A DNA stretch of 64,000 nucleotides from positions 2,744,036-2,808,035 of the forward strand of contig CP060501.1 in the NCBI GenBank assembly GCA_024760545.1. Reading direction: 5' to 3'. A model generated the notes under the pieces. The model did no database searches. It saw only the letters and a program-made list of their open reading frames with translations, and was not told the origin of the DNA. The stretch's first letter is position 1. Every line of letters begins with the position of its first letter. The stretch comes from Nitrospira sp. GTDB taxonomy: Bacteria > Nitrospirota > Nitrospiria > Nitrospirales > Nitrospiraceae. The translations under genes and the position numbers were made by a program. This document shows, piece by piece, positions 1-64,000 of this stretch.

Positions 1-46
1 TGCGGGGCAGGTGGTCAAGAAAGAGGAGGCGCCTGAATGGGTGTAA
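1..46 (+). CDS. C-terminal end of an upstream gene (possible)
   Basis: The frame starting at base 2 is open to a TAA at 44-46 and encodes a short charged tail ending in KKEEAPEWV. This could be the 3' end of a gene starting before the window. Only 14 codons are visible, so neither family nor reality can be judged; the other + frames also stay open briefly. Confidence 0.3.
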   Translation, partial: AGQVVKKEEAPEWV

Positions 47-231
47 GACGGTGGGAGGTTAAGGAGTCGTTTAACGTTCCCTAAGGACTTTCTTCGCAGG
101 CGGCGAGTCTGCCGCTACATAGGGCACTAAACTTGTATGAGTGTGTGGTGAGTTTGCCGAGGCAAACCATCATGGCAAGGAGGCGAGGCCGGCTCCTGGT
201 GTCATCACAATCAATCGGGAGGGAAGATTCC

Positions 232-1500
232 ATGAGACAGATGCTGGCAAAGCTGACCTTGTTGTGCCTCTTCATTGCTCCGGCGGCAATCGCGCAGGCT
301 GTCGGTGCCGGTGAGCAGGATTTCTCCAAGGGGGAGAGTCTGTTAAAGAACAAACAGTATGCGGAAGCACGCGCATCACTGGAAGCCGGGATCTTGAAAG
401 AGCCGTCGAATGCGCAGGCTCATATAAACCTGGCTGAAGCGTGCCGAGGCTTGGGGGTCTGGACCTGTGCAGAGAACCATTACGAAACGGCATTGGACCT
501 GGATGCTAAGTCCAGCGCGACCGGGTCGACGCAACCACGTTTACGAAAAGCCACAGTGTGGCGGTCACTTGAGGAAGTAACGACATGGCGGTTGCTGGAC
601 GAGGCGAAGCAGCTGATTGCTTCCGGGAAGGTTTCCCCTGAAAGGATGAAACAGGCGGAGGACGCCCTGGACAGCGCGAATGAGCTCGGTCTCAATACCG
701 ATCAACAAGCTCTTTATCTACAGCTGCAGGCGAAACTTCCACGACAGCGATCCGTTGCCGTATCGAACAGGATGACATTGAGCGGATCGGCAGGAGGGGT
801 GGGATGGACCGATATCCAAGACATGCCGATGGCACTGGTGCCGGCGGGGGAATTCACAATGGGGAGCATGATGGGCGATGATGAAAAGCCCGTGCGACGC
901 ATCTATTTGAATGCCTTTTACATGGACAAATATGAAGTGACCGTAGGCCAATATGCCAGGTACCTGGATGTGACGGACATGGAAGAGCCTCCGGATTGGA
1001 GCGTCATGAATCAACCCCAACATCAGAGACGACCGGTCGTCAATGTCGATTGGGAGGACGCCGTCAAATACTGCAAATGGGCCGGTAAACGCCTGCCGAC
1101 GGAGGCGGAGTGGGAGAAAGCGGCACGGGGAACGGATGGGCGTATCTATCCCTGGGGCAATGAGGCGCCAAGTCGGCTCCACGCGAATTATGGAAGAAAA
1201 GAAAGGGATGACCATATGGCGTTAGTTCCGGTTGGGTCGTTTGAAGAGGGCAAGAGTATATATGGCATCTATGATATGGCCGGTAATGCTTGGGAGTGGG
1301 TCTTCGATTGGTACGACCATGATTATTACAAGAATGGCCCGCGGAAAAACCCAATAGGGCCGGCAAAAGGTGATGGGAAGGTGGTACGCGGCGGGTCCTG
1401 GCTGTACGTTGCTGAGTTCCTGCGTTCCGCTCACCGGTTCAGCGCGCAGCCGACGAACCGATACTTCGGCTACGGATTCCGTTGCGCAAAGACGCCGTAA
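232..1500 (+). CDS. Secreted TPR protein with FGE-sulfatase (SUMF1-like) domain
   Basis: About 422 aa. I start at ATG 232 because a GGGAGGGA ribosome site precedes it and the product then opens with a signal peptide (residues 1-23). The frame extends upstream to 133 without support. Residues about 29-165 are TPR-like helices (NAQAHINLAEACRGLG). Residues about 197-420 form a formylglycine-generating-enzyme fold with family landmarks: PAGEFTMGS, KYEVTVGQY, RLPTEAEWEKAARG, YDMAGNAWEWV, VRGGSW. In true FGE the segment after RGGSW carries the catalytic Cys pair. Here it reads LYVAEFLRSAHR with no Cys, so sulfatase activation is unlikely. A structural or ligand-binding periplasmic role is more plausible. 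It stands alone, with a GNAT gene convergent downstream. Confidence 0.9.
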   Translation: MRQMLAKLTLLCLFIAPAAIAQAVGAGEQDFSKGESLLKNKQYAEARASLEAGILKEPSNAQAHINLAEACRGLGVWTCAENHYETALDLDAKSSATGSTQPRLRKATVWRSLEEVTTWRLLDEAKQLIASGKVSPERMKQAEDALDSANELGLNTDQQALYLQLQAKLPRQRSVAVSNRMTLSGSAGGVGWTDIQDMPMALVPAGEFTMGSMMGDDEKPVRRIYLNAFYMDKYEVTVGQYARYLDVTDMEEPPDWSVMNQPQHQRRPVVNVDWEDAVKYCKWAGKRLPTEAEWEKAARGTDGRIYPWGNEAPSRLHANYGRKERDDHMALVPVGSFEEGKSIYGIYDMAGNAWEWVFDWYDHDYYKNGPRKNPIGPAKGDGKVVRGGSWLYVAEFLRSAHRFSAQPTNRYFGYGFRCAKTP

Positions 1501-1563
1501 CCATTGCGCCGATGGGAGGATGGGTTGTCTGACGGTTCTTCGCGGTCCCTCGAGAAAGGCGGC

Positions 1564-2016
1564 TCAGCGGTATTTTGCGAAGCAGATGAGGTCGAGATGG
1601 TCGTAGTGATCGGGAAGAATCGTTTCGGCCTTGTAGCCGAGTTTCATAAAGAACTGAATGTTTCTCGCCGTGCTCAGCATGGTGCAGGCGTAAAATTTAT
1701 GGGCATCGGTCGTCGTTCGTTCGATCTCACGGATCAGCGCCAGGCCAACTCCTTGATGCCGGTGAGTCGGACTCACGGAGAGCAACCGGATCACGCACAC
1801 GCCGGCCACCGTCCAAAAGCGCACGGAACCGACAATCGTACCATCCGCTTCCGCCACAAAAATATGCTTCTCTCTTGCATCCTCTTTCAGGCTCTCAAGG
1901 GTTTCCGTGGTCCAGCCGCTTACCTTGTAGAGGCCGGCATATTCACCAAACGCAGCCTCTTGCACTTGGAGGAGAGCAGGAAAATCTCTTTCGGTCGCTG
2001 GTCTGATTTGAACCAC
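1564..2016 (-). CDS. GNAT family N-acetyltransferase
   Basis: A 150-aa protein with the single-domain GNAT layout. It opens with the beta1 start VQIRPATERDFPAL. The acetyl-CoA pyrophosphate loop is motif A, VSPTHRHQGVGLALIREIE (about residues 81-99), matching the R/Q-x-x-G-x-G/A rule. The C-terminal motif B is NIQFFMKLGYKAE. The acceptor substrate cannot be told from sequence. It is convergent with the FGE-like gene and divergent from the macro-domain gene, so probably monocistronic. Confidence 0.9.
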   Translation of the reverse strand: MVQIRPATERDFPALLQVQEAAFGEYAGLYKVSGWTTETLESLKEDAREKHIFVAEADGTIVGSVRFWTVAGVCVIRLLSVSPTHRHQGVGLALIREIERTTTDAHKFYACTMLSTARNIQFFMKLGYKAETILPDHYDHLDLICFAKYR

Positions 2017-2168
2017 GATGCGGATCCTCGGTTAGGAAGGTCTTGTCACTCATAGCGGAAGGGGAGGAGATTCGCAAGCACGATGGACTCCATGTTGATA
2101 GAGGCAGTGTGAGTCAACATGCCAAGAGGCGCCATGCCGTTTCGACCCAAGAATTCAAAGGAGGTTCC

Positions 2169-2651
2169 ATGCTGAAAGAAGTGGGAGGAGACATTTTGCG
2201 GACAAACGCAGAAATCGTGGCGCACGGCGTTGCCCCGAACGACGGGTTCGCGAACGGCCTAGCGTTGTGTCTGAGGCAGCAGTGGCCTTCCATGTACAAG
2301 GATTTCAGGCATTATTGCCAAACATTTACGCCAAAGACCGGAGAATTGTGGGCCTGGGCTGGTGCCGGCGGAGTGCGAATCGTGAGTCTGTTTACTCAAG
2401 AGCCAGCTCCCAGCCATGGGGCCAAACCGGGGAAAGCCACGATCGAGAACGTCAATCACTGTCTTAAAGCCCTTGTCAAATGGATCGAAAGCGAGAAGAT
2501 CAAAAGCGTCGCACTTCCTCGTTTGGCGACCGGTGTTGGTGGACTCGACTGGAAAGACGTGAAGCCTTTGATCGAAAAGCATCTCGGCCACTTACCCATT
2601 CCGGTCTACGTGTACGACACGTATCAGCCAGGTCTGCAGGCGAAAGAGTGA
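2169..2651 (+). CDS. Macro-domain (ADP-ribose-binding) protein
   Basis: A 160-aa single macro domain. Start ATG 2169 follows AAAGGAGGTTCC; the longer frame from 2043 lacks a site. The domain shows the early GDIL ribose-binding strand (residues 7-10), a VAHGVAPNDGFANGLA loop, and LPRLATGVGGLDW, which resembles the IGCG-containing loop of ALC1/TARG1/DarG-like macro domains. Those proteins bind or hydrolyse ADP-ribose on proteins, nucleic acids or metabolites. No DarT-like toxin lies beside it, so a toxin-antitoxin role is not supported here. The following amidohydrolase begins about 60 bases later on the same strand. Confidence 0.85.
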   Translation: MLKEVGGDILRTNAEIVAHGVAPNDGFANGLALCLRQQWPSMYKDFRHYCQTFTPKTGELWAWAGAGGVRIVSLFTQEPAPSHGAKPGKATIENVNHCLKALVKWIESEKIKSVALPRLATGVGGLDWKDVKPLIEKHLGHLPIPVYVYDTYQPGLQAKE

Positions 2652-2714
2652 TGAGGTCCCGACGTCCAGTTGAACTGGCTTGATCGAGGTGAACGGAGTA
2701 CGGAGAGAACCCAC

Positions 2715-3896
2715 ATGCCATTTGTACCTCAAGATTTGTACGACCGACTGGTTGCGGTGCGAAGAGAGCTGCATCGGTATCCAGAGTTAAGTTGGCAGGA
2801 AGCGCGAACGGCCGCCGTGATCAGCAAATTTCTTCAGGGCCTCGGTATTGAATGCCGCACGAACGTGGCCGGTACGGGTGTCGTCGCGGATATCACCGGA
2901 AAGACCGGAGTTCCCTGTGTGGTGCTGCGGGCCGACACTGATGCGCTCCCCATTCAAGAAGAGACCGGCCTTGAGTTCGCATCGGTGCATGACGGCGTCA
3001 TGCATGCCTGCGGCCACGATGGACACACGACGATGTTGCTCGGCGCCGCTGCGCTGCTTTCCCAAGAGAAAGGCTTGCCGTCGCCGGTGCGGTTGATTTT
3101 TCAGCCTGCTGAAGAGAAAGGCACCGGCGCGATGGCCATGATCACGGAAGGCGTCCTTGAGGGCGCAGGTTTGATTTTCGGTGGGCATCTGGATCGGCAT
3201 TACCACCCAGGTACCATTGTGGTGAGTGAAGGACCAGTGAACGCCTCATCCGATAACTTTACGATCGAGATCATCGGGCAAGGAGCTCATGGGGCCAGAC
3301 CGCACGAAAGCATCGATGCCGTGGTGGTGGGGAGCCTCATGATCATGGCGTTGCAGACTATCGTCTCACGAGAGGTGGATCCGGCCCGTCCTTCTGTTGT
3401 CTCAGTCGGCCAATTTCATGCGGGCACTGCGCCGAACGTGATTGCGGGACGGGCCAAGCTGGAAGGAACAGTACGGGCTCAGGATCCAGCTGTCCGGCAA
3501 CAACTGCTCAACTCCGTGCGCCGCATTGCCGAGTCCATCGCACAGTTGCATGGGGCAAAAATTCACATCGTGGTCACAGAGGGCACGCCGCCGCTCGTCA
3601 ATCATCCGGAAATGGCGACCCTCGCGCGCCGTGCTGCGATCGAAGCGGTCGGGGAGGCGAATGTGTTGCCGCTGAAAACGGCCAATATGGGAGCGGAAGA
3701 CTTCAGCTATTACCTGGAGAAAATACCCGGTGCCTATGTCCGATTCGGCAGTCAAGTTCCCGGCCGAGAAGGCTATCCTGCACATTCCAGTAAGTTCGAC
3801 TTCGATGAAGAAGCTTTAGCCGTAGGTGCGGCGTATTATCAGGCCATCGCCAAGATTGCCGGCCACCAACTCCACAAGCAAGCGGCGTCCGTCTGA
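2715..3896 (+). CDS. M20-family amidohydrolase (hippurate / N-acyl-amino-acid hydrolase type)
   Basis: About 393 aa, usual for the M20D family. I prefer ATG 2715 over an upstream TTG (2670): it is preceded by CGGAGAGA and gives the normal N-terminus (FVPQDLYDRLVAVRRELHRYPE). Metal and catalytic landmarks are present: RADTDALPIQEE, HACGHDGHTTML, and QPAEEKGTGA with the Glu pair; the dimerisation domain follows (GAHGARPHESIDAV). Family members remove acyl groups from amino acids in the cytoplasm using a di-metal centre. The gene sits between the macro-domain gene and the CNB-acetyltransferase, only 20 bases before the latter, suggesting one transcript. Confidence 0.92.
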   Translation: MPFVPQDLYDRLVAVRRELHRYPELSWQEARTAAVISKFLQGLGIECRTNVAGTGVVADITGKTGVPCVVLRADTDALPIQEETGLEFASVHDGVMHACGHDGHTTMLLGAAALLSQEKGLPSPVRLIFQPAEEKGTGAMAMITEGVLEGAGLIFGGHLDRHYHPGTIVVSEGPVNASSDNFTIEIIGQGAHGARPHESIDAVVVGSLMIMALQTIVSREVDPARPSVVSVGQFHAGTAPNVIAGRAKLEGTVRAQDPAVRQQLLNSVRRIAESIAQLHGAKIHIVVTEGTPPLVNHPEMATLARRAAIEAVGEANVLPLKTANMGAEDFSYYLEKIPGAYVRFGSQVPGREGYPAHSSKFDFDEEALAVGAAYYQAIAKIAGHQLHKQAASV

Positions 3897-3916
3897 TCTG
3901 CCCCAACGGTAGGATC

Positions 3917-5566
3917 ATGATCAAAATCCGAGAAGCCCGCGAAGAGGATGTCGGCCAGATCCGCGAGATCTTCCTCGCCGTGTACGGCACAGATTATCCG
4001 CATCGCGAACTCTACGATGAGCTCTGGCTGAAGCGTTCCGTTTTCACGGACGATGCTCTTATTCTTGTGGCTGAGGATACGGAAGCAGGCCGCGTCGTCG
4101 GGACAGCCTCCGTGCTCTTCGACTTCGGAGCCCATTCCGATCTCGTCGGAGAGTTCGGTCGCCTTGCCGTGCATCCGGACTATCGTCGGATGCAGGTTGG
4201 GAAACTGCTTATGGACAAGCGGCTTGAGGCCATCAAGAACCGTTTACATGTGGGACTTGTTGTCGCGCGTACCGTGCATCCCTATGCCCAGCGCATCAGT
4301 CTTGCCCAGGGATTCATTGCCACTGGCTTTCTGCCGTTCAAGCACTTCTTTCGCCACCGGGAGAGCTTTGCGCTGCTGGCTCGGTATTTCAGCGATGCAC
4401 TCGCATTACGCCGCAACAACCCGCGCATCATCCCCGAAGCCTATGCTCTGGCCAATCTGGTGATGAACCAGCCGCCCTTCACACCGGATTTTATTGTGGA
4501 CGAAGACTCCGCCTCCTACCCTCCCGGCGGGGATTATCGCCTCGAGCAATTGCAAGCCGAGGGCTATCCCGCCTTACTGCGTATCGAACGAGGTCGAGTG
4601 CGGAATCGAGAGATTTTTGGACCCATGCGGCTGGATTACGGTTTCTTCAAGCTACAGGCCCGTCAAACTAATTACTTTCTTGCCCGCTCCGGCGGCCACA
4701 TCGTCGGGGCAGTCGGCTATACGATGGACCCAATCGAGCACACTGTGCGGGTGTTCGAACTCATCGCGCTGGCCGACGATGTGGTGCGATTTCTTCTGGC
4801 TGAGCTGGAACGGAAGTGTCGTGAGGAGATGGGGATCGAGTACATTGAAATCGACGTCAGCGCCTATGCGCCTCGCATGCAGAGGACTCTGTTGGAGTTG
4901 AATTTTCTCCCGGTTGCGTATGTGCCGGCCATGGTGTTCTATCAAGTGGAACGGCTCGATATCATGAAGATGGTGCGCTTGAACAAGCTCCAAGACTTGG
5001 GGTCGCTGGGTCTGATGGAACCGGTTCGGGCTGTTGCCGACGTCGTAATGCGTGGGCTTTCTACTTGCATCATAGCCCCACGTATGGCGCAAGCGATCAA
5101 AGAGGTCCCGTTGTTTCATGGAATGAACACTGAACAGGCGACGAGACTAGCTGGGGTTTGCGCAGTGAGGAGCATGCGGGCGGGCGAACGGCTCTTTGCC
5201 GAGCATGATCCGTCGGATAGGCTGTACCTTGTACTTCAGGGGCACGTCACCATCAGCGGGGGTCCTTCTTCGCGCGTCATCGGTACCGTGCACACCGGAG
5301 AGACCTGTGGCGAAGTGTCGCTCCTCTCGGCCAGACCCCACTCAGCCACGGCGACAGTTTCAGAGCCCATCGAAGTGGCCGAACTGCTTCGGCGAGATCT
5401 GGAAGATCTCATTCGACGTCGTCCAGATATCGGCGTGACCATCTATCGAAACCTGGCCGTTGGCCTTGGAGACAAGCTTCTGCGTTCCGGCAATGGGCAG
5501 GGTCAAGGGCAAAGCGAGGCCGAGCGTGTGTCGCTTACTTCGGAGAGTGTGTTACACAGGACGTAA
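3917..5566 (+). CDS. Multidomain GNAT acetyltransferase with C-terminal cyclic-nucleotide-binding domain
   Basis: 549 aa. Residues 1-150 are a GNAT domain with motif A RLAVHPDYRRMQVGKLLMD (about 82-100). Residues about 205-345 look like a second, degenerate GNAT-like domain (SGGHIVGAVGYTMD, LLELNFLPVAY). Residues about 398-515 are a cyclic-nucleotide-binding/Crp-type jelly roll (LFHGMNTEQATRLAG, AGERLFAEHDPSDRLYLVL, GETCGEVSLL). In the phosphate-binding cassette the usual PR-A-A-T is PHSAT, so the nucleotide-phosphate arginine appears replaced by His. Mycobacterial Pat (Rv0998) proves that CNB-gated acetyltransferases exist, but there the CNB domain is N-terminal. Ligand and acetyl acceptor are unknown. 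It follows the M20 gene by 20 bases. Confidence 0.9.
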   Translation: MIKIREAREEDVGQIREIFLAVYGTDYPHRELYDELWLKRSVFTDDALILVAEDTEAGRVVGTASVLFDFGAHSDLVGEFGRLAVHPDYRRMQVGKLLMDKRLEAIKNRLHVGLVVARTVHPYAQRISLAQGFIATGFLPFKHFFRHRESFALLARYFSDALALRRNNPRIIPEAYALANLVMNQPPFTPDFIVDEDSASYPPGGDYRLEQLQAEGYPALLRIERGRVRNREIFGPMRLDYGFFKLQARQTNYFLARSGGHIVGAVGYTMDPIEHTVRVFELIALADDVVRFLLAELERKCREEMGIEYIEIDVSAYAPRMQRTLLELNFLPVAYVPAMVFYQVERLDIMKMVRLNKLQDLGSLGLMEPVRAVADVVMRGLSTCIIAPRMAQAIKEVPLFHGMNTEQATRLAGVCAVRSMRAGERLFAEHDPSDRLYLVLQGHVTISGGPSSRVIGTVHTGETCGEVSLLSARPHSATATVSEPIEVAELLRRDLEDLIRRRPDIGVTIYRNLAVGLGDKLLRSGNGQGQGQSEAERVSLTSESVLHRT

Positions 5567-5645
5567 TGGGAGCTCCACCGATCTCCTCTCTGCCCTTTCC
5601 CCGTCGACGTTAAATGACGGGTGATTGGACGTCGAATCGGTGTCG

Positions 5646-5852
5646 TCACGCAGCCTGACTGTCATACCGATGTCGTTCAGAGCCTTCGTATCTTTTCAAT
5701 TGTGGCGGGACGCGCTGATTGTGACGGATCACATCGTCGATGATCATTCCACAATTGACACAGCGCCAACCATGAAAGTCCGACGACGAACCAAGCTGTA
5801 GCGCGATACTGTCGTCCCTAACGGCGAGGCCGTTGCATCGTAGGCAATTCAT
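5646..5852 (-). CDS. Small zinc-ribbon protein
   Basis: 68 aa with two CxxC knuckles: MNCLRC at the N-terminus and WRCVNCGMII near residue 31. Four cysteines at this spacing form a zinc ribbon. The role is unknown; such short ribbons act as adaptors or nucleic-acid binders. Its ATG overlaps the stop of the upstream - strand gene by four bases (ATGA), evidence that both are real and co-translated. The sequence is convergent with the CNB-acetyltransferase gene. Confidence 0.75.
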   Translation of the reverse strand: MNCLRCNGLAVRDDSIALQLGSSSDFHGWRCVNCGMIIDDVIRHNQRVPPQLKRYEGSERHRYDSQAA

Positions 5853-6163
5853 CGTTCATCTCCCCGTAGACTGTCCCAGCCCATCCGAGGAGCCGGGTCC
5901 GGAACCCGCACAGCATGGATCATGCGCTCAATTCGCGCAGCGCGCAGCAACACCGTCCCGTCTTGAAAGCCCAGCACATAACGCTCCAAGACGCCGGGGG
6001 GACAAAGACGATAATCGTCAGTACGATCCCGGTTCATCACGGCATCACGTAACCCGTTTTCTTCGGCTTGCCACCCATCCATCTCAGGTTCCGTACGAGC
6101 TTGCGCAATCTGTCGCCGACACCACTCAATACGAACAGTGACGGGGTTCGTTGTCCGTTCCAT
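5849..6163 (-). CDS. Hypothetical protein coupled to zinc-ribbon gene
   Basis: 104 aa, not recognised. It has a charged helical first half (WCRRQIAQARTEPEMDGWQAEE) and a short C-terminal half with LERYVLGFQDGTVLLRAARIER. No signal peptide or membrane segment. ATG 6163 is preceded on the - strand by AAAGGGGTGAGCC, a reasonable ribosome site, and the stop overlaps the next start by ATGA. A 102-residue ORF lies antisense (5833-6141) but lacks a ribosome site and coupling. Confidence 0.65.
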   Translation of the reverse strand: MERTTNPVTVRIEWCRRQIAQARTEPEMDGWQAEENGLRDAVMNRDRTDDYRLCPPGVLERYVLGFQDGTVLLRAARIERMIHAVRVPDPAPRMGWDSLRGDER

Positions 6164-6357
6164 GGCTCACCCCTTTCGTTATCCAAGTCATCCGTCACGC
6201 TGTAACAGCAAGTTGAATGCCACTGCAGAGACATATCGAATAGCGCTTCGCGCCATTTCCCTCACCGAAGGTTTGTACGTAATTCTAATGAGTTACAGTA
6301 GAAAGGATGTTTACATGTCCAGATATGTGGACACCACAGTAGCTGATGAGGTGAAGG

Positions 6358-6516
6358 ATGGAGCGTCCAGATTGTATGGTGAACGAACTAGGTGGAACCC
6401 TTGCTGTGAGGCCTAAATCGATCATTCGAAGGACGCTCGTGAGCCTGTGGTTTCCAGAAAGCTTCTGGCGGGGAAGGAATAATGGGTCAGGAGTCCTCTT
6501 TATCGGCGTGAAGTGA
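6358..6516 (+). CDS. Small ORF A of a tandem paralogous pair (52 aa)
   Basis: A 52-residue ORF beginning MERPDCMVNELGGTLAVR. It is preceded by GAGGTGAAGG immediately before the ATG. Its first 18 codons align without gaps to the next ORF (6520): 12 residues are identical and four more are conservative (D/E, V/L, A/V, V/I). Several identical residues use different codons (CGT/AGG, GAA/GAG, GGT/GGA, CTT/CTG), the pattern expected when protein rather than DNA is conserved. Function unknown. The tail is basic (SIIRRTLVSLWFPESFWRGR). Confidence 0.55.
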   Translation: MERPDCMVNELGGTLAVRPKSIIRRTLVSLWFPESFWRGRNNGSGVLFIGVK

Positions 6517-6519
6517 AGG

Positions 6520-6711
6520 ATGGAGAGGCTCGAGTGTATGCTGATTGAGCTAGGAGGAACCCTGGTAATTCGTTTCCGGAATGTTCAGCGCACTATCGTC
6601 CATGTGCGCGGCCGCTCAGATATCAGGTATAGTGGTCGCCATGGATGTCGGAGGAAAATGGTCCCGGGCCATTCGTTGAACGATCAACCTGTAAGGAGCT
6701 GCGATGGATGA
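6520..6711 (+). CDS. Small ORF B of a tandem paralogous pair (63 aa)
   Basis: 63-residue ORF beginning MERLECMLIELGGTLVIR, starting four bases after the stop of ORF A and preceded by the same GAAGTGAAGG leader. The first 18 residues mirror ORF A; the remainder is Arg-rich and diverged, and the stop overlaps the start of the CBS gene at 6704 by eight bases. Either the two are recently duplicated small proteins or one is a decaying copy. No known family recognised. Confidence 0.5.
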   Translation: MERLECMLIELGGTLVIRFRNVQRTIVHVRGRSDIRYSGRHGCRRKMVPGHSLNDQPVRSCDG

Positions 6712-7540
6712 ACATCGAGGGGGAGCCGTTCAAGATTTTATGCATCGCTACCTGGAGGTAGTTCCACAAGATACGACGATAACGGCGGCGGCCGAGCGGA
6801 TGGGGGTCAGGCGGATCGGCTGTGTGTTGGTGGAATCAGATGATCCCAAGCGAGGACCGTACGGGATTACAACAGAGACGGATCTCGTGCGGAAGGTGCT
6901 CGCGAAGGGATTAGGCCCCACGATCACGACGGTAGATCGGGTGATGGTCAGCCCGATTTTGACGATCGCCGGGAACCGCTCCATGTTGGATGCCAGCCAT
7001 TTGATGGAAGCCAATCATGTGCGCCATCTCTGTGTCGTGGAAGCTGATGAGATTGTCGGGATCATTTCGGTGCGAGACCTCGTGCGATCGTTTGTGGATG
7101 CGGAGAGCGGCCCCGTTTGTGAACTGAACAAAGTGTACCGCCCGCTGAGTGTCCTTATGGCGGTGACCCTGGCGACGATCCCCAGTGATGCGTCTCTGCT
7201 GGAAGCTGCTCAGTTGATGACCGAGAAACGGATTGGGTCCTTGTTGACGATCGAAGCCGGAGAAATCGTCGGCATTGTGACTGAGCGCGATCTGGTCCGC
7301 AAAGGGCTGGCCACCAACCGGTATGCAGGCGGCACTCGTGTCGGTGTCGTGATGAGCTCTCCTCTGTTCAGCATCGATGTCAATCGTACGATACGCGATG
7401 CCAGTCAAGTGATGGCCGAACAGGGGGTGCGCCACTTGCCCGTGACGGAGAACGGAAAAATCATCGGAGTGCTCTCCGTGCGGGACTTGGTAAAAATGGT
7501 CTCTGTCCGTGATCGGCCGAGGTTTCTCGGCAGGATTTAG
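6704..7540 (+). CDS. Protein with four CBS domains
   Basis: 278 aa made of two Bateman modules. CBS motifs are repeated four times: TAAAERMGVRRIGCVLV, ASHLMEANHVRHLCVVE, AAQLMTEKRIGSLLTIE and ASQVMAEQGVRHLPVTE, each closed by a (G)I(I/V)(S/T)xRDLV-type end. CBS tandems bind AMP, ATP, SAM or NAD-type ligands and usually gate an attached enzyme, but no other domain is present, so this is a stand-alone sensor. ATG 6704 follows GTAAGGAGCTGCG, a good ribosome site. A small membrane-anchored gene follows within 50 bases. Confidence 0.92.
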   Translation: MDEHRGGAVQDFMHRYLEVVPQDTTITAAAERMGVRRIGCVLVESDDPKRGPYGITTETDLVRKVLAKGLGPTITTVDRVMVSPILTIAGNRSMLDASHLMEANHVRHLCVVEADEIVGIISVRDLVRSFVDAESGPVCELNKVYRPLSVLMAVTLATIPSDASLLEAAQLMTEKRIGSLLTIEAGEIVGIVTERDLVRKGLATNRYAGGTRVGVVMSSPLFSIDVNRTIRDASQVMAEQGVRHLPVTENGKIIGVLSVRDLVKMVSVRDRPRFLGRI

Positions 7541-7589
7541 CAGGATGAGGAAACCCCCGCGTATCTCGGCGCATGGCTCCGACGCTGAC

Positions 7590-7871
7590 ATGACGAACAC
7601 ATCACGGCGTTCTCCGGATCTTCCCAAAACGGCGGTTGAGGCGCTGTGGCATGGCAATGTGATCGAGGCGATCACAGTTGTTCGTCAGCAACGGAATATC
7701 GGTCTGAAAGAGGCGAAGGGTTTGGTGGACGCCTACATCGCTTCTGACCCGGCGCTCAAGAAAAAGATGGACCAGATACTCGCCACGGCGCAGCAGAGAT
7801 TTGTCCGTTGGCTGGTCGGGTTTCTGGTGCTTGCTGCCGGAGTTGCGTATCTCATCATGAAAGGTCCGTGA
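7590..7871 (+). CDS. Membrane-anchored ribosomal L7/L12 C-terminal-like protein (copy 1)
   Basis: About 93 aa. Residues about 11-60 (LPKTAVEALWHGNVIEAITVVRQ followed by LKEAKGLVDAYI) match the L7/L12 C-terminal fold pattern, in which an xxIxxVRxxxxxGLKEAKxxV helix pair is diagnostic. A single transmembrane helix ends the protein (WLVGFLVLAAGVAYLIM). The start is uncertain: ATG 7590 gives an N-terminus like the paralogue at 9197, but ATG 7545 and 7509 are in frame, and none has a strong ribosome site. It is probably co-transcribed with the CBS gene. The domain likely mediates protein contacts at the membrane; function unknown. Confidence 0.75.
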   Translation: MTNTSRRSPDLPKTAVEALWHGNVIEAITVVRQQRNIGLKEAKGLVDAYIASDPALKKKMDQILATAQQRFVRWLVGFLVLAAGVAYLIMKGP

Positions 7872-7873
7872 GT

Positions 7874-7883
7874 CAGCGGTCAG
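7874..7883 (+). repeat. REP-like CAGCRGTCAG motif
   Basis: CAGCGGTCAG sits three bases after the stop of the preceding gene within GTCAGCGGTCAGCGGC. The same ten-base core (R = A or G) recurs at 26415 and 61588, each time between genes. It may be a remnant of a dispersed intergenic repeat. Confidence 0.3.
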
Positions 7884-8019
7884 CGGCATTCAAAAGGTGT
7901 TGAGTGACGGAACTACCCTTTTCCCCATCGACCATACTTCAGCGGGATAAATCAGTCGTAGCCACAGCGTAAAAAATGAGGTTTACCAACCAGGTTGGCA
8001 TGTTGACGTGGAGGGCGCA

Positions 8020-8601
8020 ATGAATCGCGGGAGGACGTTGGCGCTGTTCCTTGTGTTGGGGCTCGTGTTGTGCCGGTCTTTCGAGCCCGTTGCCGTGCTG
8101 GCGAAGGTCCAACTCTTGCCGGAGACCGCGCTGCTGGTGGAAGGAAAGAAGATCACTGAGCAACGCAGTCTGTCGCGCCATCCAGTGGTGAACGGGCTGC
8201 TTGCAGCGTTCGAACGTGCCGAAGCAGCGCTGCAGAAAGAGGATGTAGACGCCCTCATGAAATTTTATGCCCCGACCTATGACTACCATGGCTTGAAAGA
8301 AAACGACGTGCGACGGGTGTGGGGCGAGGTATTCCAGCATTATAGGGCCGTGGAATCGCTCCATTTGTTTTCCGATATCAAGGTTTCGCAGGTGAATAAT
8401 ACGCTTCGCGCAGAGGTCACCTGCACGGGAGGGTTGTACGGGACCGACGAGCGTACGGGGAATCGAGTGACACTCGATAGCTGGTTTCGCGAAGTCCACT
8501 ATCTGGTGAAAGAAGATGGCAACTGGCGGTTCCTGGGTAATGCTGGCGAAGTGCCGGCCGCCGCTCCTTTTGCCTCGGCCCCTCATCACCCGTTGTTCTG
8601 A
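8020..8601 (+). CDS. Secreted NTF2/SnoaL-like protein
   Basis: About 193 aa. ATG 8020 follows GTGGAGGGCGCA; an in-frame GTG at 8008 is less likely. Residues 1-25 are a signal peptide (LALFLVLGLVLC). The mature part has a helix-rich start (LLAAFERAEAALQKEDVDALMKFY) and a curved sheet typical of nuclear-transport-factor-2/SnoaL folds, ending in VHYLVKEDGNWRFLGNAGE. Such periplasmic domains often bind small ligands or partner proteins; no catalytic residues can be assigned. Stand-alone, with a convergent membrane-protein gene downstream. Confidence 0.8.
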   Translation: MNRGRTLALFLVLGLVLCRSFEPVAVLAKVQLLPETALLVEGKKITEQRSLSRHPVVNGLLAAFERAEAALQKEDVDALMKFYAPTYDYHGLKENDVRRVWGEVFQHYRAVESLHLFSDIKVSQVNNTLRAEVTCTGGLYGTDERTGNRVTLDSWFREVHYLVKEDGNWRFLGNAGEVPAAAPFASAPHHPLF

Positions 8602-8620
8602 ATCGTTGCGTCTTCGAGAG

Positions 8621-9019
8621 TTAGGTGTGCTGTCGACGAACAAGGATGGCGGGCATGACGGCAAAGAGCAGGAGACTCGCGTAGTAAGCGGCGCCTGAGA
8701 CAGGGTCGCGGTCGAAGAAGACTTCCGGTGCCGCCATCCCTCGAAACAATATTCCCACGACCAAGTCGCCGATCAGCACGAGCCCCATGGCAAGAAACCC
8801 AACAGCGAGGGCTGAGGACAGGCGACGCTCATCCAACCTCCGATGGACTATCCGCCGGGCCGCGACCACGATGACAGTGAGCATCAGTGGCATTTCACAG
8901 AGTTCTGCGGCTCTCTCTCCCAGCAGCGGAACGAGAAGGAGGACACGCCCAATCCCCAGCACGAATCCCGCCCCAAACACAAAAAGAAAGTAGAGAACCG
9001 CCGTGCGTAGTATCCGCAT
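8621..9019 (-). CDS. Small integral membrane protein
   Basis: 132 aa with about four hydrophobic helices: FLFVFGAGFVLGIGRVLLLV, MPLMLTVIVVAARRIV, LAVGFLAMGLVLIGDLVVGI and AAYYASLLLFAVMPAILV. No family recognised with confidence. The last helix is followed by a short basic tail (RRQHT). There is no clear ribosome site upstream of ATG 9019, so the exact start is tentative. Confidence 0.65.
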   Translation of the reverse strand: MRILRTAVLYFLFVFGAGFVLGIGRVLLLVPLLGERAAELCEMPLMLTVIVVAARRIVHRRLDERRLSSALAVGFLAMGLVLIGDLVVGILFRGMAAPEVFFDRDPVSGAAYYASLLLFAVMPAILVRRQHT

Positions 9020-9196
9020 AAAAGCTCATGTTAGCTGAGAGGCTGTTTGCCATAACATAAGTCATACCAAGCTCTCCATGATCCGGAAATGCCGCACGCC
9101 ATACATGTCCGTCCAGCCGAGCCAACGTCAAATCCAGGAAGACGCGAACAGACCGTTTCTGGTACACTCCATCGCACGATGACGGAGGAATCACGA

Positions 9197-9472
9197 GTGG
9201 AACACAATCTTCCCCATAAGGCACTGGAAGCGCTATTGGAAGGCAACCGCGGCAAAGCGATCGAAGAAGTTCAGCTTGAGAGAAATATCAGTCGGGAGGA
9301 CGCCAGAGAGATCGTCGCGGCCTTTATCCTCTCGCAACCTTCTCTCCAAGATAAGATGAGATTCGTGGAGAACCGAGCAGGGACGCAATGGGGTCTCATG
9401 CGCTGGTTGATCTTGCTTCAAGCGATTGCGGTCGCAGTCGGATATTTCCTCTTTTTCCGAGATCAATGGTGA
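9197..9472 (+). CDS. Membrane-anchored ribosomal L7/L12 C-terminal-like protein (copy 2)
   Basis: About 91 aa from GTG 9197, chosen because GGAGGA at 9184-9189 lies seven bases upstream; an in-frame ATG at 9179 lacks a site. Residues 4-53 (LPHKALEALLEGNRGKAIEE then REDAREIVAAFILSQPSLQDKM) align closely with the copy at 7590, and a C-terminal membrane helix follows (WLILLQAIAVAVGYFLFF). The two proteins share layout: L7/L12-C-like domain, then short linker, then one TM helix. Function unknown. Confidence 0.75.
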   Translation: MEHNLPHKALEALLEGNRGKAIEEVQLERNISREDAREIVAAFILSQPSLQDKMRFVENRAGTQWGLMRWLILLQAIAVAVGYFLFFRDQW

Positions 9473-9780
9473 GCATACTTGCCTGGGCTCGCGTGACCCA
9501 TCGTTCCTGATTTACTGTGTCGCTCCTCTTCCCTTGACATTGGCTTTCTTATGCCGTCGCTCGACCAAGCCAGGTTTTAGCATGGTGCCTATGGATGGTG
9601 CCAAGCGGATCAGAAAAGCATACCTTCGCCCTTCCTCACGTAACCTGTCGCATTTAGCCACCTTTCTTCATCACATACCCTGGCAAAACGCCACGAGTCT
9701 TACTGCCGACGGCCTCCTCGTTGAGGGTTGGCGAGGCATGTACCCTGCTATGAACAGTCGGTAAAAGAGCTGGTCTTTTC
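9473..9780. other. Intergenic stretch without recognisable content
   Basis: 308 bases between the L7/L12-like gene and the P2A ATPase. One + frame is open (to 9764) but has no ribosome site or family similarity. I see no hairpin, repeat or convincing promoter. Confidence 0.5.
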
Positions 9781-12510
9781 ATGGAGAGCGGAACCCACAC
9801 GGTAAAGGAAGCGGTGTCTAAGACGCCATGGCACCAGTTGGAAGTGATGGCTGTGTCCACAGCTCTCCGCACGGATTGCAAGGTCGGCCTCAGCGTGGAA
9901 GAGGCCCACCGACGAACGCAAGAAGGACCCAACGAACTACCTGAAACGCCTCCTCCCTCCTTGCTGAAGCTCTTTGTCTCGCAATTCACCAGTCTTATCG
10001 TCTGGGTGCTGATAGGGGCCGCGGTCGTGTCCGGTTTGCTGGAAGACTGGATCGATGCGGCGGCAATTCTGGCCATCGTATTTCTCAATGGTTTGCTCGG
10101 ATTCGTGCAGGAGTTCCGAGCCGAACGATCGTTGGCGGCACTGCGCAAGATGTCTATCGCAATGGCCCGCGTCATCCGCGACGGCGCGCTCCAATCCATC
10201 CCGGCACGAGATCTGGTGAAAGGAGATCTCATCACCCTCGAGGCGGGTGACCGCATTCCGGCGGACGCGCGTCTGTTCCAGACGGCGAGTTTTCAAGCTC
10301 AAGAAGCCTCACTCACCGGTGAATCAACGCCCGTGCAAAAACAAGCGGATCGGCTCGATGCCATCGCGGTGCCACTGGCCGATCAAAGCAACATGGTGTT
10401 TATGGGAACCGTGGCCATATCCGGTAAGGCCCATGGGTTGGTGGTGGCGACAGGTCTTGGCACGGAACTGGGTCGGATTGCCGCTATGATTCAGAAGGCG
10501 GCTGAAGCGGAACGTGCTGAAACTCCGCTGCAGCGCCGGTTGGAGCAATTTGGCCATACACTTTTGTGGCTCGCGATCAGCGTGATTACAGTGGTATTTG
10601 CTCTGGGGTTTCTCCGGGGTGAGCCGCTGGTAGAGATGTTTCTCATATCGGTGAGCCTCGCTGTGGCGGCCGTACCAGAAGGCCTGCCCGCCGTGGTCAC
10701 CATTACATTGGCTTTGGGTGTGACCCGGATGGCCAGGCGACATGCCCTGATTCGGAAACTCCCCGCCGTCGAAACGCTGGGTTCCGCAACGGTTATCTGC
10801 ACCGACAAGACCGGCACCTTGACGAAGAACGAGATGACGGTCACATGCCTGATCATGGACAACACCCGCTTCGATGTAACCGGCGAGGGGTATGAGCCAT
10901 CCGGGGAGATCCATCCCTTACACCGCAGCCATCCACCATCATCCCTTCCAGGAGGCCTGAGACAGTTGCTCACTGCGGCAGTTCTCTGCAACGGCGCGGC
11001 ATTGCGACAGGAGAACGGAATCTGGAAGATCGTCGGCGATCCGACAGAAGGGGCGCTGCTCGTGGCAGCGGCGAAGGCCGGTCTCACGAAAGATGACCTG
11101 GAACGCCGGGCGCCGCTGGAACGAGAAATTCCGTTCGATGCCGAGCGGAAGATGATGACGATGATCCGCCGGATGGAGCAGGGCAGCATGGCCTACAGCA
11201 AAGGAGCGCCGGATGTCTTGCTGAAGCGTTGTTCCGGTCGCTTGACCCTGGACGGCCGCACCGAACAATTGGATGAAGAGCAACGCCGGCTGATCGCCGA
11301 TACCAACGCGTCGCTGGCACGGCAAGCCCTCCGCGTATTGGGTGTCGCCCATCGTCCTCTTGACCGAACGGCGGGGGCGGAGGAGGAGGTCGAGCGCGAT
11401 CTGATCTTTCTCGGTCTCTTCGCGATGAAGGATCCCTTGCGGCCCGAAGCGACGGAGGCGGTGCGCCTTTGCCGGGAAGCCGGTATCCGAACTGCCATGA
11501 TCACGGGAGATCACAAGGACACCGCCATCGCGATCGCTCGCGAGTTGGGCCTGTATCGCGATGAGGCGGTGGGATTGTCCGGGATCGAGCTCGATGGCTT
11601 GACCGATGAACAATTGACGCAACGTGTCGAGCGCGTGAGCGTGTATGCCCGTGTCTCGGCCGAGCACAAGCTGCGCATCGTCGAAGCCTGGAAACGTCGC
11701 GGGGCAATCGTTGCGATGACGGGAGACGGCGTGAACGACGCGCCGGCGGTTAAAGCCGCGGATATCGGCGTGGCCATGGGTCTAGCTGGGACGGATGTGA
11801 CGAAAGAAGCGGCCGATATGGTCATCACGGATGACAATTTCGCGTCGATTGCGGCCGCGGTGGAAGAAGGCCGCGGTGTCTTCGACAACATCAGAAAAAC
11901 GGTCCACTTCCTCTTGTCGTGCAACGTCAGCGAAGTGCTCGTGATGTTGTTCGCCGCACTCGTCGGCTTACCGCTTCCGCTTCTGCCGATTCAGATCCTC
12001 TGGATGAATCTTGTGACCGACGGGTTCCCGGCCTTGGCGCTTGCAGCTGATCCGAAAGCTCCGGATCTCATGAGTCAGCCACCCCGAAGGCCGGAGACGA
12101 AGCTGCTTGATAGAGGACGACTGTTGGCAATTGGTGCAGAAGGGGTGATGCTGGCGGTCATCGCCGTGAGCGTATTTGCCTACAGTTTATTTGTCTGGGA
12201 ACAGCCGATTGATCAGGCTCGCACCGTGACGTTCACCGTGATGGTCATCACGCAACTGGTGCATGCCTTCAATTGCCGGAGTGATCGCTGGTCGCTTTTT
12301 CGGCTTGGGCTCGCCACCAATCATTCCCTCGTGCTCGCGTTCCTCGTATCGCTAGGCGCTCAACTGGCCATCCTCACCATCCCGGCTGCCACGCCGATTT
12401 TCAAAATCGCTCCTGTACCCCTCGAAGCCTGGGAACTGATGGTCTCCATGGGGCTGCTCACCGTGGTCGTGATTGAAGCAGTTAAGTGGTGGAAACGGCG
12501 TGTGAAATAG
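9781..12510 (+). CDS. Calcium-type cation-transporting P-type ATPase (P2A)
   Basis: 909 aa with the full P2 layout. N-terminal cation ATPase domain starts WHQLEVMAVS; the actuator domain carries SLTGES (about 177-182); M4 has PEGLP (299-303). The phosphorylated Asp is about 342 in CTDKTGTLTKNEMTV; the hinge is MTGDGVNDAPAVKAADIGVAMG; M6 has NLVTDGFPALALAAD. PEGL in M4 with N-x-x-T-D in M6 matches the Ca2+-coordinating residues of SERCA/PMR1-type pumps, so Ca2+ (or Mn2+) export is the best guess. It stands alone on the + strand with gaps on both sides. Confidence 0.93.
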   Translation: MESGTHTVKEAVSKTPWHQLEVMAVSTALRTDCKVGLSVEEAHRRTQEGPNELPETPPPSLLKLFVSQFTSLIVWVLIGAAVVSGLLEDWIDAAAILAIVFLNGLLGFVQEFRAERSLAALRKMSIAMARVIRDGALQSIPARDLVKGDLITLEAGDRIPADARLFQTASFQAQEASLTGESTPVQKQADRLDAIAVPLADQSNMVFMGTVAISGKAHGLVVATGLGTELGRIAAMIQKAAEAERAETPLQRRLEQFGHTLLWLAISVITVVFALGFLRGEPLVEMFLISVSLAVAAVPEGLPAVVTITLALGVTRMARRHALIRKLPAVETLGSATVICTDKTGTLTKNEMTVTCLIMDNTRFDVTGEGYEPSGEIHPLHRSHPPSSLPGGLRQLLTAAVLCNGAALRQENGIWKIVGDPTEGALLVAAAKAGLTKDDLERRAPLEREIPFDAERKMMTMIRRMEQGSMAYSKGAPDVLLKRCSGRLTLDGRTEQLDEEQRRLIADTNASLARQALRVLGVAHRPLDRTAGAEEEVERDLIFLGLFAMKDPLRPEATEAVRLCREAGIRTAMITGDHKDTAIAIARELGLYRDEAVGLSGIELDGLTDEQLTQRVERVSVYARVSAEHKLRIVEAWKRRGAIVAMTGDGVNDAPAVKAADIGVAMGLAGTDVTKEAADMVITDDNFASIAAAVEEGRGVFDNIRKTVHFLLSCNVSEVLVMLFAALVGLPLPLLPIQILWMNLVTDGFPALALAADPKAPDLMSQPPRRPETKLLDRGRLLAIGAEGVMLAVIAVSVFAYSLFVWEQPIDQARTVTFTVMVITQLVHAFNCRSDRWSLFRLGLATNHSLVLAFLVSLGAQLAILTIPAATPIFKIAPVPLEAWELMVSMGLLTVVVIEAVKWWKRRVK

Positions 12511-12967
12511 CCCCTCCATCAACTGGTTGATGACGATGAGCAGGTGCTTCTGCCGAGTTCAACCCTTCCGATCTACCTAGTCTCTTCCAAACAGACTGTA
12601 GGGAAGTGAAAACGGTTCTTCGGCGGCCACTCGGTCAGGCTGCCGCGGATTCACTAACAAACATTGGGTTTATGAATCTCCACGGCGGGTGGCCTGGATG
12701 GTGCAGGAATTTACGACGTCGGATGAGGGGGGGTGAGTGGTGCCGGTTCTAAGCCAGACACCAGCCATCCATCGGCAAACGAAGGGGATTGAATAAACCT
12801 GAAATAATGGATTACTGTTAAGGCGAGATGTTTATCTGAAAGTCGGCAAACAATGATTACTTACCAAGACTTCGGCGTTCAGAACAACGGACAAAACTAG
12901 CGAGCGAGAGAGAACATTTGTCCAGTGTCCTCCCGATGTCGGTCGAGGCACAATACGCGAGACGAGA
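12511..12967. other. 457-base intergenic region
   Basis: No supported ORF. A short palindrome CATCAA-CTGG-TTGATG lies about 20 bases after the ATPase stop and could help terminate transcription, but no T-run follows. The AT-richer part (about 12780-12850) is the likeliest place for the promoter of the next two genes; I cannot pick a convincing -35/-10 pair. Confidence 0.4.
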
Positions 12968-12997
12968 ATGCATAATACGCTCAGTAAGGGCCAAGCG

Positions 12998-13834
12998 ATG
13001 GCTGATCGTACGGCAACGGTGAGCCGCCTAGAAGAGGTGGTATCGACGTCGGATGAGTTCGATCAGGTCGTTTCACAAGCGTTACCGAGTTTGTTAGATC
13101 GAGCGACGAGTTATACGAAGCGGTTCTTGCGGGAAACCGGCCAGTGGAATGACGACATCGAGCATGAAAAATTCGCGTTGCGTTGGGGTTCGGAATACCT
13201 TGAACGCTTTCTCGTCTGTGGACGCAGCGAAGTTCCATGCCGGCCGTTGTTTCTGTTCGACTCGTTAGTGGCCAAGCAGCACAGCAAACCGGAACCGTTT
13301 TGTTATCACCCGGACCTACTGAGGCCGCTCGGCCGGTTTCTCGACGGGCTGGTCGCGCGGGCAGTTATCAGCCGTGACGCCCTCATCGCATTGTATCGCC
13401 ACTGTTACGGATGGGGTGCGGGAGAAGTGATCTCGGTCACCGGACTTAATGGGTTGGAAAGCCAACGTATCTATAAGAACTTCCGGCGCTGGCGTGAGAG
13501 CGGCTGGCAGCGCACGATGAACGAGGTAGGCCTGACCAAGGCAGAGTTATCGGAGTTGAGTAACCAGCAGCAGCGCCATCGTCAACGATTCAACAGTGAG
13601 GCTGAACGGCTCATCCGGGTTGCGCAGGCACATTACCGAAAAAGTGAGCCGGATCATTATCCCTGCCTCTCGCGGTCTCAATGGGGAGAGATGTTCAGTC
13701 AAGGGTATGGGTGTGATTACCGGATTTGGCATCTCGCGCTTTGTCTGGATTGTATGCAAACGGCCTGGGGGCTTGGGGTCAACGGATCGTTGAGCGGAGA
13801 AAAGCCGCGCCTGGAATTGCAAGTTCGGCCGTAA
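12998..13834 (+). CDS. Unknown protein with sigma-region-4-like helix-turn-helix (putative divergent sigma factor)
   Basis: About 278 aa from ATG 12998 (AAGGG seven bases upstream); an in-frame ATG at 12968 adds ten residues. No family recognised outright. The middle reads ALIALYRHCYGWGAGEVISV then NGLESQRIYKNFRRWRES, which fits the sigma region 4 pattern: a helix, an E-I/V turn, then an RxxxxFRRWRE recognition helix. The first third is helical and acidic (ATSYTKRFLRETGQWNDDIE). The next gene starts ten bases later and resembles a membrane anti-sigma factor. That pairing is the main support for a regulatory role; the sigma call is inference. Confidence 0.6.
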   Translation: MADRTATVSRLEEVVSTSDEFDQVVSQALPSLLDRATSYTKRFLRETGQWNDDIEHEKFALRWGSEYLERFLVCGRSEVPCRPLFLFDSLVAKQHSKPEPFCYHPDLLRPLGRFLDGLVARAVISRDALIALYRHCYGWGAGEVISVTGLNGLESQRIYKNFRRWRESGWQRTMNEVGLTKAELSELSNQQQRHRQRFNSEAERLIRVAQAHYRKSEPDHYPCLSRSQWGEMFSQGYGCDYRIWHLALCLDCMQTAWGLGVNGSLSGEKPRLELQVRP

Positions 13835-13843
13835 GGAGGTTCT

Positions 13844-15103
13844 ATGGGTCACGAAGAGGAATTAGAAGGCTATCGATCACAACTCCTTGAGTCGCTGAGC
13901 AGCCGACCCAGCCTCTCTAGCCGGGACATATCGGATCCAATCCAAGTGTATGTCAACGAACGGCGCGTCGGGGTACTTGAAGGAGCGACAATCAGCGCGA
14001 CGCTGCACGTGCAGAGTCTTGATCGTATCGATACGGTGCAGCTTCGCACCGAAGAAGGATGTCTGTTAGGCGGACTTGCCGCACCTGAATATGGGTTCAG
14101 AACGAATCGTATTCGGCTTTCTTCCGATATCGTCGAACTGTGTGTGCACAATACGGCCCAAGGGGGATCCCTCAGCGCGGTGTTCGTTCCCGCGCCAAGT
14201 TTCTGGAGTCAAGCTTGGAAGGGCTTCGCTGCTGTTGTCGATACGTTGGCGGTCCGCCGTTCGAATACGGCAGTCGCGCCGGGTATGCGAAATCTTGCCT
14301 TCGCACAAGTGGTCCTCGTGATCCTCATCGGCGGGTTAGTCACAGACCGAATGACAGGGTGGATGACTCCGGAGCAAGTCTCAACGCCGGTTGCCCAAGA
14401 GGAGGTCTCACCACCTGCTTCACTCGCTCAAGTGGCAAAACTCGAACAGCAATTGGATGAGCTTGCGCGAATGCAAGCAAAAGTCGGAGAAGCCCTTGGC
14501 TCCCACCAGAAGGGCATGGCGCAACTGCAGCAAGCCATGGTCAAACTATCGTCGACGCAGGAATCCGTCGAGTCCAGCGTGCTGACCGTTAGGCAGGAGT
14601 TGGAAAAGCAGCAGGCAACAAGCCGGGAAATCGAGCGCGTGGTGCACCAGCCCTCGAACAAGGCACAAATGCGGCACGGACAGATCGAAGCAGCCATCCG
14701 TAGCCTCACCGTCGACAACGACCGGCTATCCAAGGAAGTCGCCGGGCTGGAACAGTACAATCAAGACCTGAAAAATAAGTTGCTTGCAGCTGGCCTAGGT
14801 GCTTCGAAAGGCTCCGATGTGAATCCGGACAAGCTATTGGCTCGGCAAGCTGAGGTGATGCAACCGGCCCAACAGGCGATACAGAATGGTCAACCGCAAC
14901 CGTTTCTCTTCTGGGTCACCTTCAGCGAGGGAACCAGTCAGGAAAGCATCGACCAATGGTTGAATGAAATGAAGGGCCATAAGGGAGCAGTGAACGAAGG
15001 TTGGCAGGAAGTACGGATCGTTCCACCGGCAGTCCCACCCGATCGGTTCTTGGAGCAGATCAGAGGGGAAAAAATCGTAAAGGCCGCGCGGATCACCCAG
15101 TAG
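13844..15103 (+). CDS. Membrane protein with coiled coil and anti-sigma-like periplasmic domain
   Basis: 419 aa. ATG 13844 follows TAAGGAGGTTCT, whose TAA is the stop of the preceding gene, so the two are coupled. Residues 1-145 are soluble and presumably cytoplasmic. One TM helix lies at about 150-168 (LAFAQVVLVILIGGLVTDRM). Residues about 195-315 form a long coiled coil (KLEQQLDELARMQAKVGEAL). Residues about 353-419 (FWVTFSEGTSQESIDQWLNE ending KIVKAARI) resemble the C-terminal periplasmic domain of many FecR/zinc-finger anti-sigma factors (VxFxPxATExxIRxLL... VRxAE). No zinc-binding HxxxCxxC is visible at the N-terminus. Anti-sigma function is inference. Confidence 0.65.
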   Translation: MGHEEELEGYRSQLLESLSSRPSLSSRDISDPIQVYVNERRVGVLEGATISATLHVQSLDRIDTVQLRTEEGCLLGGLAAPEYGFRTNRIRLSSDIVELCVHNTAQGGSLSAVFVPAPSFWSQAWKGFAAVVDTLAVRRSNTAVAPGMRNLAFAQVVLVILIGGLVTDRMTGWMTPEQVSTPVAQEEVSPPASLAQVAKLEQQLDELARMQAKVGEALGSHQKGMAQLQQAMVKLSSTQESVESSVLTVRQELEKQQATSREIERVVHQPSNKAQMRHGQIEAAIRSLTVDNDRLSKEVAGLEQYNQDLKNKLLAAGLGASKGSDVNPDKLLARQAEVMQPAQQAIQNGQPQPFLFWVTFSEGTSQESIDQWLNEMKGHKGAVNEGWQEVRIVPPAVPPDRFLEQIRGEKIVKAARITQ

Positions 15104-15136
15104 TTGTATGCTCCGCGAGGGGAAGTGCACCCGTAT

Positions 15137-15160
15137 CAGCGCATCGAACTTGATGCGCTG
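15137..15160 (+). terminator. Perfect 9-bp hairpin after the sigma/anti-sigma-like unit
   Basis: CAGCGCATC (15137-15145) and GATGCGCTG (15152-15160) pair perfectly around a six-base loop, 33 bases after the stop. No T-run follows, so it may be a Rho-assisted terminator or an mRNA-stabilising stem. Confidence 0.4.
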
Positions 15161-15256
15161 CGAAAGACGTGGAGTGGTCGTGTATCGTATGTCCTGTCGG
15201 CAAGTCAAGCGTGCTTGAACGGACATATTCCGGTTTGCTGGTGGAGATTTTGTCCG

Positions 15257-15285
15257 TTGAGTCGGAGTCAGGCGGTCGGTAGCAT
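15257..15285 (+). promoter_or_regulatory. Possible sigma70-type promoter before the GT4 gene
   Basis: TTGAGT (15257-15262), 17 bases, TAGCAT (15280-15285); each hexamer matches consensus at four of six positions. It would leave a leader of about 180 bases before the gene at 15473. The rest of the 369-base gap (15104-15472) holds only the hairpin noted separately. Confidence 0.25.
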
Positions 15286-15472
15286 AAACCATAACGGTCA
15301 TGAACCGAGGAGTAGGAAGTATCACGAACAGTCATGGACAGTTGGACGGTAAGACCGCAATGTTCGACTTCCAGCCGATCTAGAGTGGGCACGATCCAAA
15401 AATAGCCCGTATAACGGACCAAGCAAGCTGACGACTCACGGAAGCAGTCGATCACGAGGAGAAAGGAATATC

Positions 15473-16588
15473 ATGAGAATCGCACAAGTCGCCCCGCTAT
15501 GGGAGAGTGTTCCGCCCAAGCTCTATGGGGGCACCGAACGTATCGTTTCGTACATCACGGAAGAGTTGGTTGCCATGGGGCATGACGTCACATTGTTTGC
15601 CAGCGGTGACTCAGAAACAGCCGCACGCCTCGAAGCGATTTGCCCGCAAGCGCTCCGCTTGAATACCGGAATCTTCAACCGAGACGCTCCGTTGATGATG
15701 CTGCAGGAACGGGCCCTTGGAGCGACCGTCGACTTCGACATTATCCATTCACATCTTGATTTCATCGGATTTCCGTTAGCCCGGAGAAATACCGTTCCGG
15801 TCGTGACGACGTTGCATGGTCGCCTGGACCTTCCCGAGTTGGTCCCGGTTTTCCGTGAGTTTTCAGAAATGCCGTTGGTGTCCATATCCGATGCTCAGCG
15901 CCGTCCGCTTCCCTGGGCAAACTGGGCTGGAACCGTTCATCATGGCCTCCCACGAAACCTGTACACGTTTCATCCACAAGCCCAAGGGTATTTAGCGTTT
16001 CTGGGGCGGATCTCTCCTGAGAAACGTCCGGACCAGGCGATCGAAATCGCCAAACGCGCGGGCCTTCCATTGCGCATCGCGGCAAAAGTAGATCCCGCCG
16101 ACCAGAACTACTTCGAAGCTGAAATTGAACCGTTGCTCAATCATCCCTTGATCGAGTTTATCGGGGAGATTTCCGATGCGGAGAAGGATGAGTTCATCGG
16201 CAATGCCATGGCGCTGGTGTGTCCCTACGATTGGCCGGAACCCTTTGGGTTGGTATTGATCGAAGCCCTCGCCTGCGGAACCCCGGTGCTAGCTTATCGG
16301 CGTGGGTCGATCCCGGAAATCATCAATCATGGGGTCACCGGCTTTATTTGTGAGACCGTGTCGGAGATGGTGGATGCGGTCGGTCAGATTGCCCTCATTG
16401 ACCGGGGGCAGTGCCGGGCGGCATTTGACGAACGGTTTGCGGCGGATCGGATGGCGCGTGACTATGTGGCCCTGTATGAGCGCCTTCTCGAAGACGGAAA
16501 TGTTCAAACTGCGCACGTCTTCGCGTCCGGGCAGCTGAATAATGGAAGTTTCAAGACAGAACAGCATCAAATTCTTGGGCGAGGGTGA
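15473..16588 (+). CDS. Family 4 glycosyltransferase
   Basis: 371 aa, GT-B fold. ATG 15473 follows AGGAGAAAGGAATATC. The N-terminal half has the glycogen-synthase-like acceptor loop PPKLYGGTERIVSYITEELV and DFDIIHSHLDFIGF. The C-terminal half has FLGRISPEKRPDQAIEIAK and the donor-binding E-x7-E element (PEPFGLVLIEALACGTPVLA). GT4 enzymes use nucleotide-activated sugars with retention. Its place ahead of a glycogen-debranching-type gene (20451) suggests work on glucans or trehalose-like sugars, but the substrate is not readable. The MFS gene starts one base after its stop. Confidence 0.92.
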   Translation: MRIAQVAPLWESVPPKLYGGTERIVSYITEELVAMGHDVTLFASGDSETAARLEAICPQALRLNTGIFNRDAPLMMLQERALGATVDFDIIHSHLDFIGFPLARRNTVPVVTTLHGRLDLPELVPVFREFSEMPLVSISDAQRRPLPWANWAGTVHHGLPRNLYTFHPQAQGYLAFLGRISPEKRPDQAIEIAKRAGLPLRIAAKVDPADQNYFEAEIEPLLNHPLIEFIGEISDAEKDEFIGNAMALVCPYDWPEPFGLVLIEALACGTPVLAYRRGSIPEIINHGVTGFICETVSEMVDAVGQIALIDRGQCRAAFDERFAADRMARDYVALYERLLEDGNVQTAHVFASGQLNNGSFKTEQHQILGRG

Positions 16589-16589
16589 C

Positions 16590-17909
16590 ATGTCTGACGT
16601 AGCAGTTGCAGCGCCGGCGACTTCCTCCACTCCGAGCCGAGCTCGAGGCTGGGAGTTAGTCAAAACCAGAGATTTCGGCTTTTTGTTCGCGGGCCAGACG
16701 ATCTCGCAGATCGGCGACAGTCTCAACAAGGTAGCGCTGCTGTGGTTTGTGTACGAGATGACCGGATCGGCCCTCAAGATGGTGGTGGTGGGACTCCTTC
16801 AAACCCTGCCCCCGTTGCTGTTTGGGCCTTTGATCGGTGTCTATCTGGATCGCGTCCGAAAGAAGCCGGTTATGATCTGGGTAGATCTTCTTCGAACCCT
16901 GATGGTGCTCCTGATCCCTGTGCTCTATGCAATGGACGCCTTAACTCTCGATCGGCTCTACGTCCTTGTGTTTGCAACGGCAATTTTTTCCACCGTCTTT
17001 GGGCCGGCCTTAACCTCTGCAGTACCCCTCATTGTACCCAAGGATCGACTTATCGCCGCCAACGCGCTCATGCAAACGACGACCAACGTAGGGCTTCTTG
17101 TAGGTCCTGCCGTCAGCGGTCTCGGGATTGCGCTCATAGGAGCGCAAAATGTGCTCTATGCCGACGCAGCAACGTTTTTCATCTCTGCGCTGTGCTTGTT
17201 CCCTGTCCGCATGCATGAAACGCTCGACCACCTGCGTGTGGCAAGCAAAGGATTGACCGAAGGCATCACGAGCGATCTGCTGGCGGGTTTCCGCTTCGTG
17301 TTCGTCGAACAGAAGACCGTCACGCTCCTCATGTTGACGGCGACCCTCTATAGCGTCGGCATCAGTGCGTTCATTTTCCTACTGCCGGTCTTTGCGAAGG
17401 ATGTGCTTGGAGTGGGTCCGATCCAACTTGGATGGCTGTGGTCGGCGCTCGGCGTCGGAATGTTGCTCGCTTCCCTCGGTCTCACATCGATCACGCAGGG
17501 TGACGTACCATGGCGTCTGCGATTCATGTCCGGCGCGTTGGCGGTCGGTGGCCTTGCCGTGGCTGCGCTTGGTTTTCTTGAAGCCCCTGTCGTTGCCGGA
17601 GCCCTGATCGCGGTGATAGGTGGCAGTACCGCCATGTTTACACCGTTGGTTTGGACGATGCTTCAAGAATTGACACCCTCACATCTCCTCGGTCGAGTCT
17701 TCACAAGCTTCGCAACGGGAGGAATGGCGTCATCAATGGCCGGAATGGCTGGATTTGGATGGGCTGCCGATACGATCGGTCCTGCCGCCAGCTTAGGAGG
17801 AATCAGCCTCATTCTGCTCATGACGGCTGCCACCGCATGGTTGTTCAGCTTCTACAAGTCGCATGCACGAGTTTTGGCAGCTTCCCCGTCCGGCACCTTT
17901 GCCTCCTAA
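16590..17909 (+). CDS. MFS transporter (EntS/macrolide-efflux type), copy 1
   Basis: About 439 aa with 12 hydrophobic segments. Start ATG 16590 (GAGGGTGAC just upstream); the frame from 16542 overlaps the GT4 gene. The family signature is the opening DFGFLFAGQTISQIGDSLNK, plus GVYLDRVRKKPVMI after TM2 and NALMQTTTNVGLLVGPAVSG. This is the MFS_3 drug/siderophore exporter group. The substrate is unknown. The protein is clearly paralogous to the gene at 19149 over its whole length. Confidence 0.9.
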   Translation: MSDVAVAAPATSSTPSRARGWELVKTRDFGFLFAGQTISQIGDSLNKVALLWFVYEMTGSALKMVVVGLLQTLPPLLFGPLIGVYLDRVRKKPVMIWVDLLRTLMVLLIPVLYAMDALTLDRLYVLVFATAIFSTVFGPALTSAVPLIVPKDRLIAANALMQTTTNVGLLVGPAVSGLGIALIGAQNVLYADAATFFISALCLFPVRMHETLDHLRVASKGLTEGITSDLLAGFRFVFVEQKTVTLLMLTATLYSVGISAFIFLLPVFAKDVLGVGPIQLGWLWSALGVGMLLASLGLTSITQGDVPWRLRFMSGALAVGGLAVAALGFLEAPVVAGALIAVIGGSTAMFTPLVWTMLQELTPSHLLGRVFTSFATGGMASSMAGMAGFGWAADTIGPAASLGGISLILLMTAATAWLFSFYKSHARVLAASPSGTFAS

Positions 17910-18117
17910 CCAAACGCCGCGCAATCGCAAACACCTGCTTAACGGCCTGTTCGAAAAACACTTCTGAACCTCCAGTAACATCGGAGGCAAGGAATTTCGA
18001 GCAGGCCTCTGATCCCTGGGACACTCTCGTGCCGTGCGAGGATGACAGAAGATGGATGGCGAGTTACAATGCCTGAGTGAACTCTGAGGAACGAGGTTCG
18101 TAAGGAGGATCCGTGCG

Positions 18118-19149
18118 ATGATCAAGTCGTCACGAGCGGTGATTATTCTGAGCCTGTTCTTGATTGGACCGATGGGTGCGTGCCCCGCGTTCTCTGAATC
18201 TCAGGAAAAGGAGGGTGCGCCGGATAAACCCGCTTCGCGTCCGCCACAGGCTCCGGCGGCTTCCGACAATCAACCTGTTCCTCCCAAACCATCCACGGAA
18301 CCCAAAGCGCAATCTCAGCCTGCCCTTCCGAAAGGTGATTCGTCGGCGGATCACAAAGAGGCGACGCCGGACAAACCTGCCTCGCGTCCGTCACAGGCTC
18401 CGGCGGCTTCCGACAATCAGCCCGTTCCTCCTAAACTATCCACGGAACCCAAGGCGCAATCTCAACCTAGTTCTCCGAAAGGTGATTCGTCGACGGATCA
18501 CAAAGAAGTCACACCGGAAAAACCCGCTTCACGTTCGGCACATCCCCCCGCCGCTGCCGACGGGCAAGCCGCTCCGCACAAACCTACTGAAGCGAAGCCA
18601 CAGACCCAACCTGCTCCTGCCGTAAAGGCCGATCCACTCCCTGACAAGGAAAAAGATCTCACTGAGACGAAGGAAAAAGAACCCGTCGTCAAGAAGCCGC
18701 TGGGGTCACTGATCCTGTCCGTCAAGCTGGCTCTGATGGGCGATTCACGGCTGTTCCGTTATGAGATCGAAGTGGAAGACGATCAGCAAACGATTACCCT
18801 GACAGGACGTATCTGTAGCGAAGAGGAGAAAGCCGTTGCGACGGAGGTTGCACAGACGGTTCACGGCGTCAAGGCTGTCGTCAACAAGCTTTCTTTGGAG
18901 AAGGACCTGGCGAAAACGTTGGTGAAGAAGCAGGATGAAATCCTCACCTCCATGGTCAAAGAACGCTTCGCCAAAAGCGCCACGTTGAAAGCCGCAAACT
19001 TCGAGGTGAAGACGGAGGAGGGCGTCGTTCAGCTCAATGGGACGGTGCGCTTCCAAGTTATTGCGCTTGAGGCGGCGGAGGCTGCTCGACAGGTTCCGGG
19101 AGTTCGAGCGGTCAACACCGACAAGATTCGGCTGGAGGGTGAGAGCTGA
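18118..19149 (+). CDS. Exported BON-domain protein with proline-rich repeats
   Basis: 343 aa. ATG 18118 follows AAGGAGGATCCGTGCG. Residues 1-26 are a signal peptide. Residues about 34-170 consist of Pro/Ala/Lys-rich repeats of 49 residues (DKPASRPPQAPAASDNQPVP opening each unit). Two BON domains follow at about 195-265 and 275-340 (ITLTGRICSEEEKAVATEVA, VVQLNGTVRFQVIALEAAEA). BON domains bind phospholipid or envelope surfaces. The layout, flexible spacer then membrane-binding domains, suggests a periplasmic bridging role. Its TGA overlaps the ATG of the MFS gene by one base. Confidence 0.88.
   Translation: MIKSSRAVIILSLFLIGPMGACPAFSESQEKEGAPDKPASRPPQAPAASDNQPVPPKPSTEPKAQSQPALPKGDSSADHKEATPDKPASRPSQAPAASDNQPVPPKLSTEPKAQSQPSSPKGDSSTDHKEVTPEKPASRSAHPPAAADGQAAPHKPTEAKPQTQPAPAVKADPLPDKEKDLTETKEKEPVVKKPLGSLILSVKLALMGDSRLFRYEIEVEDDQQTITLTGRICSEEEKAVATEVAQTVHGVKAVVNKLSLEKDLAKTLVKKQDEILTSMVKERFAKSATLKAANFEVKTEEGVVQLNGTVRFQVIALEAAEAARQVPGVRAVNTDKIRLEGES
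18220..18620 (+). repeat. Three in-frame 147-bp tandem repeats
   Basis: Units start at 18220, 18367 and 18514, exactly 147 bases apart (49 codons). Copies one and two are nearly identical with mostly single-base differences; the third keeps its beginning and then diverges and shortens. The repeat encodes the Pro-rich spacer of the BON protein. Confidence 0.85.
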
Positions 19150-20435
19150 TGCAGGGCCGCTCCGGCCCCTTGTCCTGCTCTCCCACGACAGCGGAGAAAT
19201 CAGAGCACACCTCGGTCGAATATCGTCCGTTGCTTCTGACTCGTGATTTCGGACTTGTCTGGTCCGGACAACTCATCTCTCAAGTCGGCGACGGCATCTC
19301 CAAACTGGCCCTTTTGTGGTTCGTCTACGCAGTTACCGGGTCACCGCTCAAGACTTCAATCATCGGTCTTTTGCAGACGATTCCTCCGATCGTTCTGGGC
19401 CCGATTATCGGGGTGTACGTCGATCGACTTCCGAAAAAGCTCCTGCTGATCAGCAGCGACTTGCTGCGCGCATTGCTGATCGGGTTGATTCCTTGCCTCA
19501 TTCCTGTTGAATCCTTTACGGTCTCGGTACTCTATGTGCTGGTTCTGCTGCATGCGATTGCGACGGCGGTGTTCGGTCCGGCCCTCACCGCGGCGGTGCC
19601 GGCGTTCGTCCCAAAGAGGCAATTCACGGCAGCCAATGCCCTGCTCCAGGGCACCACGAGTCTCGGCATTGTGTTTGGTCCTGCGTTGAGCGGGCTGGGT
19701 ATTGCCGCGTATGGGTCCCAAGAGGTCTTATGCATCAACGCCGCGACCTACATCATTTCGGCGGCGTGCCTTGCGCTGGTTCGTTTCGGCACCCCTGTCA
19801 CAAGTACGCCTTCTCTTGCGTCGAAGCCGACAATGCTGCAGGATCTGGTCGAGGGGTTTCGCTACAGTGTGGTCACCCAGCCAAAGCTGTTGCTATTAAC
19901 CGGCACCGCAGCTCTCTACACGTTTGGCACCAGTGCGCTGACCGCGCTGTTCCCTGTATTTGCGCGAAAAATGCTCGGGCTGGGTCCGATCGAGGTCGGA
20001 TATCTCTGGTCGGCGCTCGGTGTCGGATTGTTGCTCACGTCGATCGGACTGCTCTGGGTGACCGACTGGAGAGTCAAGGATCGCATGCGGCTGATTATGG
20101 GCACGAGTGTCTTGAGCGGCGCCGCCCTCTGCGCCTTGACCTTGACGCTCGATCCCTATGTCGCCGGCTTTCTCATGGGACTGATCGGCTGTGGAATGGG
20201 CGCCTTTACCCCGATTGCTTGGGGCATCATCCAGGAGCTGACGCCGGGTCAGATGGTCGGGCGAGTCTTGGGACTTTATGGAACCGGCGCCATGACCGCC
20301 GCTATCGGCGGGATCTCCGCGTTCGGATGGATCATGGAACAACAAGGCCCTGAAACCGGTGTGCTTGGGATCGGCCTTGTTCTGATGGTGACGGCGCTGG
20401 TTGCCACGCGAATGAGTCGAGCGAGCGCCGGATAG
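19149..20435 (+). CDS. MFS transporter (EntS/macrolide-efflux type), copy 2
   Basis: 428 aa, 12 TM segments. It shares with the 16590 gene the opening DFGLVWSGQLISQVGDGISK, GVYVDRLPKKLLLI, NALLQGTTSLGIVFGPALSG and the VGYLWSALGVGLLLTSIG segment, so the two arose by duplication. The start ATG overlaps the stop of the BON gene (TGATG), indicating translational coupling. The debranching-enzyme gene starts 15 bases after its stop. Confidence 0.9.
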   Translation: MQGRSGPLSCSPTTAEKSEHTSVEYRPLLLTRDFGLVWSGQLISQVGDGISKLALLWFVYAVTGSPLKTSIIGLLQTIPPIVLGPIIGVYVDRLPKKLLLISSDLLRALLIGLIPCLIPVESFTVSVLYVLVLLHAIATAVFGPALTAAVPAFVPKRQFTAANALLQGTTSLGIVFGPALSGLGIAAYGSQEVLCINAATYIISAACLALVRFGTPVTSTPSLASKPTMLQDLVEGFRYSVVTQPKLLLLTGTAALYTFGTSALTALFPVFARKMLGLGPIEVGYLWSALGVGLLLTSIGLLWVTDWRVKDRMRLIMGTSVLSGAALCALTLTLDPYVAGFLMGLIGCGMGAFTPIAWGIIQELTPGQMVGRVLGLYGTGAMTAAIGGISAFGWIMEQQGPETGVLGIGLVLMVTALVATRMSRASAG

Positions 20436-20450
20436 TAAAGGGAACCATTC

Positions 20451-22619
20451 ATGAACGATGTTATTCGATGGAACGATCAATATTACATCCTCGCTTCATC
20501 CTCGTTTGCGGAGGGCCGCACGGAAGTCTTGAAACAGGGCGAGACCTTCGCGGTGTTTGATCGCTACGGCGATATTCACCAAGTGCTCCCCGGTCCGCAG
20601 GGACTCTATCATGAAGGGACACGCTTCCTATCCCGATTTGAGCTCTCGATGGGGACGCAGCGCCCGATGCTGCTCAGCGCGACCGTGAAGGAGGACAATG
20701 CACTCTTTCGGGTCGATCTCACCAATCCGGATCTCATGATAGAGGGGCAGAAGCCTCTGCCGCGCGGCACGCTCCATCTGTGCCGCACCCGGTTTCTCTG
20801 GCAAGGGACCTGTCATGAGCGCATCCATGTTCATAACTACGGGGTCACAAGAATTCCCCTTTTACTCACGATCACCATGGATGCGGATTTCGCCGATCTC
20901 TTCGAGGCGAGAGGCCGGCAGCGGCTCCGTCGCGGAGAGAAGCTCAACACCGTTCGATCGAAGACCGGACTGGTATTTGGGTACAAAGGACTCGATGCGG
21001 TCATCCGTCGAACCCATGTCCGGTGTTCTCCCGCGCCGAAACGGGTGACATCCGATGGATTCAGTATTGAGTCGCGCGTTCCTCCGCACGCCGGCATGAC
21101 ATGGGACATCGCCATTTCCTGCGAAATCAAGCAACGCCGGAGCCGGGTTTCTCTTTCCTACAACAGAGCATGCAATGACACAGAGCATGCTCTGCAGGAT
21201 GCGAAGGCCTGCGATGCTCATGTTTATACGGCGAACGAGCAATTCAATCACTGGTTGAACCGGTCGCTTGCCGATCTTCATATGTTGATCTCGAAGACGC
21301 CACAGGGGCTCTATCCCTATGCCGGAGTGCCTTGGTTCAGCGTCCCGTTCGGCCGGGACGGTATTATCACGGCGTTGCAGATGCTCTGGGTGAATCCGGC
21401 CGTCGCGCGAGGGGTGCTGGGGTTTCTGGCGGAGACACAGGCCACGGAGGTTCGGCCGGAACAGGATGCCGAGGTCGGGAAAATATTGCATGAGACGCGT
21501 CGAGGAGAGATGGCGGCGCTGGGAGAAATTCCCTTCGGCCGATACTACGGCAGCGTCGATGCCACGCCGTTGTTCATTGTCCTGGCGGGCGCGTACTACG
21601 AGCGAAGCGGCGATCGCGGGTTCCTCACGAAGCTCTGGCCGCATATTCAGCGGGCGCTCCAGTGGATCGATCGCCACGGCGACTCGACCGGTATGGGCTT
21701 TACCACCTATGCGCGGCGGTCCGCCGATGGACTGGTGCACCAAGGATGGAAAGACTCCCATGACGCCATCTTTCACGCGGACGGAACGCCTGCGGACGGG
21801 CCGATCGCGTTGTGCGAAGTCCAGGCCTATGTGTATCAAGCGAAGCGAACGGCGGCGGACTTGGCCTGGCTTCTGGGCGATATCGATCAAGCCGATCGTC
21901 TGCTGAAGGAAGCCGAATCACTTCGAGAACGGTTCGAGCGAGCGTTCTGGTGTGAGGAGATCAATTCCTACGCGCTTGCCTTGGACGGAAAAGGACGTCC
22001 CTGTCGTGTGCGCTCCTCGAACGCGGGGCATTGTCTGTATGGCGGCATAGCCGGGCAGGAACGAGGGCTGCGGACCGCGCGCACGCTATTGAGCGAGGAC
22101 TTTTTCAGTGGATGGGGCATCCGGACGATTGCGACTTCGGAGGCTCGGTATAACCCCATGTCCTACCATAACGGATCGGTATGGCCTCACGACAACGCCA
22201 TCGTTGCAGCCGGTATGGCGAACTACGGCTATAAGCAAGGGGCCATGCAAGTCTTGGCAGGGCTCTTCGACAGCAGTCTGTTTCTTGAGCTCTATCGGCT
22301 GCCTGAATTGTTTTGCGGATTCTCCCGGCGCCCCGGAGAAAGTCCGACACTCTATCCGACGGCCTGCGCCCCACAGGCCTGGGCGGCTGGTTCCGGCTTC
22401 CTGTTGCTTCAAGCATGTCTGGGTTTACGGATCGATGCGCCTCGCCGCCTCGTGAGTTTCGTCCGTCCCGCGCTTCCGCCGTTCCTTGAGCGAGTCGAGA
22501 TTCGGAACCTCTCGGTCGGAGCCGCGCGTCTCGACCTCGTGCTCGATCGTCATGAAAACGAAGTGGCATTGAGGGTCGCCCGCCGAGTCGGCGAGGTAGA
22601 GGTCGTCCTCACCATGTAG
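20451..22619 (+). CDS. Amylo-alpha-1,6-glucosidase / glycogen-debranching-type enzyme
   Basis: 722 aa. ATG 20451 follows AAAGGGAACCATTC. Residues about 15-210 match the N-terminal debranching domain (FAVFDRYGDIHQV, YHEGTRFLSRFEL). Residues about 285-700 form an (alpha/alpha)6 barrel with PYAGVPWFSVPFGRDGIITA, GKILHETRRGEMAALGEIPF, YGSVDATPLFIVL and SYHNGSVWPHDNAI. These are the usual landmarks of the GH15/GH133-like bacterial group. It probably hydrolyses alpha-1,6 glucan links or a related oligosaccharide. Its 3' end overlaps the convergent MgtA-type gene by 11 bases. Confidence 0.92.
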   Translation: MNDVIRWNDQYYILASSSFAEGRTEVLKQGETFAVFDRYGDIHQVLPGPQGLYHEGTRFLSRFELSMGTQRPMLLSATVKEDNALFRVDLTNPDLMIEGQKPLPRGTLHLCRTRFLWQGTCHERIHVHNYGVTRIPLLLTITMDADFADLFEARGRQRLRRGEKLNTVRSKTGLVFGYKGLDAVIRRTHVRCSPAPKRVTSDGFSIESRVPPHAGMTWDIAISCEIKQRRSRVSLSYNRACNDTEHALQDAKACDAHVYTANEQFNHWLNRSLADLHMLISKTPQGLYPYAGVPWFSVPFGRDGIITALQMLWVNPAVARGVLGFLAETQATEVRPEQDAEVGKILHETRRGEMAALGEIPFGRYYGSVDATPLFIVLAGAYYERSGDRGFLTKLWPHIQRALQWIDRHGDSTGMGFTTYARRSADGLVHQGWKDSHDAIFHADGTPADGPIALCEVQAYVYQAKRTAADLAWLLGDIDQADRLLKEAESLRERFERAFWCEEINSYALALDGKGRPCRVRSSNAGHCLYGGIAGQERGLRTARTLLSEDFFSGWGIRTIATSEARYNPMSYHNGSVWPHDNAIVAAGMANYGYKQGAMQVLAGLFDSSLFLELYRLPELFCGFSRRPGESPTLYPTACAPQAWAAGSGFLLLQACLGLRIDAPRRLVSFVRPALPPFLERVEIRNLSVGAARLDLVLDRHENEVALRVARRVGEVEVVLTM

Positions 22620-25176
22620 ACGAGACGTTGTCCTGTACGTGACTTGCCTCAGAACGAATCTCAGACCCCGAATAAAAGCGCCGCTTCACCAACTCAGCGG
22701 TCAGGATATAGCTGACGAGGATCGCTGCCAAGAGTAGAAGAAAGGACAGCGGCATCGGCGTCAGTCCGAGTGGTGCGGCGATCGGCGCATAGGGAAGGAG
22801 CAGCGTTGTGCCGACGACCGCGAGAGTGGCCAGCACGAGATACTTCCCCGGCCTGCTGGTGAGAAAGGGTCGTCTCGTACGAATCACCAGCACGATGGCC
22901 GATGCCGAGATGACCGACTCCACGAACCATCCGGTCCTGAATTGCTCCTGGGACGCGTGCAGAACGAACAGCAGCGCTCCAAATGTCAGATAGTCGAAAA
23001 TTGAGCTGACGAACCCGAACGTCAGCATGAATTTTCGAATGAAGCCGATGTCCCAGCGTTTCGGCTGATCGATCAGTTCATGGTCGACGCTATCGGTGGC
23101 GATAGTCATCTCAGGAATGTCAGTCAGCAAATTGGTCAAGAGAATCTGTTTCGGCAGCAGGGGGAGAAACGGCAGGAACAGTGAGGCGCCGGCCATACTG
23201 AACATATTGCCGAAGTTGGCGCTTGTCGCCATGAAGACATACTTGAGCGTGTTCGCGAAGGTCGTCCGTCCTTCACGGACTCCTTGTACCAACACGGCCA
23301 GGTTTTTTTCCAACAAGACAATGTCCGCGGCCTCCTTCGCCACATCGACGGCGCTCTCGACGGAGATGCCGACATCCGCCGCATGCAAAGCCGGCGCGTC
23401 GTTGATGCCGTCGCCGATATAGCCCACCACGTTGCCCGCCCGTTTCAGTGCGAGAATGATGCGATCTTTCTGATTCGGTTCCACTTCTGCAAATACATCG
23501 ATCTCGTTGACCCGCTGGAGCAGTGCTTGGTCCGTCATCAGGCGAAGATCCGGTCCGGTCAAGAGCCGCTGATGGTCCATCCCAACCTGTTGGCTGACAT
23601 GAGACGCGATAAGTCGGTGATCACCCGTGATGACTTTCAGTGCGACGCCCAGCTGTCGTAAGGCTGTGATCGTTTCCGCCATGTCCGCCCTGACCGGATC
23701 AGCGAAGACCAAGAGCCCAAGGAACCTCATGTCCGCTTCATGCGTCTTGTCGATACGAGACGTCTCGCCCATGTCTCGATACGCCAGGCCCAATGTTCGA
23801 AGACCTTGTCGGTTCAGGTCCTGAAACTGCTGTCGGATCCTCTCGCTGCGTCCCTCCATGGGAACCGTCGTTCCGTCCGGTAATTCTGCCCTGGTGCAGA
23901 CGGTCAGCATCGGCTCCACCGCGCCTTTGGTAATCAGGAGGTGGGTTGTGGGTGTGGCCACGAGAATGGACAGTCGTTTACGGAGAAAGTCGTACGGTAC
24001 CTCGTCCAGTTTCCGGTATCCCGATAGGTCCGCAACGCACTGTGTCCGAAGTGCTTCGTCGAGCGGATTGATGAACCCGGTCTCATAGGTTGCGTTGAGA
24101 GAGGCATGGAAGAGGACGCGCTCGCTGGAGAGACCTCCCAAATCGAGCGCCGCATGTAGTCGCATCGTGCCTTCGGTGAGCGTGCCGGTCTTGTCCGAAC
24201 AGAGCACGTTCATGCTCCCGAAGTTTTCGATGGACGCGAGGCGTTTGACGATCACCTTCCGCTGGGCCATGCGTTTCGCTCCATGAGAAAGATTCACGCT
24301 GATGATGGCCGGCAGGAGTTGCGGGGTGAGGCCCACCGCGAGAGCCATGGAAAACAGAAACGAGTCTAGCGTCGGCCGGTGGAGGTACACGTTGATGGCG
24401 AAGATGGCGAACACGAGGAGAAGCGTCACTTCGAGCAACAAATATCCAAAGTGTCGCACACCACGTTCGAACTCCGTCTCCGGGGGTCGAAGCATCACGT
24501 GAGCAGTAATGCGACCGAATTCCGTATCCTTGCCCGCGTGCACGACGATGGCCTTCGCATGTCCGCTGACCACGTGTGTGCCCATGAACACGCTATTTGT
24601 CCGTCGGCTGAGAGGGGCTGCGGCATCAACGACCGATACAGATTTCTCGGCCGGATACGTCTCGCCGGTCAACAGCGCTTCATCGACGAAGAGGTCCTTC
24701 GATTCAATTACCAGCCCGTCCCCGGGAATGCTGGATCCAGCTGAGAGATTGATGATATCGCCGGGGACGATCTCTTCAATCGGCACTTCGATGAGTTGCC
24801 CATCCCGGCTAACCTCGGTCTTGACCTGAACGAGCGAGAGCAATGCGGCGACTGCTTTTGCGGCGCCGTGCTCCTGCCAAAACCCGAGCAGTGCGCTGAT
24901 CAGAATAATGGTCAGGATGATGAGCGCATCGGTGCGATCCGCCAACACTAGCGACACGGTGGCTGCAAATAAGAGGATCAGGATAATTGGACTGCGAAAT
25001 TGTGAGAGCAGGGCAAACAAGGGGCGGATGTCTTGGTGTGGCTTGAGCCGGCCAGAGGCGTACCGTGTTTGGCGTTCTTGTGCCTCCTCTGTACGAAGGC
25101 CCTCAAGCCTCGATTGAAGTCGGGCGAGGAGTTCATCCGCAGGCATACTCCAGAAGGCCGGTTCTCGATTATTCAT
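22609..25176 (-). CDS. mgtA: MgtA/MgtB-type P-type ATPase (P3B)
   Basis: 855 aa. Actuator motif LLTGETYPAEK (about 169-179). M4 has VGLTPQLLPAII, close to the VGLTPEMLPM of MgtA but with Gln for Glu. Phosphorylation Asp about 328 in CSDKTGTLTEG; hinge GDGINDAPALHAADVGIS. The C-terminal region has PKQILLTNLLTDIPEMTIA with the N-x-x-T-D of P3B pumps. Family members import Mg2+ with the electrochemical gradient. The ATG overlaps the stop of the permease gene by eight bases, so it ends a - strand operon of efflux genes. No Mg-sensing leader is visible because it has no separate 5' region. Confidence 0.92.
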   Translation of the reverse strand: MNNREPAFWSMPADELLARLQSRLEGLRTEEAQERQTRYASGRLKPHQDIRPLFALLSQFRSPIILILLFAATVSLVLADRTDALIILTIILISALLGFWQEHGAAKAVAALLSLVQVKTEVSRDGQLIEVPIEEIVPGDIINLSAGSSIPGDGLVIESKDLFVDEALLTGETYPAEKSVSVVDAAAPLSRRTNSVFMGTHVVSGHAKAIVVHAGKDTEFGRITAHVMLRPPETEFERGVRHFGYLLLEVTLLLVFAIFAINVYLHRPTLDSFLFSMALAVGLTPQLLPAIISVNLSHGAKRMAQRKVIVKRLASIENFGSMNVLCSDKTGTLTEGTMRLHAALDLGGLSSERVLFHASLNATYETGFINPLDEALRTQCVADLSGYRKLDEVPYDFLRKRLSILVATPTTHLLITKGAVEPMLTVCTRAELPDGTTVPMEGRSERIRQQFQDLNRQGLRTLGLAYRDMGETSRIDKTHEADMRFLGLLVFADPVRADMAETITALRQLGVALKVITGDHRLIASHVSQQVGMDHQRLLTGPDLRLMTDQALLQRVNEIDVFAEVEPNQKDRIILALKRAGNVVGYIGDGINDAPALHAADVGISVESAVDVAKEAADIVLLEKNLAVLVQGVREGRTTFANTLKYVFMATSANFGNMFSMAGASLFLPFLPLLPKQILLTNLLTDIPEMTIATDSVDHELIDQPKRWDIGFIRKFMLTFGFVSSIFDYLTFGALLFVLHASQEQFRTGWFVESVISASAIVLVIRTRRPFLTSRPGKYLVLATLAVVGTTLLLPYAPIAAPLGLTPMPLSFLLLLAAILVSYILTAELVKRRFYSGSEIRSEASHVQDNVSSTW

Positions 25177-26401
25177 AGTGCAGCGCTTCGATCGGGTTCA
25201 TTCTCGAGGCTTTGTTCGCTGGATAGAGGCCGAAGAACAGGCCGACAACCAGTGAGAACAGAAATGAGACTACTATCGCTTCTGTGTTGATGATGGTTGG
25301 CCAGCCGATGATGACCGTGAGCAGGCGGGCGATCCCGATTCCCATTCCTACCCCGAGCATTCCCCCGATCGCGGTCATGATGATCGCTTCAATGAGAAAC
25401 TGTAATAGAATATGGGCCCGTTTTGCGCCGACAGCCATTCGCAATCCGATCTCCCTCGTCCGTTCCGTCACTGAGACGAGCAGGATATTCATGATGCCGA
25501 TCCCGCCGACGATCAGCGAAATCGAGGCAATGCTCATCAACATGAGCATCATGGTCCGACTCGCGCCGGCGATGGTCTTCGCGATATCCTCCATGGTGCG
25601 AATCGTAAAGTCGTCTTCTTCTGATTGGTGCAGTCGATGCTTCACGCGCAACAAATCCTTGAGGTCATCCACAACAGCAGGGATTTCGTGTCTGGTGTGA
25701 ATCGCCACGAGGATGATCCCGACGGTTCCTAGAAACTTCGTCCCCAAGACCTTGCGTTCAGCCGTAGAGAACGGGAGCACGACGAAATCATCTTGGTCCT
25801 GGCCCGTGATGGATTGGCCTTTCGGCTCCAGGACCCCGATGATTCTGAGGGGAACATTTCTGATACGAATCTCACTCCCGACGACTTCTTCTCCAGGTTC
25901 GAACAGATTCTGCACGACGGTTTTTCCCAAGACGGCAACTTTGCCGGCTGAATCGAGGTCCGACTGGGTGAAAAACTGTCCTTGGGCGATGGGCCAATTC
26001 CGAATATCGGGAAAGACCGGCGTGGTCCCGAAGACGATCGTGCTCCAGTTCTTATTCTCCCGGATGACTTGAAGAACTGATCGCGTGCCGTACATAACCG
26101 TCGTGACACCGACGACTTTTTTCTCTATGTCCTCCGCATCGTCGACCGTCAGCGTCGAAATGGAGCCGAGCCCCCCACGGACGCCGCCGACAGTGGTTGC
26201 TCCCGGGACAATAATCAGCACATTAGTGCCCAGGCTCGAGATTTCAGCCTGCACGGAGGCCGTGGCGCCCTGTCCCAGGCTGACCATGGCAACGACGGCG
26301 CCGATACCGATGATGATGCCGAGCATCGTCAGGCCTGCTCGCAAGGGATTGCGGCGGAGAATGCGAAGGGCGGAAATGAGGGTGAGCCAGAGAAAGGACA
26401 T
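25169..26401 (-). CDS. MacB/FtsX-type ABC transporter permease
   Basis: 410 aa. One N-terminal TM helix (RAGLTMLGIIIGIGAVVAMV), a large periplasmic MacB-type domain, and three C-terminal TM helices with the FtsX core (IGIMNILLVSVTERTREIGL, ending NPIEALHYE). This is the stand-alone permease half of a MacB-like system; no ABC ATPase is encoded in it or next to it. The MacA-like adaptor gene ends 71 bases upstream. The ATPase normally lies between these two genes. Confidence 0.92.
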   Translation of the reverse strand: MSFLWLTLISALRILRRNPLRAGLTMLGIIIGIGAVVAMVSLGQGATASVQAEISSLGTNVLIIVPGATTVGGVRGGLGSISTLTVDDAEDIEKKVVGVTTVMYGTRSVLQVIRENKNWSTIVFGTTPVFPDIRNWPIAQGQFFTQSDLDSAGKVAVLGKTVVQNLFEPGEEVVGSEIRIRNVPLRIIGVLEPKGQSITGQDQDDFVVLPFSTAERKVLGTKFLGTVGIILVAIHTRHEIPAVVDDLKDLLRVKHRLHQSEEDDFTIRTMEDIAKTIAGASRTMMLMLMSIASISLIVGGIGIMNILLVSVTERTREIGLRMAVGAKRAHILLQFLIEAIIMTAIGGMLGVGMGIGIARLLTVIIGWPTIINTEAIVVSFLFSLVVGLFFGLYPANKASRMNPIEALHYE

Positions 26402-26408
26402 AGGGTAT

Positions 26409-26433
26409 AGCTTTCAGCAGTCAGCCTTTAGCT
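26409..26433 (-). repeat. REP-like element in the adaptor-permease gap
   Basis: AGCTTTCAGC, AGTCAGC and CTTTAGCT occur in 25 bases (26409-26433), with AGCT at both ends and the CAGCAGTCAG core at 26415-26424. It occupies much of the 71-base gap where an ATPase gene would be expected. Similar cores occur at 7874 and 61588. Confidence 0.35.
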
Positions 26434-26472
26434 CCGACCATGCATTTGATCGCAGACGGCCTCATCGGTTCG

Positions 26473-27804
26473 TCATCTCATCCCCCGACCCGGCTCGAAG
26501 CCCGGCGGTAATTTTCTCTGGGCCTGCTCTTCTTCTGTCTCAATGCCCACGATCACGCGGTCTCCTTGGTGCAGCACACCGTCCGTAATCTCAGTGGAGA
26601 GTGAGTCGGCAATGCCGGTTGTGACGTCCACCTGGCGAGGCTGGTTATCCCCGTCGAGCGCCCACACCCGGGTGGCCTTCTTGTCGATCGGGACGTTCGG
26701 CATCCTGAACCGTAGCGCACTTGTCGGAACACGGAGGGGGTTCTCTTTCTGGGCTGTCACGATCGTGACGTTTGCCGTCATGCCGGGCTTGAGTTTCAGC
26801 TCGGGATTGGCCACCGTGATCACGACATCGTATGTGACCACGTTTTGAACGCTGATGGGCGCATTTCTCACTTGCGTGACGATTCCATCGAAAAACCGTT
26901 TGGGATATGCGTCCACTCGGAAGTTGGCCGGCTTGCCTTCAGTCACGCCACCGATGTCCGATTCACTGACGCTCGCATTCACCTGCATCTGGGTCAGGTC
27001 TTGGGCGATCACGAAGAGGATCGGTGTCTGAAACGCGGCAGCTAAGGTTTGGCCCACGTCCACGTTGCGCGACACCACAATGCCGTTCACCGGCGAATAG
27101 ATGGTGGTATAGCCGAGGTCCAGCTCCGCCGAGGCTAATGCCGCCTGAACCTGATCGAGCTGGGCCTGCAAGACGTCGACGTTGGCCGCCGCGTCCCGGT
27201 AGTTGGTTTCAGCGAGATCCACGTCCGCTTGGGAGACGAACGCCTGCGGACGCAGCGCTGCCATGCGATCGAATTCCCGCTTGCGCTGTGTCGCCGCCAC
27301 GTTGGCTTTGGCGAGGTTGCCCCTAGCGCTTTTCACCGCGGCGCGCGCTTGACTCAGGCGGGCCTTGAACGGCTTCTGATCGATCTGCGCCAGGATCTGT
27401 CCTTTCGAGACCTGAGAGTTGAAATCAGCCAAAAGTTGCGACACTTTGCCGGAAACTTGACTACCGACCTGCACGGAAACGACCGGGTTGATCGTACCGG
27501 TCGCGGTCACAATCGCAGTAATCGGTCCTCGATCGACCAAGGCTGTCTTGTACTGGATCGGAGGAGTTCCCCATGTCCACCAGAACCACATTCCCCCTCC
27601 GCCAATGAGCATGATCAACATGATGCCGATCAGCCAGGGCAGACGAGATCGCTTCGACCGCGCGGAGAACGGAGTAATTGCGGCCGGTAGTCTCTGCTCA
27701 GGCAATGCCTCGGAACGCCGATGTGTTGATGGAGGAGAGGTGTGGGGAGAAACGACTTCATTGACAGGAACCTGGCGAGTGGGTTCTTGGGGATCAGCGG
27801 TCAT
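26473..27804 (-). CDS. MacA/HlyD-type periplasmic adaptor
   Basis: 443 aa. An N-terminal cytoplasmic Pro-rich stretch, one TM helix (LPWLIGIMLIMLIGGGGMWF, about 55-74), then lipoyl halves (GTINPVVSVQVGSQVSGKVS and GYTTIYSPVNGIVVSRNVDV) flanking a coiled-coil hairpin (about 165-240). Beta-barrel and membrane-proximal domains follow. Adaptors of this group join an inner-membrane ABC or RND pump to an outer-membrane channel. It lies between the P2C-like ATPase gene (30 bases upstream) and the MacB-like permease; no outer-membrane factor is nearby. Confidence 0.92.
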   Translation of the reverse strand: MTADPQEPTRQVPVNEVVSPHTSPPSTHRRSEALPEQRLPAAITPFSARSKRSRLPWLIGIMLIMLIGGGGMWFWWTWGTPPIQYKTALVDRGPITAIVTATGTINPVVSVQVGSQVSGKVSQLLADFNSQVSKGQILAQIDQKPFKARLSQARAAVKSARGNLAKANVAATQRKREFDRMAALRPQAFVSQADVDLAETNYRDAAANVDVLQAQLDQVQAALASAELDLGYTTIYSPVNGIVVSRNVDVGQTLAAAFQTPILFVIAQDLTQMQVNASVSESDIGGVTEGKPANFRVDAYPKRFFDGIVTQVRNAPISVQNVVTYDVVITVANPELKLKPGMTANVTIVTAQKENPLRVPTSALRFRMPNVPIDKKATRVWALDGDNQPRQVDVTTGIADSLSTEITDGVLHQGDRVIVGIETEEEQAQRKLPPGFEPGRGMR

Positions 27805-27834
27805 GATGGGCTCGTGCCTGGGTCATTCCGGTTC

Positions 27835-30606
27835 TCATTCGCGATGGTGCCGGCTCACAATGATTTTTCGGCCCTCTTCAGCGAGCAGGAGTACGAGAGC
27901 CCCGAGTGCGAGTGGCCCGAAGATCCAGACAGGCACGGGGCTGGTTCCGAAGATCGCGTTGCCCCAGGGGCTATAGACGATGAATACCAGGACGACGAGT
28001 TCGATCGCGATTCCCCAGAGGAGCAATGGATTGGTGAACCAGCCGAGTCGAGCGAGCGACACTCGTTCTGAGCGGCAGGCGAACACGTTTGCCACCTGGG
28101 CGACGACGATGGCGGCGAAGGTGGTGGCGGTTGCCTGTTTGTAGAGCGGATCGGACCAATCGAGCGGCATGCCCCAGGTCCATCCCTGTGTCAGGAGCAA
28201 TAAGAAGAATGAACCCATGGCGATCCCTGCTTCGATCAGGCCCAAAAAGACATAGGCGCGCAGGAGGAGCGGAAGATTCATCAACCGTTCCGTGCGCGGG
28301 CGCGGCGGTCTTACCATCATGTCGGCGTCGGGATGTTCGGCACCCAGGGCCAAGGCTGGAACCATGTCGGTCCCTAGATCCACTGCGAGGATTTGCGGGA
28401 CCGTGAGGGCGAGTGGAATCCCGAACAAGCCGAACGCCAGATAAGGGACGACTTCAGGCACGTTGCTCGCCAGCACGTACGTGGAAAATTTGCGGATGTT
28501 GGCGTAGACGGCGCGCCCTTCTTCAATGGCGTTGACAATGGTTGCAAAGTTGTCGTCGAGTAATATCATGTCCGCCGTTTCTTTCGCCACGTCGCTTCCG
28601 GCGATGCCCATCGCAATACCGATATCGGCTTTCTTGATGGCCGGCGCGTCGTTGACACCGTCGCCGGTGACTGCGACCACTTCGCCCATCTCTTTGAGTG
28701 TGGATACGATCCGCATCTTGTGCCGGGGTGCCATGCGCGCAAAGACCGGCTCTGGCTCACCGGGATTGGTGGGTGTGAGAAGCCGACGTAGCGCTTCGTC
28801 GCTCATTGTTTCGACTTGGTGCCCTTCGATGACGGGACAGTATCCGTCCAGCTCGTTGGGGGTCTCTTTCGGCGCCAGCCCGATCTGGCGAGCGATGGCC
28901 AAGGCCGTGAGCGGATGGTCGCCGGTGATCATGATGGCGCGGACGCCGGCTTGGCGGCAGCGCGCGATGGCTCCCGCTACCTCGTGGCGCGGAGGGTCTA
29001 TCATGGCTACCAGCCCGAGGAAGGTCAGGTTCTGTTCCACCTGCTCGATGTCCAGCTTCTCGATACCCTGCTCAATGTCACGCATGGCCACAGCGAGGAC
29101 TCGATAGGCTTGGTGTGCAAAAGTACGGCTTTGCGCCATAATTCGCTGGCGGTCTTCTTGACTCATCGGCGAGCGAACACCCTGGTGGCGTATCTGATGG
29201 CAAAGGGGCATCAGCGATTCCGGTGCTCCCTTCACGAAAGCCACGAGTTGGCCCTCACGCCAATGGAGGGTGGTCATGCGCTTGCGGTCCGCGTCAAACG
29301 GGAGCTCGCCCATCCGGGGCAACGGGTCATGGTGGAGAAGTCCGTGACCCAGTGCAAATTCGACCAGGGCCACTTCCGTCGGATCCCCTGTAACGAGGGG
29401 ACGGCCGCCGGTTATCCGCACGCGCTTGGCATTGTGGCAGTGGATGATCGCGTCGAAAAGCGGCGCATACTCCTCGGCCTCAATTGCACTGGTCACGCGT
29501 CCGGCAATCACCAAACAGCTTTCCTGCACCTCGATTTCGAGATGGTCCATATAGAAACGAGCCACGCGCATCCGGTTCTCAGTCAACGTTCCCGTCTTAT
29601 CCGTACAGATAACGGTAGTGCAGCCCAAGGTTTCCACGGATGTCAGCTGCTTAACGAGGGCGTGGCGTTTGGCCATGCGTTGGCTGCCCAGGGCCAAGGC
29701 CAGCGTCACCGTGGGGAGCAGTCCTTCCGGCACGTTTGCCACAATGATGCCGATCCCAAAGATTGCGCTGATCCAGAAACCCAAGCCCATGGAGATGCCG
29801 ATGGCGAAAAAGGTTCCACCCATCGCGAGCGACAGCAGCGCGACCACGTGGGTGACCTTCACGATTTCATTTTGCAGAGGGCTGAGGCCTGTCTCCACTC
29901 CCGTGGAGAGGCGGGCGATCTTGCCGAATTCCGTCTGCATGCCCGTGGCGAACACCACCGCCCGACCTCTTCCGGAGAGCACAGGAGTACCGGCGAAGAC
30001 GAGATTGGGAATGTCCAGGAGATGTCCATCGGCCATCGGCTCCGCTGTTCGCCGTTTCGGTCGGGATTCACCCGTGAGAGAGGAAACGTCGACCCGCATG
30101 TCGATCGCTTCGATGAGCCGGGCGTCGGCAGGGATTTGTTCTCCCTCCTCAATCAGAAGCACGTCACCCGGTACGATCTCGCCCCGTGACACGTCATTTG
30201 GTTGGTTGCTTCGCAGCACCCACGCTCTGGCAGGGAGGAGGCGATGGAGGGCATGTACCGCACGTTCCGCTTTGTATTCCTGAAAGAAGGCAAAGATGGC
30301 GTTGATGACGATCACACCGAGGATCGCCCAGCCGAGCGTGGCCATCCCTTCGCCGGGCTTCATGAATTCTGCCGTGAACGCGAGGGCAGCGGCGATCCAG
30401 AGTAAAATGGCCAGGAAGTGGGTGAACTGGTGGAGGAATCCCCGAATCAATGAATAGTGTCCGGGCTCGACAAGAACATTCGGTCCGTAGTGAGCGAGAC
30501 GCCGTTGAGCTTCAGCGGAGGATAGCCCGCCTCTGCCGACCTCCAGCCTCTTCAGCACCTCATCGATCGGAAGCCGGTGAATGTCGTGGTGGCTTACGTC
30601 AGGCAC
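27835..30606 (-). CDS. P2C-like (Na+/K+-ATPase-type) cation P-type ATPase
   Basis: About 923 aa from GTG 30606, chosen because GAGGTG lies just upstream, the start overlaps the USP stop (GTGCCTGA), and the N-terminus then matches other P2 pumps (HRLPIDEVLKRLEVG). In-frame ATGs upstream would overlap the USP gene by 40 bases or more. Motifs: SSLTGESRPKRR, M4 PEGLLPTVTLALALG, CTDKTGTLTENRM with the phosphorylated Asp, GDGVNDAPAIKKADIGIAMG, and DLGTDMVPALALGAE in M6. PEGLLPTVT with DLGTDMVPA closely matches the Na,K/H,K-ATPase alpha subunit. Bacterial relatives usually lack a beta subunit, and none is seen here. Confidence 0.9.
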   Translation of the reverse strand: MPDVSHHDIHRLPIDEVLKRLEVGRGGLSSAEAQRRLAHYGPNVLVEPGHYSLIRGFLHQFTHFLAILLWIAAALAFTAEFMKPGEGMATLGWAILGVIVINAIFAFFQEYKAERAVHALHRLLPARAWVLRSNQPNDVSRGEIVPGDVLLIEEGEQIPADARLIEAIDMRVDVSSLTGESRPKRRTAEPMADGHLLDIPNLVFAGTPVLSGRGRAVVFATGMQTEFGKIARLSTGVETGLSPLQNEIVKVTHVVALLSLAMGGTFFAIGISMGLGFWISAIFGIGIIVANVPEGLLPTVTLALALGSQRMAKRHALVKQLTSVETLGCTTVICTDKTGTLTENRMRVARFYMDHLEIEVQESCLVIAGRVTSAIEAEEYAPLFDAIIHCHNAKRVRITGGRPLVTGDPTEVALVEFALGHGLLHHDPLPRMGELPFDADRKRMTTLHWREGQLVAFVKGAPESLMPLCHQIRHQGVRSPMSQEDRQRIMAQSRTFAHQAYRVLAVAMRDIEQGIEKLDIEQVEQNLTFLGLVAMIDPPRHEVAGAIARCRQAGVRAIMITGDHPLTALAIARQIGLAPKETPNELDGYCPVIEGHQVETMSDEALRRLLTPTNPGEPEPVFARMAPRHKMRIVSTLKEMGEVVAVTGDGVNDAPAIKKADIGIAMGIAGSDVAKETADMILLDDNFATIVNAIEEGRAVYANIRKFSTYVLASNVPEVVPYLAFGLFGIPLALTVPQILAVDLGTDMVPALALGAEHPDADMMVRPPRPRTERLMNLPLLLRAYVFLGLIEAGIAMGSFFLLLLTQGWTWGMPLDWSDPLYKQATATTFAAIVVAQVANVFACRSERVSLARLGWFTNPLLLWGIAIELVVLVFIVYSPWGNAIFGTSPVPVWIFGPLALGALVLLLAEEGRKIIVSRHHRE

Positions 30607-31504
30607 CCACACCTCGTACGATGAGGACCGAACAGGGGGCATGTCTGAGCAGGCTTTCGGACACGCTGCCGAGATGCAGCCGTTCACTCCTGGTCAAGTT
30701 GCGAGCCCCGATCACCAGTATTTCATCACGCTTGGCTTGGACGTGTGTGACGATGGTCTCGATGACGTGGTTCATCCGGACCTGCGTTTCCACCCCAAAG
30801 CCGTCTTTGATGAAGTCGTCCCGCATGCTGTTGACGAAAGCGGTTGCCCGGTCCATGACCGGTTTGGTCAACTCGGCCAATTGCGACTCGGATAAGTACT
30901 CTGCTGCGAAGTCCGTGACGGGACTTTCAACTGACGTCAGGATCGTGACGATGGCGGATTGGGGAAGAATGCGGGACCGAAGAAACTTGGCCGCTGCCCG
31001 CGAGGGTTTGGAGTCATCGACCGCGAGGGCAACACGGAGCAGTGTGGATAGAGGCTGTTTCACGACGAGAACTGAACAAGCAGCAGCCGATGCCACTTGC
31101 CGGGAGACGCTCCCCAGCAAGAATCCTTGAATGTCGCTCAGGCCGCGCGATCCCATGATGATCAGACCCACCTTCAAGCGTCGCGCTTGTCTGACGATCG
31201 TGGTTGCGAGAGGGCCATGGGCCAAGAGGGTCTGGAGTTCGGTGCGGGAGGCCGTTTTGGCCTGGCCAAGAGCCAACCGGGCTGATTGTTCTGCTTGCCG
31301 AAGAAGCATGCCACCGGCCTTTTCCATGGCGGCCAGTGCACGGCGCTCGCCGAGAGCATTCCGGCCGGTGAGCGCGTGAAGTGCGGGTTTGTCGACGACA
31401 TGAAGTAACGTGACCTGTTCAGGCGCACAGCTGGCAAAGGCCTCGAGCGCTTGGATCCCCCATTGTGAGTGCTCAGACCCATCGACCGCACATAAGATCC
31501 GCAT
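30599..31504 (-). CDS. Tandem universal stress protein (two UspA domains)
   Basis: 301 aa. Two UspA folds: residues 1-145 (MRILCAVDGSEHSQWGIQAL; ATP loop MGSRGLSDIQGFLLGSVSRQ) and about 155-300 (RVALAVDDSKPSRAAAKFL; IGARNLTRSERLHLGSVSES). The first domain keeps the G-x2-G-x9-G-S/T nucleotide loop; in the second the G-x2-G becomes GARN, so it may be non-binding. ATG 31504 follows AAAGGAACCCAC. It heads a - strand operon that goes on to the P2C-like ATPase. It is divergent from the CBS genes. Confidence 0.92.
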   Translation of the reverse strand: MRILCAVDGSEHSQWGIQALEAFASCAPEQVTLLHVVDKPALHALTGRNALGERRALAAMEKAGGMLLRQAEQSARLALGQAKTASRTELQTLLAHGPLATTIVRQARRLKVGLIIMGSRGLSDIQGFLLGSVSRQVASAAACSVLVVKQPLSTLLRVALAVDDSKPSRAAAKFLRSRILPQSAIVTILTSVESPVTDFAAEYLSESQLAELTKPVMDRATAFVNSMRDDFIKDGFGVETQVRMNHVIETIVTHVQAKRDEILVIGARNLTRSERLHLGSVSESLLRHAPCSVLIVRGVGA

Positions 31505-31934
31505 GTGGGTTCCTTTTCTCGATGATGGCCATCGTGGAGAAAAATCGTTTCGGGTATTAGACCTGCATTGGATGTGCCTGTGGAATACGGAGAGGCGGAA
31601 GAAGAGTCGTTCATCTTCCGAGGAGTTATAAATGAAATCGGTGCTGTCATGCTGCGAGAAGTTGTAGCGTTTTGCGGCAGAGTAGGTTCTGGGCTGTGGT
31701 GAATCGCGTCACTCTAAACGGATTCGGATACTAAGGTACGTTCAGAGCCTGGTGAGCTGGCGGATCGATAGGGTCATCAAGCAGGTCAGGTGCAGCAGCT
31801 CAAAGAGTCAAGGTTGAGTCCGGTAAGCAGAAAGTCGTCTATTTCCGCTGGAAAGAGGATCCGAGTTCCGTTGTTCAGTTTGTCGGCGACTAGTGCTCGT
31901 GAAACATGCCGGCGACTGCTGAGAGGAGGGGCAG
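31505..31934. other. 430-base divergent regulatory region
   Basis: Lies between the divergent USP and CBS genes and should carry both promoters. CGGCGACT occurs twice near the CBS end (about 31886 and 31911). I see no ORF, convincing promoter hexamers or large hairpin. Confidence 0.4.
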
Positions 31935-32375
31935 ATGAGAAAGAGCAAGAAGGCCGGAGTGGCCAAGGTCAAAGGCTTTGATTCCATGACCGTCAGCCAA
32001 GTGATGGAGAACGAAGTACAATGTGTTCATCCGAGGACAAAGGGCGACGTGATTGCTTCCCTTATGATCGAAGGGTTTGGGGCTGTCCCTGTCGTGGAGA
32101 ATGGTCGCAAATTGGCCGGCATTGTCAGCGAACACGATTTGCTCGCAGCCGTCGACGACGGGTATCAGCTCGGTGCCGTCGCGGCAAAAGATGTCATGAC
32201 GGCCAACCCTTATTCTGTCAGGCCTGAAACGACGCTTGGAACGTTGGTTCACGTGCTGCGCGCAAGCGATCTGGTCCGCGTCCCCGTGGTGGACGCCAAA
32301 GATAAATTGATCGGCATTATCGCGAGACGCGATGTCTTGCGAACCTATCTCGCAACCGGCGGCAAACGAGGTTAG
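31935..32375 (+). CDS. CBS-pair protein, copy 1
   Basis: 146 aa: a basic N-terminus (MRKSKKAGVAKVKG) and one Bateman module of two CBS domains (VASLMIEGFGAVPVVENGRK-like first half; TLVHVLRASDLVRVPVVDAK second half, closing GIIARRDVLRTY). ATG 31935 follows GAGAGGAGGGGCAG. It likely binds an adenine nucleotide; no attached enzyme. It is followed 10 bases later by a second CBS-pair gene of the same design. Confidence 0.9.
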   Translation: MRKSKKAGVAKVKGFDSMTVSQVMENEVQCVHPRTKGDVIASLMIEGFGAVPVVENGRKLAGIVSEHDLLAAVDDGYQLGAVAAKDVMTANPYSVRPETTLGTLVHVLRASDLVRVPVVDAKDKLIGIIARRDVLRTYLATGGKRG

Positions 32376-32385
32376 TGAGGAACCT

Positions 32386-32820
32386 ATGAGACAAACCGAA
32401 TTCTTCATGAAAGGCTGTGATCCGAGGACCTTGACCGTCGAACAATTGATGCAGGATGCCGTCACCCGATGCACGACGCGCACCGATGCGTCGACCGTCG
32501 CTTACCTGATGACGCACCGAAATTTCGGAAGTCTTCCGGTCGTGGAGGAAGACGGCACGTTGGTCGGGATCGTGACTGAATACGATCTGTTGCAGACCTT
32601 GATCGACGGGCGTGATCTTCGGAAAATTCTGGTCACTGAAATCATGTCGGCTCGGCCCGTGACCGTGACCGAAGATCAAACACTCGCCCAAGTGGCTGAT
32701 CTGTTCCAGGATCGTTATTTGACTCGCGTGCCGGTCGTGCGGAATAACAAGCTGGTGGGGATTCTTGCCCGACGAGATTTGTTGTTCGGCTATATGAAGG
32801 CGTCGCAATATTGGTCGTAA
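32386..32820 (+). CDS. CBS-pair protein, copy 2
   Basis: About 144 aa from ATG 32386 (GTGAGGAACCT upstream); the frame from 32332 overlaps the preceding gene. Two CBS domains (TVAYLMTHRNFGSLPVVEED; VADLFQDRYLTRVPVVRNNK, closing GILARRDLLFGY). It shares the C-terminal repeat design with the gene at 31935, so the pair is probably a tandem duplication and the products may form a heterodimer. Confidence 0.9.
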   Translation: MRQTEFFMKGCDPRTLTVEQLMQDAVTRCTTRTDASTVAYLMTHRNFGSLPVVEEDGTLVGIVTEYDLLQTLIDGRDLRKILVTEIMSARPVTVTEDQTLAQVADLFQDRYLTRVPVVRNNKLVGILARRDLLFGYMKASQYWS

Positions 32821-32915
32821 CAGATTGTTGAAAAAGTCCGCCACCGGCGCGCTCGAGTCGTCCAGAGCCTGCATCTACCACGGGGAAGACCCTGCGGCCT
32901 TGCCGGAGGAACGTT

Positions 32916-33782
32916 TTGAACAGTCCGTGGGAGTTCTTGTTATTGGTCGCACGCGCTTTCGTTATGTCCACTGCGGTGCCGTGGTTGGTGAGAGATATCC
33001 TGCTTGTCATTCTCGTTCTCGTTCCCACTATTTCTCGCTCGCAGGCGATGACAAAACCGCCTGGCCTCTGCGGTATCAACTATCCCAGCGATAGGACTGT
33101 GCAGTGGGAATGTCGGAAGCTCCGCACCGGCGAATCGCTGGAAAAGCTGTTCGGCGAACTGTGGATCGGCGTGGCTCGCTTTAATCGAATCGACCGGCGC
33201 CATGTGCATGCGGGGGTGTCCATCAAAGTTCCGAAGAACATGAAAGACCTCGTGGACTTTCAGCCGATGCCATTCTTCTATCCGCCTGCGGAACCGGAGG
33301 AACAGTTCATACTGATCGATCTGTCCGAGCAGTTTCTCGGCGCCTATGAATATGGTGCGCTTCGTTTTGCCGTCCCGATTGCCTCCGGGGAAGCACGAAA
33401 GCCGACGCCGGTTGGAGAGTTTCGCCTGACGGCGGCTCATCGTTCGCATCAATCCTGCCTCTATACGATCGAGGGCACCGACAGACCCTATCCCATGAAC
33501 TACGCCCTCCGGTTTTTTGTCAATCGCGAAGGCGTCTCTTACTGGATTCACGGTCGAGACCTGCCGGGCTATCCCGCATCCCACGGCTGTATCGGCCTCT
33601 ATGACGAACCGATGCAAAAAGCGCATTACGGCATTCCCGAGGATCCTGAGCTGAACGACGCGAAACGACTGTTCGAGTGGGTTCTTGACAAGGAGATACC
33701 CGACAATCGCGTGACCTCTCTTCCCCGCGGCCCGAGGGTCCACATCATCGGCCAGGCGCCGCATACGATAAAGATAAACTAG
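32916..33782 (+). CDS. L,D-transpeptidase (YkuD/ErfK family)
   Basis: 288 aa from TTG 32916, supported by GGAGGA five bases upstream; ATG 32964 is an alternative that gives a more compact signal peptide (WLVRDILLVILVLVP). Residues about 65-105 look like a LysM-type or linker region (GESLEKLFGELWIGVARFNR). The catalytic domain (about 130-260) carries ISYWIHGRDLPGYPASHGCI-type residues: HGRDLPG, then SHGCI with the nucleophile Cys. In most YkuD proteins an Arg follows HGCI; here it is Gly. Likely periplasmic, making or anchoring 3-3 peptidoglycan crosslinks. Confidence 0.88.
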   Translation: MNSPWEFLLLVARAFVMSTAVPWLVRDILLVILVLVPTISRSQAMTKPPGLCGINYPSDRTVQWECRKLRTGESLEKLFGELWIGVARFNRIDRRHVHAGVSIKVPKNMKDLVDFQPMPFFYPPAEPEEQFILIDLSEQFLGAYEYGALRFAVPIASGEARKPTPVGEFRLTAAHRSHQSCLYTIEGTDRPYPMNYALRFFVNREGVSYWIHGRDLPGYPASHGCIGLYDEPMQKAHYGIPEDPELNDAKRLFEWVLDKEIPDNRVTSLPRGPRVHIIGQAPHTIKIN

Positions 33783-34015
33783 AGTCTAGAACGCGATTCG
33801 CCTCCCACTACATAAGTTGTTTTTTACTCCACTCCGCTCGTAGATGAGAAACGCGTAGCCACCGTATGAAGTGGATTTCTCTTTCCATCCATATGTCATC
33901 CCTATGGAAGAGTGTCGATCACAGTCTCGGGCGGATAGAAGAACGGTAATTTGCCGGCCGTTACGGAAGAGGTGGAGCTAAGACGTCATGATCGAGCAAA
34001 GCGGGAGGGGGAACT

Positions 34016-34327
34016 TCAAATGATAATTTCACAAGGTTGAAGAAAGACTTTCAACGGGATTTCGCGTTCCTGATGCCCTTGGACATGTTGGGCACGAATC
34101 GCCTTGAGAGCTGGCAATAGCTTTGGCAGAAACGCGGATTCATGGCCGAGCGCGAGCATGAACAGCGTATTGGTGCCGTGAATGGTGTCGGAGCTAAGCA
34201 CGGTGCCGGTCACGCCGCTCCCTCCCACGCCTGAGATCATTGTGAATCCCTTAAGCCCCAGTTCCTTAAATGGGGTGACGATCTCTTCTTCCAATTTCTT
34301 TCCACAGACGATGAGAAGCATCTTCAT
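34016..34327 (-). CDS. PII-like small regulatory protein
   Basis: 103 aa with the beta-alpha-beta ferredoxin-like order of PII proteins: MLLIVCGKKLEEEIVTPFKE, GFTMISGVGGSG, then a T-loop-like insert (TGTVLSSDTIHGTNTLFMLA) and LKVFLQPCEI at the end. It lacks the canonical Tyr-51 uridylylation loop and B-loop signatures of GlnB/GlnK, so it belongs with PII-like proteins often linked to transport. No transporter gene is adjacent. Stand-alone between two intergenic gaps. Confidence 0.7.
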   Translation of the reverse strand: MKMLLIVCGKKLEEEIVTPFKELGLKGFTMISGVGGSGVTGTVLSSDTIHGTNTLFMLALGHESAFLPKLLPALKAIRAQHVQGHQEREIPLKVFLQPCEIII

Positions 34328-34520
34328 GATGATCCGCTTGGACGTTGTTCTGTTGTCGGGGCAATCGCTACTTCAGGCTCCCACAGCCTTTGCAATCCAT
34401 AAAGAAACGCGAGGTTGTGCTCCGAACATATCCAGACGGGGTATGACCGCAGAGACTATGGGTTAAATTCCCTGAATCGCGAACCGATTACCGCCGGCAT
34501 TATATTGAGCGTTACAAAGC

Positions 34521-34838
34521 CTACTCGGAGACTCGCTGAATCGTCGAGGCATATCCATCCTCGGAAACATAAACTTTAACCTGGTCTCCGATCGCCACGC
34601 GGTCCATCTTGGTTTGATCGTCTACGCGGACACGTGTGGTTTCGCCGCCGCTGTCCTTGATGGACACATACTTCGCCCCGATGTCATGGACTCTGCCGGT
34701 GACCGAATCCTGTTTGATTCGTTCTCCCAATGTCGGTGACGCTGCGCGCCGCTCGGACGCCGTCTGGCTGCACCCGAGTGCCCCGGCAGAGAACGCCACC
34801 GTCGCCACGATCGCAATGTGTAACAGCGTGATGCCCAT
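34521..34838 (-). CDS. Small exported protein, possible lipoprotein
   Basis: 105 aa. The hydrophobic leader ends at GALGCSQT, close to a lipobox though position -3 is Ala. The mature part (GRVHDIGAKYVSIKDSGGET, then VAIGDQVKVYVSEDG) reads like a small beta-barrel that could bind a ligand. ATG 34838 follows GGAGGAGGTGCATT, a strong ribosome site. Function unknown. Confidence 0.75.
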   Translation of the reverse strand: MGITLLHIAIVATVAFSAGALGCSQTASERRAASPTLGERIKQDSVTGRVHDIGAKYVSIKDSGGETTRVRVDDQTKMDRVAIGDQVKVYVSEDGYASTIQRVSE

Positions 34839-35104
34839 AATGCACCTCCTCCAATGTTCTTCACTGATTCTAGTTGGGTGGAGGATAGTTCCATGCTGGG
34901 AATCACCCTAGCCGCAGCCCGACCTAAACGTGCGCGAAGCGCTGTACCTTCCGAGGCGCATGCCCCTTCGGCTTTGGTAGGAGCAATGTCCGAATAAGAA
35001 ATCGCAGCGCCGAGCGAAACTGCTTTCGCGCGCTCCAAGAATCAGGCCGTGAGCACCAATACGGCATACGAGGAGATCCTCATATCCAGTCTGCTTCACG
35101 CACA

Positions 35105-35125
35105 ACGATAAAAACAACTTATCGT
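35105..35125. other. Hairpin / inverted repeat upstream of small secreted protein and catalase
   Basis: ACGATAA (35105-35111) and TTATCGT (35119-35125) form a perfect 7-bp inverted repeat around AAACAAC. It lies just before a possible promoter at 35144, so it could be an operator. The rest of the 390-base gap (34839-35228) shows no supported ORF. Confidence 0.35.
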
Positions 35126-35143
35126 ATCGTCATGCACTATCAA

Positions 35144-35173
35144 TTGGACTGATTCCTTTGCGGAAGTTATCTT
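35144..35173 (+). promoter_or_regulatory. Possible sigma70-type promoter for 35229 gene and catalase
   Basis: TTGGAC (35144-35149), 18 bases, TATCTT (35168-35173), 55 bases before the start codon. The same -10 hexamer and spacing appear before the rubrerythrin gene. Confidence 0.35.
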
Positions 35174-35228
35174 GCACTCAAGCAAGCGGAATGATCCGCG
35201 ACAGAGAAGCAACCACAAGGAGGATATC

Positions 35229-35471
35229 ATGAGCATCAAGAGCATATTGACAGTGGGACTTATGTCGATGATGATCGCAACCGGTGTCATAACCGTGTCC
35301 GACAGTTTCGCCTCCGATGCGTATCGGGTGGATGTCATCGATGCACTTCATGCGACGGTCGCGCAGGAAGACAGCGTCAAGGCCGGAGTGGAGTGGACGA
35401 GGGTGGACGTGATCGAGAGGATCGGATCTCAAGGTGTTGCCTACCCCTACAGCCGACCGATGAGCCACTGA
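35229..35471 (+). CDS. Small secreted protein of unknown function
   Basis: 80 aa from ATG 35229, preceded by CAAGGAGGATATC. Signal peptide SILTVGLMSMMIATGVITVS with a likely cut after SFA. The mature peptide is only about 55 residues, acidic, with VDVIDALHATVAQEDSVKAG and WTRVDVIERIG. No family recognised. It is followed by a strong hairpin and then catalase. Confidence 0.7.
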   Translation: MSIKSILTVGLMSMMIATGVITVSDSFASDAYRVDVIDALHATVAQEDSVKAGVEWTRVDVIERIGSQGVAYPYSRPMSH

Positions 35472-35488
35472 TGCTTTGTCGAGACGAC

Positions 35489-35521
35489 TGACCGAGGATG
35501 GACTCCGTCCTTCCTCGGTCA
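35489..35521 (+). terminator. Strong hairpin between small secreted protein gene and catalase
   Basis: TGACCGAGGA (35489-35498) pairs perfectly with TCCTCGGTCA (35512-35521), with an inner GGAC/GTCC stem (35500-35503/35507-35510). No T-run follows. It may end or attenuate transcription from the upstream gene, or stabilise its mRNA. Confidence 0.5.
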
Positions 35522-35611
35522 CTTCGAAATCGAGGCGGAGCGTTACTGCAAAGCGGAGAGAAGAAGGAACCTCATGCGAACAGATCTATATCTAAAACAA
35601 GAGGAGACGCT

Positions 35612-37069
35612 ATGAACGATGAGAAGAAACTGACTACTGCCGCCGGATGTCCGGTCACCGACAACCAGAATGTGGTGACCGCCGGGCCACGCGGCCCACA
35701 ACTATTGCAGGATGTGTGGTTCCTGGAAAAACTCGCGCATTTCGATCGTGAAGTGATCCCCGAGCGCCGCATGCATGCGAAGGGCTCCGGCGCCTATGGC
35801 ACGTTTACGGTGACACAGGACATCACCCAGTACACACGTGCGAAGATCTTTAGTCAGGTCGGAAAGAAGACCGAGCTGTTCGCCCGCTTCACCACGGTCG
35901 CGGGTGAGCGCGGCGCCGCCGACGCCGAGCGCGATATCCGAGGCTTTGCCCTAAAATTCTACACCGAGGAAGGCAACTGGGATCTGGTCGGCAACAACAC
36001 GCCCGTGTTCTTCCTGCGCGATCCTCTCAAATTTCCCGACCTCAATCACGCGGTCAAGCGAGACCCGCGCACCAACCTCCGTAGCGCGAAGAACAACTGG
36101 GATTTCTGGACCTCGCTGCCTGAAGCCCTGCATCAGATTACGATCGTCATGAGCGATCGCGGCATCCCGGCGACTTACCGTCATATGCACGGCTTCGGGA
36201 GCCATACCTTCAGTTTCATCAACGCCAAGCGCGAACGCCACTGGGTCAAGTTCCACTTCAAGTGCCAACAGGGCATCAAAAACTTGACCGATACTGAGGC
36301 CGCGACGTTGATCGGCAAGGACCGCGAAAGCCACCAACGTGACCTCTACGAGAGTATTGAGAAAGGCGACTATCCCAAGTGGACGCTCCAGGTGCAGATC
36401 ATGCCGGAAGCCGACGCTTCAAAGGTGCCCTATCATCCCTTCGATCTGACCAAAGTGTGGCCGCACAGGGATTATCCCCTCATTGAGGTCGGCGTGATGG
36501 AACTCAACCGCAACCCCGAAAACTTCTTCGCCGAGGTCGAACAGTCCGCGTTCAACCCGGCGAATGTCGTGCCGGGCATCGGCTTCTCACCCGACAAGAT
36601 GTTGCAGGGTCGTCTCTTCAGCTATGGCGACGCGCAGCGCTACCGACTCGGTGTGAATCACCATTTGATCCCGGTGAACGCTCCACGGTGTCCGGCTCAC
36701 AGCTACCACCGAGACGGCGCGATGCGTGTAGACGGTAATCATGGGGGCACCCTCGGTTATGAGCCGAACAGCTCCGGTGAATGGAAAGAGCAACCGGATT
36801 TCCGCGAGCCAGCGCTCGGCTTGGAGGGCAGCGCAGACCATTGGAACCACCGAGAAGACACAGACTACTTCTCGCAGCCCGGCGCGCTGTTCCGGTTAAT
36901 GACGACCGCCCAGCAGCAACTGCTGTTTGAAAACACGGCTCGTTCCATCGGTGCGGCGCCTCGAGACATCCAGATACGCCATATCCGCCACTGCCTCAAG
37001 GCCGATCCGGCGTATGGCAAAGGCATTGCCGATGCCTTGGGTATTGCGTTGACGGAAGTGTCCGCTTAG
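35612..37069 (+). CDS. katA: Monofunctional haem catalase
   Basis: 485 aa, the size of small-subunit (clade 3) catalases. ATG 35612 follows AGAGGAGACGCT; the frame from 35498 runs through the hairpin. Landmarks: [13 protein letters not shown] with the distal His; [39 protein letters not shown] with the distal Asn; and [14 protein letters not shown], where Tyr is the haem ligand. It decomposes hydrogen peroxide in the cytoplasm. It is convergent with the ABC exporter operon, with a GC-rich hairpin between. Confidence 0.96.
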
Positions 37070-37093
37070 GACAATTGCCGCGTAGAACCGGGA

Positions 37094-37120
37094 GGCGGGG
37101 GATCGAATTGTCCCCCCGCC
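37094..37120. terminator. GC-rich hairpin between convergent catalase and ABC permease genes
   Basis: GGCGGGGG (37094-37101) pairs with CCCCCGCC (37113-37120), loop of 11 bases. Lying in the short gap between convergent genes, it could serve both strands, though neither side has a clear T-run. Confidence 0.5.
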
Positions 37121-37124
37121 GCTG

Positions 37125-38264
37125 TCAATCCAGGGACTTCTGGAAGCGGGTCACGCTAATCGCCAACATGGCCGTGCCTAGGAGGCTCATGGCGACCATC
37201 TGCGGCCAGAGCACGTCCAAGCCCACGCCTTTTAGATAGATGCCCCGCAGCACTTCCAGAAAATAGCGCAACGGATTCAGATAGGTGAGTGTTTGCATCC
37301 AATCCGGCATACTGCTAATGGGTGTGCCGAAGCCGGAGAACATAATGGCCGGCATGTTGAAGAAAAATCCCGATACCATCGCTTGCTGCTGGGTCTTAGA
37401 AATAGTGGAGATGAAGAGTCCGATCCCCAACATGCATAGGATGAACAATACGGCGCCGATCGCGAGGACGCCAATGCTTCCACGGAATGGCACACCGAAC
37501 CAGAGGGTACCCACCAGCGAGATCAGAGTGGTGTCGAGCAGTCCGATCAGAAAGAAGGGGACGGTCTTGCCGAGAATGAACTCCATGCGGCCGATGGGTG
37601 TGACCATAATCTGTTCGAGCGTGCCGATTTCCCGCTCGCGGACCACGGCAAACGCTGTCAGGCTCACGACCATGACCAAAATCAAATTGCCGATCACACC
37701 GGGCACGAAAAACCACTGACTGTCGAAATTCACGTTGTACAACGGACGCCGCTCGAGAACGATCGAAGGAATTTGCGATGAAGCATAGGGCGATGTGCGG
37801 AGAAGATGTGCCTGTTGAAACTCTTGAGCGAATCGGGCCGCGATTTGGTTGATATAGCCGACGGCAATGAGAGCCGTATTCGAATTACTGCTGTCCACGA
37901 TCACTTGAAGCCGCGCCGTCTGCCCTTTCCCGAGGTCTTGAGCAAAGCCTGCGTTGATCTGGAGGGCCACCGTGACCTCTCCGCGATCGATCCAATCTCG
38001 AATCTGCTGACGATCGTTCAGGTATGCCCGAACATCGAAGTAGGGACTTGCGGTAAAACGGGACACGAGATCGCGGCTCACTTGGCTATGATCGTAATCC
38101 AACACCGCGGTGGGAATGTGGTGGACGTCCAAGGTTGCGGCGTAGCCGAAGATGAGCATCTGAATAATGGGAGGCGCGAACAAAAGCGTGCGGGTGCGTT
38201 TGTCCCGAAAGACTTGGATGAACTCTTTGATCAACATGCCACGAAGGCGTCCCAACATGTGCAT
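37125..38264 (-). CDS. ABC-2 type exporter permease (YbhR-like)
   Basis: 379 aa. N-terminal TM helix within FIQVFRDKRTRTLLFAPPII, a periplasmic domain (about 45-180), and five C-terminal TM helices with the ABC-2 motif VREREIGTLEQIMVTPIGRM. This is the layout of YbhR/DrrB-like permeases of ABC exporters. It is the last gene of the - strand operon; it starts one base after the stop of its partner permease, with which it shares overall design. Confidence 0.92.
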   Translation of the reverse strand: MHMLGRLRGMLIKEFIQVFRDKRTRTLLFAPPIIQMLIFGYAATLDVHHIPTAVLDYDHSQVSRDLVSRFTASPYFDVRAYLNDRQQIRDWIDRGEVTVALQINAGFAQDLGKGQTARLQVIVDSSNSNTALIAVGYINQIAARFAQEFQQAHLLRTSPYASSQIPSIVLERRPLYNVNFDSQWFFVPGVIGNLILVMVVSLTAFAVVREREIGTLEQIMVTPIGRMEFILGKTVPFFLIGLLDTTLISLVGTLWFGVPFRGSIGVLAIGAVLFILCMLGIGLFISTISKTQQQAMVSGFFFNMPAIMFSGFGTPISSMPDWMQTLTYLNPLRYFLEVLRGIYLKGVGLDVLWPQMVAMSLLGTAMLAISVTRFQKSLD

Positions 38265-38265
38265 C

Positions 38266-39399
38266 CTAGGCCAGCTTTTTGTGAAACGCCCGCGTGGCCA
38301 AGAGTGTCAAGAGTGCGGCAAAGAGGGCCAAGGCGAGCAGATCATCCAGAAGATATACGAGCGGCGATCCCTTGAGAAAGACATCGCGAATGACTGACAT
38401 GAAATAGCGCGCAGGGATCACATGCGTGATGACCCGGATCACGGTCGGCATTTGATCGATAGGATAGAGAAACCCCGACAACAGAAAGGCCGGCAGGAAC
38501 GTGGCAATCAAGGCCGCTTGACTGGCAGCCAGTTGAGACTTGGCCACGACCGACACGGCGTATCCCAGAGCGAGGACGACGAGTAAAAACAGAGTGCAGC
38601 TCAGGACAAACACGCCCCATTGCCCGCGAAACGGCACCTCGAACCACCAGATCGCCAAACCGGCGCAGAGCATGGTATCGATGAGCCCGATCGCAAAATA
38701 CGGCACGAGCTTGCCGACCATCAGTTCGATAGGCGTGACCGGTGTCGACACCAGCTGTTCCATGGTGCCGCGCTCCCATTCCCGAGCGATGGTCAACGAA
38801 GTGAGAAATGAGCCGATCACGGCCATGATGATAGCAACGACTCCAGGGACGATATTGGCGGTGCTTTCAAGGTTTTCGTTGAACCAGGTTCTCGTGTCGA
38901 TCCTCAAAGGAGGTGGCATGACGTCCTGCCCGTGGCGTTGAACCCAGTCCAAACGGAGTCGCTGGTTATACGCCTGAACGATGGATTCGCTGTAGCTGAG
39001 ACTGATATTGGCGGTGTTGTTGTCGGTGGCATCGACCAGGGCTTGGATGCCTACGGATCCGCCGGTATTCAATCGCTCAGAGAAATCCGTGGGTATGACG
39101 ATGGCAAGCCGGCAGGCTCCGGCGTCGAGCGCGTCGATCAGCGCCGGATAACTGTCCACGGCCTTGATGACGGAGAAATACTCCGAGGCTTGAAAATGCT
39201 TCAGAAAGTCCTGACTTTGCTGACTTCCCTCACGGTCGTACACATAGACCGGAATGTGTTGGACGTCGAAACGTACGCCATAGCCGAACGCCAGCATCAG
39301 CAGCAGCGGCATGGCCACCGTGATCAGCAGACTGGGAAGATCGCGCCGAATCTGGAGCGTTTCCTTACGCATGATGGCGAGGAGTCGATGGCAGCGCAT
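38266..39399 (-). CDS. ABC-2 type exporter permease (YbhS-like)
   Basis: 377 aa from ATG 39399, which overlaps the stop of the ATPase gene by one base (TAATG); the long frame extending to 39636 is an antisense-rich artefact over the ATPase gene. N-terminal TM in SLLITVAMPLLLMLAFGYGV, periplasmic domain about 40-185, five C-terminal TM helices with AREWERGTMEQLVSTPVTPI. It pairs with the YbhR-like protein to form the transmembrane heterodimer. Confidence 0.92.
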   Translation of the reverse strand: MRCHRLLAIMRKETLQIRRDLPSLLITVAMPLLLMLAFGYGVRFDVQHIPVYVYDREGSQQSQDFLKHFQASEYFSVIKAVDSYPALIDALDAGACRLAIVIPTDFSERLNTGGSVGIQALVDATDNNTANISLSYSESIVQAYNQRLRLDWVQRHGQDVMPPPLRIDTRTWFNENLESTANIVPGVVAIIMAVIGSFLTSLTIAREWERGTMEQLVSTPVTPIELMVGKLVPYFAIGLIDTMLCAGLAIWWFEVPFRGQWGVFVLSCTLFLLVVLALGYAVSVVAKSQLAASQAALIATFLPAFLLSGFLYPIDQMPTVIRVITHVIPARYFMSVIRDVFLKGSPLVYLLDDLLALALFAALLTLLATRAFHKKLA

Positions 39400-40349
39400 T
39401 AGCTCCTGTGCGCGCTCAATTGCGCGGTCAATGAAACGAACACGTCTTCCAAGCTTGGACGAATCGGCTCGATCCTTGATACAGCGACGCCTTGTCCGGA
39501 CAAAACAGCGCGAAGATGGGGGATCGCAGTCTGGGCGTGCTGAACCACAACGTGCAAGGCGTTGCCGAACACAGCCAGGTCCCGAATATCCGGAACGTGC
39601 TGGAGCGCATCGAGCGCCCGGCCCAGCGGATCGCATTCGATCAGCAGCAGTTCGCCGGTCATGGTCTGTTGTTTCAACTCGCTCGGCGATCCGGAAGCCA
39701 CGATCCTACCGTGAAAAATCAGAATGAGCCGGTTGCAGTACTCAGCCTCGTCCATGTAATGCGTAGTGACGAGTACGGTCACTCCGTCGGCCGCCATGGC
39801 ATGGATCAGTTCCCAGAATTGACGGCGTGAGATCGGATCGACCCCGGATGTCGGCTCGTCCAAGAAAAGAATCGGCGGGCGATGGAGCACGGCGCAGCCC
39901 AAGGCGAGCCGCTGTTTCCATCCACTGGGTAAGGTGCCGGTCACCGTCGATTCCCGTCCGACCAACCCGGCCATCTCCAGTACCCACGCCTCCCGCTCCT
40001 TGAACATCGCCGCGGGCACATCGTACATGCTGCCGAAAAAGCGAATGTTTTCGATGACCCGCAGATCGTTGTAGAGCGAAAACTTTTGCGACATGTACCC
40101 GATGTGGCGACGCACCTGTTCCGCCTCCCGTGCCACATCGTAACCAGCCACCAAGGCCTGTCCTGCGGTTGGACGAAGCAGGCCGCACAGCATACGGATC
40201 GTCGTGGATTTTCCGGCGCCGTTTGGACCCAAGAAGCCCACCACCTCTCCCGCACGTGCCTCCAGATTGATGTGGTCCACCGCCACGAAGTCCCCGAAGC
40301 GTTTGACGAGATCGCGGACACTTACCGCGGTCGTATGGAGATCCGTCAT
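39399..40349 (-). CDS. ABC exporter ATPase, second subunit (YbhF C-half-like)
   Basis: 316 aa. Walker A GPNGAGKSTT (about 39-48), Q-loop YMSQKFSLYNDL, a signature reading LPSGWKQRLALGCAVLH in which the usual LSGGQ is PSGWK, Walker B PILFLDEPTSGVDP and H-loop VTTHYMDEAE. The degenerate signature is typical of this subfamily's second domain. ATG 40349 overlaps the first ATPase's stop by four bases. In E. coli YbhF both halves are one polypeptide; here they are separate genes. Confidence 0.93.
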   Translation of the reverse strand: MTDLHTTAVSVRDLVKRFGDFVAVDHINLEARAGEVVGFLGPNGAGKSTTIRMLCGLLRPTAGQALVAGYDVAREAEQVRRHIGYMSQKFSLYNDLRVIENIRFFGSMYDVPAAMFKEREAWVLEMAGLVGRESTVTGTLPSGWKQRLALGCAVLHRPPILFLDEPTSGVDPISRRQFWELIHAMAADGVTVLVTTHYMDEAEYCNRLILIFHGRIVASGSPSELKQQTMTGELLLIECDPLGRALDALQHVPDIRDLAVFGNALHVVVQHAQTAIPHLRAVLSGQGVAVSRIEPIRPSLEDVFVSLTAQLSAHRS

Positions 40350-41281
40350 GGGGTCTCTCCGCTGCTTGTCGATGTAACAGCAACGAACAAGTCTTCGATG
40401 GTGGGTTTCACGACTTCCAGCCGGTCGAACGACAGATGTGCGGCCCGAAGTGCCGCTCGAAGCTCGGGAATTCGGCGTGTGGCGTCATCCACTACAAGAC
40501 GGACGCCGTCGCCGACAAGCCATGCATGAAGGACACCGTCTGCACCGACAAGGGCGGTCCGAATGCGGCGGGCGTCATCTGATACAACCGACAGCATGGT
40601 CCCGCGCAGGTGGGTCTTCAATTCCGCAGGCGTTTCGCAATACAGCATGTGCCCTTGGTGCAGCAACGCCACGCGATGGCATCGTTCGGCTTCATCGAGG
40701 TAGGAGGTCGACATCACAATGGCAATCCCTTCGGCAAGCAGCGAATACAGGATACGCCAGAAATCTCGACGCGAAACCGGGTCGACACCGTTGGTCGGTT
40801 CGTCGAGCAGGATCACCTGCGGGCGGTGGATGAGGGCACAGACGAGTCCGAGCTTTTGTTTCATGCCCCCTGAAAGCTTACCTGCCAAGCGGTTCGTAAA
40901 AGGACACATGCCGGCGGCGTCGAGCAAGCGTTGAGAACGCTCGACCCGTTCCGGGCGAGACACGCCGAAGACGTCTGCGTAGAAGCGAATATTTTCCTTG
41001 ACGGTCAAGTCCTCATAAAGCCCGAAGCGCTGTGGCATGTAACTGAGGCGGGCTTTTGCCGCTTCCGGATCATGGATAATGTCGGCTCCGGCGACAGTGG
41101 CCGATCCGCCGTCCGGTGTGAGGACACCGGCTAACATTCGTAACGCCGTGGTCTTCCCGGCTCCGTCGGGGCCGACCAGCCCGAAGATCTCACCGGCCTG
41201 CACCTCGAACGTGAGACGGTCTACAGCCGTGATACCCGAAAAGCGTTTCGTCAAATCTGTGACGGCGACGGTCGGAGGCAT
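40346..41281 (-). CDS. ABC exporter ATPase, first subunit (YbhF N-half-like)
   Basis: 311 aa. Walker A GPDGAGKTTALRML (about 36-49), Q-loop YMPQRFGLYEDL, canonical signature LSGGMKQKLGLVCALIH, Walker B VILLDEPTNGVDP, and TSYLDEAER, in which the H-loop His is Ser. The complementary defects in the two ATPases (degenerate signature in one, missing H-loop His in the other) suggest a heterodimer with one working site. It begins six bases after the adaptor gene. Confidence 0.93.
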   Translation of the reverse strand: MPPTVAVTDLTKRFSGITAVDRLTFEVQAGEIFGLVGPDGAGKTTALRMLAGVLTPDGGSATVAGADIIHDPEAAKARLSYMPQRFGLYEDLTVKENIRFYADVFGVSRPERVERSQRLLDAAGMCPFTNRLAGKLSGGMKQKLGLVCALIHRPQVILLDEPTNGVDPVSRRDFWRILYSLLAEGIAIVMSTSYLDEAERCHRVALLHQGHMLYCETPAELKTHLRGTMLSVVSDDARRIRTALVGADGVLHAWLVGDGVRLVVDDATRRIPELRAALRAAHLSFDRLEVVKPTIEDLFVAVTSTSSGETP

Positions 41282-41287
41282 ACGTCA

Positions 41288-42283
41288 TTATTTCGGTGGA
41301 GCGTCGATGGTCGCTTCAGCCGGCATTCCGGGCTTGAGCTCACGGTTCTGGTTGTCCAGGTTGATCTTGATGCGATAGACGAGGGTGACTCGTTCTTTGT
41401 AGGTCTCGACGCTTTTCGGCGTGAATTCAGCTTGGGATGCAATAAACGAGATGCGGCCGTGGTACTTCTTGTCGGGATAGGTGTCCGTGCGAACGGTGGC
41501 CGGTTGATCCCACTGAATTCGACCCAGATCCGTCTCGTTGATATAGCCTCGCATCCAGAGGCGGTCGACATCGGCGATCGAGACGACCGGCGTTCCACGA
41601 GAGACAACTTCGCCGAGCTCTGCCTGCCGCACGAGGACCACTCCGGAGATCGGCGCCGAGAGCACGGTATAAGACAAGTTCACGCCGGCCATCTCCAAGT
41701 ATTCCTGGGCCAGCTGGAGATTGGCTTGTCGCACAGCAATTTCCTCCTTGCGCGTGCCCTCGACAATCTCGTCCTGATTTTCCTTGAGGCGTCGATATGT
41801 CGCTTCTGCCCGCTTCATCAGCGTTTCCGCGCTGTCGACATCTTCTTGCGACACGGCTTGCTCATCGAGCAGGGCTCGGCGTCGGCGGAATTCTGCACGT
41901 TTGAGTTCGAGATCCGATTGCGCGTCGATCACAGATTGTTTCACCGCTTGGATCTGCTGCTTCCGGTTTCCGGCCAAGGCCAACTTCAGCTCAGCTTCTC
42001 GCGTTCGTACGGTCGCCTCGTCCACGCTCACTTGCTGGCGGTAATCTTCGTCATCGAGGCGCGCCAGCAGGTCTCCCTTGTTGACATGCTGGCCCTCTTG
42101 AACGGGCAACTCTACGATACGACCCGGCACCTTGAAGCTGACCACGCTCTCATGCGCCTCAATATTGCCTGCAACTCTGAGGGTATGGTCTGCCTCGCGT
42201 TCGGACAAGGAGCGCACATAGAGATACCCCCCGGTGATCACCGTTCCTGCCGCAAGAAGTATGATCAGGATTCGTTTCATCAT
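41288..42283 (-). CDS. HlyD-type membrane-fusion adaptor (YbhG-like)
   Basis: 331 aa. One N-terminal TM helix (ILIILLAAGTVITGGYLYVR), lipoyl half GRIVELPVQEGQHVNKGDLL, a coiled-coil hairpin (about 75-190), second lipoyl half LSYTVLSAPISGVVLVRQAE, then a beta-barrel with RTDTYPDKKYHGRISFIAS. It links the ABC exporter to an outer-membrane channel. It starts 12 bases after the TetR gene stop and precedes the two ATPases, the order found in the E. coli cecR-ybhG-ybhF-ybhS-ybhR operon. Confidence 0.93.
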   Translation of the reverse strand: MMKRILIILLAAGTVITGGYLYVRSLSEREADHTLRVAGNIEAHESVVSFKVPGRIVELPVQEGQHVNKGDLLARLDDEDYRQQVSVDEATVRTREAELKLALAGNRKQQIQAVKQSVIDAQSDLELKRAEFRRRRALLDEQAVSQEDVDSAETLMKRAEATYRRLKENQDEIVEGTRKEEIAVRQANLQLAQEYLEMAGVNLSYTVLSAPISGVVLVRQAELGEVVSRGTPVVSIADVDRLWMRGYINETDLGRIQWDQPATVRTDTYPDKKYHGRISFIASQAEFTPKSVETYKERVTLVYRIKINLDNQNRELKPGMPAEATIDAPPK

Positions 42284-42295
42284 CCAATTGTCGAG

Positions 42296-42937
42296 TCAGA
42301 TTGTTCGCAGCGGTCTGGCTTTCTCCGTGGTCAAGCCTTCGAGGACTACCCGCATGATGGCGGTAAAGATGGTTTTGGGGGTGGAACCCAGCTCTTCTAT
42401 TTTTGATGGATTCATCACGGCCTGCACCGCACCGAGCAGAATGTCGATCGCCAGCTTGGGCGGAATGTCCTGACGGATGATCCCCGCGCGACGACCTTCC
42501 AGGAACACTTTTCCGAAATGACGCTGAATCAGGTCCCGCCTCCGGCTTTCCACCACCGCAAACAAATCCGGCATCTCGCGGCGAATGTCGCGCAAGAACG
42601 GCGGTCGGATCTCCTCCATGTGTCCTTGCACACATTCGAGCAGACGACGGAGTGCCCTGAGGCAATCTGAGGAGGACGTGAGTGTGATACGACTCAGATC
42701 GGCATCAACGTCCCTGAACTTTTCAAGGATCACGGCTTCCACAAGAGCCGTCTTGCTCGGAAAGCCGGCGTAGAGCGTCTTTTTGCTGATGGCCATCTCG
42801 TGGGCAAGATCATCCATGGTGACGCCCCGAAACCCATGAGCCAAGAAATGCCGACGGGATTCCAGAATGATGCGTTGACGGAAGGCCATTTTAGTGGACG
42901 ACGGCCTAAAACGCGGCATGAAGGATTGCTTAGGCAT
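42296..42937 (-). CDS. TetR/AcrR-family regulator (CecR-like position)
   Basis: 213 aa. N-terminal HTH with ILESRRHFLAHGFRGVTMDD and AISKKTLYAGFPSKTALVEA. The C-terminal helical domain matches no ligand group I can name. The start is uncertain (ATG 42937, 42919 or 42889). As first gene of the ABC exporter operon it probably represses it. A short palindrome just upstream of ATG 42937 is a candidate operator. Confidence 0.9.
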   Translation of the reverse strand: MPKQSFMPRFRPSSTKMAFRQRIILESRRHFLAHGFRGVTMDDLAHEMAISKKTLYAGFPSKTALVEAVILEKFRDVDADLSRITLTSSSDCLRALRRLLECVQGHMEEIRPPFLRDIRREMPDLFAVVESRRRDLIQRHFGKVFLEGRRAGIIRQDIPPKLAIDILLGAVQAVMNPSKIEELGSTPKTIFTAIMRVVLEGLTTEKARPLRTI

Positions 42938-42948
42938 ACACCAAGGAA

Positions 42949-42959
42949 ACTGTAACAGT
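42949..42959. promoter_or_regulatory. Candidate TetR operator
   Basis: ACTGT-A-ACAGT, a perfect 11-base palindrome, lies 12 bases upstream of the regulator's first ATG. A TTGATT hexamer on the - strand (42973-42978) sits beyond it. TetR proteins usually bind longer operators, so only the core may be seen. Confidence 0.35.
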
Positions 42960-43101
42960 ATTCTGAGTTTCCAATCAATGCGAATAACCCTGAGACGGCG
43001 TGAGAATAGACGAGGTCAGCAAATGACCATTCAAACACAGTGAACTAAGATACTCACGAGTTTCAGGGACAGGGGTTATGGTCTGCTATTCGTTGATCAG
43101 A

Positions 43102-45528
43102 CTATGGTTTTCCGATGATCATCGGCTTGCCTGGATTCTCCTCCCCTTCACTCCACTCCGCCACCGCCTGCGCCATTTCTTCCAATCGCTGCGCAGCGCG
43201 ACCGAAGACGCTGTCGAACGGGTAAGAGCCATCAAGCCCCCGTTCCCCCGCAGCGCTGCCGGTGAGCAGCTCTAGGGCTTCTTCCATCGTATTTACGGCA
43301 TATACGGTGAAGTGGGCTGATTCCACGGCCTCCACGACCTCGTGCCGAAGCGCCAGGTGTTTCGTGTTTCGAGAGGGGATGATCACGCCCTGCTTTCCCG
43401 TCAAGCCCTTGCGTGAGCAGGACTCAAAGAATCCTTCGATCTTTTCGTTTACGCCGCCGATCGGCTGGATTTCACCCAATTGGTTGACGGAACCGGTGAC
43501 GGCGAGCCATTGATGGATCGGCAGATCGGCGAGGCTGGAGAGAATGGCGGCGAGCTCGGCCACAGCGGCGCTGTCGCCCTCCACTTCCGAGTAGGTCTGC
43601 TCGAATGTCAACGAAGCACTGACCGCGAAAGGGTGAGTGCCGGCAAATTTCCCGGCAAGGTAGCCGGCCAATGTCAGGACACCCTTGCTGTGGATCATTC
43701 CGGCAAGTTCCGCCTCTCGCTGGATATCGATGACGCCCTTTGTCCCGACATAGGTTCGGGCCGTGATGCGCGTGGGACGGCCGAACGCATAGTCTCCGAG
43801 CTGATGGACTGAGAGACCGTTGACCTGGCCGACGACGTCGCCGTCCAAATCGACCATCAACGTGCCTTCTTTGATCTCATCCTGAATCCAGTGTTCCGCC
43901 AGATTCGAGCGATATCGCTTGTGGGTGACGGCGGCATCGACGTCGGCCCGAGTGACGAACGAATGTCCTTCTTTCCTTGCCCAGTAGCCGGCTTCGCGGA
44001 TCAGATCACTTACCAGGCTGAACCGCAACGACAGCCGGTCGTGTCGATCTGCAAAACGGAGCCCTTGCCGGATGATTTCGGCCACGGCATCGGCTCCGAA
44101 ATGCGGCAGTCCCTCTTCACGGCAGAGTTTGGCGATGAATCTGGCATATTGACGGTCCTGCCGCTCGCTTCTCACCACTTCGGTGTCGAAGTCCACTTTC
44201 ACCTTGAACAGTTTGCCGAAATCTTCCTCATAGGCCTGGAGCAAGTGGTACAGGATGGGCGGCCCGACCATGATGACCTTGACATTCACCGGGACAGGTT
44301 GCGGCCTAAGCCCCGCCGTCGAGAATCCGTAGAATTCACTGGGGTCCTCAATTTTCACCTCGCCGGTCTTGATCACGCGCTTTAACGCATCCCACGAGAA
44401 AGGTTGGCGCAGCATGTCCAAGGCGTTCACGATCAAGTAGCCACCGTTGGCCAGCAGGACGGCGCCCGCACGGATCTCCGTGAAGTCGGTGTACATTACG
44501 CCCATGTGAGCCCGCCGTTCGATCTTCCCGATGAGATTTGTATAGGTCGGGTGTGATTCGTCGATAACGGGGGCGCCTTCCGTCGGGTCGTGCTGCACGA
44601 TGAGATTGACGAGGAAGCGCGACATGTCGGGTCGTTTGAATTCCACTCCGGGTATGGCAATAGTGGGGCCTTCGCGCGGCAGAAAATCTTTGTAGTGGTG
44701 GACGATGTCGTTACGAACATGCTCTAAGAATGTCGAGACCTCCGTCATCTCTTGGTAGGCCTGTCGCATGATTTCATAACGGCCTTCCAAGACATTCATG
44801 ACCAATTGGCGGTCCAGGTGGTGCCGCTGGTGTTCGGCGTCTTTCTCGAGGCCGTGGATGCGGATGTGGAATTCGCGGATCTCACCTTCTAGGGCCTTAC
44901 GCCGTTCATTCAAGTCCCGTTGGTCCTCCTCGGTCATGGCCGTCATGTCGGCGTCTGTCATGGGGTGGCCGGCCTTGAGCGGGACAATCCCGAAACCCAC
45001 CGAGGTTTCCTCAAAGCCGAACCCACGAGTACGGGTGAGTTCCTCCAATTCATGGAAGAGCGCTTTTTTCTTCGCGTCGATCTCGTCGTGTACCTTGGCT
45101 TTGGAATCGAGATAGTTCTTACTTTCAAATGCCAAGGGAATGTCGCGCCGCAATCCTTCGATGAATCCCGCCATCTCTTGCTTGAACGAGGCACCCTGTC
45201 CCGCCGGAAGAGCGAGACAGGTCGGTCGAGAAGGATCTTGGAAAGTATTCACGTAGCACCAGTCTGGTGGTGCAGGAGCGCCCAGAGCCATCCGCTTGAC
45301 CATCTGCCGAACGAGCGTGCCCTTTCCCGTGCCGACAGGACCCGATACGTAGAGATTGAACCCTGGGCTCTTCATGTGCAGCCCGAATTCCAGCGCCTCA
45401 ACAGCCCGTTCCTGCCCGATGATTTCAGTGAGGGGCTCCAGTTCGCCCGTATCCTCGAACCCGAGTTGTCCCGAGTCGATCACGGGGGCGAGCATCGACG
45501 TTGGCACTTTGAACTTCTCCATCGTCAT
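43102..45528 (-). CDS. LonB-like ATP-dependent protease (AAA_32 type)
   Basis: 808 aa. Walker A in LYVSGPVGTGKGTLVRQMVK (about 59-78) with the lid region expanded by a coiled coil (about 165-285). Walker B-like ALDMLRQPFSWDALKRVI region, arginine and sensor elements follow, then the Lon protease domain (about 590-790) with catalytic Ser in EGDSAAVAEL and Lys in GGVNEKIEGF. This is the Lon-like group lacking the classical Lon N-domain. It presumably degrades specific or damaged proteins in the cytoplasm. Its ATG overlaps the stop of the HPF-CSD gene (ATGA), so the two are co-translated. Confidence 0.93.
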   Translation of the reverse strand: MTMEKFKVPTSMLAPVIDSGQLGFEDTGELEPLTEIIGQERAVEALEFGLHMKSPGFNLYVSGPVGTGKGTLVRQMVKRMALGAPAPPDWCYVNTFQDPSRPTCLALPAGQGASFKQEMAGFIEGLRRDIPLAFESKNYLDSKAKVHDEIDAKKKALFHELEELTRTRGFGFEETSVGFGIVPLKAGHPMTDADMTAMTEEDQRDLNERRKALEGEIREFHIRIHGLEKDAEHQRHHLDRQLVMNVLEGRYEIMRQAYQEMTEVSTFLEHVRNDIVHHYKDFLPREGPTIAIPGVEFKRPDMSRFLVNLIVQHDPTEGAPVIDESHPTYTNLIGKIERRAHMGVMYTDFTEIRAGAVLLANGGYLIVNALDMLRQPFSWDALKRVIKTGEVKIEDPSEFYGFSTAGLRPQPVPVNVKVIMVGPPILYHLLQAYEEDFGKLFKVKVDFDTEVVRSERQDRQYARFIAKLCREEGLPHFGADAVAEIIRQGLRFADRHDRLSLRFSLVSDLIREAGYWARKEGHSFVTRADVDAAVTHKRYRSNLAEHWIQDEIKEGTLMVDLDGDVVGQVNGLSVHQLGDYAFGRPTRITARTYVGTKGVIDIQREAELAGMIHSKGVLTLAGYLAGKFAGTHPFAVSASLTFEQTYSEVEGDSAAVAELAAILSSLADLPIHQWLAVTGSVNQLGEIQPIGGVNEKIEGFFESCSRKGLTGKQGVIIPSRNTKHLALRHEVVEAVESAHFTVYAVNTMEEALELLTGSAAGERGLDGSYPFDSVFGRAAQRLEEMAQAVAEWSEGEENPGKPMIIGKP

Positions 45529-46082
45529 GAGGACACTCTTGTCGTCATGGGAGGCGGGAGGGTCACGACGGTCGCCTGTAGGCCCTTCTTTCCTTGCTCT
45601 TCGCAGAAGAGGACCTCGATGCCATCCTCCAGTTGGCCGAAGGCGACCCTCTGCAGCGCATTCGCATGAAAATAGACCTCGCCGCCTCCTTCTTTCAGGA
45701 TGAAGCCGTATTGCTCCTTGGGAAAGAGCTTGCAGATCACACCGCGATGAGGCGGCACCGGTGACAGTCGAATCTCGGTCTTCGCACGTTTTTCTCGATA
45801 CTTGCGGAGTTCGATGCTCACGGCATGAAACGCAGAGCGCATGGCCTCCTCGAAAGTCTTGTCTTCCTTTCGGGCCGTCATGGTATGACGTCCGGGCAGG
45901 GTGACCACGACCAGTGCCTCCGCCACGTTCGCAAGTTTCTTGTGATGCCGATTCTTAGTCAACGTCACTCGGCCGTGAATCAAATCCTCGTGCCCCCGTT
46001 GGAGGTCTTCCATACGGGCTTCAATCTCGGTCTTCCAGCGGGGGGTCATTGCGACATTGCGGCTTTCAATCTCAAGTTTCAT
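45525..46082 (-). CDS. HPF/RaiA ribosome-hibernation domain fused to cold-shock domain
   Basis: 185 aa. ATG 46082 follows GGAGGCGCT; the frame reaches 46121 without a better site. Residues 1-105 are an HPF/RaiA fold (MKLEIESRNVAMTPRWKTEI; TMTARKEDKTFEEAMRSAFH). Residues about 118-180 are a cold-shock/OB domain (HRGVICKLFPKEQYGFILKE; VYFHANALQR). HPF proteins bind the 30S decoding channel during stasis. The CSD takes the place of the long HPF dimerisation tail and may bind RNA. It is coupled to the LonB-like gene. Confidence 0.9.
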   Translation of the reverse strand: MKLEIESRNVAMTPRWKTEIEARMEDLQRGHEDLIHGRVTLTKNRHHKKLANVAEALVVVTLPGRHTMTARKEDKTFEEAMRSAFHAVSIELRKYREKRAKTEIRLSPVPPHRGVICKLFPKEQYGFILKEGGGEVYFHANALQRVAFGQLEDGIEVLFCEEQGKKGLQATVVTLPPPMTTRVSS

Positions 46083-46341
46083 AGCGCCTCCACATCCAGA
46101 CAATTCCGTCCCTTTCATCAAGCGGAGTCAGCAAACGATGTGCCGACTTGAGACGGGTTGGACGGTATGGGCAAATCAGCGGGCGCAGATATTTCCTGAT
46201 CCCCGAGCTTTCCCAGCGGCTCCAACATGGTGCATTTTTCCACAGTGACCTGTTCATCGGTGGAGCCCAACGCGCCAGTATGCCTGCATTCAGCGACCTT
46301 CTCGAGGGTTCGAAAGAGCTATGTCGGGAACGTGAATTGCG

Positions 46342-47442
46342 ATGGCTCTCAGCATGCCGGTGTTGAGGAAGTCAGCCTTGGAACGTTACCTACAGGCCCG
46401 CTTTGGCCCAAAGGTCAGCTTGCTGTCCTATGGAGTGATCGGCAAAGAGAGCTCCAAGGGAGAACAGAAGCGTTATGGGTACGGTACACCGGTCAAATTG
46501 ACGTTCCAAATCGGACGTCGGGTCCAGTCCGCCGTACTTGAAACCATGAAGCCCGGCCCGTTTGGGCACGAACATATGGCTGATCGCGGACAAGCCATGT
46601 TGTGGGACTACGATTCGTATGGACGCCTGCCGCGCCATGTGAAGGCCCTGGATGTGGGCGCATTCGATGCCAAACAGGCGCTCTTTTCCATCGCCGAGGC
46701 GCGTGAAGTTTTTGTGTTGAACGAATGGACCGACGGCGTGAGTTATCATGGGGATCTTGCGCGGCTGGCGACAGGCAAAAGGCTGCGTAAGTTGGATCGC
46801 CAACGCACCGTCGCGTTGGCACGTTACTTGGCCCGCATCCATGCAAAGAAACGGCGTGACGCGGATCTATATAAGCGTCGGCTGCGTGAATTGATCGGTC
46901 ACGGCGAATGCATCATGGGACTGACCGACAGCTATCCGGCGCGCTGTGGCTTTATCACGGGCGATCTGCTGCGAACGGTGGAGGACGCGTGCAATCGTTG
47001 GCGTTGGCGCCTTCGCGAAAACACCAATCGACTTTCTCAGGTTCACGGGGATTTCCATCCGTACAATGTGCTGTTCCGCGCGGGGACGGATTTTGCTGTG
47101 TTGGATCGCTCACGGGGAGAATGGGGCGAACCGGCCGACGACATCACTGCGATGACGATCAATTATCTGCTGAACTCACTGATCAGCTGGGGCAAGCTCC
47201 GGGGACCGTTCGAAGTTCTCTTCCGGTTGTTCTGGGACACCTACATGGAAGCCAGCGGCGACGAGGAGATCACTGAAACGGCGGCGCCGTTCTTCGCCTT
47301 TCGCGGCCTGGTCGTGGCCAGCCCGCTCTGGTATCCCAATTTGTCGATGGACGTCAGACGAAGCCTCTTTCGCTTCATTGAAAATGTTCTCGATGTACCG
47401 CGATTTGAGCCGGAACGGGTGAATGAGTACTGCCAGGGATGA
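46342..47442 (+). CDS. Aminoglycoside-phosphotransferase-fold kinase
   Basis: 366 aa. Kinase landmarks: catalytic loop QVHGDFHPYNVLF (about 233-245, H-x-D-x4-N) and metal-binding Asp in AVLDRSRGEWGEPADD (about 252-267). The N-lobe (about 20-70) has a plausible ATP strand pair (VKLTFQIGRRVQSAVLETMK). Proteins of this type phosphorylate small molecules such as sugars, choline or antibiotics; a resistance role is not implied. The start is tentative because no clear ribosome site precedes ATG 46342 or 46354. The APS-kinase-like gene follows 73 bases later. Confidence 0.85.
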   Translation: MALSMPVLRKSALERYLQARFGPKVSLLSYGVIGKESSKGEQKRYGYGTPVKLTFQIGRRVQSAVLETMKPGPFGHEHMADRGQAMLWDYDSYGRLPRHVKALDVGAFDAKQALFSIAEAREVFVLNEWTDGVSYHGDLARLATGKRLRKLDRQRTVALARYLARIHAKKRRDADLYKRRLRELIGHGECIMGLTDSYPARCGFITGDLLRTVEDACNRWRWRLRENTNRLSQVHGDFHPYNVLFRAGTDFAVLDRSRGEWGEPADDITAMTINYLLNSLISWGKLRGPFEVLFRLFWDTYMEASGDEEITETAAPFFAFRGLVVASPLWYPNLSMDVRRSLFRFIENVLDVPRFEPERVNEYCQG

Positions 47443-47515
47443 TGAGGTCTCGGCCAATAGCCCACGGAATTAACACGCGAAGACGGGCCGACGGCTGATT
47501 GTCGATCGCGGGGTC

Positions 47516-48049
47516 ATGTGTATGAATAGAATGCCAGGCGTTGCCATCTGGCTCACCGGCCTGCCCGCGTCCGGAAAGAGCACCATTGCGGCCGCACTGA
47601 AGCCGAGGCTGGAAGAAATCCGTTCCGTCGAAGTATTCGAATCGGATGCCGTCCGGCGAATCTTGACACCTCATCCAACCTACAGTGGCGGAGAACGAGA
47701 TCTGTTCTATCGTGCACTCGCGTTCATGGGTGCGAAACTGGTCTCGCATGGTGTGACGGTGATCTTCGATGCGACAGCCAACCGGCGGGCCTATCGGGAT
47801 TTTGCCAGGAGTCTGATCCCGAGGTTCATCGAGGTGGCCGTGGAATGTCCGTTGGAACTGGCGAGGCAGCGTGACTACAAGGGAACCTATCGGCGCGGGC
47901 AGCGAGGCGAATCGGCGACCGTTCCAGGATTACAGGATCCCTACGAGGCACCACTGAGTCCGGAAGTGCACATTGATACGACGAAGGTCTCAGCGACAGA
48001 AGCAGCGGAGAGAATTATGGAGGTTGTCAGGAACACCGTGCTCTCATAA
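47516..48049 (+). CDS. cysC: Adenylyl-sulfate-kinase-like P-loop kinase
   Basis: 177 aa. Walker A GLPASGKST (15-23), then ESDAVRRILTPHPTYSGGER and RQRDYKGTYRRGQRGESATV and LQDPYEAPLSPEVHIDT, which follow the order of APS-kinase motifs. Sulfate activation partners (CysD/N, Sat) are not in the window. The neighbouring APH-fold kinase recalls families where an APH-type protein is fused or linked to a P-loop kinase, so a joint small-molecule phosphorylation role is possible. CysC is the best family name, with the substrate uncertain. Confidence 0.8.
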   Translation: MCMNRMPGVAIWLTGLPASGKSTIAAALKPRLEEIRSVEVFESDAVRRILTPHPTYSGGERDLFYRALAFMGAKLVSHGVTVIFDATANRRAYRDFARSLIPRFIEVAVECPLELARQRDYKGTYRRGQRGESATVPGLQDPYEAPLSPEVHIDTTKVSATEAAERIMEVVRNTVLS

Positions 48050-48072
48050 ACCAATAGCCTCAGCAGGGCTCC

Positions 48073-48714
48073 TCAAACGAGGTACCGTACAAACCACCTT
48101 CCTGCATGTTCCGCCACCTGTTCCAAGGTCCCAGGCTCCTCGAACAGGTGTGTTGCCCCGGGGATGATGACCAATTTCTTTTCACAGGTCAGCCAATCAT
48201 ACGCTGCCTGGTTCATGTCAATGACCGGTTCATCGTGGCCTCCGACGATCAACAAGGTCGGAGCGGCGACCGACGGCAGATAAGATTTAGCCAGGTCCGG
48301 TCGTCCCCCTCGTGACACGACGGCCCTGATGTTCGACGGATTTCGCGCTGCGGCTTGCAGGGCTGCTCCGGCGCCGGTGCTGGCTCCAAAATAGCCGATT
48401 CCCGTGTTCTTCGTCCGTGGTTCCTCGACCAGCCAGCCTTTCGCCAGCAGGAGTCTGTCTGCCAGCAGATTGATATCAAACACCTTGCGCCGATCGTCCG
48501 CTTCCTCTTCAGTCAACAAATCGAGCAGGAGCGTGCCGAGTCCATCTTGCTGCAGTCGTCGGGCGACGAAGTTGTTGCGAGGGCTGAACCGCCCGCTCCC
48601 GCTCCCGTGTGCAAAGATGACCACCCCGCGTGCGACGGTCGGCAGGCCGAGGATACCCTCCAGAACAAGTTTCCCTTTCGTGACCTGTACATTGTGTTCA
48701 TGTGGGGCCGTCAT
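48073..48714 (-). CDS. Alpha/beta hydrolase (dienelactone-hydrolase-like)
   Basis: 213 aa. Oxyanion segment FAHGSGSGRFSPRN (about 35-48), nucleophile Ser about 112 in GYFGASTGAGAAL, Asp in VGGHDEPVIDMN, His in IPGATHLFEEPG: a full catalytic triad in the right order. Substrate unknown. ATG 48714 overlaps the stop of the pentapeptide gene by four bases, so it is the last gene of the long - strand run. It is convergent with the APS-kinase-like gene. Confidence 0.9.
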   Translation of the reverse strand: MTAPHEHNVQVTKGKLVLEGILGLPTVARGVVIFAHGSGSGRFSPRNNFVARRLQQDGLGTLLLDLLTEEEADDRRKVFDINLLADRLLLAKGWLVEEPRTKNTGIGYFGASTGAGAALQAAARNPSNIRAVVSRGGRPDLAKSYLPSVAAPTLLIVGGHDEPVIDMNQAAYDWLTCEKKLVIIPGATHLFEEPGTLEQVAEHAGRWFVRYLV

Positions 48715-50141
48715 GGCTTAGTCCGCTTCTTTGCAGCATTGCAGGGAGCCGGACGGCTGAGCGCCGGCGGCAGTTTGGTCTGGTCATCGACGCAGGCGGC
48801 ATTGAGTTGTGACTGTGTGAGACCGATGACCGAGGAGAGGTTAGCGCCCCTGAAGTTCGCGTGACGCAAGTCCGCGGAGTCCAGCCGAGCCTCGCTCAAA
48901 TCGGCTCCGGCGAGGACGGCATCGTGAAGGTTCACGTCTTGGAGATTCGCGTGAGCCAAATTTGCATCGGTGAAGCTCGCTCTGCTCAGATCTGCTCCGA
49001 CGAAATTGGCCGATTCCAGGTTGGCCCTGTTGAACTGAGCGTGACGGAGGGAAGATTTTGGAGCGTAGATCTCGCTCAAATCGCCGTTCGTGAAGTTGAC
49101 GCTCAATCCCTTGGCTCCGATAAAGACCGCGCGGTTGATGTGGGCGTCGCGGAAATCGGCTTCATCGAGGGTGGCGTGATACAGAATGGCCATCCGGAGT
49201 TTTGCGGAGCTCACGCGCGCCCTGACCAGATTGGCTTCTTCCATGTTGGCGCCCTCTAGGTCGGTATTATGCAGGTCTGCGTCATACAAACTGGCGTATC
49301 GCAGGTCGGCACCGCGAAGAATGGCATCCTTCAGGTTGGCCTCGCGCAAGTTTGCCTCGTCCAGGTAGGCGCTTTCTAAGTCGGCTTCGATGAGATGGGT
49401 CCGATCGAGTTGCGTATGGTCCAGCAGCGCACCCTGAAGGCTGGCCCGATAGAGATTGGCGTTGGTCAGGACAGCACGACGCAGGTCGGCGCCCGATAGA
49501 TCAGCATTCACCAGGACGGCGTCTTTCAGCGTCGCTCCGTAAAAATGGGCTTCGACGAAGTTGCTGTCGGTCAAGTCGGCAGCCGTGAGATCGGCCCCCT
49601 CCAGCTGAGCCCGCTCGAATGTCGACTCGTGCATCGTCGCGCCGATGAAGACGGCGTCAAAGAGAGCGGCTTCATCGCCGATGGCGCGAAAGAGATTCGC
49701 GCCCGCGAGTCGGGCACGACGCAGATCGGCTCCGGAGAGGTTACTGTCCTCAAGGATGGCTTTGGTGAGGTCGGCCCCCTCAAGACTCGCCTGAATCAGA
49801 GTGGCCTGAGACAGGTTCGCTTGACGTAAGATGGTGCCTTCAAGGTCCGCCCGTTCGAGATTCGCCCCCGCGAGTAATGCTCGGCTGAGGTCGGCTTGGC
49901 AGAGCTCGGCGCGTTTGGCATTCGCGTTGCCTCGATATTCCACCCATCGTTCGTGCGAACGCACGAGGGCATGCAGCGTCTTCGCTGGAATGGATTTCTT
50001 CTTGTAGAGACTCTTGCAAGGAGGACCCACGAACGATTTGGTGCTGGAAGCCGATGGGCCGGCCGCTCCCGCCCAGGTGGCGGCAAATCCGATGAGTATG
50101 ATGATTCCCATAAAGACGGTCGGTATAGCGGGGCGCGTCAT
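48711..50141 (-). CDS. Exported pentapeptide-repeat protein
   Basis: 476 aa. Signal peptide 1-26 (VFMGIIILIGFAATWAGA). From about residue 80 to 455 it is almost wholly A(D/N)LxxA pentapeptides (ADLSRALLAGANLERADLEG at the start), enough for a right-handed beta-helix of roughly 18 coils. The C-terminus has a disordered basic tail (NAAKKRTKP). ATG 50141 follows GAAGGAGCACAAG. A periplasmic location separates it from the DNA-mimic Qnr proteins. Role unknown, perhaps a scaffold. It starts 17 bases after PncB ends. Confidence 0.92.
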   Translation of the reverse strand: MTRPAIPTVFMGIIILIGFAATWAGAAGPSASSTKSFVGPPCKSLYKKKSIPAKTLHALVRSHERWVEYRGNANAKRAELCQADLSRALLAGANLERADLEGTILRQANLSQATLIQASLEGADLTKAILEDSNLSGADLRRARLAGANLFRAIGDEAALFDAVFIGATMHESTFERAQLEGADLTAADLTDSNFVEAHFYGATLKDAVLVNADLSGADLRRAVLTNANLYRASLQGALLDHTQLDRTHLIEADLESAYLDEANLREANLKDAILRGADLRYASLYDADLHNTDLEGANMEEANLVRARVSSAKLRMAILYHATLDEADFRDAHINRAVFIGAKGLSVNFTNGDLSEIYAPKSSLRHAQFNRANLESANFVGADLSRASFTDANLAHANLQDVNLHDAVLAGADLSEARLDSADLRHANFRGANLSSVIGLTQSQLNAACVDDQTKLPPALSRPAPCNAAKKRTKP

Positions 50142-50158
50142 CTTGTGCTCCTTCGGTG

Positions 50159-51493
50159 TTAAATATTGCGGTCAACTGCCTGGGCCAGGCTCTGCAACGC
50201 CGAAGAGATCCGAACGTCATAGGCCGACACCATCTCAAGGGCTCGTAACGATTCAGGAAGTTGCTCCAGCTGCGTTGCTGCATGGCGGCGCACCTCGGCC
50301 AAGCCTGGTGATGCGGCAAGAGGGCGGCCCTCCTTCATGACCGGTTGGAGGAGCGGTTCGCCGGACAGTTGATCATCGTGTGTCGTGAGGAAGTCGTGGG
50401 TCAAACGCCCATTGCCCGAATAGTACCGGTAGACTTGTTTGCGGCCGGGCCAGGTGGCCTTGCCTTCTGATCGTTTGCGGCAGGGACGGCCCGCATATTC
50501 TTGGAGTTTGTAGGCGCAGTCCAGTGAGGGGGCATCAGATGAGGTGGTCATCGCCGTGCCGACGGCGAGGCTATCGATCGGCGCACCGCTTTGGACGAAA
50601 TCCCTCACGCGGTATTCATCGAGGTTTCCGCTGGCAAGGATCTGTACATGAGCCAAACCGCCTTCGTCCAAGATACGTCGAACTTTTTGAGCATGGTCGG
50701 CGAGATCTCCGCTGTCGAGTCGGACGCCCTTCACCGTAATCCCCTTGCCTTTGAGCATTGGAGCCAGCGAGACGACTTTGTGCGCGGCAGCTTCGGTATC
50801 ATAGGTGTCGATCAAGAGAACGACGTTCTCCGGTTGTGCCTGGGCATAGTGCTCGAAGGCGTCGACCTCAACTTCGTGAGCCTGGACGAACGAATGGGCC
50901 ATCGTGCCGTACAGAGGAATGCCAAACGCCATGCCGGCCAATACGGTCGCCGTTCCGGCGAAGCCGGCCACGTAGCTGGCTCGCGCGGCCAGGAGACCGG
51001 CTTCGGCGCCATGCGCGCGGCGCAGCCCAAAATCGATGAGCGGCTTTCCTTCTGCCGCCAGCACCGAACGTGCCGCCTTGGAGGCCACCATGGTCTGAAA
51101 GTTCAGCAGGTTTATGACACGGCTTTCGACGAGCTGGGCCAGTGGGAGCGATGCGACGATTCTGAGGATGGGCTCAGGAGGGAAGAACAGGGTTCCTTCG
51201 GGCATGGCTTCCACATCCCCGGTGAATCGCAGGGCTTCCAGGTAATGAAGGAACCTCCGGCTACACTGCCCCGATTGATCAAGCCAGGCAAGTTCTTCCT
51301 GCGTCACGCGCAGCGTTGAGAGGTAATCCAACACCTGTTCAAGACCGGCGGCCACCAAGAAGTTCCGGTGGGCGGGGAGTTTACGGACGAAGAGCTCGAA
51401 CACAGCCGGCTTGTCCATCCCCTGTTCCAGGTACGCTTGAGCCATCGTGAGCTCATACAGATCGGTCAGCAGGACGCTGGTCGAAGGCTTCAT
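50159..51493 (-). CDS. pncB: Nicotinate phosphoribosyltransferase
   Basis: 444 aa from ATG 51493, which overlaps the nicotinamidase stop (ATGA) and follows GGGAGATGCTCGAAGC. Landmarks: LLTDLYELTMAQAYLEQGMD at the N-terminus, FGLRRAHGAEAGLLAARASY (substrate loop) and GVRLDSGDLADHAQKVRRIL (PRPP/phosphate region). It converts nicotinate and PRPP to nicotinate mononucleotide, the committed Preiss-Handler step. Coupled to PncA it completes nicotinamide salvage. Confidence 0.95.
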   Translation of the reverse strand: MKPSTSVLLTDLYELTMAQAYLEQGMDKPAVFELFVRKLPAHRNFLVAAGLEQVLDYLSTLRVTQEELAWLDQSGQCSRRFLHYLEALRFTGDVEAMPEGTLFFPPEPILRIVASLPLAQLVESRVINLLNFQTMVASKAARSVLAAEGKPLIDFGLRRAHGAEAGLLAARASYVAGFAGTATVLAGMAFGIPLYGTMAHSFVQAHEVEVDAFEHYAQAQPENVVLLIDTYDTEAAAHKVVSLAPMLKGKGITVKGVRLDSGDLADHAQKVRRILDEGGLAHVQILASGNLDEYRVRDFVQSGAPIDSLAVGTAMTTSSDAPSLDCAYKLQEYAGRPCRKRSEGKATWPGRKQVYRYYSGNGRLTHDFLTTHDDQLSGEPLLQPVMKEGRPLAASPGLAEVRRHAATQLEQLPESLRALEMVSAYDVRISSALQSLAQAVDRNI

Positions 51494-52104
51494 GCTTCGA
51501 GCATCTCCCATCGAACGGGCACAGCTCCCAGGCTGATCATCACCTTCTCTGCGAGATGACCGTCGTCAGGCTGGAGGTTGACCGCCTTGATCCCGTCCAT
51601 CAGCAAGCAAACGTCATAGCCCAGTGTCCGAGCATTCTTCACCGAGTGCAAGACACAATAGTCGGTCGCCAATCCGCCGATGAAGAGGCGCTGCACGTGG
51701 AGGGCTCGTAGATGACGATCCAAACTGGTGTTGTGGAAGGCTGAATAGGCTTCTTGATCTCGGTCGATGGCTTTGTAAATGATGACCGCCGATGACGGTG
51801 TAACAAACGACGACGGTGGTAACGCGCCGGGGGAACCTGCCACACAATGCGTCGGCCACGGGCCTCCTTGGGACACGAAAGAGCAATGGTCCGGCGGATG
51901 CCAGTCGCGCGTCAGGAAAATCGAAAGACCGCAAGCTGCAAATCGGCAGACATAATGCTCCAGGATCGGAATAATTTCATCGCCGTCTCTGATGCCGAGC
52001 GCCCCTCGTGGAAGAAAATCCTTCTGGATATCCGTAAGGAGCAACGCATCAGAGGGCGTGAGGGAGATGGTTGTAGGAGTCATCGCGAAATTGGAGGATC
52101 TCAT
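51490..52104 (-). CDS. pncA: Nicotinamidase
   Basis: 204 aa. Catalytic Asp about 25 in LLTDIQKDF, metal site DWHPPDHCSF (D-x-H-x3-D/H), Lys in IIYKAIDRD and Cys in LATDYCVLHS: a complete Asp-Lys-Cys triad. It hydrolyses nicotinamide to nicotinate. ATG 52104 and an in-frame ATG at 52083 both lack a clear ribosome site; the shorter form gives the more usual N-terminus. It is coupled to pncB by ATGA. Confidence 0.93.
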   Translation of the reverse strand: MRSSNFAMTPTTISLTPSDALLLTDIQKDFLPRGALGIRDGDEIIPILEHYVCRFAACGLSIFLTRDWHPPDHCSFVSQGGPWPTHCVAGSPGALPPSSFVTPSSAVIIYKAIDRDQEAYSAFHNTSLDRHLRALHVQRLFIGGLATDYCVLHSVKNARTLGYDVCLLMDGIKAVNLQPDDGHLAEKVMISLGAVPVRWEMLEA

Positions 52105-52128
52105 GAATCGATAAACCGGTCATAGTGC

Positions 52129-52512
52129 CTACTGCGACAGAAGGCGAATGTGCGCGACGACGTCCTGCATTTCTCCGTCGGTGAGCTGGCCGCGCCACGA
52201 ATGCATCGGACTGAAGACAACGCCATGCTCGATGGTTCGCAGTAATTCTTCATCGGATTTCAGAAACGACCGGAATCGCTGAAAATCGGCTGGTGGCACT
52301 TTCAAGGGGGCGGCGTCAGGACCGTCGCCTCGACCGGTCGGGCCATGACAGTTCTGACAGTGACGTTCGTACACTGCTTTTCCGCGCGCGATGTCTGGAG
52401 GATAGTCTTGGGCATCCACAGGGGAGGCTGCCGGACCGTTCACCATGCAGAATCCGAGGAGCGCTGCCGCGAGCAATCGATGCCGTATGAACCGCCGCGT
52501 CGTTGTAAGCAT
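52129..52512 (-). CDS. Periplasmic monohaem cytochrome c
   Basis: 127 aa. Signal peptide 1-35 (RLLAAALLGFCMVNG). Haem site CQNCH (about 52-56) and an axial Met in FSPMHSWRG, with the class I end MQDVVAHIRLL. It could carry electrons between periplasmic redox complexes. It lies between the FmdB-type gene (4 bases upstream) and nicotinamidase. Confidence 0.92.
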   Translation of the reverse strand: MLTTTRRFIRHRLLAAALLGFCMVNGPAASPVDAQDYPPDIARGKAVYERHCQNCHGPTGRGDGPDAAPLKVPPADFQRFRSFLKSDEELLRTIEHGVVFSPMHSWRGQLTDGEMQDVVAHIRLLSQ

Positions 52513-52516
52513 GGTG

Positions 52517-52681
52517 CTAACTTTTCTTTGTGGTGTGAGCGATGAACGGGCTGAAAAGTTGTTGCAGCTTCTTGCTTCCGCACGCCAGGCATGTCACCTC
52601 GCCGCGCTCATGCTCTTTCAGCGTCACGACGATCCGTGATTCTTTCCCACAATCGAGACATTTGTAGTCGTACATCGGCAT
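52517..52681 (-). CDS. FmdB-type zinc-ribbon protein (54 aa)
   Basis: A 54-residue ORF starting MPMYDYKCLDCGKESRIVVT, with a second knuckle VTCLACGSKKLQQLFSPF. Two CxxC pairs plus the YxYxC start and the LxxxFSxF end match the FmdB/CxxC_CxxC_SSSS regulatory zinc-ribbon family. AAAGGG lies upstream of ATG 52681. It starts 19 bases after the USP stop and ends 4 bases before cytochrome c, which supports it being real. Role not known. Confidence 0.85.
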   Translation of the reverse strand: MPMYDYKCLDCGKESRIVVTLKEHERGEVTCLACGSKKLQQLFSPFIAHTTKKS

Positions 52682-52700
52682 GGTGCGACCCTTTCGACAA

Positions 52701-53564
52701 TCAGCCGAAAATCATGAGCGGATAGATCCCCTGGTGCAACAGAGCGTGTGAAACGCTGCCGAGCACCATACGGGTGAGGCCGCGGCGCGCTCGGGATCCC
52801 GTGAGAATAAGGTCTGGATTCAAGGCCCTGGCTTCCTGAAGAATTCCATCAACGGGTGTGCCTAATGTGGCAGACACGTGGGTCGAGTAGCCTGACGCTC
52901 CGAGCTTGGCGGCTGTCTCGTCGAGAAAGTCTTTTGCCTTGCGGAGGGAATGGGTTTCCATGTGCTCAGCTGAAACGGCATCCACTGGCCAGGGAGGCCT
53001 GGTATGGGGAAGGACAGTGAACAAGGTTATCATGGGTGGGTCGCGAAAGGGCTTCTGTTGAAGGAAGGCTAGGGCATGGTCTGCGTCATAGGTTCCTTGT
53101 AGGGGAAGCAGTATTCGATGAAGCGTCTTCAAGGGACCGGGAAGAATCAGCTTCGCACCCGGTCCAAAGGTCAGCACTCGATGGGAGACGCTTCCAATGA
53201 GCCGTTCCTTGATCGGTCCAAGACCCCTGGTACCTAAAAGAATCAGATCCACCTTCAGCTGATCCGCTAGTGTGACGATCTGATCCGCCGGAGATCCGAC
53301 GACCAGATGCTTTGTGACTGGCCCAACATCCAATGGGAGTAATGACATAATGCGATCCAGTAAACGAGTCCCGTCATCGCGCATATTTCGCTCGACCGTC
53401 TCGTAGAGTTCTTGCGCCACCTCCGGCATCATCATGGGATAGGCCGGACTGGGGACATCGAGTACGTGCACAATGTGCAGTTCCTCGGCGCGCGCCAGGT
53501 AGTTGAGGGACCGGACCGCTTCATACGAATGGTCGGAACCGTCGACAGTGAGCAATATTTTCAT
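52701..53564 (-). CDS. Tandem universal stress protein
   Basis: 287 aa, two UspA domains. The first begins MKILLTVDGSDHSYEAVRSL with ATP loop LGTRGLGPIKERLIGSVSHR; the second begins RILLPLQGTYDADHALAFLQ with loop TGSRARRGLTRMVLGSVSHA. Both keep the G-x2-(G/R)-x9-G-S frame, the second less exactly. ATG 53564 follows AAGGTGACTCC. It is the first large gene of the - strand run leading to NAD salvage. Confidence 0.92.
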   Translation of the reverse strand: MKILLTVDGSDHSYEAVRSLNYLARAEELHIVHVLDVPSPAYPMMMPEVAQELYETVERNMRDDGTRLLDRIMSLLPLDVGPVTKHLVVGSPADQIVTLADQLKVDLILLGTRGLGPIKERLIGSVSHRVLTFGPGAKLILPGPLKTLHRILLPLQGTYDADHALAFLQQKPFRDPPMITLFTVLPHTRPPWPVDAVSAEHMETHSLRKAKDFLDETAAKLGASGYSTHVSATLGTPVDGILQEARALNPDLILTGSRARRGLTRMVLGSVSHALLHQGIYPLMIFG

Positions 53565-53635
53565 GGAGTCACCTTCAGTCTGTAGGCTTCCTGACCTGTT
53601 TCAGCAGTCGGCACTCTCCTCTTTCGGGTTTGATC

Positions 53636-53731
53636 TCACCGGCACTCCGAGGGACAGAAGAAGACAAAATAGATCACGATCGCGATAGCCAATCCCACGG
53701 CTCCAAGCAAAAGGCGTTGCGCGCGCGTCAT
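53636..53731 (-). CDS. 31-residue single-pass membrane peptide
   Basis: ORF starting MTRAQRLLLG, then a hydrophobic helix (AVGLAIAIVIYFVFF), ending CPSECR. ATG 53731 follows a near-perfect AGGAGG with six-base spacing (AGGAGGAGAGCG), much stronger than most sites here. Basic N-terminus then one TM helix fits a small inner-membrane peptide with its N-terminus in the cytoplasm. It precedes the USP gene by 71 bases on the same strand. Too short to identify by similarity. Confidence 0.55.
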   Translation of the reverse strand: MTRAQRLLLGAVGLAIAIVIYFVFFCPSECR

Positions 53732-53836
53732 CGCTCTCCTCCTGAAGATGACCTTCAGCAAGTCCAATGCCGCTCCATAACATCCCGAAGTGCTGGGCTG
53801 GACGCAGTGAAGGAGGACGGGCTTTCCAGGGAATGG

Positions 53837-53895
53837 CGCCTTCTGCTACAGCGGGCGAACAACCGTTGTAGCAGAGATCCTCTTCTCAGAAGGCG
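53837..53895 (+). other. Folded intergenic element with two mutually exclusive stems
   Basis: Stem 1: TCTGCTACA plus GCGG (53842-53854) with CCGT plus TGTAGCAGA (53863-53875), 12 Watson-Crick pairs and one G-U, loop of eight. Stem 2: CGCCTTCTG (53837-53845) with CAGAAGGCG (53887-53895), nine perfect pairs. Both need TCTG at 53842-53845, so they compete. The element lies about 160 bases before the USP start at 54057, in a 325-base gap (53732-54056) with no supported ORF. Confidence 0.5.
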
Positions 53896-54056
53896 GAACG
53901 TTTGGCTGAGGGCGAGAATGAGAATGACAGATTCGCGGGTTCTTCAATCATCAGCATTCGTCCCACCATATCGTGGATGGCATCACCTTTGCTCCCTCAA
54001 GAGGACGAGATACTGACGATGAGTGGGGAACTATTCTTGTTGAGTGTGGAGGCCGC

Positions 54057-55025
54057 GTGAGCCTGGCTGAAGCAATGCCAAGAATTCTCTTTGCGACGGA
54101 TGGGTCTCCGGGAGCAGCGGAAGCGGAGGCCTATGCGGTCTCTCTGGCCCAATCATGGCCGGCTACCCTGACCGTCATGCATGTGTTGGAATTTCTACCT
54201 GGGCTCGACTCTGAGAGTCCCGTCAATCGGTTGTATTTGGGTGAGATGACGAAGCGGGCCACGGACGAACTGGCCGAGTTGAAAGCACGGGCTACCGATC
54301 ACGGGATCTCGGTTCAGACCAGGATGACGAGGGGCATCCCGAGTGAAGGAGTACTTGCGGCGGCAAGCGCCGAGGATACGGATCTGATTGTCGTGGGTAC
54401 GAGAGGGAAGACCGGCCTGGCACATGTCCTGCTGGGTAGTACGGCGGAACGAATCATCCGGGCGGCACCCTGCCCGGTGCTGGCTGTGCGCGCCGAAGGA
54501 ACTGGGGGGGAGCCGGCTGACCAGAGCCGACGCGATCATGCGGGTCTCCACCGGCTTCTGGTGCCGATCGATTTTTCAGACTGCTCACTCGACGCGCTGG
54601 AGTATGGAGCCATGGTTGCTCAACGACTGAAAGCTTCCGTGAAAATTCTTCACGTGTTGGAGCCGGTTTCATACGGATTGGATTTCACTCTTTCTCATGT
54701 GGAAACACGGGAATCAATCAAGACCGTGTTCACGAAGCGGTTATCGGACGTCGTCTCCGCACTCACTTCCGCTGGCCTCGTGTCCGACTTCCTCATCGTG
54801 GGTGGACTACCGGCTGATTCAATTCTTGATGCGGCGACGGCCCAAGGCATTGATGTAATTGTCATGGGGACTCATGGACGCCGTGGGTTGTCTCGTACGT
54901 TATTCGGCAGTGTCACGGAGTCCGTCCTTCGGAGATCCTCTTGCCCTGTGCTGACCGTCAGGAGCCCGAAGTTTCGGCCGGGCCATCGCCGTGTCCTTTC
55001 CAGGGAGTCACCAACGGACGTTTAG
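54057..55025 (+). CDS. Tandem universal stress protein
   Basis: About 322 aa from GTG 54057, which has GGAGG four bases upstream; the first internal ATG (54075) is an alternative and the frame upstream to 53973 is unsupported. Two UspA domains: RILFATDGSPGAAEAEAYAV with loop VGTRGKTGLAHVLLGSTAER, and LLVPIDFSDCSLDALEYGAM with loop MGTHGRRGLSRTLFGSVTES. Both ATP loops are intact (G-x2-G-x9-G-S/T). It starts a + strand run with DUF2934 22 bases downstream. Confidence 0.92.
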   Translation: MSLAEAMPRILFATDGSPGAAEAEAYAVSLAQSWPATLTVMHVLEFLPGLDSESPVNRLYLGEMTKRATDELAELKARATDHGISVQTRMTRGIPSEGVLAAASAEDTDLIVVGTRGKTGLAHVLLGSTAERIIRAAPCPVLAVRAEGTGGEPADQSRRDHAGLHRLLVPIDFSDCSLDALEYGAMVAQRLKASVKILHVLEPVSYGLDFTLSHVETRESIKTVFTKRLSDVVSALTSAGLVSDFLIVGGLPADSILDAATAQGIDVIVMGTHGRRGLSRTLFGSVTESVLRRSSCPVLTVRSPKFRPGHRRVLSRESPTDV

Positions 55026-55047
55026 ACGTTTAATTGAGGAGCGAGTT

Positions 55048-55272
55048 ATGCAAAAGGCAACGAAGAAAACCAGCAAAGGGAGCAGACGATCCTCTTCTGT
55101 AGTAAAGAAGGCCGTGAAGCCCATCGAATTGCCGGATGGAATGTGGGAACGGATCTCGCACAAAGCCTATGAGCTCTGGGAGGAGCGGGGCCGTCAAGAA
55201 GGGGGCGCTCTCCGAGATTGGCTCGATGCGGAGGAAATCGTCATGACAGAAATCCATGAAGCGCGTGAATGA
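55048..55272 (+). CDS. DUF2934-family small protein
   Basis: 74 aa from ATG 55048 (GAGGAGCGAGTT upstream). A lysine-rich tail (MQKATKKTSKGSRRSSSVVK) leads to the DUF2934 core: RISHKAYELWEERGRQEGGA, then WLDAEEIV. The family is small, mostly in bacteria with stress genes, and unassigned. Its stop lies inside the next gene, overlapping its start by 17 bases. Confidence 0.85.
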   Translation: MQKATKKTSKGSRRSSSVVKKAVKPIELPDGMWERISHKAYELWEERGRQEGGALRDWLDAEEIVMTEIHEARE

Positions 55273-56650
55273 GCAGCCGGCCGGGTTCTGGAGCCCGCGG
55301 CCTCCGTCTCTCGATGCAGTCCTCGCGCGTTTGGAAGCGCTCTCTCTCGAGCCGGAATTTAGATTGCAGCGGGAACTGGCGTTCGCGCGGGCGCTGAAGC
55401 CCTATCTGCAAGGGGGAACAGGCAGGCTTGTTCCGCTACTTGAGCAGGAAACAGAACTGGCGAGTCTCTACCTGTTCTGCGATTTCTATCCGGAAGACGG
55501 GCAGCTGACACTTATCGAACAGCTGCGGGACGTCATCACCGAGCATATCCCCAATGAAGAACGGCAGTGGCTCGATCCGTTGAAACATTCGCATCTCGAC
55601 GTGCTGAAACCGACCTCGACACCGACGCCTGGCGAAGATCTCGTGCTGCGATCGCTTGCCGATGGGATGAGAGTGGTGTTGCCTGGAGAGGGATTCGTCA
55701 AGGAGTTTGCGATGGACCGTCCGTTGCTCACCCGGGTTATTCATGATCCGAACACACAGGAACCCGACAAGGCAGTCTGGGCTGGAGGCGGAATCGCCCT
55801 GTCACAGGCGGATGCTGAAGCATTGCTCAATATGACGTCCGAATGGCGTCGAGAAATGGAAATAACCACCGGATCCTTTGCGCTGGGGGAGTGGAAGGAG
55901 TTTGCCAAGCGCTTCGGCTATATGATTCTCTGGGCGTTCGCGCAGCGGCGCCTGGATGCCGTGGTGGACGCGGTCGTCCACATCGGCTATCGCGATTCTG
56001 GCGGCCGACCGTATCTGTATGCCGTCGCGCTCTACGACCATCATGCGTATCGATTGTTCGCTGAAACGTTGTCCTCCATGAGCGAGTTTGAATCGGAAAA
56101 GCCATTGCTTCCAGTTGAAGCGCAGGCGGGCATCGGTAGAACCGTTCCCTTGACACGAACGTGGGTTCAGCGGGACACGACTGGGGTTCCCGCATTCATT
56201 GTGGCGAAACTGACGCTGACCTCTTCGCAGCTCATCGTGGAATGCAACAGTCCGGAACGACTTGACCAGATCAAGCATCGACTTGCGGCCTCATTTGGAT
56301 TTTCACTGCATTTCCGAGGTGAGACGCTGGTGCTACCCGCTCGGCAACTGTCGGTAGCCGAGCTCCTATCTGGTGAGCCGCCAACGCTGGTCGTGACACG
56401 GGAAGAAGACAACATGCTGCTCAATCAGTTTCTTGAGAAAGCCTACCTTGAATGGTCGGATCAGCCTCATCTCGCGCTCGGCGGGCAAACCCCGCGACAT
56501 GCGGCCGCAATTCCCACCATGCGTGGCGTGGTCGCTGCGTTGATCGATGAAATGGCTCAGCATGATCCGGGTCTTTGGCGGTTGGGCAAGCCGGCGTTCA
56601 ATTACAATCGTCTTCGCGCACATGTTGGATTGGAAGAAAAGCCTGAATGA
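55256..56650 (+). CDS. Conserved protein of unknown function with C-terminal WxDxPxxALGGxTPR-like motif
   Basis: 464 aa, soluble. No confident family. Near the C-terminus (about 405-430) EWSDQPHLALGGQTPRHAAA resembles the segment shared by SEC-C/YecA-like and DUF2384-type proteins, where W-x3-P-x2-L-G-G-x-T-P-R-E-A recurs. The N-terminal two thirds are mixed alpha/beta with no TM. It overlaps the DUF2934 gene by 17 bases, which suggests coupling. A GTG nine bases later is an alternative start. Confidence 0.8.
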   Translation: MKRVNEQPAGFWSPRPPSLDAVLARLEALSLEPEFRLQRELAFARALKPYLQGGTGRLVPLLEQETELASLYLFCDFYPEDGQLTLIEQLRDVITEHIPNEERQWLDPLKHSHLDVLKPTSTPTPGEDLVLRSLADGMRVVLPGEGFVKEFAMDRPLLTRVIHDPNTQEPDKAVWAGGGIALSQADAEALLNMTSEWRREMEITTGSFALGEWKEFAKRFGYMILWAFAQRRLDAVVDAVVHIGYRDSGGRPYLYAVALYDHHAYRLFAETLSSMSEFESEKPLLPVEAQAGIGRTVPLTRTWVQRDTTGVPAFIVAKLTLTSSQLIVECNSPERLDQIKHRLAASFGFSLHFRGETLVLPARQLSVAELLSGEPPTLVVTREEDNMLLNQFLEKAYLEWSDQPHLALGGQTPRHAAAIPTMRGVVAALIDEMAQHDPGLWRLGKPAFNYNRLRAHVGLEEKPE

Positions 56651-56831
56651 TCCGCCTTCGCTATGCGAAGGGCGGTATCCATGACGCCAAGCCTGCGTCA
56701 TGGTTCATCAATGTGTCGCGCTGTCCCTCTGGGCCGGCCCGCTTGCCATCACAAGGGGATGGAGTATACAACCATGCCGCAGGTCATCAAGAAGTAGGAG
56801 GGCCGATGGGAAGTAGTCTAAGGAGAAGCAG

Positions 56832-58079
56832 ATGACAGAGCAGCGTCCGACCGTCGGCATTCTGATCGGTGGAGGGCCGGCTCCTGGGATCAATAGTGTG
56901 ATCAGCGCGGCAACGATCTGCAGCACTCTTGGAGGCTCCGATGTGCTCGGGCTGATCGATGGATTCAAATGGCTCATGGAAGGGAGTACGGGACAAGTAC
57001 GGCCGCTCTCGATCGAGGATGTCAGCCGGATCCATTTTCGAGGCGGGTCTTTTCTGGGTACGTCACGTGCGAACCCGACGAAAACTGCGGAGCATCTCGA
57101 CAACGTATTGTTTTCTCTGAAGCGCCTGGGCATCACGCGTTTGATGACGATCGGCGGGGACGATACTGCGTTTTCGGCCATGAAGTTGGAGGAGCGATCC
57201 GGCGGTCAACTTCAAGTCATCCACGTCCCCAAGACGATCGACAACGATCTGGATCTTCCCCATGGGATTCCCACATTCGGGTTTCAGACGGCCCGTCACG
57301 TCGGTGTCGAGATCGTGAAGAACTTGATGGTGGATGCCCGCACCACGACACACTGGTACCTGGTGGTGACCATGGGGCGCAAGGCCGGGCATCTTGCATT
57401 AGGGATCGGAAAGGCAGCCGGTGCCACGCTCACGATTATTCCTGAGGAGTTTCGAGAGAGGCCGGTGAGACTTCAACGAGTCGTCGATCTCTTGATCGGG
57501 ACGATGATTAAGCGGCTGGAACACGGTCAGGCCGACGGGGTGGTGGTGCTGGCCGAGGGACTGATCGAAATTCTCGATCCTCGTGATCTTGGAGGGTTGG
57601 AGTATGTCGAACGAGACGAGCATGGTCATTTGCGGTTGAACGAAGTGGATGTCGGCAGTGTCTTGCGGCGTGAACTGACGAAACAGCTCCATGCGCTGGG
57701 ACTTTCTTTTGCTGTCGTGGCAAAGAACGTGGGCTATGAACTCCGTTGCGCGGATCCGATTCCCTACGACATCGAATACACGCGTGACCTCGGGTATTGT
57801 GCCGCTCAATATCTGCTCGACGGCGGGACATCAGCGATGGTGTCGATCCAGAATGGACGGTTCGTCCCGATTCCGTTCAGGCAGATGGTGGACTCCGCGA
57901 CAGGACGGACCAGAGTCAGGATGGTGGATGTCGATTCGCAGTCCTATCAAATCGCCCGACAATACATGATTCGGCTTACACCGGACGACTTGAGCAATCC
58001 AGACACATTGGGGCGATATAGCGACTTGTCCGGCCTCTCGGCAGCGGCGTTTCGAGAACGGTTCGCCGCAGTCCTCTGA
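56832..58079 (+). CDS. pfp: 6-phosphofructokinase, pyrophosphate-dependent type
   Basis: 415 aa. ATG 56832 follows AAGGAGAAGCAG. PFK motifs: IGGGPAPGINSVI (about 12-24), FRGGSFLGTSRANP, IGGDDT (about 107-112) and VPKTIDNDLDLP (about 132-143). In ATP-PFKs the first of these is GGDGS and the second PGTIDND; Asp and Lys at these two sites mark PPi-dependent enzymes. It would interconvert fructose-6-phosphate and the 1,6-bisphosphate with PPi, reversibly. The 181-base gap before it holds only an unsupported short frame. A USP gene follows 41 bases after. Confidence 0.93.
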   Translation: MTEQRPTVGILIGGGPAPGINSVISAATICSTLGGSDVLGLIDGFKWLMEGSTGQVRPLSIEDVSRIHFRGGSFLGTSRANPTKTAEHLDNVLFSLKRLGITRLMTIGGDDTAFSAMKLEERSGGQLQVIHVPKTIDNDLDLPHGIPTFGFQTARHVGVEIVKNLMVDARTTTHWYLVVTMGRKAGHLALGIGKAAGATLTIIPEEFRERPVRLQRVVDLLIGTMIKRLEHGQADGVVVLAEGLIEILDPRDLGGLEYVERDEHGHLRLNEVDVGSVLRRELTKQLHALGLSFAVVAKNVGYELRCADPIPYDIEYTRDLGYCAAQYLLDGGTSAMVSIQNGRFVPIPFRQMVDSATGRTRVRMVDVDSQSYQIARQYMIRLTPDDLSNPDTLGRYSDLSGLSAAAFRERFAAVL

Positions 58080-58120
58080 GCGAGTTGGACACATCTCGTC
58101 GAACAAAAGGATATGAAAAC

Positions 58121-58978
58121 ATGAAGGTTCTCGCGGCAACTGATGGATCGAAGTTCGGCACGTGGGCGATCAAATGGGTGGCAGAGATACCGTTCCTCGT
58201 TCAGCCTGTCGTGCATGCGCTGCATGTCGTCGATGTGGCGAGCCTTCGGGCTCCTTTTATGATTCAACCGATGATCGTCGGTACCGAACGATATCTTCAG
58301 TCGGAAGTGAAGCGGATAGAGACAACAGCCAAGTCCACCAAGAAGGAATCGGAAGAGTTATTGTCCACGCTCGGTCTAGAGGGAACGGTTACGGTGGATA
58401 GAGGCGGCGTGGCGGAGACGATTCTCAAGCATGCGCGGCGCGGTGTAGGACTGTTGTCGATCGGGTCACGGGGTTTGGATGCTCTTGATCGCTTCATGCT
58501 GGGCAGTATCTCAAATCACGCCATCCACCATGCGCCATGTTCTGTACTGGTGGTGAAAGAGAATCCCCGGCCTGTCCGACATGTGGTCCTGGCGATCGAC
58601 GGGTCGGCAGCGTCGGATAAGGCGGCCAAGTTTCTAATGCGTCATGTCAATCCGACGCCCGATGGCCCGGATCGGGAACCGGTGCTGGTGACCGTTGTGC
58701 ACGCGATAGCCTATTTGAGGTATCCAGAAGTAAAGGAAGCCGGGAAAGCTCTGGTGCGGCGCTGTGGAGATAAGCTCGCGAAAACAGGCTTCCAGATACA
58801 CGAAGTCTTGAGACTTGGGAAGCCGGCGGACGAGATTCTGACAGTGGCCACCAAGAACAAGGCCGACCTTATTGTCACCGGAGCCAAGGGGTTGGGCGCA
58901 ATCCGCCGCGTGGTGCTCGGCAGCGTATCCACTCGTGTGGTTCAACATGCCCACTGTGGGGTGCTTGTGGTCCGCTGA
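58121..58978 (+). CDS. Tandem universal stress protein
   Basis: About 285 aa from ATG 58121 (AAAAGGATATGAAAAC upstream); the longer frame from 58085 has no site. Two UspA domains: MKVLAATDGSKFGTWAIKWV with loop IGSRGLDALDRFMLGSISNH, and VVLAIDGSAASDKAAKFLMR with loop TGAKGLGAIRRVVLGSVSTR. Both nucleotide loops look functional. It follows the PPi-type PFK closely, and a MarR regulator comes after a 103-base gap. Confidence 0.92.
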   Translation: MKVLAATDGSKFGTWAIKWVAEIPFLVQPVVHALHVVDVASLRAPFMIQPMIVGTERYLQSEVKRIETTAKSTKKESEELLSTLGLEGTVTVDRGGVAETILKHARRGVGLLSIGSRGLDALDRFMLGSISNHAIHHAPCSVLVVKENPRPVRHVVLAIDGSAASDKAAKFLMRHVNPTPDGPDREPVLVTVVHAIAYLRYPEVKEAGKALVRRCGDKLAKTGFQIHEVLRLGKPADEILTVATKNKADLIVTGAKGLGAIRRVVLGSVSTRVVQHAHCGVLVVR

Positions 58979-59081
58979 CACCGGAAGTAGGAGATGCAGG
59001 AACGGCCGACGAAACAGACTTGACGGGAAAGAGGAAAGCGCAATAGACTAACTCCTACCGGCAGCAGGGAGAGGGGGGAGT

Positions 59082-59771
59082 ATGGCAGCCATGACGGCAT
59101 TGATAAAGATCGATCAAGACTCGCTCCCTGATCGTTTGGTGACTGGGCTTTCGAAAATCGGTTTGGCGATGAAGAGCCGAACCTGGAGAAGGAAGGGACG
59201 GCAGGGTATTGGCCCGTTGCAAATTCAAGTGCTGACGTTTCTCCGTTCTCGACCGAATCATTCGGCGACCGTCTCGACGATTGCCCGAGAACTCTCCGTC
59301 AAACTGCCCACTGCCTCAGAAGTCATTCGAACGCTTGAACACAAACGGTTGGTTCGCCGGCGTCGCCGAGAAGTCGACAACCGCGTCGTGACCGTTCATC
59401 TGACCGCGCTCGGGGCAAAAGCAGGTCACGTGGAAAACCGATGGCCCGAGATTCTTGCGTCTGCCGCCGGGAATCTATCGGCGCAAGAGCAGGTCGCCCT
59501 TCTCACCACACTCGTGAAGCTGATTCGCGCGCTCCAACTGCAGGGAGAAATCCCGGTCGCGCGTATGTGCGTTTCTTGCGAACACTTCCGCCCGCATGTC
59601 TATGCGGAATCGGCCCAACCTCATCATTGTGACTTCTACAACGTTGCGTTTGGAGATCAGGCGTTCCGCCTCGATTGTCCCGAGTATGTGGAATCGTCAG
59701 CAGCAGAAACCTCAAACAATGGCGCCGACTCTCACAATGATGCGAGGGTCAACCAAGCTGCTCAGATATGA
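59082..59771 (+). CDS. MarR-type regulator with C-terminal Cys/His cluster
   Basis: 229 aa. ATG 59082 follows GGGAGAGGGGGGAGT. Residues about 40-150 are a winged helix (GPLQIQVLTFLRSRPNHSAT, ARELSVKLPTASEVIRTLEH, wing RRRREVDNRVVTVHLTALG). Residues 163-199 carry C-V-S-C, H-H-C and D-C-P: C163, C166, H181/H182, C183 and C199. Four Cys with nearby His fit a zinc or Fe-S site and could sense metal or redox state. The target is unknown; the next genes on the + strand, rubrerythrin on, are 1.3 kb away. Confidence 0.88.
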   Translation: MAAMTALIKIDQDSLPDRLVTGLSKIGLAMKSRTWRRKGRQGIGPLQIQVLTFLRSRPNHSATVSTIARELSVKLPTASEVIRTLEHKRLVRRRRREVDNRVVTVHLTALGAKAGHVENRWPEILASAAGNLSAQEQVALLTTLVKLIRALQLQGEIPVARMCVSCEHFRPHVYAESAQPHHCDFYNVAFGDQAFRLDCPEYVESSAAETSNNGADSHNDARVNQAAQI

Positions 59772-59801
59772 GCGTGGACTGACGACAGGTCGTAGGAACT
59801 G

Positions 59802-60353
59802 TTACGGCCGCTCTGTTGGATCGATGTAGAGTAGTCGGTCCGCCTCAATTTTCCCCATCAAATCCTCTAAGGCTAACTGTAGCGCAGCAGCGATGGGGGC
59901 ACGGTCGGAAGCGGTCACCCACCGTACCGATGATCCCACCGCAGTCTGTTCGACGAGATATGATTTCATGGGCTTGGCGGCCTTGCTCATCTCGGCTTGC
60001 AATGAAATCCGATAATGATAGAGATTTTGCCGAGACGATAGAGACAGCTTCGTGGCGATGACAAGCGTGAGGTCGGCCGGGTCTGATGAGACCGACGTGA
60101 ACGTGGCTCGTTGCTGAAGAAATCCAAAAATCGCCTGACTGACATCGCGATTCGGCCATTCCAGCATCGTAATGCCTGGTCTATGATCTGCGCCCTCCGT
60201 TGAAATCGGTTTAACGAGAGCCTGAAGGCTTCGAGGGATGGTGGTGGACGAAGGGGTGGCCTGCAGAGGTGCCACATGAATTCGGTGAACGCATCCCGCA
60301 CATGTCATACAGACGGGCAGCAGGAGGATAAGGCACTTGGTCAGTAACGCCAT
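59802..60353 (-). CDS. Putative lipoprotein of unknown function
   Basis: 183 aa. Leader with a lipobox-like CAGC (LLPVCMTCAGCVHRIHVAPL), so membrane anchoring is likely. The mature part includes RPGITMLEWPNRDVSQAIFG and LTLVIATKLSLSSRQNLYHY, typical of small lipoproteins with an alternating beta pattern. No ribosome site is clear before ATG 60353. Convergent with the MarR gene. Confidence 0.75.
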   Translation of the reverse strand: MALLTKCLILLLPVCMTCAGCVHRIHVAPLQATPSSTTIPRSLQALVKPISTEGADHRPGITMLEWPNRDVSQAIFGFLQQRATFTSVSSDPADLTLVIATKLSLSSRQNLYHYRISLQAEMSKAAKPMKSYLVEQTAVGSSVRWVTASDRAPIAAALQLALEDLMGKIEADRLLYIDPTERP

Positions 60354-60410
60354 AGTCAGTAAAGGAATGGCAGACAGTCTTCCTTCATATCAGGGTGCTG
60401 ATCTGCCGGA

Positions 60411-60902
60411 TTAGCGAATTGAGCTCGGAGAGGAGCCTGACACGATCTCCAAGTCTTTCAATGCTCGAGCGGCCTGTTCCCGGTAGGAGCGTTCTGTCGG
60501 GTCGGTGTAGGTGTCGACCACACGCTGATACGATGCACGGGCTTTTTCCGGTTGCTGCTTGATCGCAAAGTATTGCCCTAAGGCAATCCAGTTTTGGGCA
60601 GCCGTTTCTCGAGCCGTTTTCATCAGAGCGAACTCCCGCTCAACCTGTGTCGTTCCATGCACCTGGCTCCGCTTCCTGACGGTTTCCGCCATCTGATCCG
60701 CCATGACTTCGATCTGTTCATTCTCGTGAACCGCTGCGCCCACTCGGTTGGCTTTGAGGTGACTGTAGAAGTCTTCGACGTGACCCTTGATGACGTCTGC
60801 TCGCCGCTGATACGAGTCTTGCGCGCAACCGGACAAGATGAGGACGAACAGGGCGATGAGACCGGCCGTGTGTGGCAAGAAGTAGCGATCGGAATGCTTC
60901 AT
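60411..60902 (-). CDS. Putative lipoprotein with helical repeat
   Basis: About 163 aa from ATG 60902 (GAGGACCC upstream; the frame to 60932 is less supported). Lipobox LILSGCAQD. Helix-rich remainder with TPR-like ends (AQNWIALGQYFAIKQQPEKA, YREQAARALKDLEI). It may be an outer-membrane-attached scaffold; no partner is visible. The gene at 59802 follows in the same direction, 57 bases away. Confidence 0.78.
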   Translation of the reverse strand: MKHSDRYFLPHTAGLIALFVLILSGCAQDSYQRRADVIKGHVEDFYSHLKANRVGAAVHENEQIEVMADQMAETVRKRSQVHGTTQVEREFALMKTARETAAQNWIALGQYFAIKQQPEKARASYQRVVDTYTDPTERSYREQAARALKDLEIVSGSSPSSIR

Positions 60903-61038
60903 GGGTCCTCGTGAATGGAAGCCCTGGATCATTTAGCCGATCGAGTCTAACATACGCCCATCCATGCGAACACTAACCCAATCGGTGGGGGATTCTCGAA
61001 AGGCGCTGTGGTGAAAGTTGAGGGAGCGAGCAAGCCCC

Positions 61039-61068
61039 TTGAACCTCTAGCAAGGGCTGAGCTATCTT
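61039..61068 (+). promoter_or_regulatory. Possible sigma70 promoter and operator for the rubrerythrin cluster
   Basis: TTGAAC (61039-61044), 18 bases, TATCTT (61063-61068), 70 bases before the ATG. An imperfect inverted repeat AGCCCCTTG (61033-61041) and CAAGGGCT (61051-61058) overlaps the -35 and spacer and could be a repressor site. The same -10 and spacing occur at 35144-35173 before catalase. Confidence 0.4.
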
Positions 61069-61138
61069 AGTGCCCGGTTTCCATAGACTAGAATTCTGCG
61101 GGCATAGGGATGGGGCTTCGAATAAGGAGGAGAACGAC

Positions 61139-61564
61139 ATGGGAAAAAGCTTAAAGGGGACAAAGAGTCACGACAATCTCAAACATGCGTTTGCAGGGGA
61201 ATCACAGGCCAACCGCCGGTATCTCTATTTTGCCCGGCGTGCGGACATTGAGGGCTATCCGGACGTCGGCGGGCTGTTTCGAGACACCTCGGAGGCTGAA
61301 ACCGGCCACGCCTTCGGACACCTGGATTTCTTGAAAGAGGTCGGAGACCCGGCGACAGGCGTGCCGATGGGCAACACGGACGCGAACCTCAAGTCCGCCA
61401 TCGAGGGCGAAACGTACGAATACACGCAAATGTATCCGGGAATGTCCAAGACCGCACGGGAGGAAGGGTTTCCTGAATTGGCCGAATGGTTTGAAACCCT
61501 GGCGAAGGCCGAACGGTCCCACGCCAATCGGTTTCAGAAGGGACTGGATACTCTGAAGGCCTAA
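61139..61564 (+). CDS. rbr: Rubrerythrin-type diiron protein
   Basis: 141 aa from ATG 61139, preceded by AAGGAGGAGAACGAC. Four-helix diiron ferritin-like core with Glu/His ligands in [46 protein letters not shown] and [12 protein letters not shown]. It lacks the C-terminal rubredoxin domain of full rubrerythrins, so electrons must come from a partner, perhaps the downstream Fe-S protein. Likely peroxide reduction in the cytoplasm. Confidence 0.93.
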
Positions 61565-61587
61565 CAGCCTGCGTATGTGCTCACCTT

Positions 61588-61651
61588 CAGCGGTCAGTTT
61601 TCGGCGACGTGGCGTGAATTCGTCGGCGAAAGCTGGCCGCTGATCGTTTTT
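61588..61651 (+). terminator. Long hairpin with T-tract between rubrerythrin and the Fe-S gene
   Basis: Arms 61588-61609 and 61621-61642 pair over 22 positions (19 Watson-Crick, two G-U, one mismatch) around an 11-base loop, followed after four bases by TTTTT (61647-61651). That is an intrinsic terminator. The T-run runs directly into the ribosome site TGGAG of the next gene (ATG 61665), so it could attenuate the downstream genes. Confidence 0.65.
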
Positions 61652-61664
61652 GGAGAAGCGAATC

Positions 61665-62945
61665 ATGAAAGGTCTCAGTCTCATCGCACCGGTCGATCCC
61701 AAGCAATTGGAGAAGGAAACGCTACGAATCTACGAGGTCTGTGACGGGTGCCGGCGCTGCTTCAATCTCTGTCCATCCTTCAACACCTTGCTGGATCGAA
61801 TTGACGTGTACGAAGGTGATGTGGCCAAGCTGACTCCAGCCGATCATCATCAAGTTGTCGACGAGTGCTATTACTGCAAACTCTGTTTCAACCATTGCCC
61901 CTATACTCCGCCACATCACTACCAAATCGATTTCCCGCACCTGATGGTCGCGTGGAAGAAGCGTCTCGCCGCAGAACGCGGTGTCCGGTGGCGGGACCGC
62001 CTGTTGATCATGACGGATACTATTGGACGACTGGGCAGCGTGACGGCTTCCATCACGAATGCGTTGTTGGGCAACCGACTGGTGCGCCGTATTCTTGAAC
62101 AGGTGGTAGGAATTCATCAAGACCGCCGTCTGTTGCACTTCTCTCGCGAAACGTTTCCCCGCTGGTTCGACCGTCGAACGAAGACGGCAGCGGCTGATCC
62201 CCCCACCCGCAAGGTCGCGTTGTTTTCCAGTTGCCTCGTGAATTATCAGGCGACCGATGTCGGCAAGGCGACGGTGCAGGTGCTGGAAAAGAACGGCATC
62301 CACGTCGTGGTGCCGGAGCAACGCTGTTGCGGGATGCCGAGTTTTGATATCGGTGATACCCAGGCCATTCAAGAAGCTGCTCGAAGCAATGTCGCGTCAT
62401 TGTACCCATGGGTCCTCAAGGGGTACGATGTAGTCGTCCCGACCGCCAGTTGCAGTTTGATGCTGAAGCGAGAATATCCGGAGCTTCATCGCGATGAGCA
62501 GACCAAACAGGTGGCCGAGCGAACCTTCGACGTCTGCGAGTATTTGATGGCGATGAAAAAAGCCGGCCATTTGGCGACCGATTTCACCAAGAAGCCGGGA
62601 CGCGTCGCGTATCAGATCCCCTGTCACCTCAGGGATCAAAATATCGGGTTTAAGTCCAAGGAACTGATGGAATGTGCGGGCGCTCAAGTCGAGCTGATCG
62701 AACAGTGTTCGGGACACGACGGGGCCTGGTCCGTCAAAACGGAGTTTTTCCCCTTGTCGATGAAGATCGCCGGCAAGGCCGTGCGGGCGATCGAGCAAAC
62801 ACCGGCCAACCTCGTCGCGTCGGACTGCCCATTGGCGGGGTTACAGTTGGAACAGGCCGGCGCGTCGGCCAATGCGGGGGAAAAAACCGTCCTGCATCCG
62901 ATTCAGATCGTCCGTGACGCGTATGGGCTATCCTCACAACAGTGA
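61665..62945 (+). CDS. HdrD/GlpC-like Fe-S oxidoreductase
   Basis: About 426 aa from ATG 61665 (TGGAGAAGCGAATC upstream). Two [4Fe-4S] motifs, CDGCRRCFNLC (C26, C29, C32, C36) and CYYCKLCFNHC (C68, C71, C74, C78), followed by a CCG domain with QRCCGMPSFD and a second CSG site (EQCSGHDGAWS). This is the heterodisulfide-reductase-D/GlpC type. It could pass electrons to rubrerythrin. Neighbouring DUF3501 is the usual companion of such genes. Confidence 0.92.
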   Translation: MKGLSLIAPVDPKQLEKETLRIYEVCDGCRRCFNLCPSFNTLLDRIDVYEGDVAKLTPADHHQVVDECYYCKLCFNHCPYTPPHHYQIDFPHLMVAWKKRLAAERGVRWRDRLLIMTDTIGRLGSVTASITNALLGNRLVRRILEQVVGIHQDRRLLHFSRETFPRWFDRRTKTAAADPPTRKVALFSSCLVNYQATDVGKATVQVLEKNGIHVVVPEQRCCGMPSFDIGDTQAIQEAARSNVASLYPWVLKGYDVVVPTASCSLMLKREYPELHRDEQTKQVAERTFDVCEYLMAMKKAGHLATDFTKKPGRVAYQIPCHLRDQNIGFKSKELMECAGAQVELIEQCSGHDGAWSVKTEFFPLSMKIAGKAVRAIEQTPANLVASDCPLAGLQLEQAGASANAGEKTVLHPIQIVRDAYGLSSQQ

Positions 62946-63003
62946 GGGGCTTGGGGAAATACAGTGATTCACGTTTGTCGAAGGGTAGGTTAGGGGGTCA
63001 ACA

Positions 63004-63588
63004 GTGAAAACGATCACATTCGGCGATGTCATCCCGCACGAAGAGTATGAACGGCAGCGAGAAGCTTTTCGCGCGAACATCATCGAATTGAAGCGGCGGC
63101 GCCGACTCTCGATCGGCCCGTTGATCACCGTCGTCTTCGAGAATCGTGAGACGCTGCAATTTCAGATTCAAGAAATGATCCGAACCGAGCGCATTGTCGA
63201 CCCACTCAAAGTGCAAGATGAGCTGGATGTATACAACGCCTTGCTGCCGCATCCGAACGAACTGAGCGCGACCCTCTTGATCGAAATCACCGACGAAGCC
63301 ACGATAAAAGAAAAGCTCGATCAATTCATGGGACTGGATCACGGAGAGAAAGTGGCGATCACTGCCGGCGGGGAAGAAGCCTTCGGAGAATTCGAAGGTG
63401 GCCGAAGCCATGAGACGAAAATCAGCGCGGTTCATTTCGTCAGGTTTCACCCGACTGCCTCGATGAGAGCGGCCTTTGCGGATCTCACTCGGCCGGTGAC
63501 GATTCGAGTGAACCATGGCGGGTACCATCAGGAGGTTCCCGTACCGGGCAGCATGAGGGAAGAGTGGCTCGCCGATTTACGCGCCTAA
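63004..63588 (+). CDS. DUF3501 family protein
   Basis: 194 aa from GTG 63004, preceded by GGTTAGGGGGTCAACA. Family landmarks: the N-terminal MKTITFGDVIPHEEYERQRE, FENRETLQFQIQEMIRTERI and the closing helix MREEWLADLRA. Function is not established, but the gene almost always lies beside rubrerythrin and an HdrD-like gene, as here, 58 bases after the Fe-S gene. Confidence 0.92.
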   Translation: MKTITFGDVIPHEEYERQREAFRANIIELKRRRRLSIGPLITVVFENRETLQFQIQEMIRTERIVDPLKVQDELDVYNALLPHPNELSATLLIEITDEATIKEKLDQFMGLDHGEKVAITAGGEEAFGEFEGGRSHETKISAVHFVRFHPTASMRAAFADLTRPVTIRVNHGGYHQEVPVPGSMREEWLADLRA

Positions 63589-63616
63589 CTCGGCATCCGG
63601 GACTCACTGGAGCACT

Positions 63617-64000
63617 ATGCCGTCTGTTCTGTTGAACAAGCGCATCGAATTCGCCGCCGCGCACCGCTATCTCCGGACCGAATGGGATGAGGCGAAGAAT
63701 CGTGCGGCGTTCGGGCGCTGCTACAATGCTCCTGCCCACGGACATAACTACCTGTTGGAAGTCACCGTCTCCGGCGAGATCGATCCGAAGACCGGCATGG
63801 TCGTCAATCTGTTCGATCTCAAGCGTGTGCTCCTTGCCGTAATCGAAGAATTTGATCACAAGAACCTGAATTTCGACATGCCGTACTTCACAGACCGCAT
63901 CCCGACCTCAGAGAATTTCGCGCATGTGCTCTGGTCGAAATTGGCCTCCCAACGGGATATCGGCATGCTGCATACCCTTCGGCTCTGCGAGGATGAAGAT
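63617..64000 (+). CDS. queD: PTPS/QueD-family 6-pyruvoyl- or 6-carboxy-tetrahydropterin synthase (cut by window end)
   Basis: 128 codons visible from ATG 63617 to the window end, still open. Zinc His residues in EFAAAHRYL and AHGHNYLLEVTVSGEIDP, with catalytic Cys in GRCYNAPAHGHNY. The spacing Cys-x5-HGH and the run IDPKTGMVVNLFDLKRV look more like eukaryotic-type PTPS (CNNPNGHGHNY) than bacterial QueD, where Cys-x3-HGH is usual. The substrate may be dihydroneopterin triphosphate-derived, for queuosine or pterin synthesis. It starts 28 bases after DUF3501 ends. Confidence 0.92.
   Translation, partial: MPSVLLNKRIEFAAAHRYLRTEWDEAKNRAAFGRCYNAPAHGHNYLLEVTVSGEIDPKTGMVVNLFDLKRVLLAVIEEFDHKNLNFDMPYFTDRIPTSENFAHVLWSKLASQRDIGMLHTLRLCEDED

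Follow-up and report, generated by a model that had tools for sequence, protein, structure and literature searches.

The window analyzed here, a 64,000 nt stretch of a 4.8 Mb Nitrospira genome, carries on its forward strand a rubrerythrin gene (rbr, 141 aa, positions 61139–61564; Pfam PF02915, 2.2e-30) in which no rubredoxin domain was found and whose protein sequence is identical in Nitrospira sp. BO4. It is followed by RFO (426 aa, 61665–62945; CCG domain PF02754, 2e-18, and 4Fe-4S domains), which the original prediction had called an HdrD-like gene, by a DUF3501 gene, the third of the cluster (63004–63588; PF12007, 2.1e-62), and by a PTPS-family gene that continues past the window edge; all gene starts are our own calls. 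The assumption that these genes form a conserved cluster held, as rbr, RFO and DUF3501 are adjacent and correspond to the ‘aerobic-type’ rubrerythrin cluster described in PMC5114695, from which we take the name RFO. That study places the genes of the cluster in oxidative-stress defence; the idea that the three work together rests on the co-localisation reported there.

Between rbr and RFO, 22 nt downstream of the rbr stop codon, lies a hairpin (61587–61643) of 22 pairs with a calculated energy of −39.8 kcal/mol, in which a left arm of 23 nt (61587–61609) and a right arm of 23 nt (61621–61643) enclose an 11 nt loop (61610–61620). The stem is interrupted by one G.G opposition and is separated by a TCG spacer (61644–61646) from a TTTTT run (61647–61651), two corrections to the original prediction, which had rightly proposed a 22-position hairpin followed by TTTTT between the two genes. 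It had also described the T run as abutting the RFO ribosome site, and in the window the final T is indeed the T of TGGAG; GGAG (61652–61655), as seen in the sequence, is the likely RFO ribosome-binding site, and the RFO ATG is at 61665. This closeness is not conserved, since another clade (e.g. L033) has ~50 bases between hairpin and start. Folding of a 90 nt segment gave −45.6 kcal/mol (z = −5.3), a value equaled by 0 of 200 shuffles. The stem-loop is thus stable and GC-rich and lies in transcribed RNA, as expected for an intrinsic terminator, and its position between same-strand genes of one cluster is that expected of an internal terminator; where such an element would have a U tract directly after the stem, TTTTT follows here at a distance of 3 nt, and a T run is missing in some other clades.

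Across 464 kb of the same genome (the window plus 20 stretches of 20 kb each), this hairpin obtained the top score, 51, with a runner-up of 45; among locally shuffled controls, one score reached at least 42 and none reached 46. A generic terminator scan did not list the hairpin because its 11 nt loop exceeds the limit of 8 set by the tool, and the scan found 11 terminators compared with 12.5 expected from shuffles. Hairpins of −20 kcal/mol or better are present in 18 of 158 same-strand gaps of the window's genome (rbr–RFO included), 4 of 58 divergent-gap readings and 8 of 72 convergent gaps. We also applied a terminator score, d, which follows the terminator literature in combining hairpin energy per length with a weighted T tail. 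The score is positive in 9/158 same-strand gaps (again with rbr–RFO), 0/58 divergent-gap readings and 2/72 convergent gaps, and the low convergent figure shows that d has little sensitivity in this genome, also in gaps in which a terminator could be expected.

We collected rbr–RFO pairs from named contigs, from genomes of the genus, family and order, and, via DUF3501, from genomes of the class and phylum. Of a set of 20 stretches from the DUF3501-based search, 15 contain the pair; L192, L194 and L195 gave an RFO match without an rbr match, and L193 and L196 gave neither. The 172 loci reduced to 130 distinct gaps, 110 of which reach −20 kcal/mol or better with their hairpin, compared with 17.5% of 2540 dinucleotide shuffles, and 82 of which are terminator-like (d > 0), compared with 1.7% of the shuffles, with the reservation that related sequences are not independent in these counts. 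The score could be computed for 122 of the 130 gaps, and the 48 gaps that are not terminator-like include the 8 unscorable ones. The tracer stops at bulges of more than 4 nt and at hairpins of more than 90 nt; the hairpin counts are a lower bound, with the well-folding L015, L064 and L070 and the long L048, L062 and L074 all scored low. In a matched control of 80 named relative loci, restricted to gaps of 50–200 nt, hairpins of −20 kcal/mol or better were found in 68/77 rbr–RFO gaps compared with 30/180 other same-strand gaps, and terminator-like scores in 48/77 compared with 13/180. Some genomes (G053, G079 and G052) carry a second, diverged rbr–RFO pair with a short gap. Among such paralogous short-gap clusters, the hairpin is missing from L072/L183 and L167 and present in a third, L184. 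A plasmid search for RFO returned 128 records, every one below 60% identity; one Burkholderia stretch from this search has a gap that folds well, but we discarded it, as 12 of 20 shuffles reach its terminator score.

The window's clade provided 36 distinct sequences, in which 98.1% of 775 stem cells are paired; slid registers, the control for this stem, pair at 21–57%. Four pairs have changed on both sides, and 8 of the 22 pairs never vary, although the clade rows were selected with a motif spanning the arms, and part of the invariance at those arm positions comes from that choice. Column shuffling, which we regard as weaker evidence, reached the paired percentage in 8, the two-sided changes in 2 and the covariation score in 26 of 500 trials. 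Two distinct gaps with an RFO at least 83.5% identical were dropped by the motif, namely L011, with 17 Watson-Crick, 4 G-U, 0 A-C and 1 other pair and with TCGTTTTCG after the stem, and L165, a fragmentary RFO of a different genus next to a dissimilar gap; the inverted L015, described below, was also dropped.

Variation within the clade's stem is lopsided, with 125 G-U cells over 12 pairs compared with 4 A-C cells over 4 pairs. A DNA palindrome would show no G-U excess, so within the window's clade selection acts on the hairpin structure at the level of the rbr-sense RNA. The outer arms are nearly perfectly symmetric, as might be expected of an operator or another protein-binding palindrome acting at the DNA level, but the tolerance of G-U and avoidance of A-C on the transcribed strand (125 vs 4) already speak against such an element, which we consider extremely improbable. 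We extended the count to Watson-Crick-chosen stems (118 of 127 rows), a choice that does not favor G-U, and found 198 G-U and 34 A-C over all groups, 64 and 25 without the window's group, and 25 and 1 in the GGGTGGG-type group; two other hairpin groups lean in the opposite direction (1 G-U vs 2 A-C, and 2 vs 6).

Downstream of the stem, TTT (61648–61650) is invariant in 36/36 aligned clade relatives, and the 9 bases that follow the stem include at least 5 T in 32/32 clade relatives. The rbr–RFO gaps of several distant relatives contain textbook terminators, whose T runs are 5 to 8 nt long in L173, L181, L182 and L186, while in L175, L178 and L179 TTTT comes immediately after the stem. Strong hairpins without a T run are present in some clades (L040, L042, L043, L052 and L059; L051, L054 and L056). 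We also noted, in the clade of L040, L042, L052 and L059, a C-rich stretch (ACCTCCCCCCATG) before the RFO start and no evident Shine-Dalgarno sequence.

Since some clades are without the T tract, the alternative that the hairpin stabilizes or processes the mRNA has to be taken seriously. Such an intercistronic hairpin would not terminate transcription; it would block 3´ exonucleases after cleavage between the genes, and the rbr mRNA would outlive the RFO-DUF3501 mRNA. Consistent with this possibility, the hairpin is kept more widely (110/130 gaps) than the terminator-like score (82/130), several clades have strong hairpins with no T run, and mostly T-less heptad hairpins found elsewhere between same-strand genes, described below, would fit as well. 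The invariant TTT and the T-rich positions after the stem in the window's clade point the other way, as do the textbook terminators of distant relatives, and on balance we regard stabilization or processing without termination as rather unlikely.

The sequence of the hairpin is less conserved than its position. Using a local-alignment cut-off, we sorted the gap sequences into 34 groups, 10 with two or more members, a grouping that may split heptad-like hairpins differing in filler bases. On an RFO protein tree (FastTree, 111 of 127 rows, long branches flagged), the gap groups need at least 29 changes, the ‘terminator-like’ label switches at least 17 times, and TCAGCGG-type and GGGTGGG-type hairpins alternate inside one clade. 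What is kept at the rbr–RFO gap, to judge from these comparisons, is a strong hairpin in place and not its sequence. The hairpin pattern of the window's clade occurs in 24/77 genomes with one site each, and 23 of the 24 sites adjoin RFO; the remaining genome, G146, is outside the set of genomes from which rbr–RFO loci were taken. With one site per genome, adjoining RFO in 23/24, this hairpin was rejected as a dispersed repeat. The GGGTGGG-type hairpin of another clade occurs in 15/77 genomes, likewise with one site each, 13 of the 15 adjoining RFO and the sites away from it being G068:C55 and G069:C223. A REP-type repeat would require many near-identical copies, and the window's genome (G000) has a single copy of the hairpin.

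Two further observations concern rearrangements at this site. In the gap shared by L116 and L015 (G046:C18:26486-26542), the 57 nt hairpin is wholly inverted, while the flanks and the T run are unchanged in orientation; the inverted stem shows a single A-C opposition and lacks G-U pairs altogether. In L048, L062 and L074, an extra long palindrome with GTTTGTTTGG-type repeats is present inside the rbr–RFO hairpin, giving gaps of ~180 nt.

The original prediction had drawn two alternative consequences from a terminator inside the cluster, transcript attenuation and unequal expression, and the first, taken as regulated attenuation, has no support. Given that the cluster genes belong to oxidative-stress defence (PMC5114695), an attenuator or riboswitch-like element sensing peroxide, oxygen or iron could be imagined. 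However, only one hairpin, and no competing structure, appears in the consensus fold of 32 relatives. From clade to clade the hairpin sequence is exchanged for another, which would be unexpected of an element constrained by a sensor or antiterminator. Rfam also returned no family at its cut-off, the best hit being a microRNA family at E = 2.1, and we consider a regulated element very unlikely. A second small hairpin in the window pairs the T run with the ribosome site. We set it aside as it is absent from the consensus fold and its partners differ or are missing in some relatives. It may nevertheless be real, as in 17/32 relatives at most 10 of 100 tail shuffles fold as well as the tail, although in 4/32 at least 75 of 100 do.

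We think it likely, though far from certain, that the hairpin is a leaky intrinsic terminator inside an rbr-RFO-DUF3501 operon, giving more rbr than RFO-DUF3501 mRNA. Favoring this reading are the rank of the hairpin, its conserved position, its single copy in this genome, the G-U bias, the invariant TTT and the textbook terminators in distant relatives. We counted against it the weak U tract, which begins 3 nt past the stem, the strong hairpins without a T tract in some clades, the limited reach of the G-U excess, which is not general, and the paralogous L072/L183 and L167 without the hairpin. Transcription would start upstream of rbr, and the hairpin, forming in the nascent RNA, would together with the short displaced U tract free part of the polymerases after rbr, the remaining polymerases continuing into RFO and DUF3501. 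The outcome would be an excess of rbr mRNA over RFO-DUF3501 mRNA. The short rbr mRNA would probably also be shielded by the hairpin that remains at its 3´ end. The operon start, termination and its efficiency, and the ratio of the two transcripts are predictions from sequence features.

That the terminator would be leaky is suggested by the layout of the cluster. Only 21 nt separate the hairpin from the RFO start codon, which leaves no room for a promoter, so that RFO needs either readthrough or a promoter further up, for example inside rbr; leakiness is the simplest reading because complete termination would shut off both downstream genes. A generic scan found no sigma-70-like match on the forward strand between 59049 and 63887, but this is weak evidence because no match was obtained upstream of rbr either, where a promoter is expected. 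The second consequence drawn in the original prediction is therefore retained in qualified form, as the kept hairpin, the RNA-level selection in the window's clade and the textbook terminators of distant relatives support a terminator-like element and, hence, probably higher expression of rbr than of RFO-DUF3501. If this is correct, it would suggest a need for rbr in excess over RFO and DUF3501, both of presumed role, and how much rubrerythrin is made relative to its presumed electron-transfer partners would be set by an RNA element that is retained by selection despite repeated replacement of its sequence. The rbr–RFO gaps would then also form a natural series well suited to studying the tuning of terminator strength. 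In a title search covering few subscription journals, we found no published title on a terminator in the rbr-RFO-DUF3501 operon or, for Nitrospira, on the transcript ratios of rubrerythrin.

REP/BIME-type intercistronic palindromes are stable hairpins between operon genes that can protect the upstream mRNA. The rbr–RFO hairpin resembles them in being stable and in lying between genes of one operon, and differs in its single copy, its clade-specific sequence and its T run conserved within the clade. A closer parallel to a leaky terminator is provided by the internal intrinsic terminators described for ABC importers of Ruminiclostridium cellulolyticum (PMC9045158), which lie between substrate-binding-protein and translocator genes, have measured termination of 20.7–96.1%, and possess longer stems and fewer U than canonical terminators. 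As for those elements, the rbr–RFO stem-loop comes right after the first gene of the operon, its stem is long and GC-rich, its U tract is poor, and the expected effect is more upstream than downstream mRNA. In contrast to them, it belongs to another phylum and other genes, its termination is predicted where theirs was measured, and it holds the same place in a single operon despite changes of sequence. PMC5114695 covers the gene content and phylogeny of the rbr-DUF3501-RFO cluster, and the word ‘terminator’ has 0 occurrences in its main text. We regard the rbr–RFO hairpin as a well-supported candidate for a new case of internal terminator, in which a kept position would be combined with sequence turnover.

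The left arm of the window's hairpin can be read as three heptads of the TCAGCNN kind (TCAGCGG, TCAGTTT and TCGGCGA) followed by CG. With somewhat less certainty, the arms thus seem to resemble a worn (TCAGCNN)n heptad hairpin; the likeness was noticed post hoc and would serve as a lead, not as a test. The arm is not an exact member of the class, which we defined by at least three exact TCAGC heptads, as it has TCAGC, TCAGT and TCGGC in phase, and the one match to the exact three-heptad pattern in G000 lies away from the hairpin, at C1:221032. Exact (TCAGCNN)3 arrays were found in 60/77 Nitrospira genomes, compared with 4 matches in 3 genomes for the pattern read backward, and in 58/148 phylum genomes with up to 149 matches per genome, overlapping matches being counted separately, compared with 15 matches in 8 genomes for the backward control. 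As hairpins, (TCAGCNN)n heptads occur in 31/77 genomes, with up to 18 forward matches per genome and 0 in the control. We found no published description of dispersed (TCAGCNN)n heptad arrays at title level; a table row in PMC12306157 (RepRanger) counts palindromic elements of N. moscoviensis.

The heptad phase of the arms, the dispersal of (TCAGCNN)n arrays in many Nitrospirota and the lively site apparent from the long palindromes of L048, L062 and L074 and the inverted L015/L116 hairpin raise the possibility that the hairpin has no function between rbr and RFO and is a palindrome of the mobile or repeat kind, either REP-like or a worn heptad hairpin. We give this possibility very little credence, given the single copy here, the one site per genome of the clade pattern with 23/24 adjoining RFO, the RNA-level G-U bias and paired-base conservation, and the retention of a hairpin at the same place by unrelated sequences.

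A leaky terminator could nevertheless have such an origin. We tentatively raise the possibility, which we hold to be less probable than not, that the terminator was built from phylum-wide dispersed (TCAGCNN)n hairpins, which are often located in gaps between same-strand genes. In the window's lineage, the heptads of the rbr copy would have become irregular and its GCTTT-like outer end would have become the U tract; the rbr–RFO gap would then be a record of repeated terminator birth and replacement. Under a constant demand for unequal expression, a T-less intercistronic hairpin would thereby turn into an internal terminator. Should dispersed heptad hairpins influence the expression of operons, they might do so generally in many Nitrospirota. 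We located 24 heptad sites in 20 hand-picked stretches (L260–L279, including all 18 G053 array matches), of which 19 lie among same-strand genes, either in a gap or at a gene end, and 3 fall within predicted genes; a divergent and a convergent setting account for 1 each. We claim no enrichment in same-strand gaps because these are common anyway, making up 109 of 150 gaps of 50–200 nt (26 convergent gaps counted in). By eye, L268 alone of the 17 heptad segments folded has a stretch of four consecutive T a short way past the stem.
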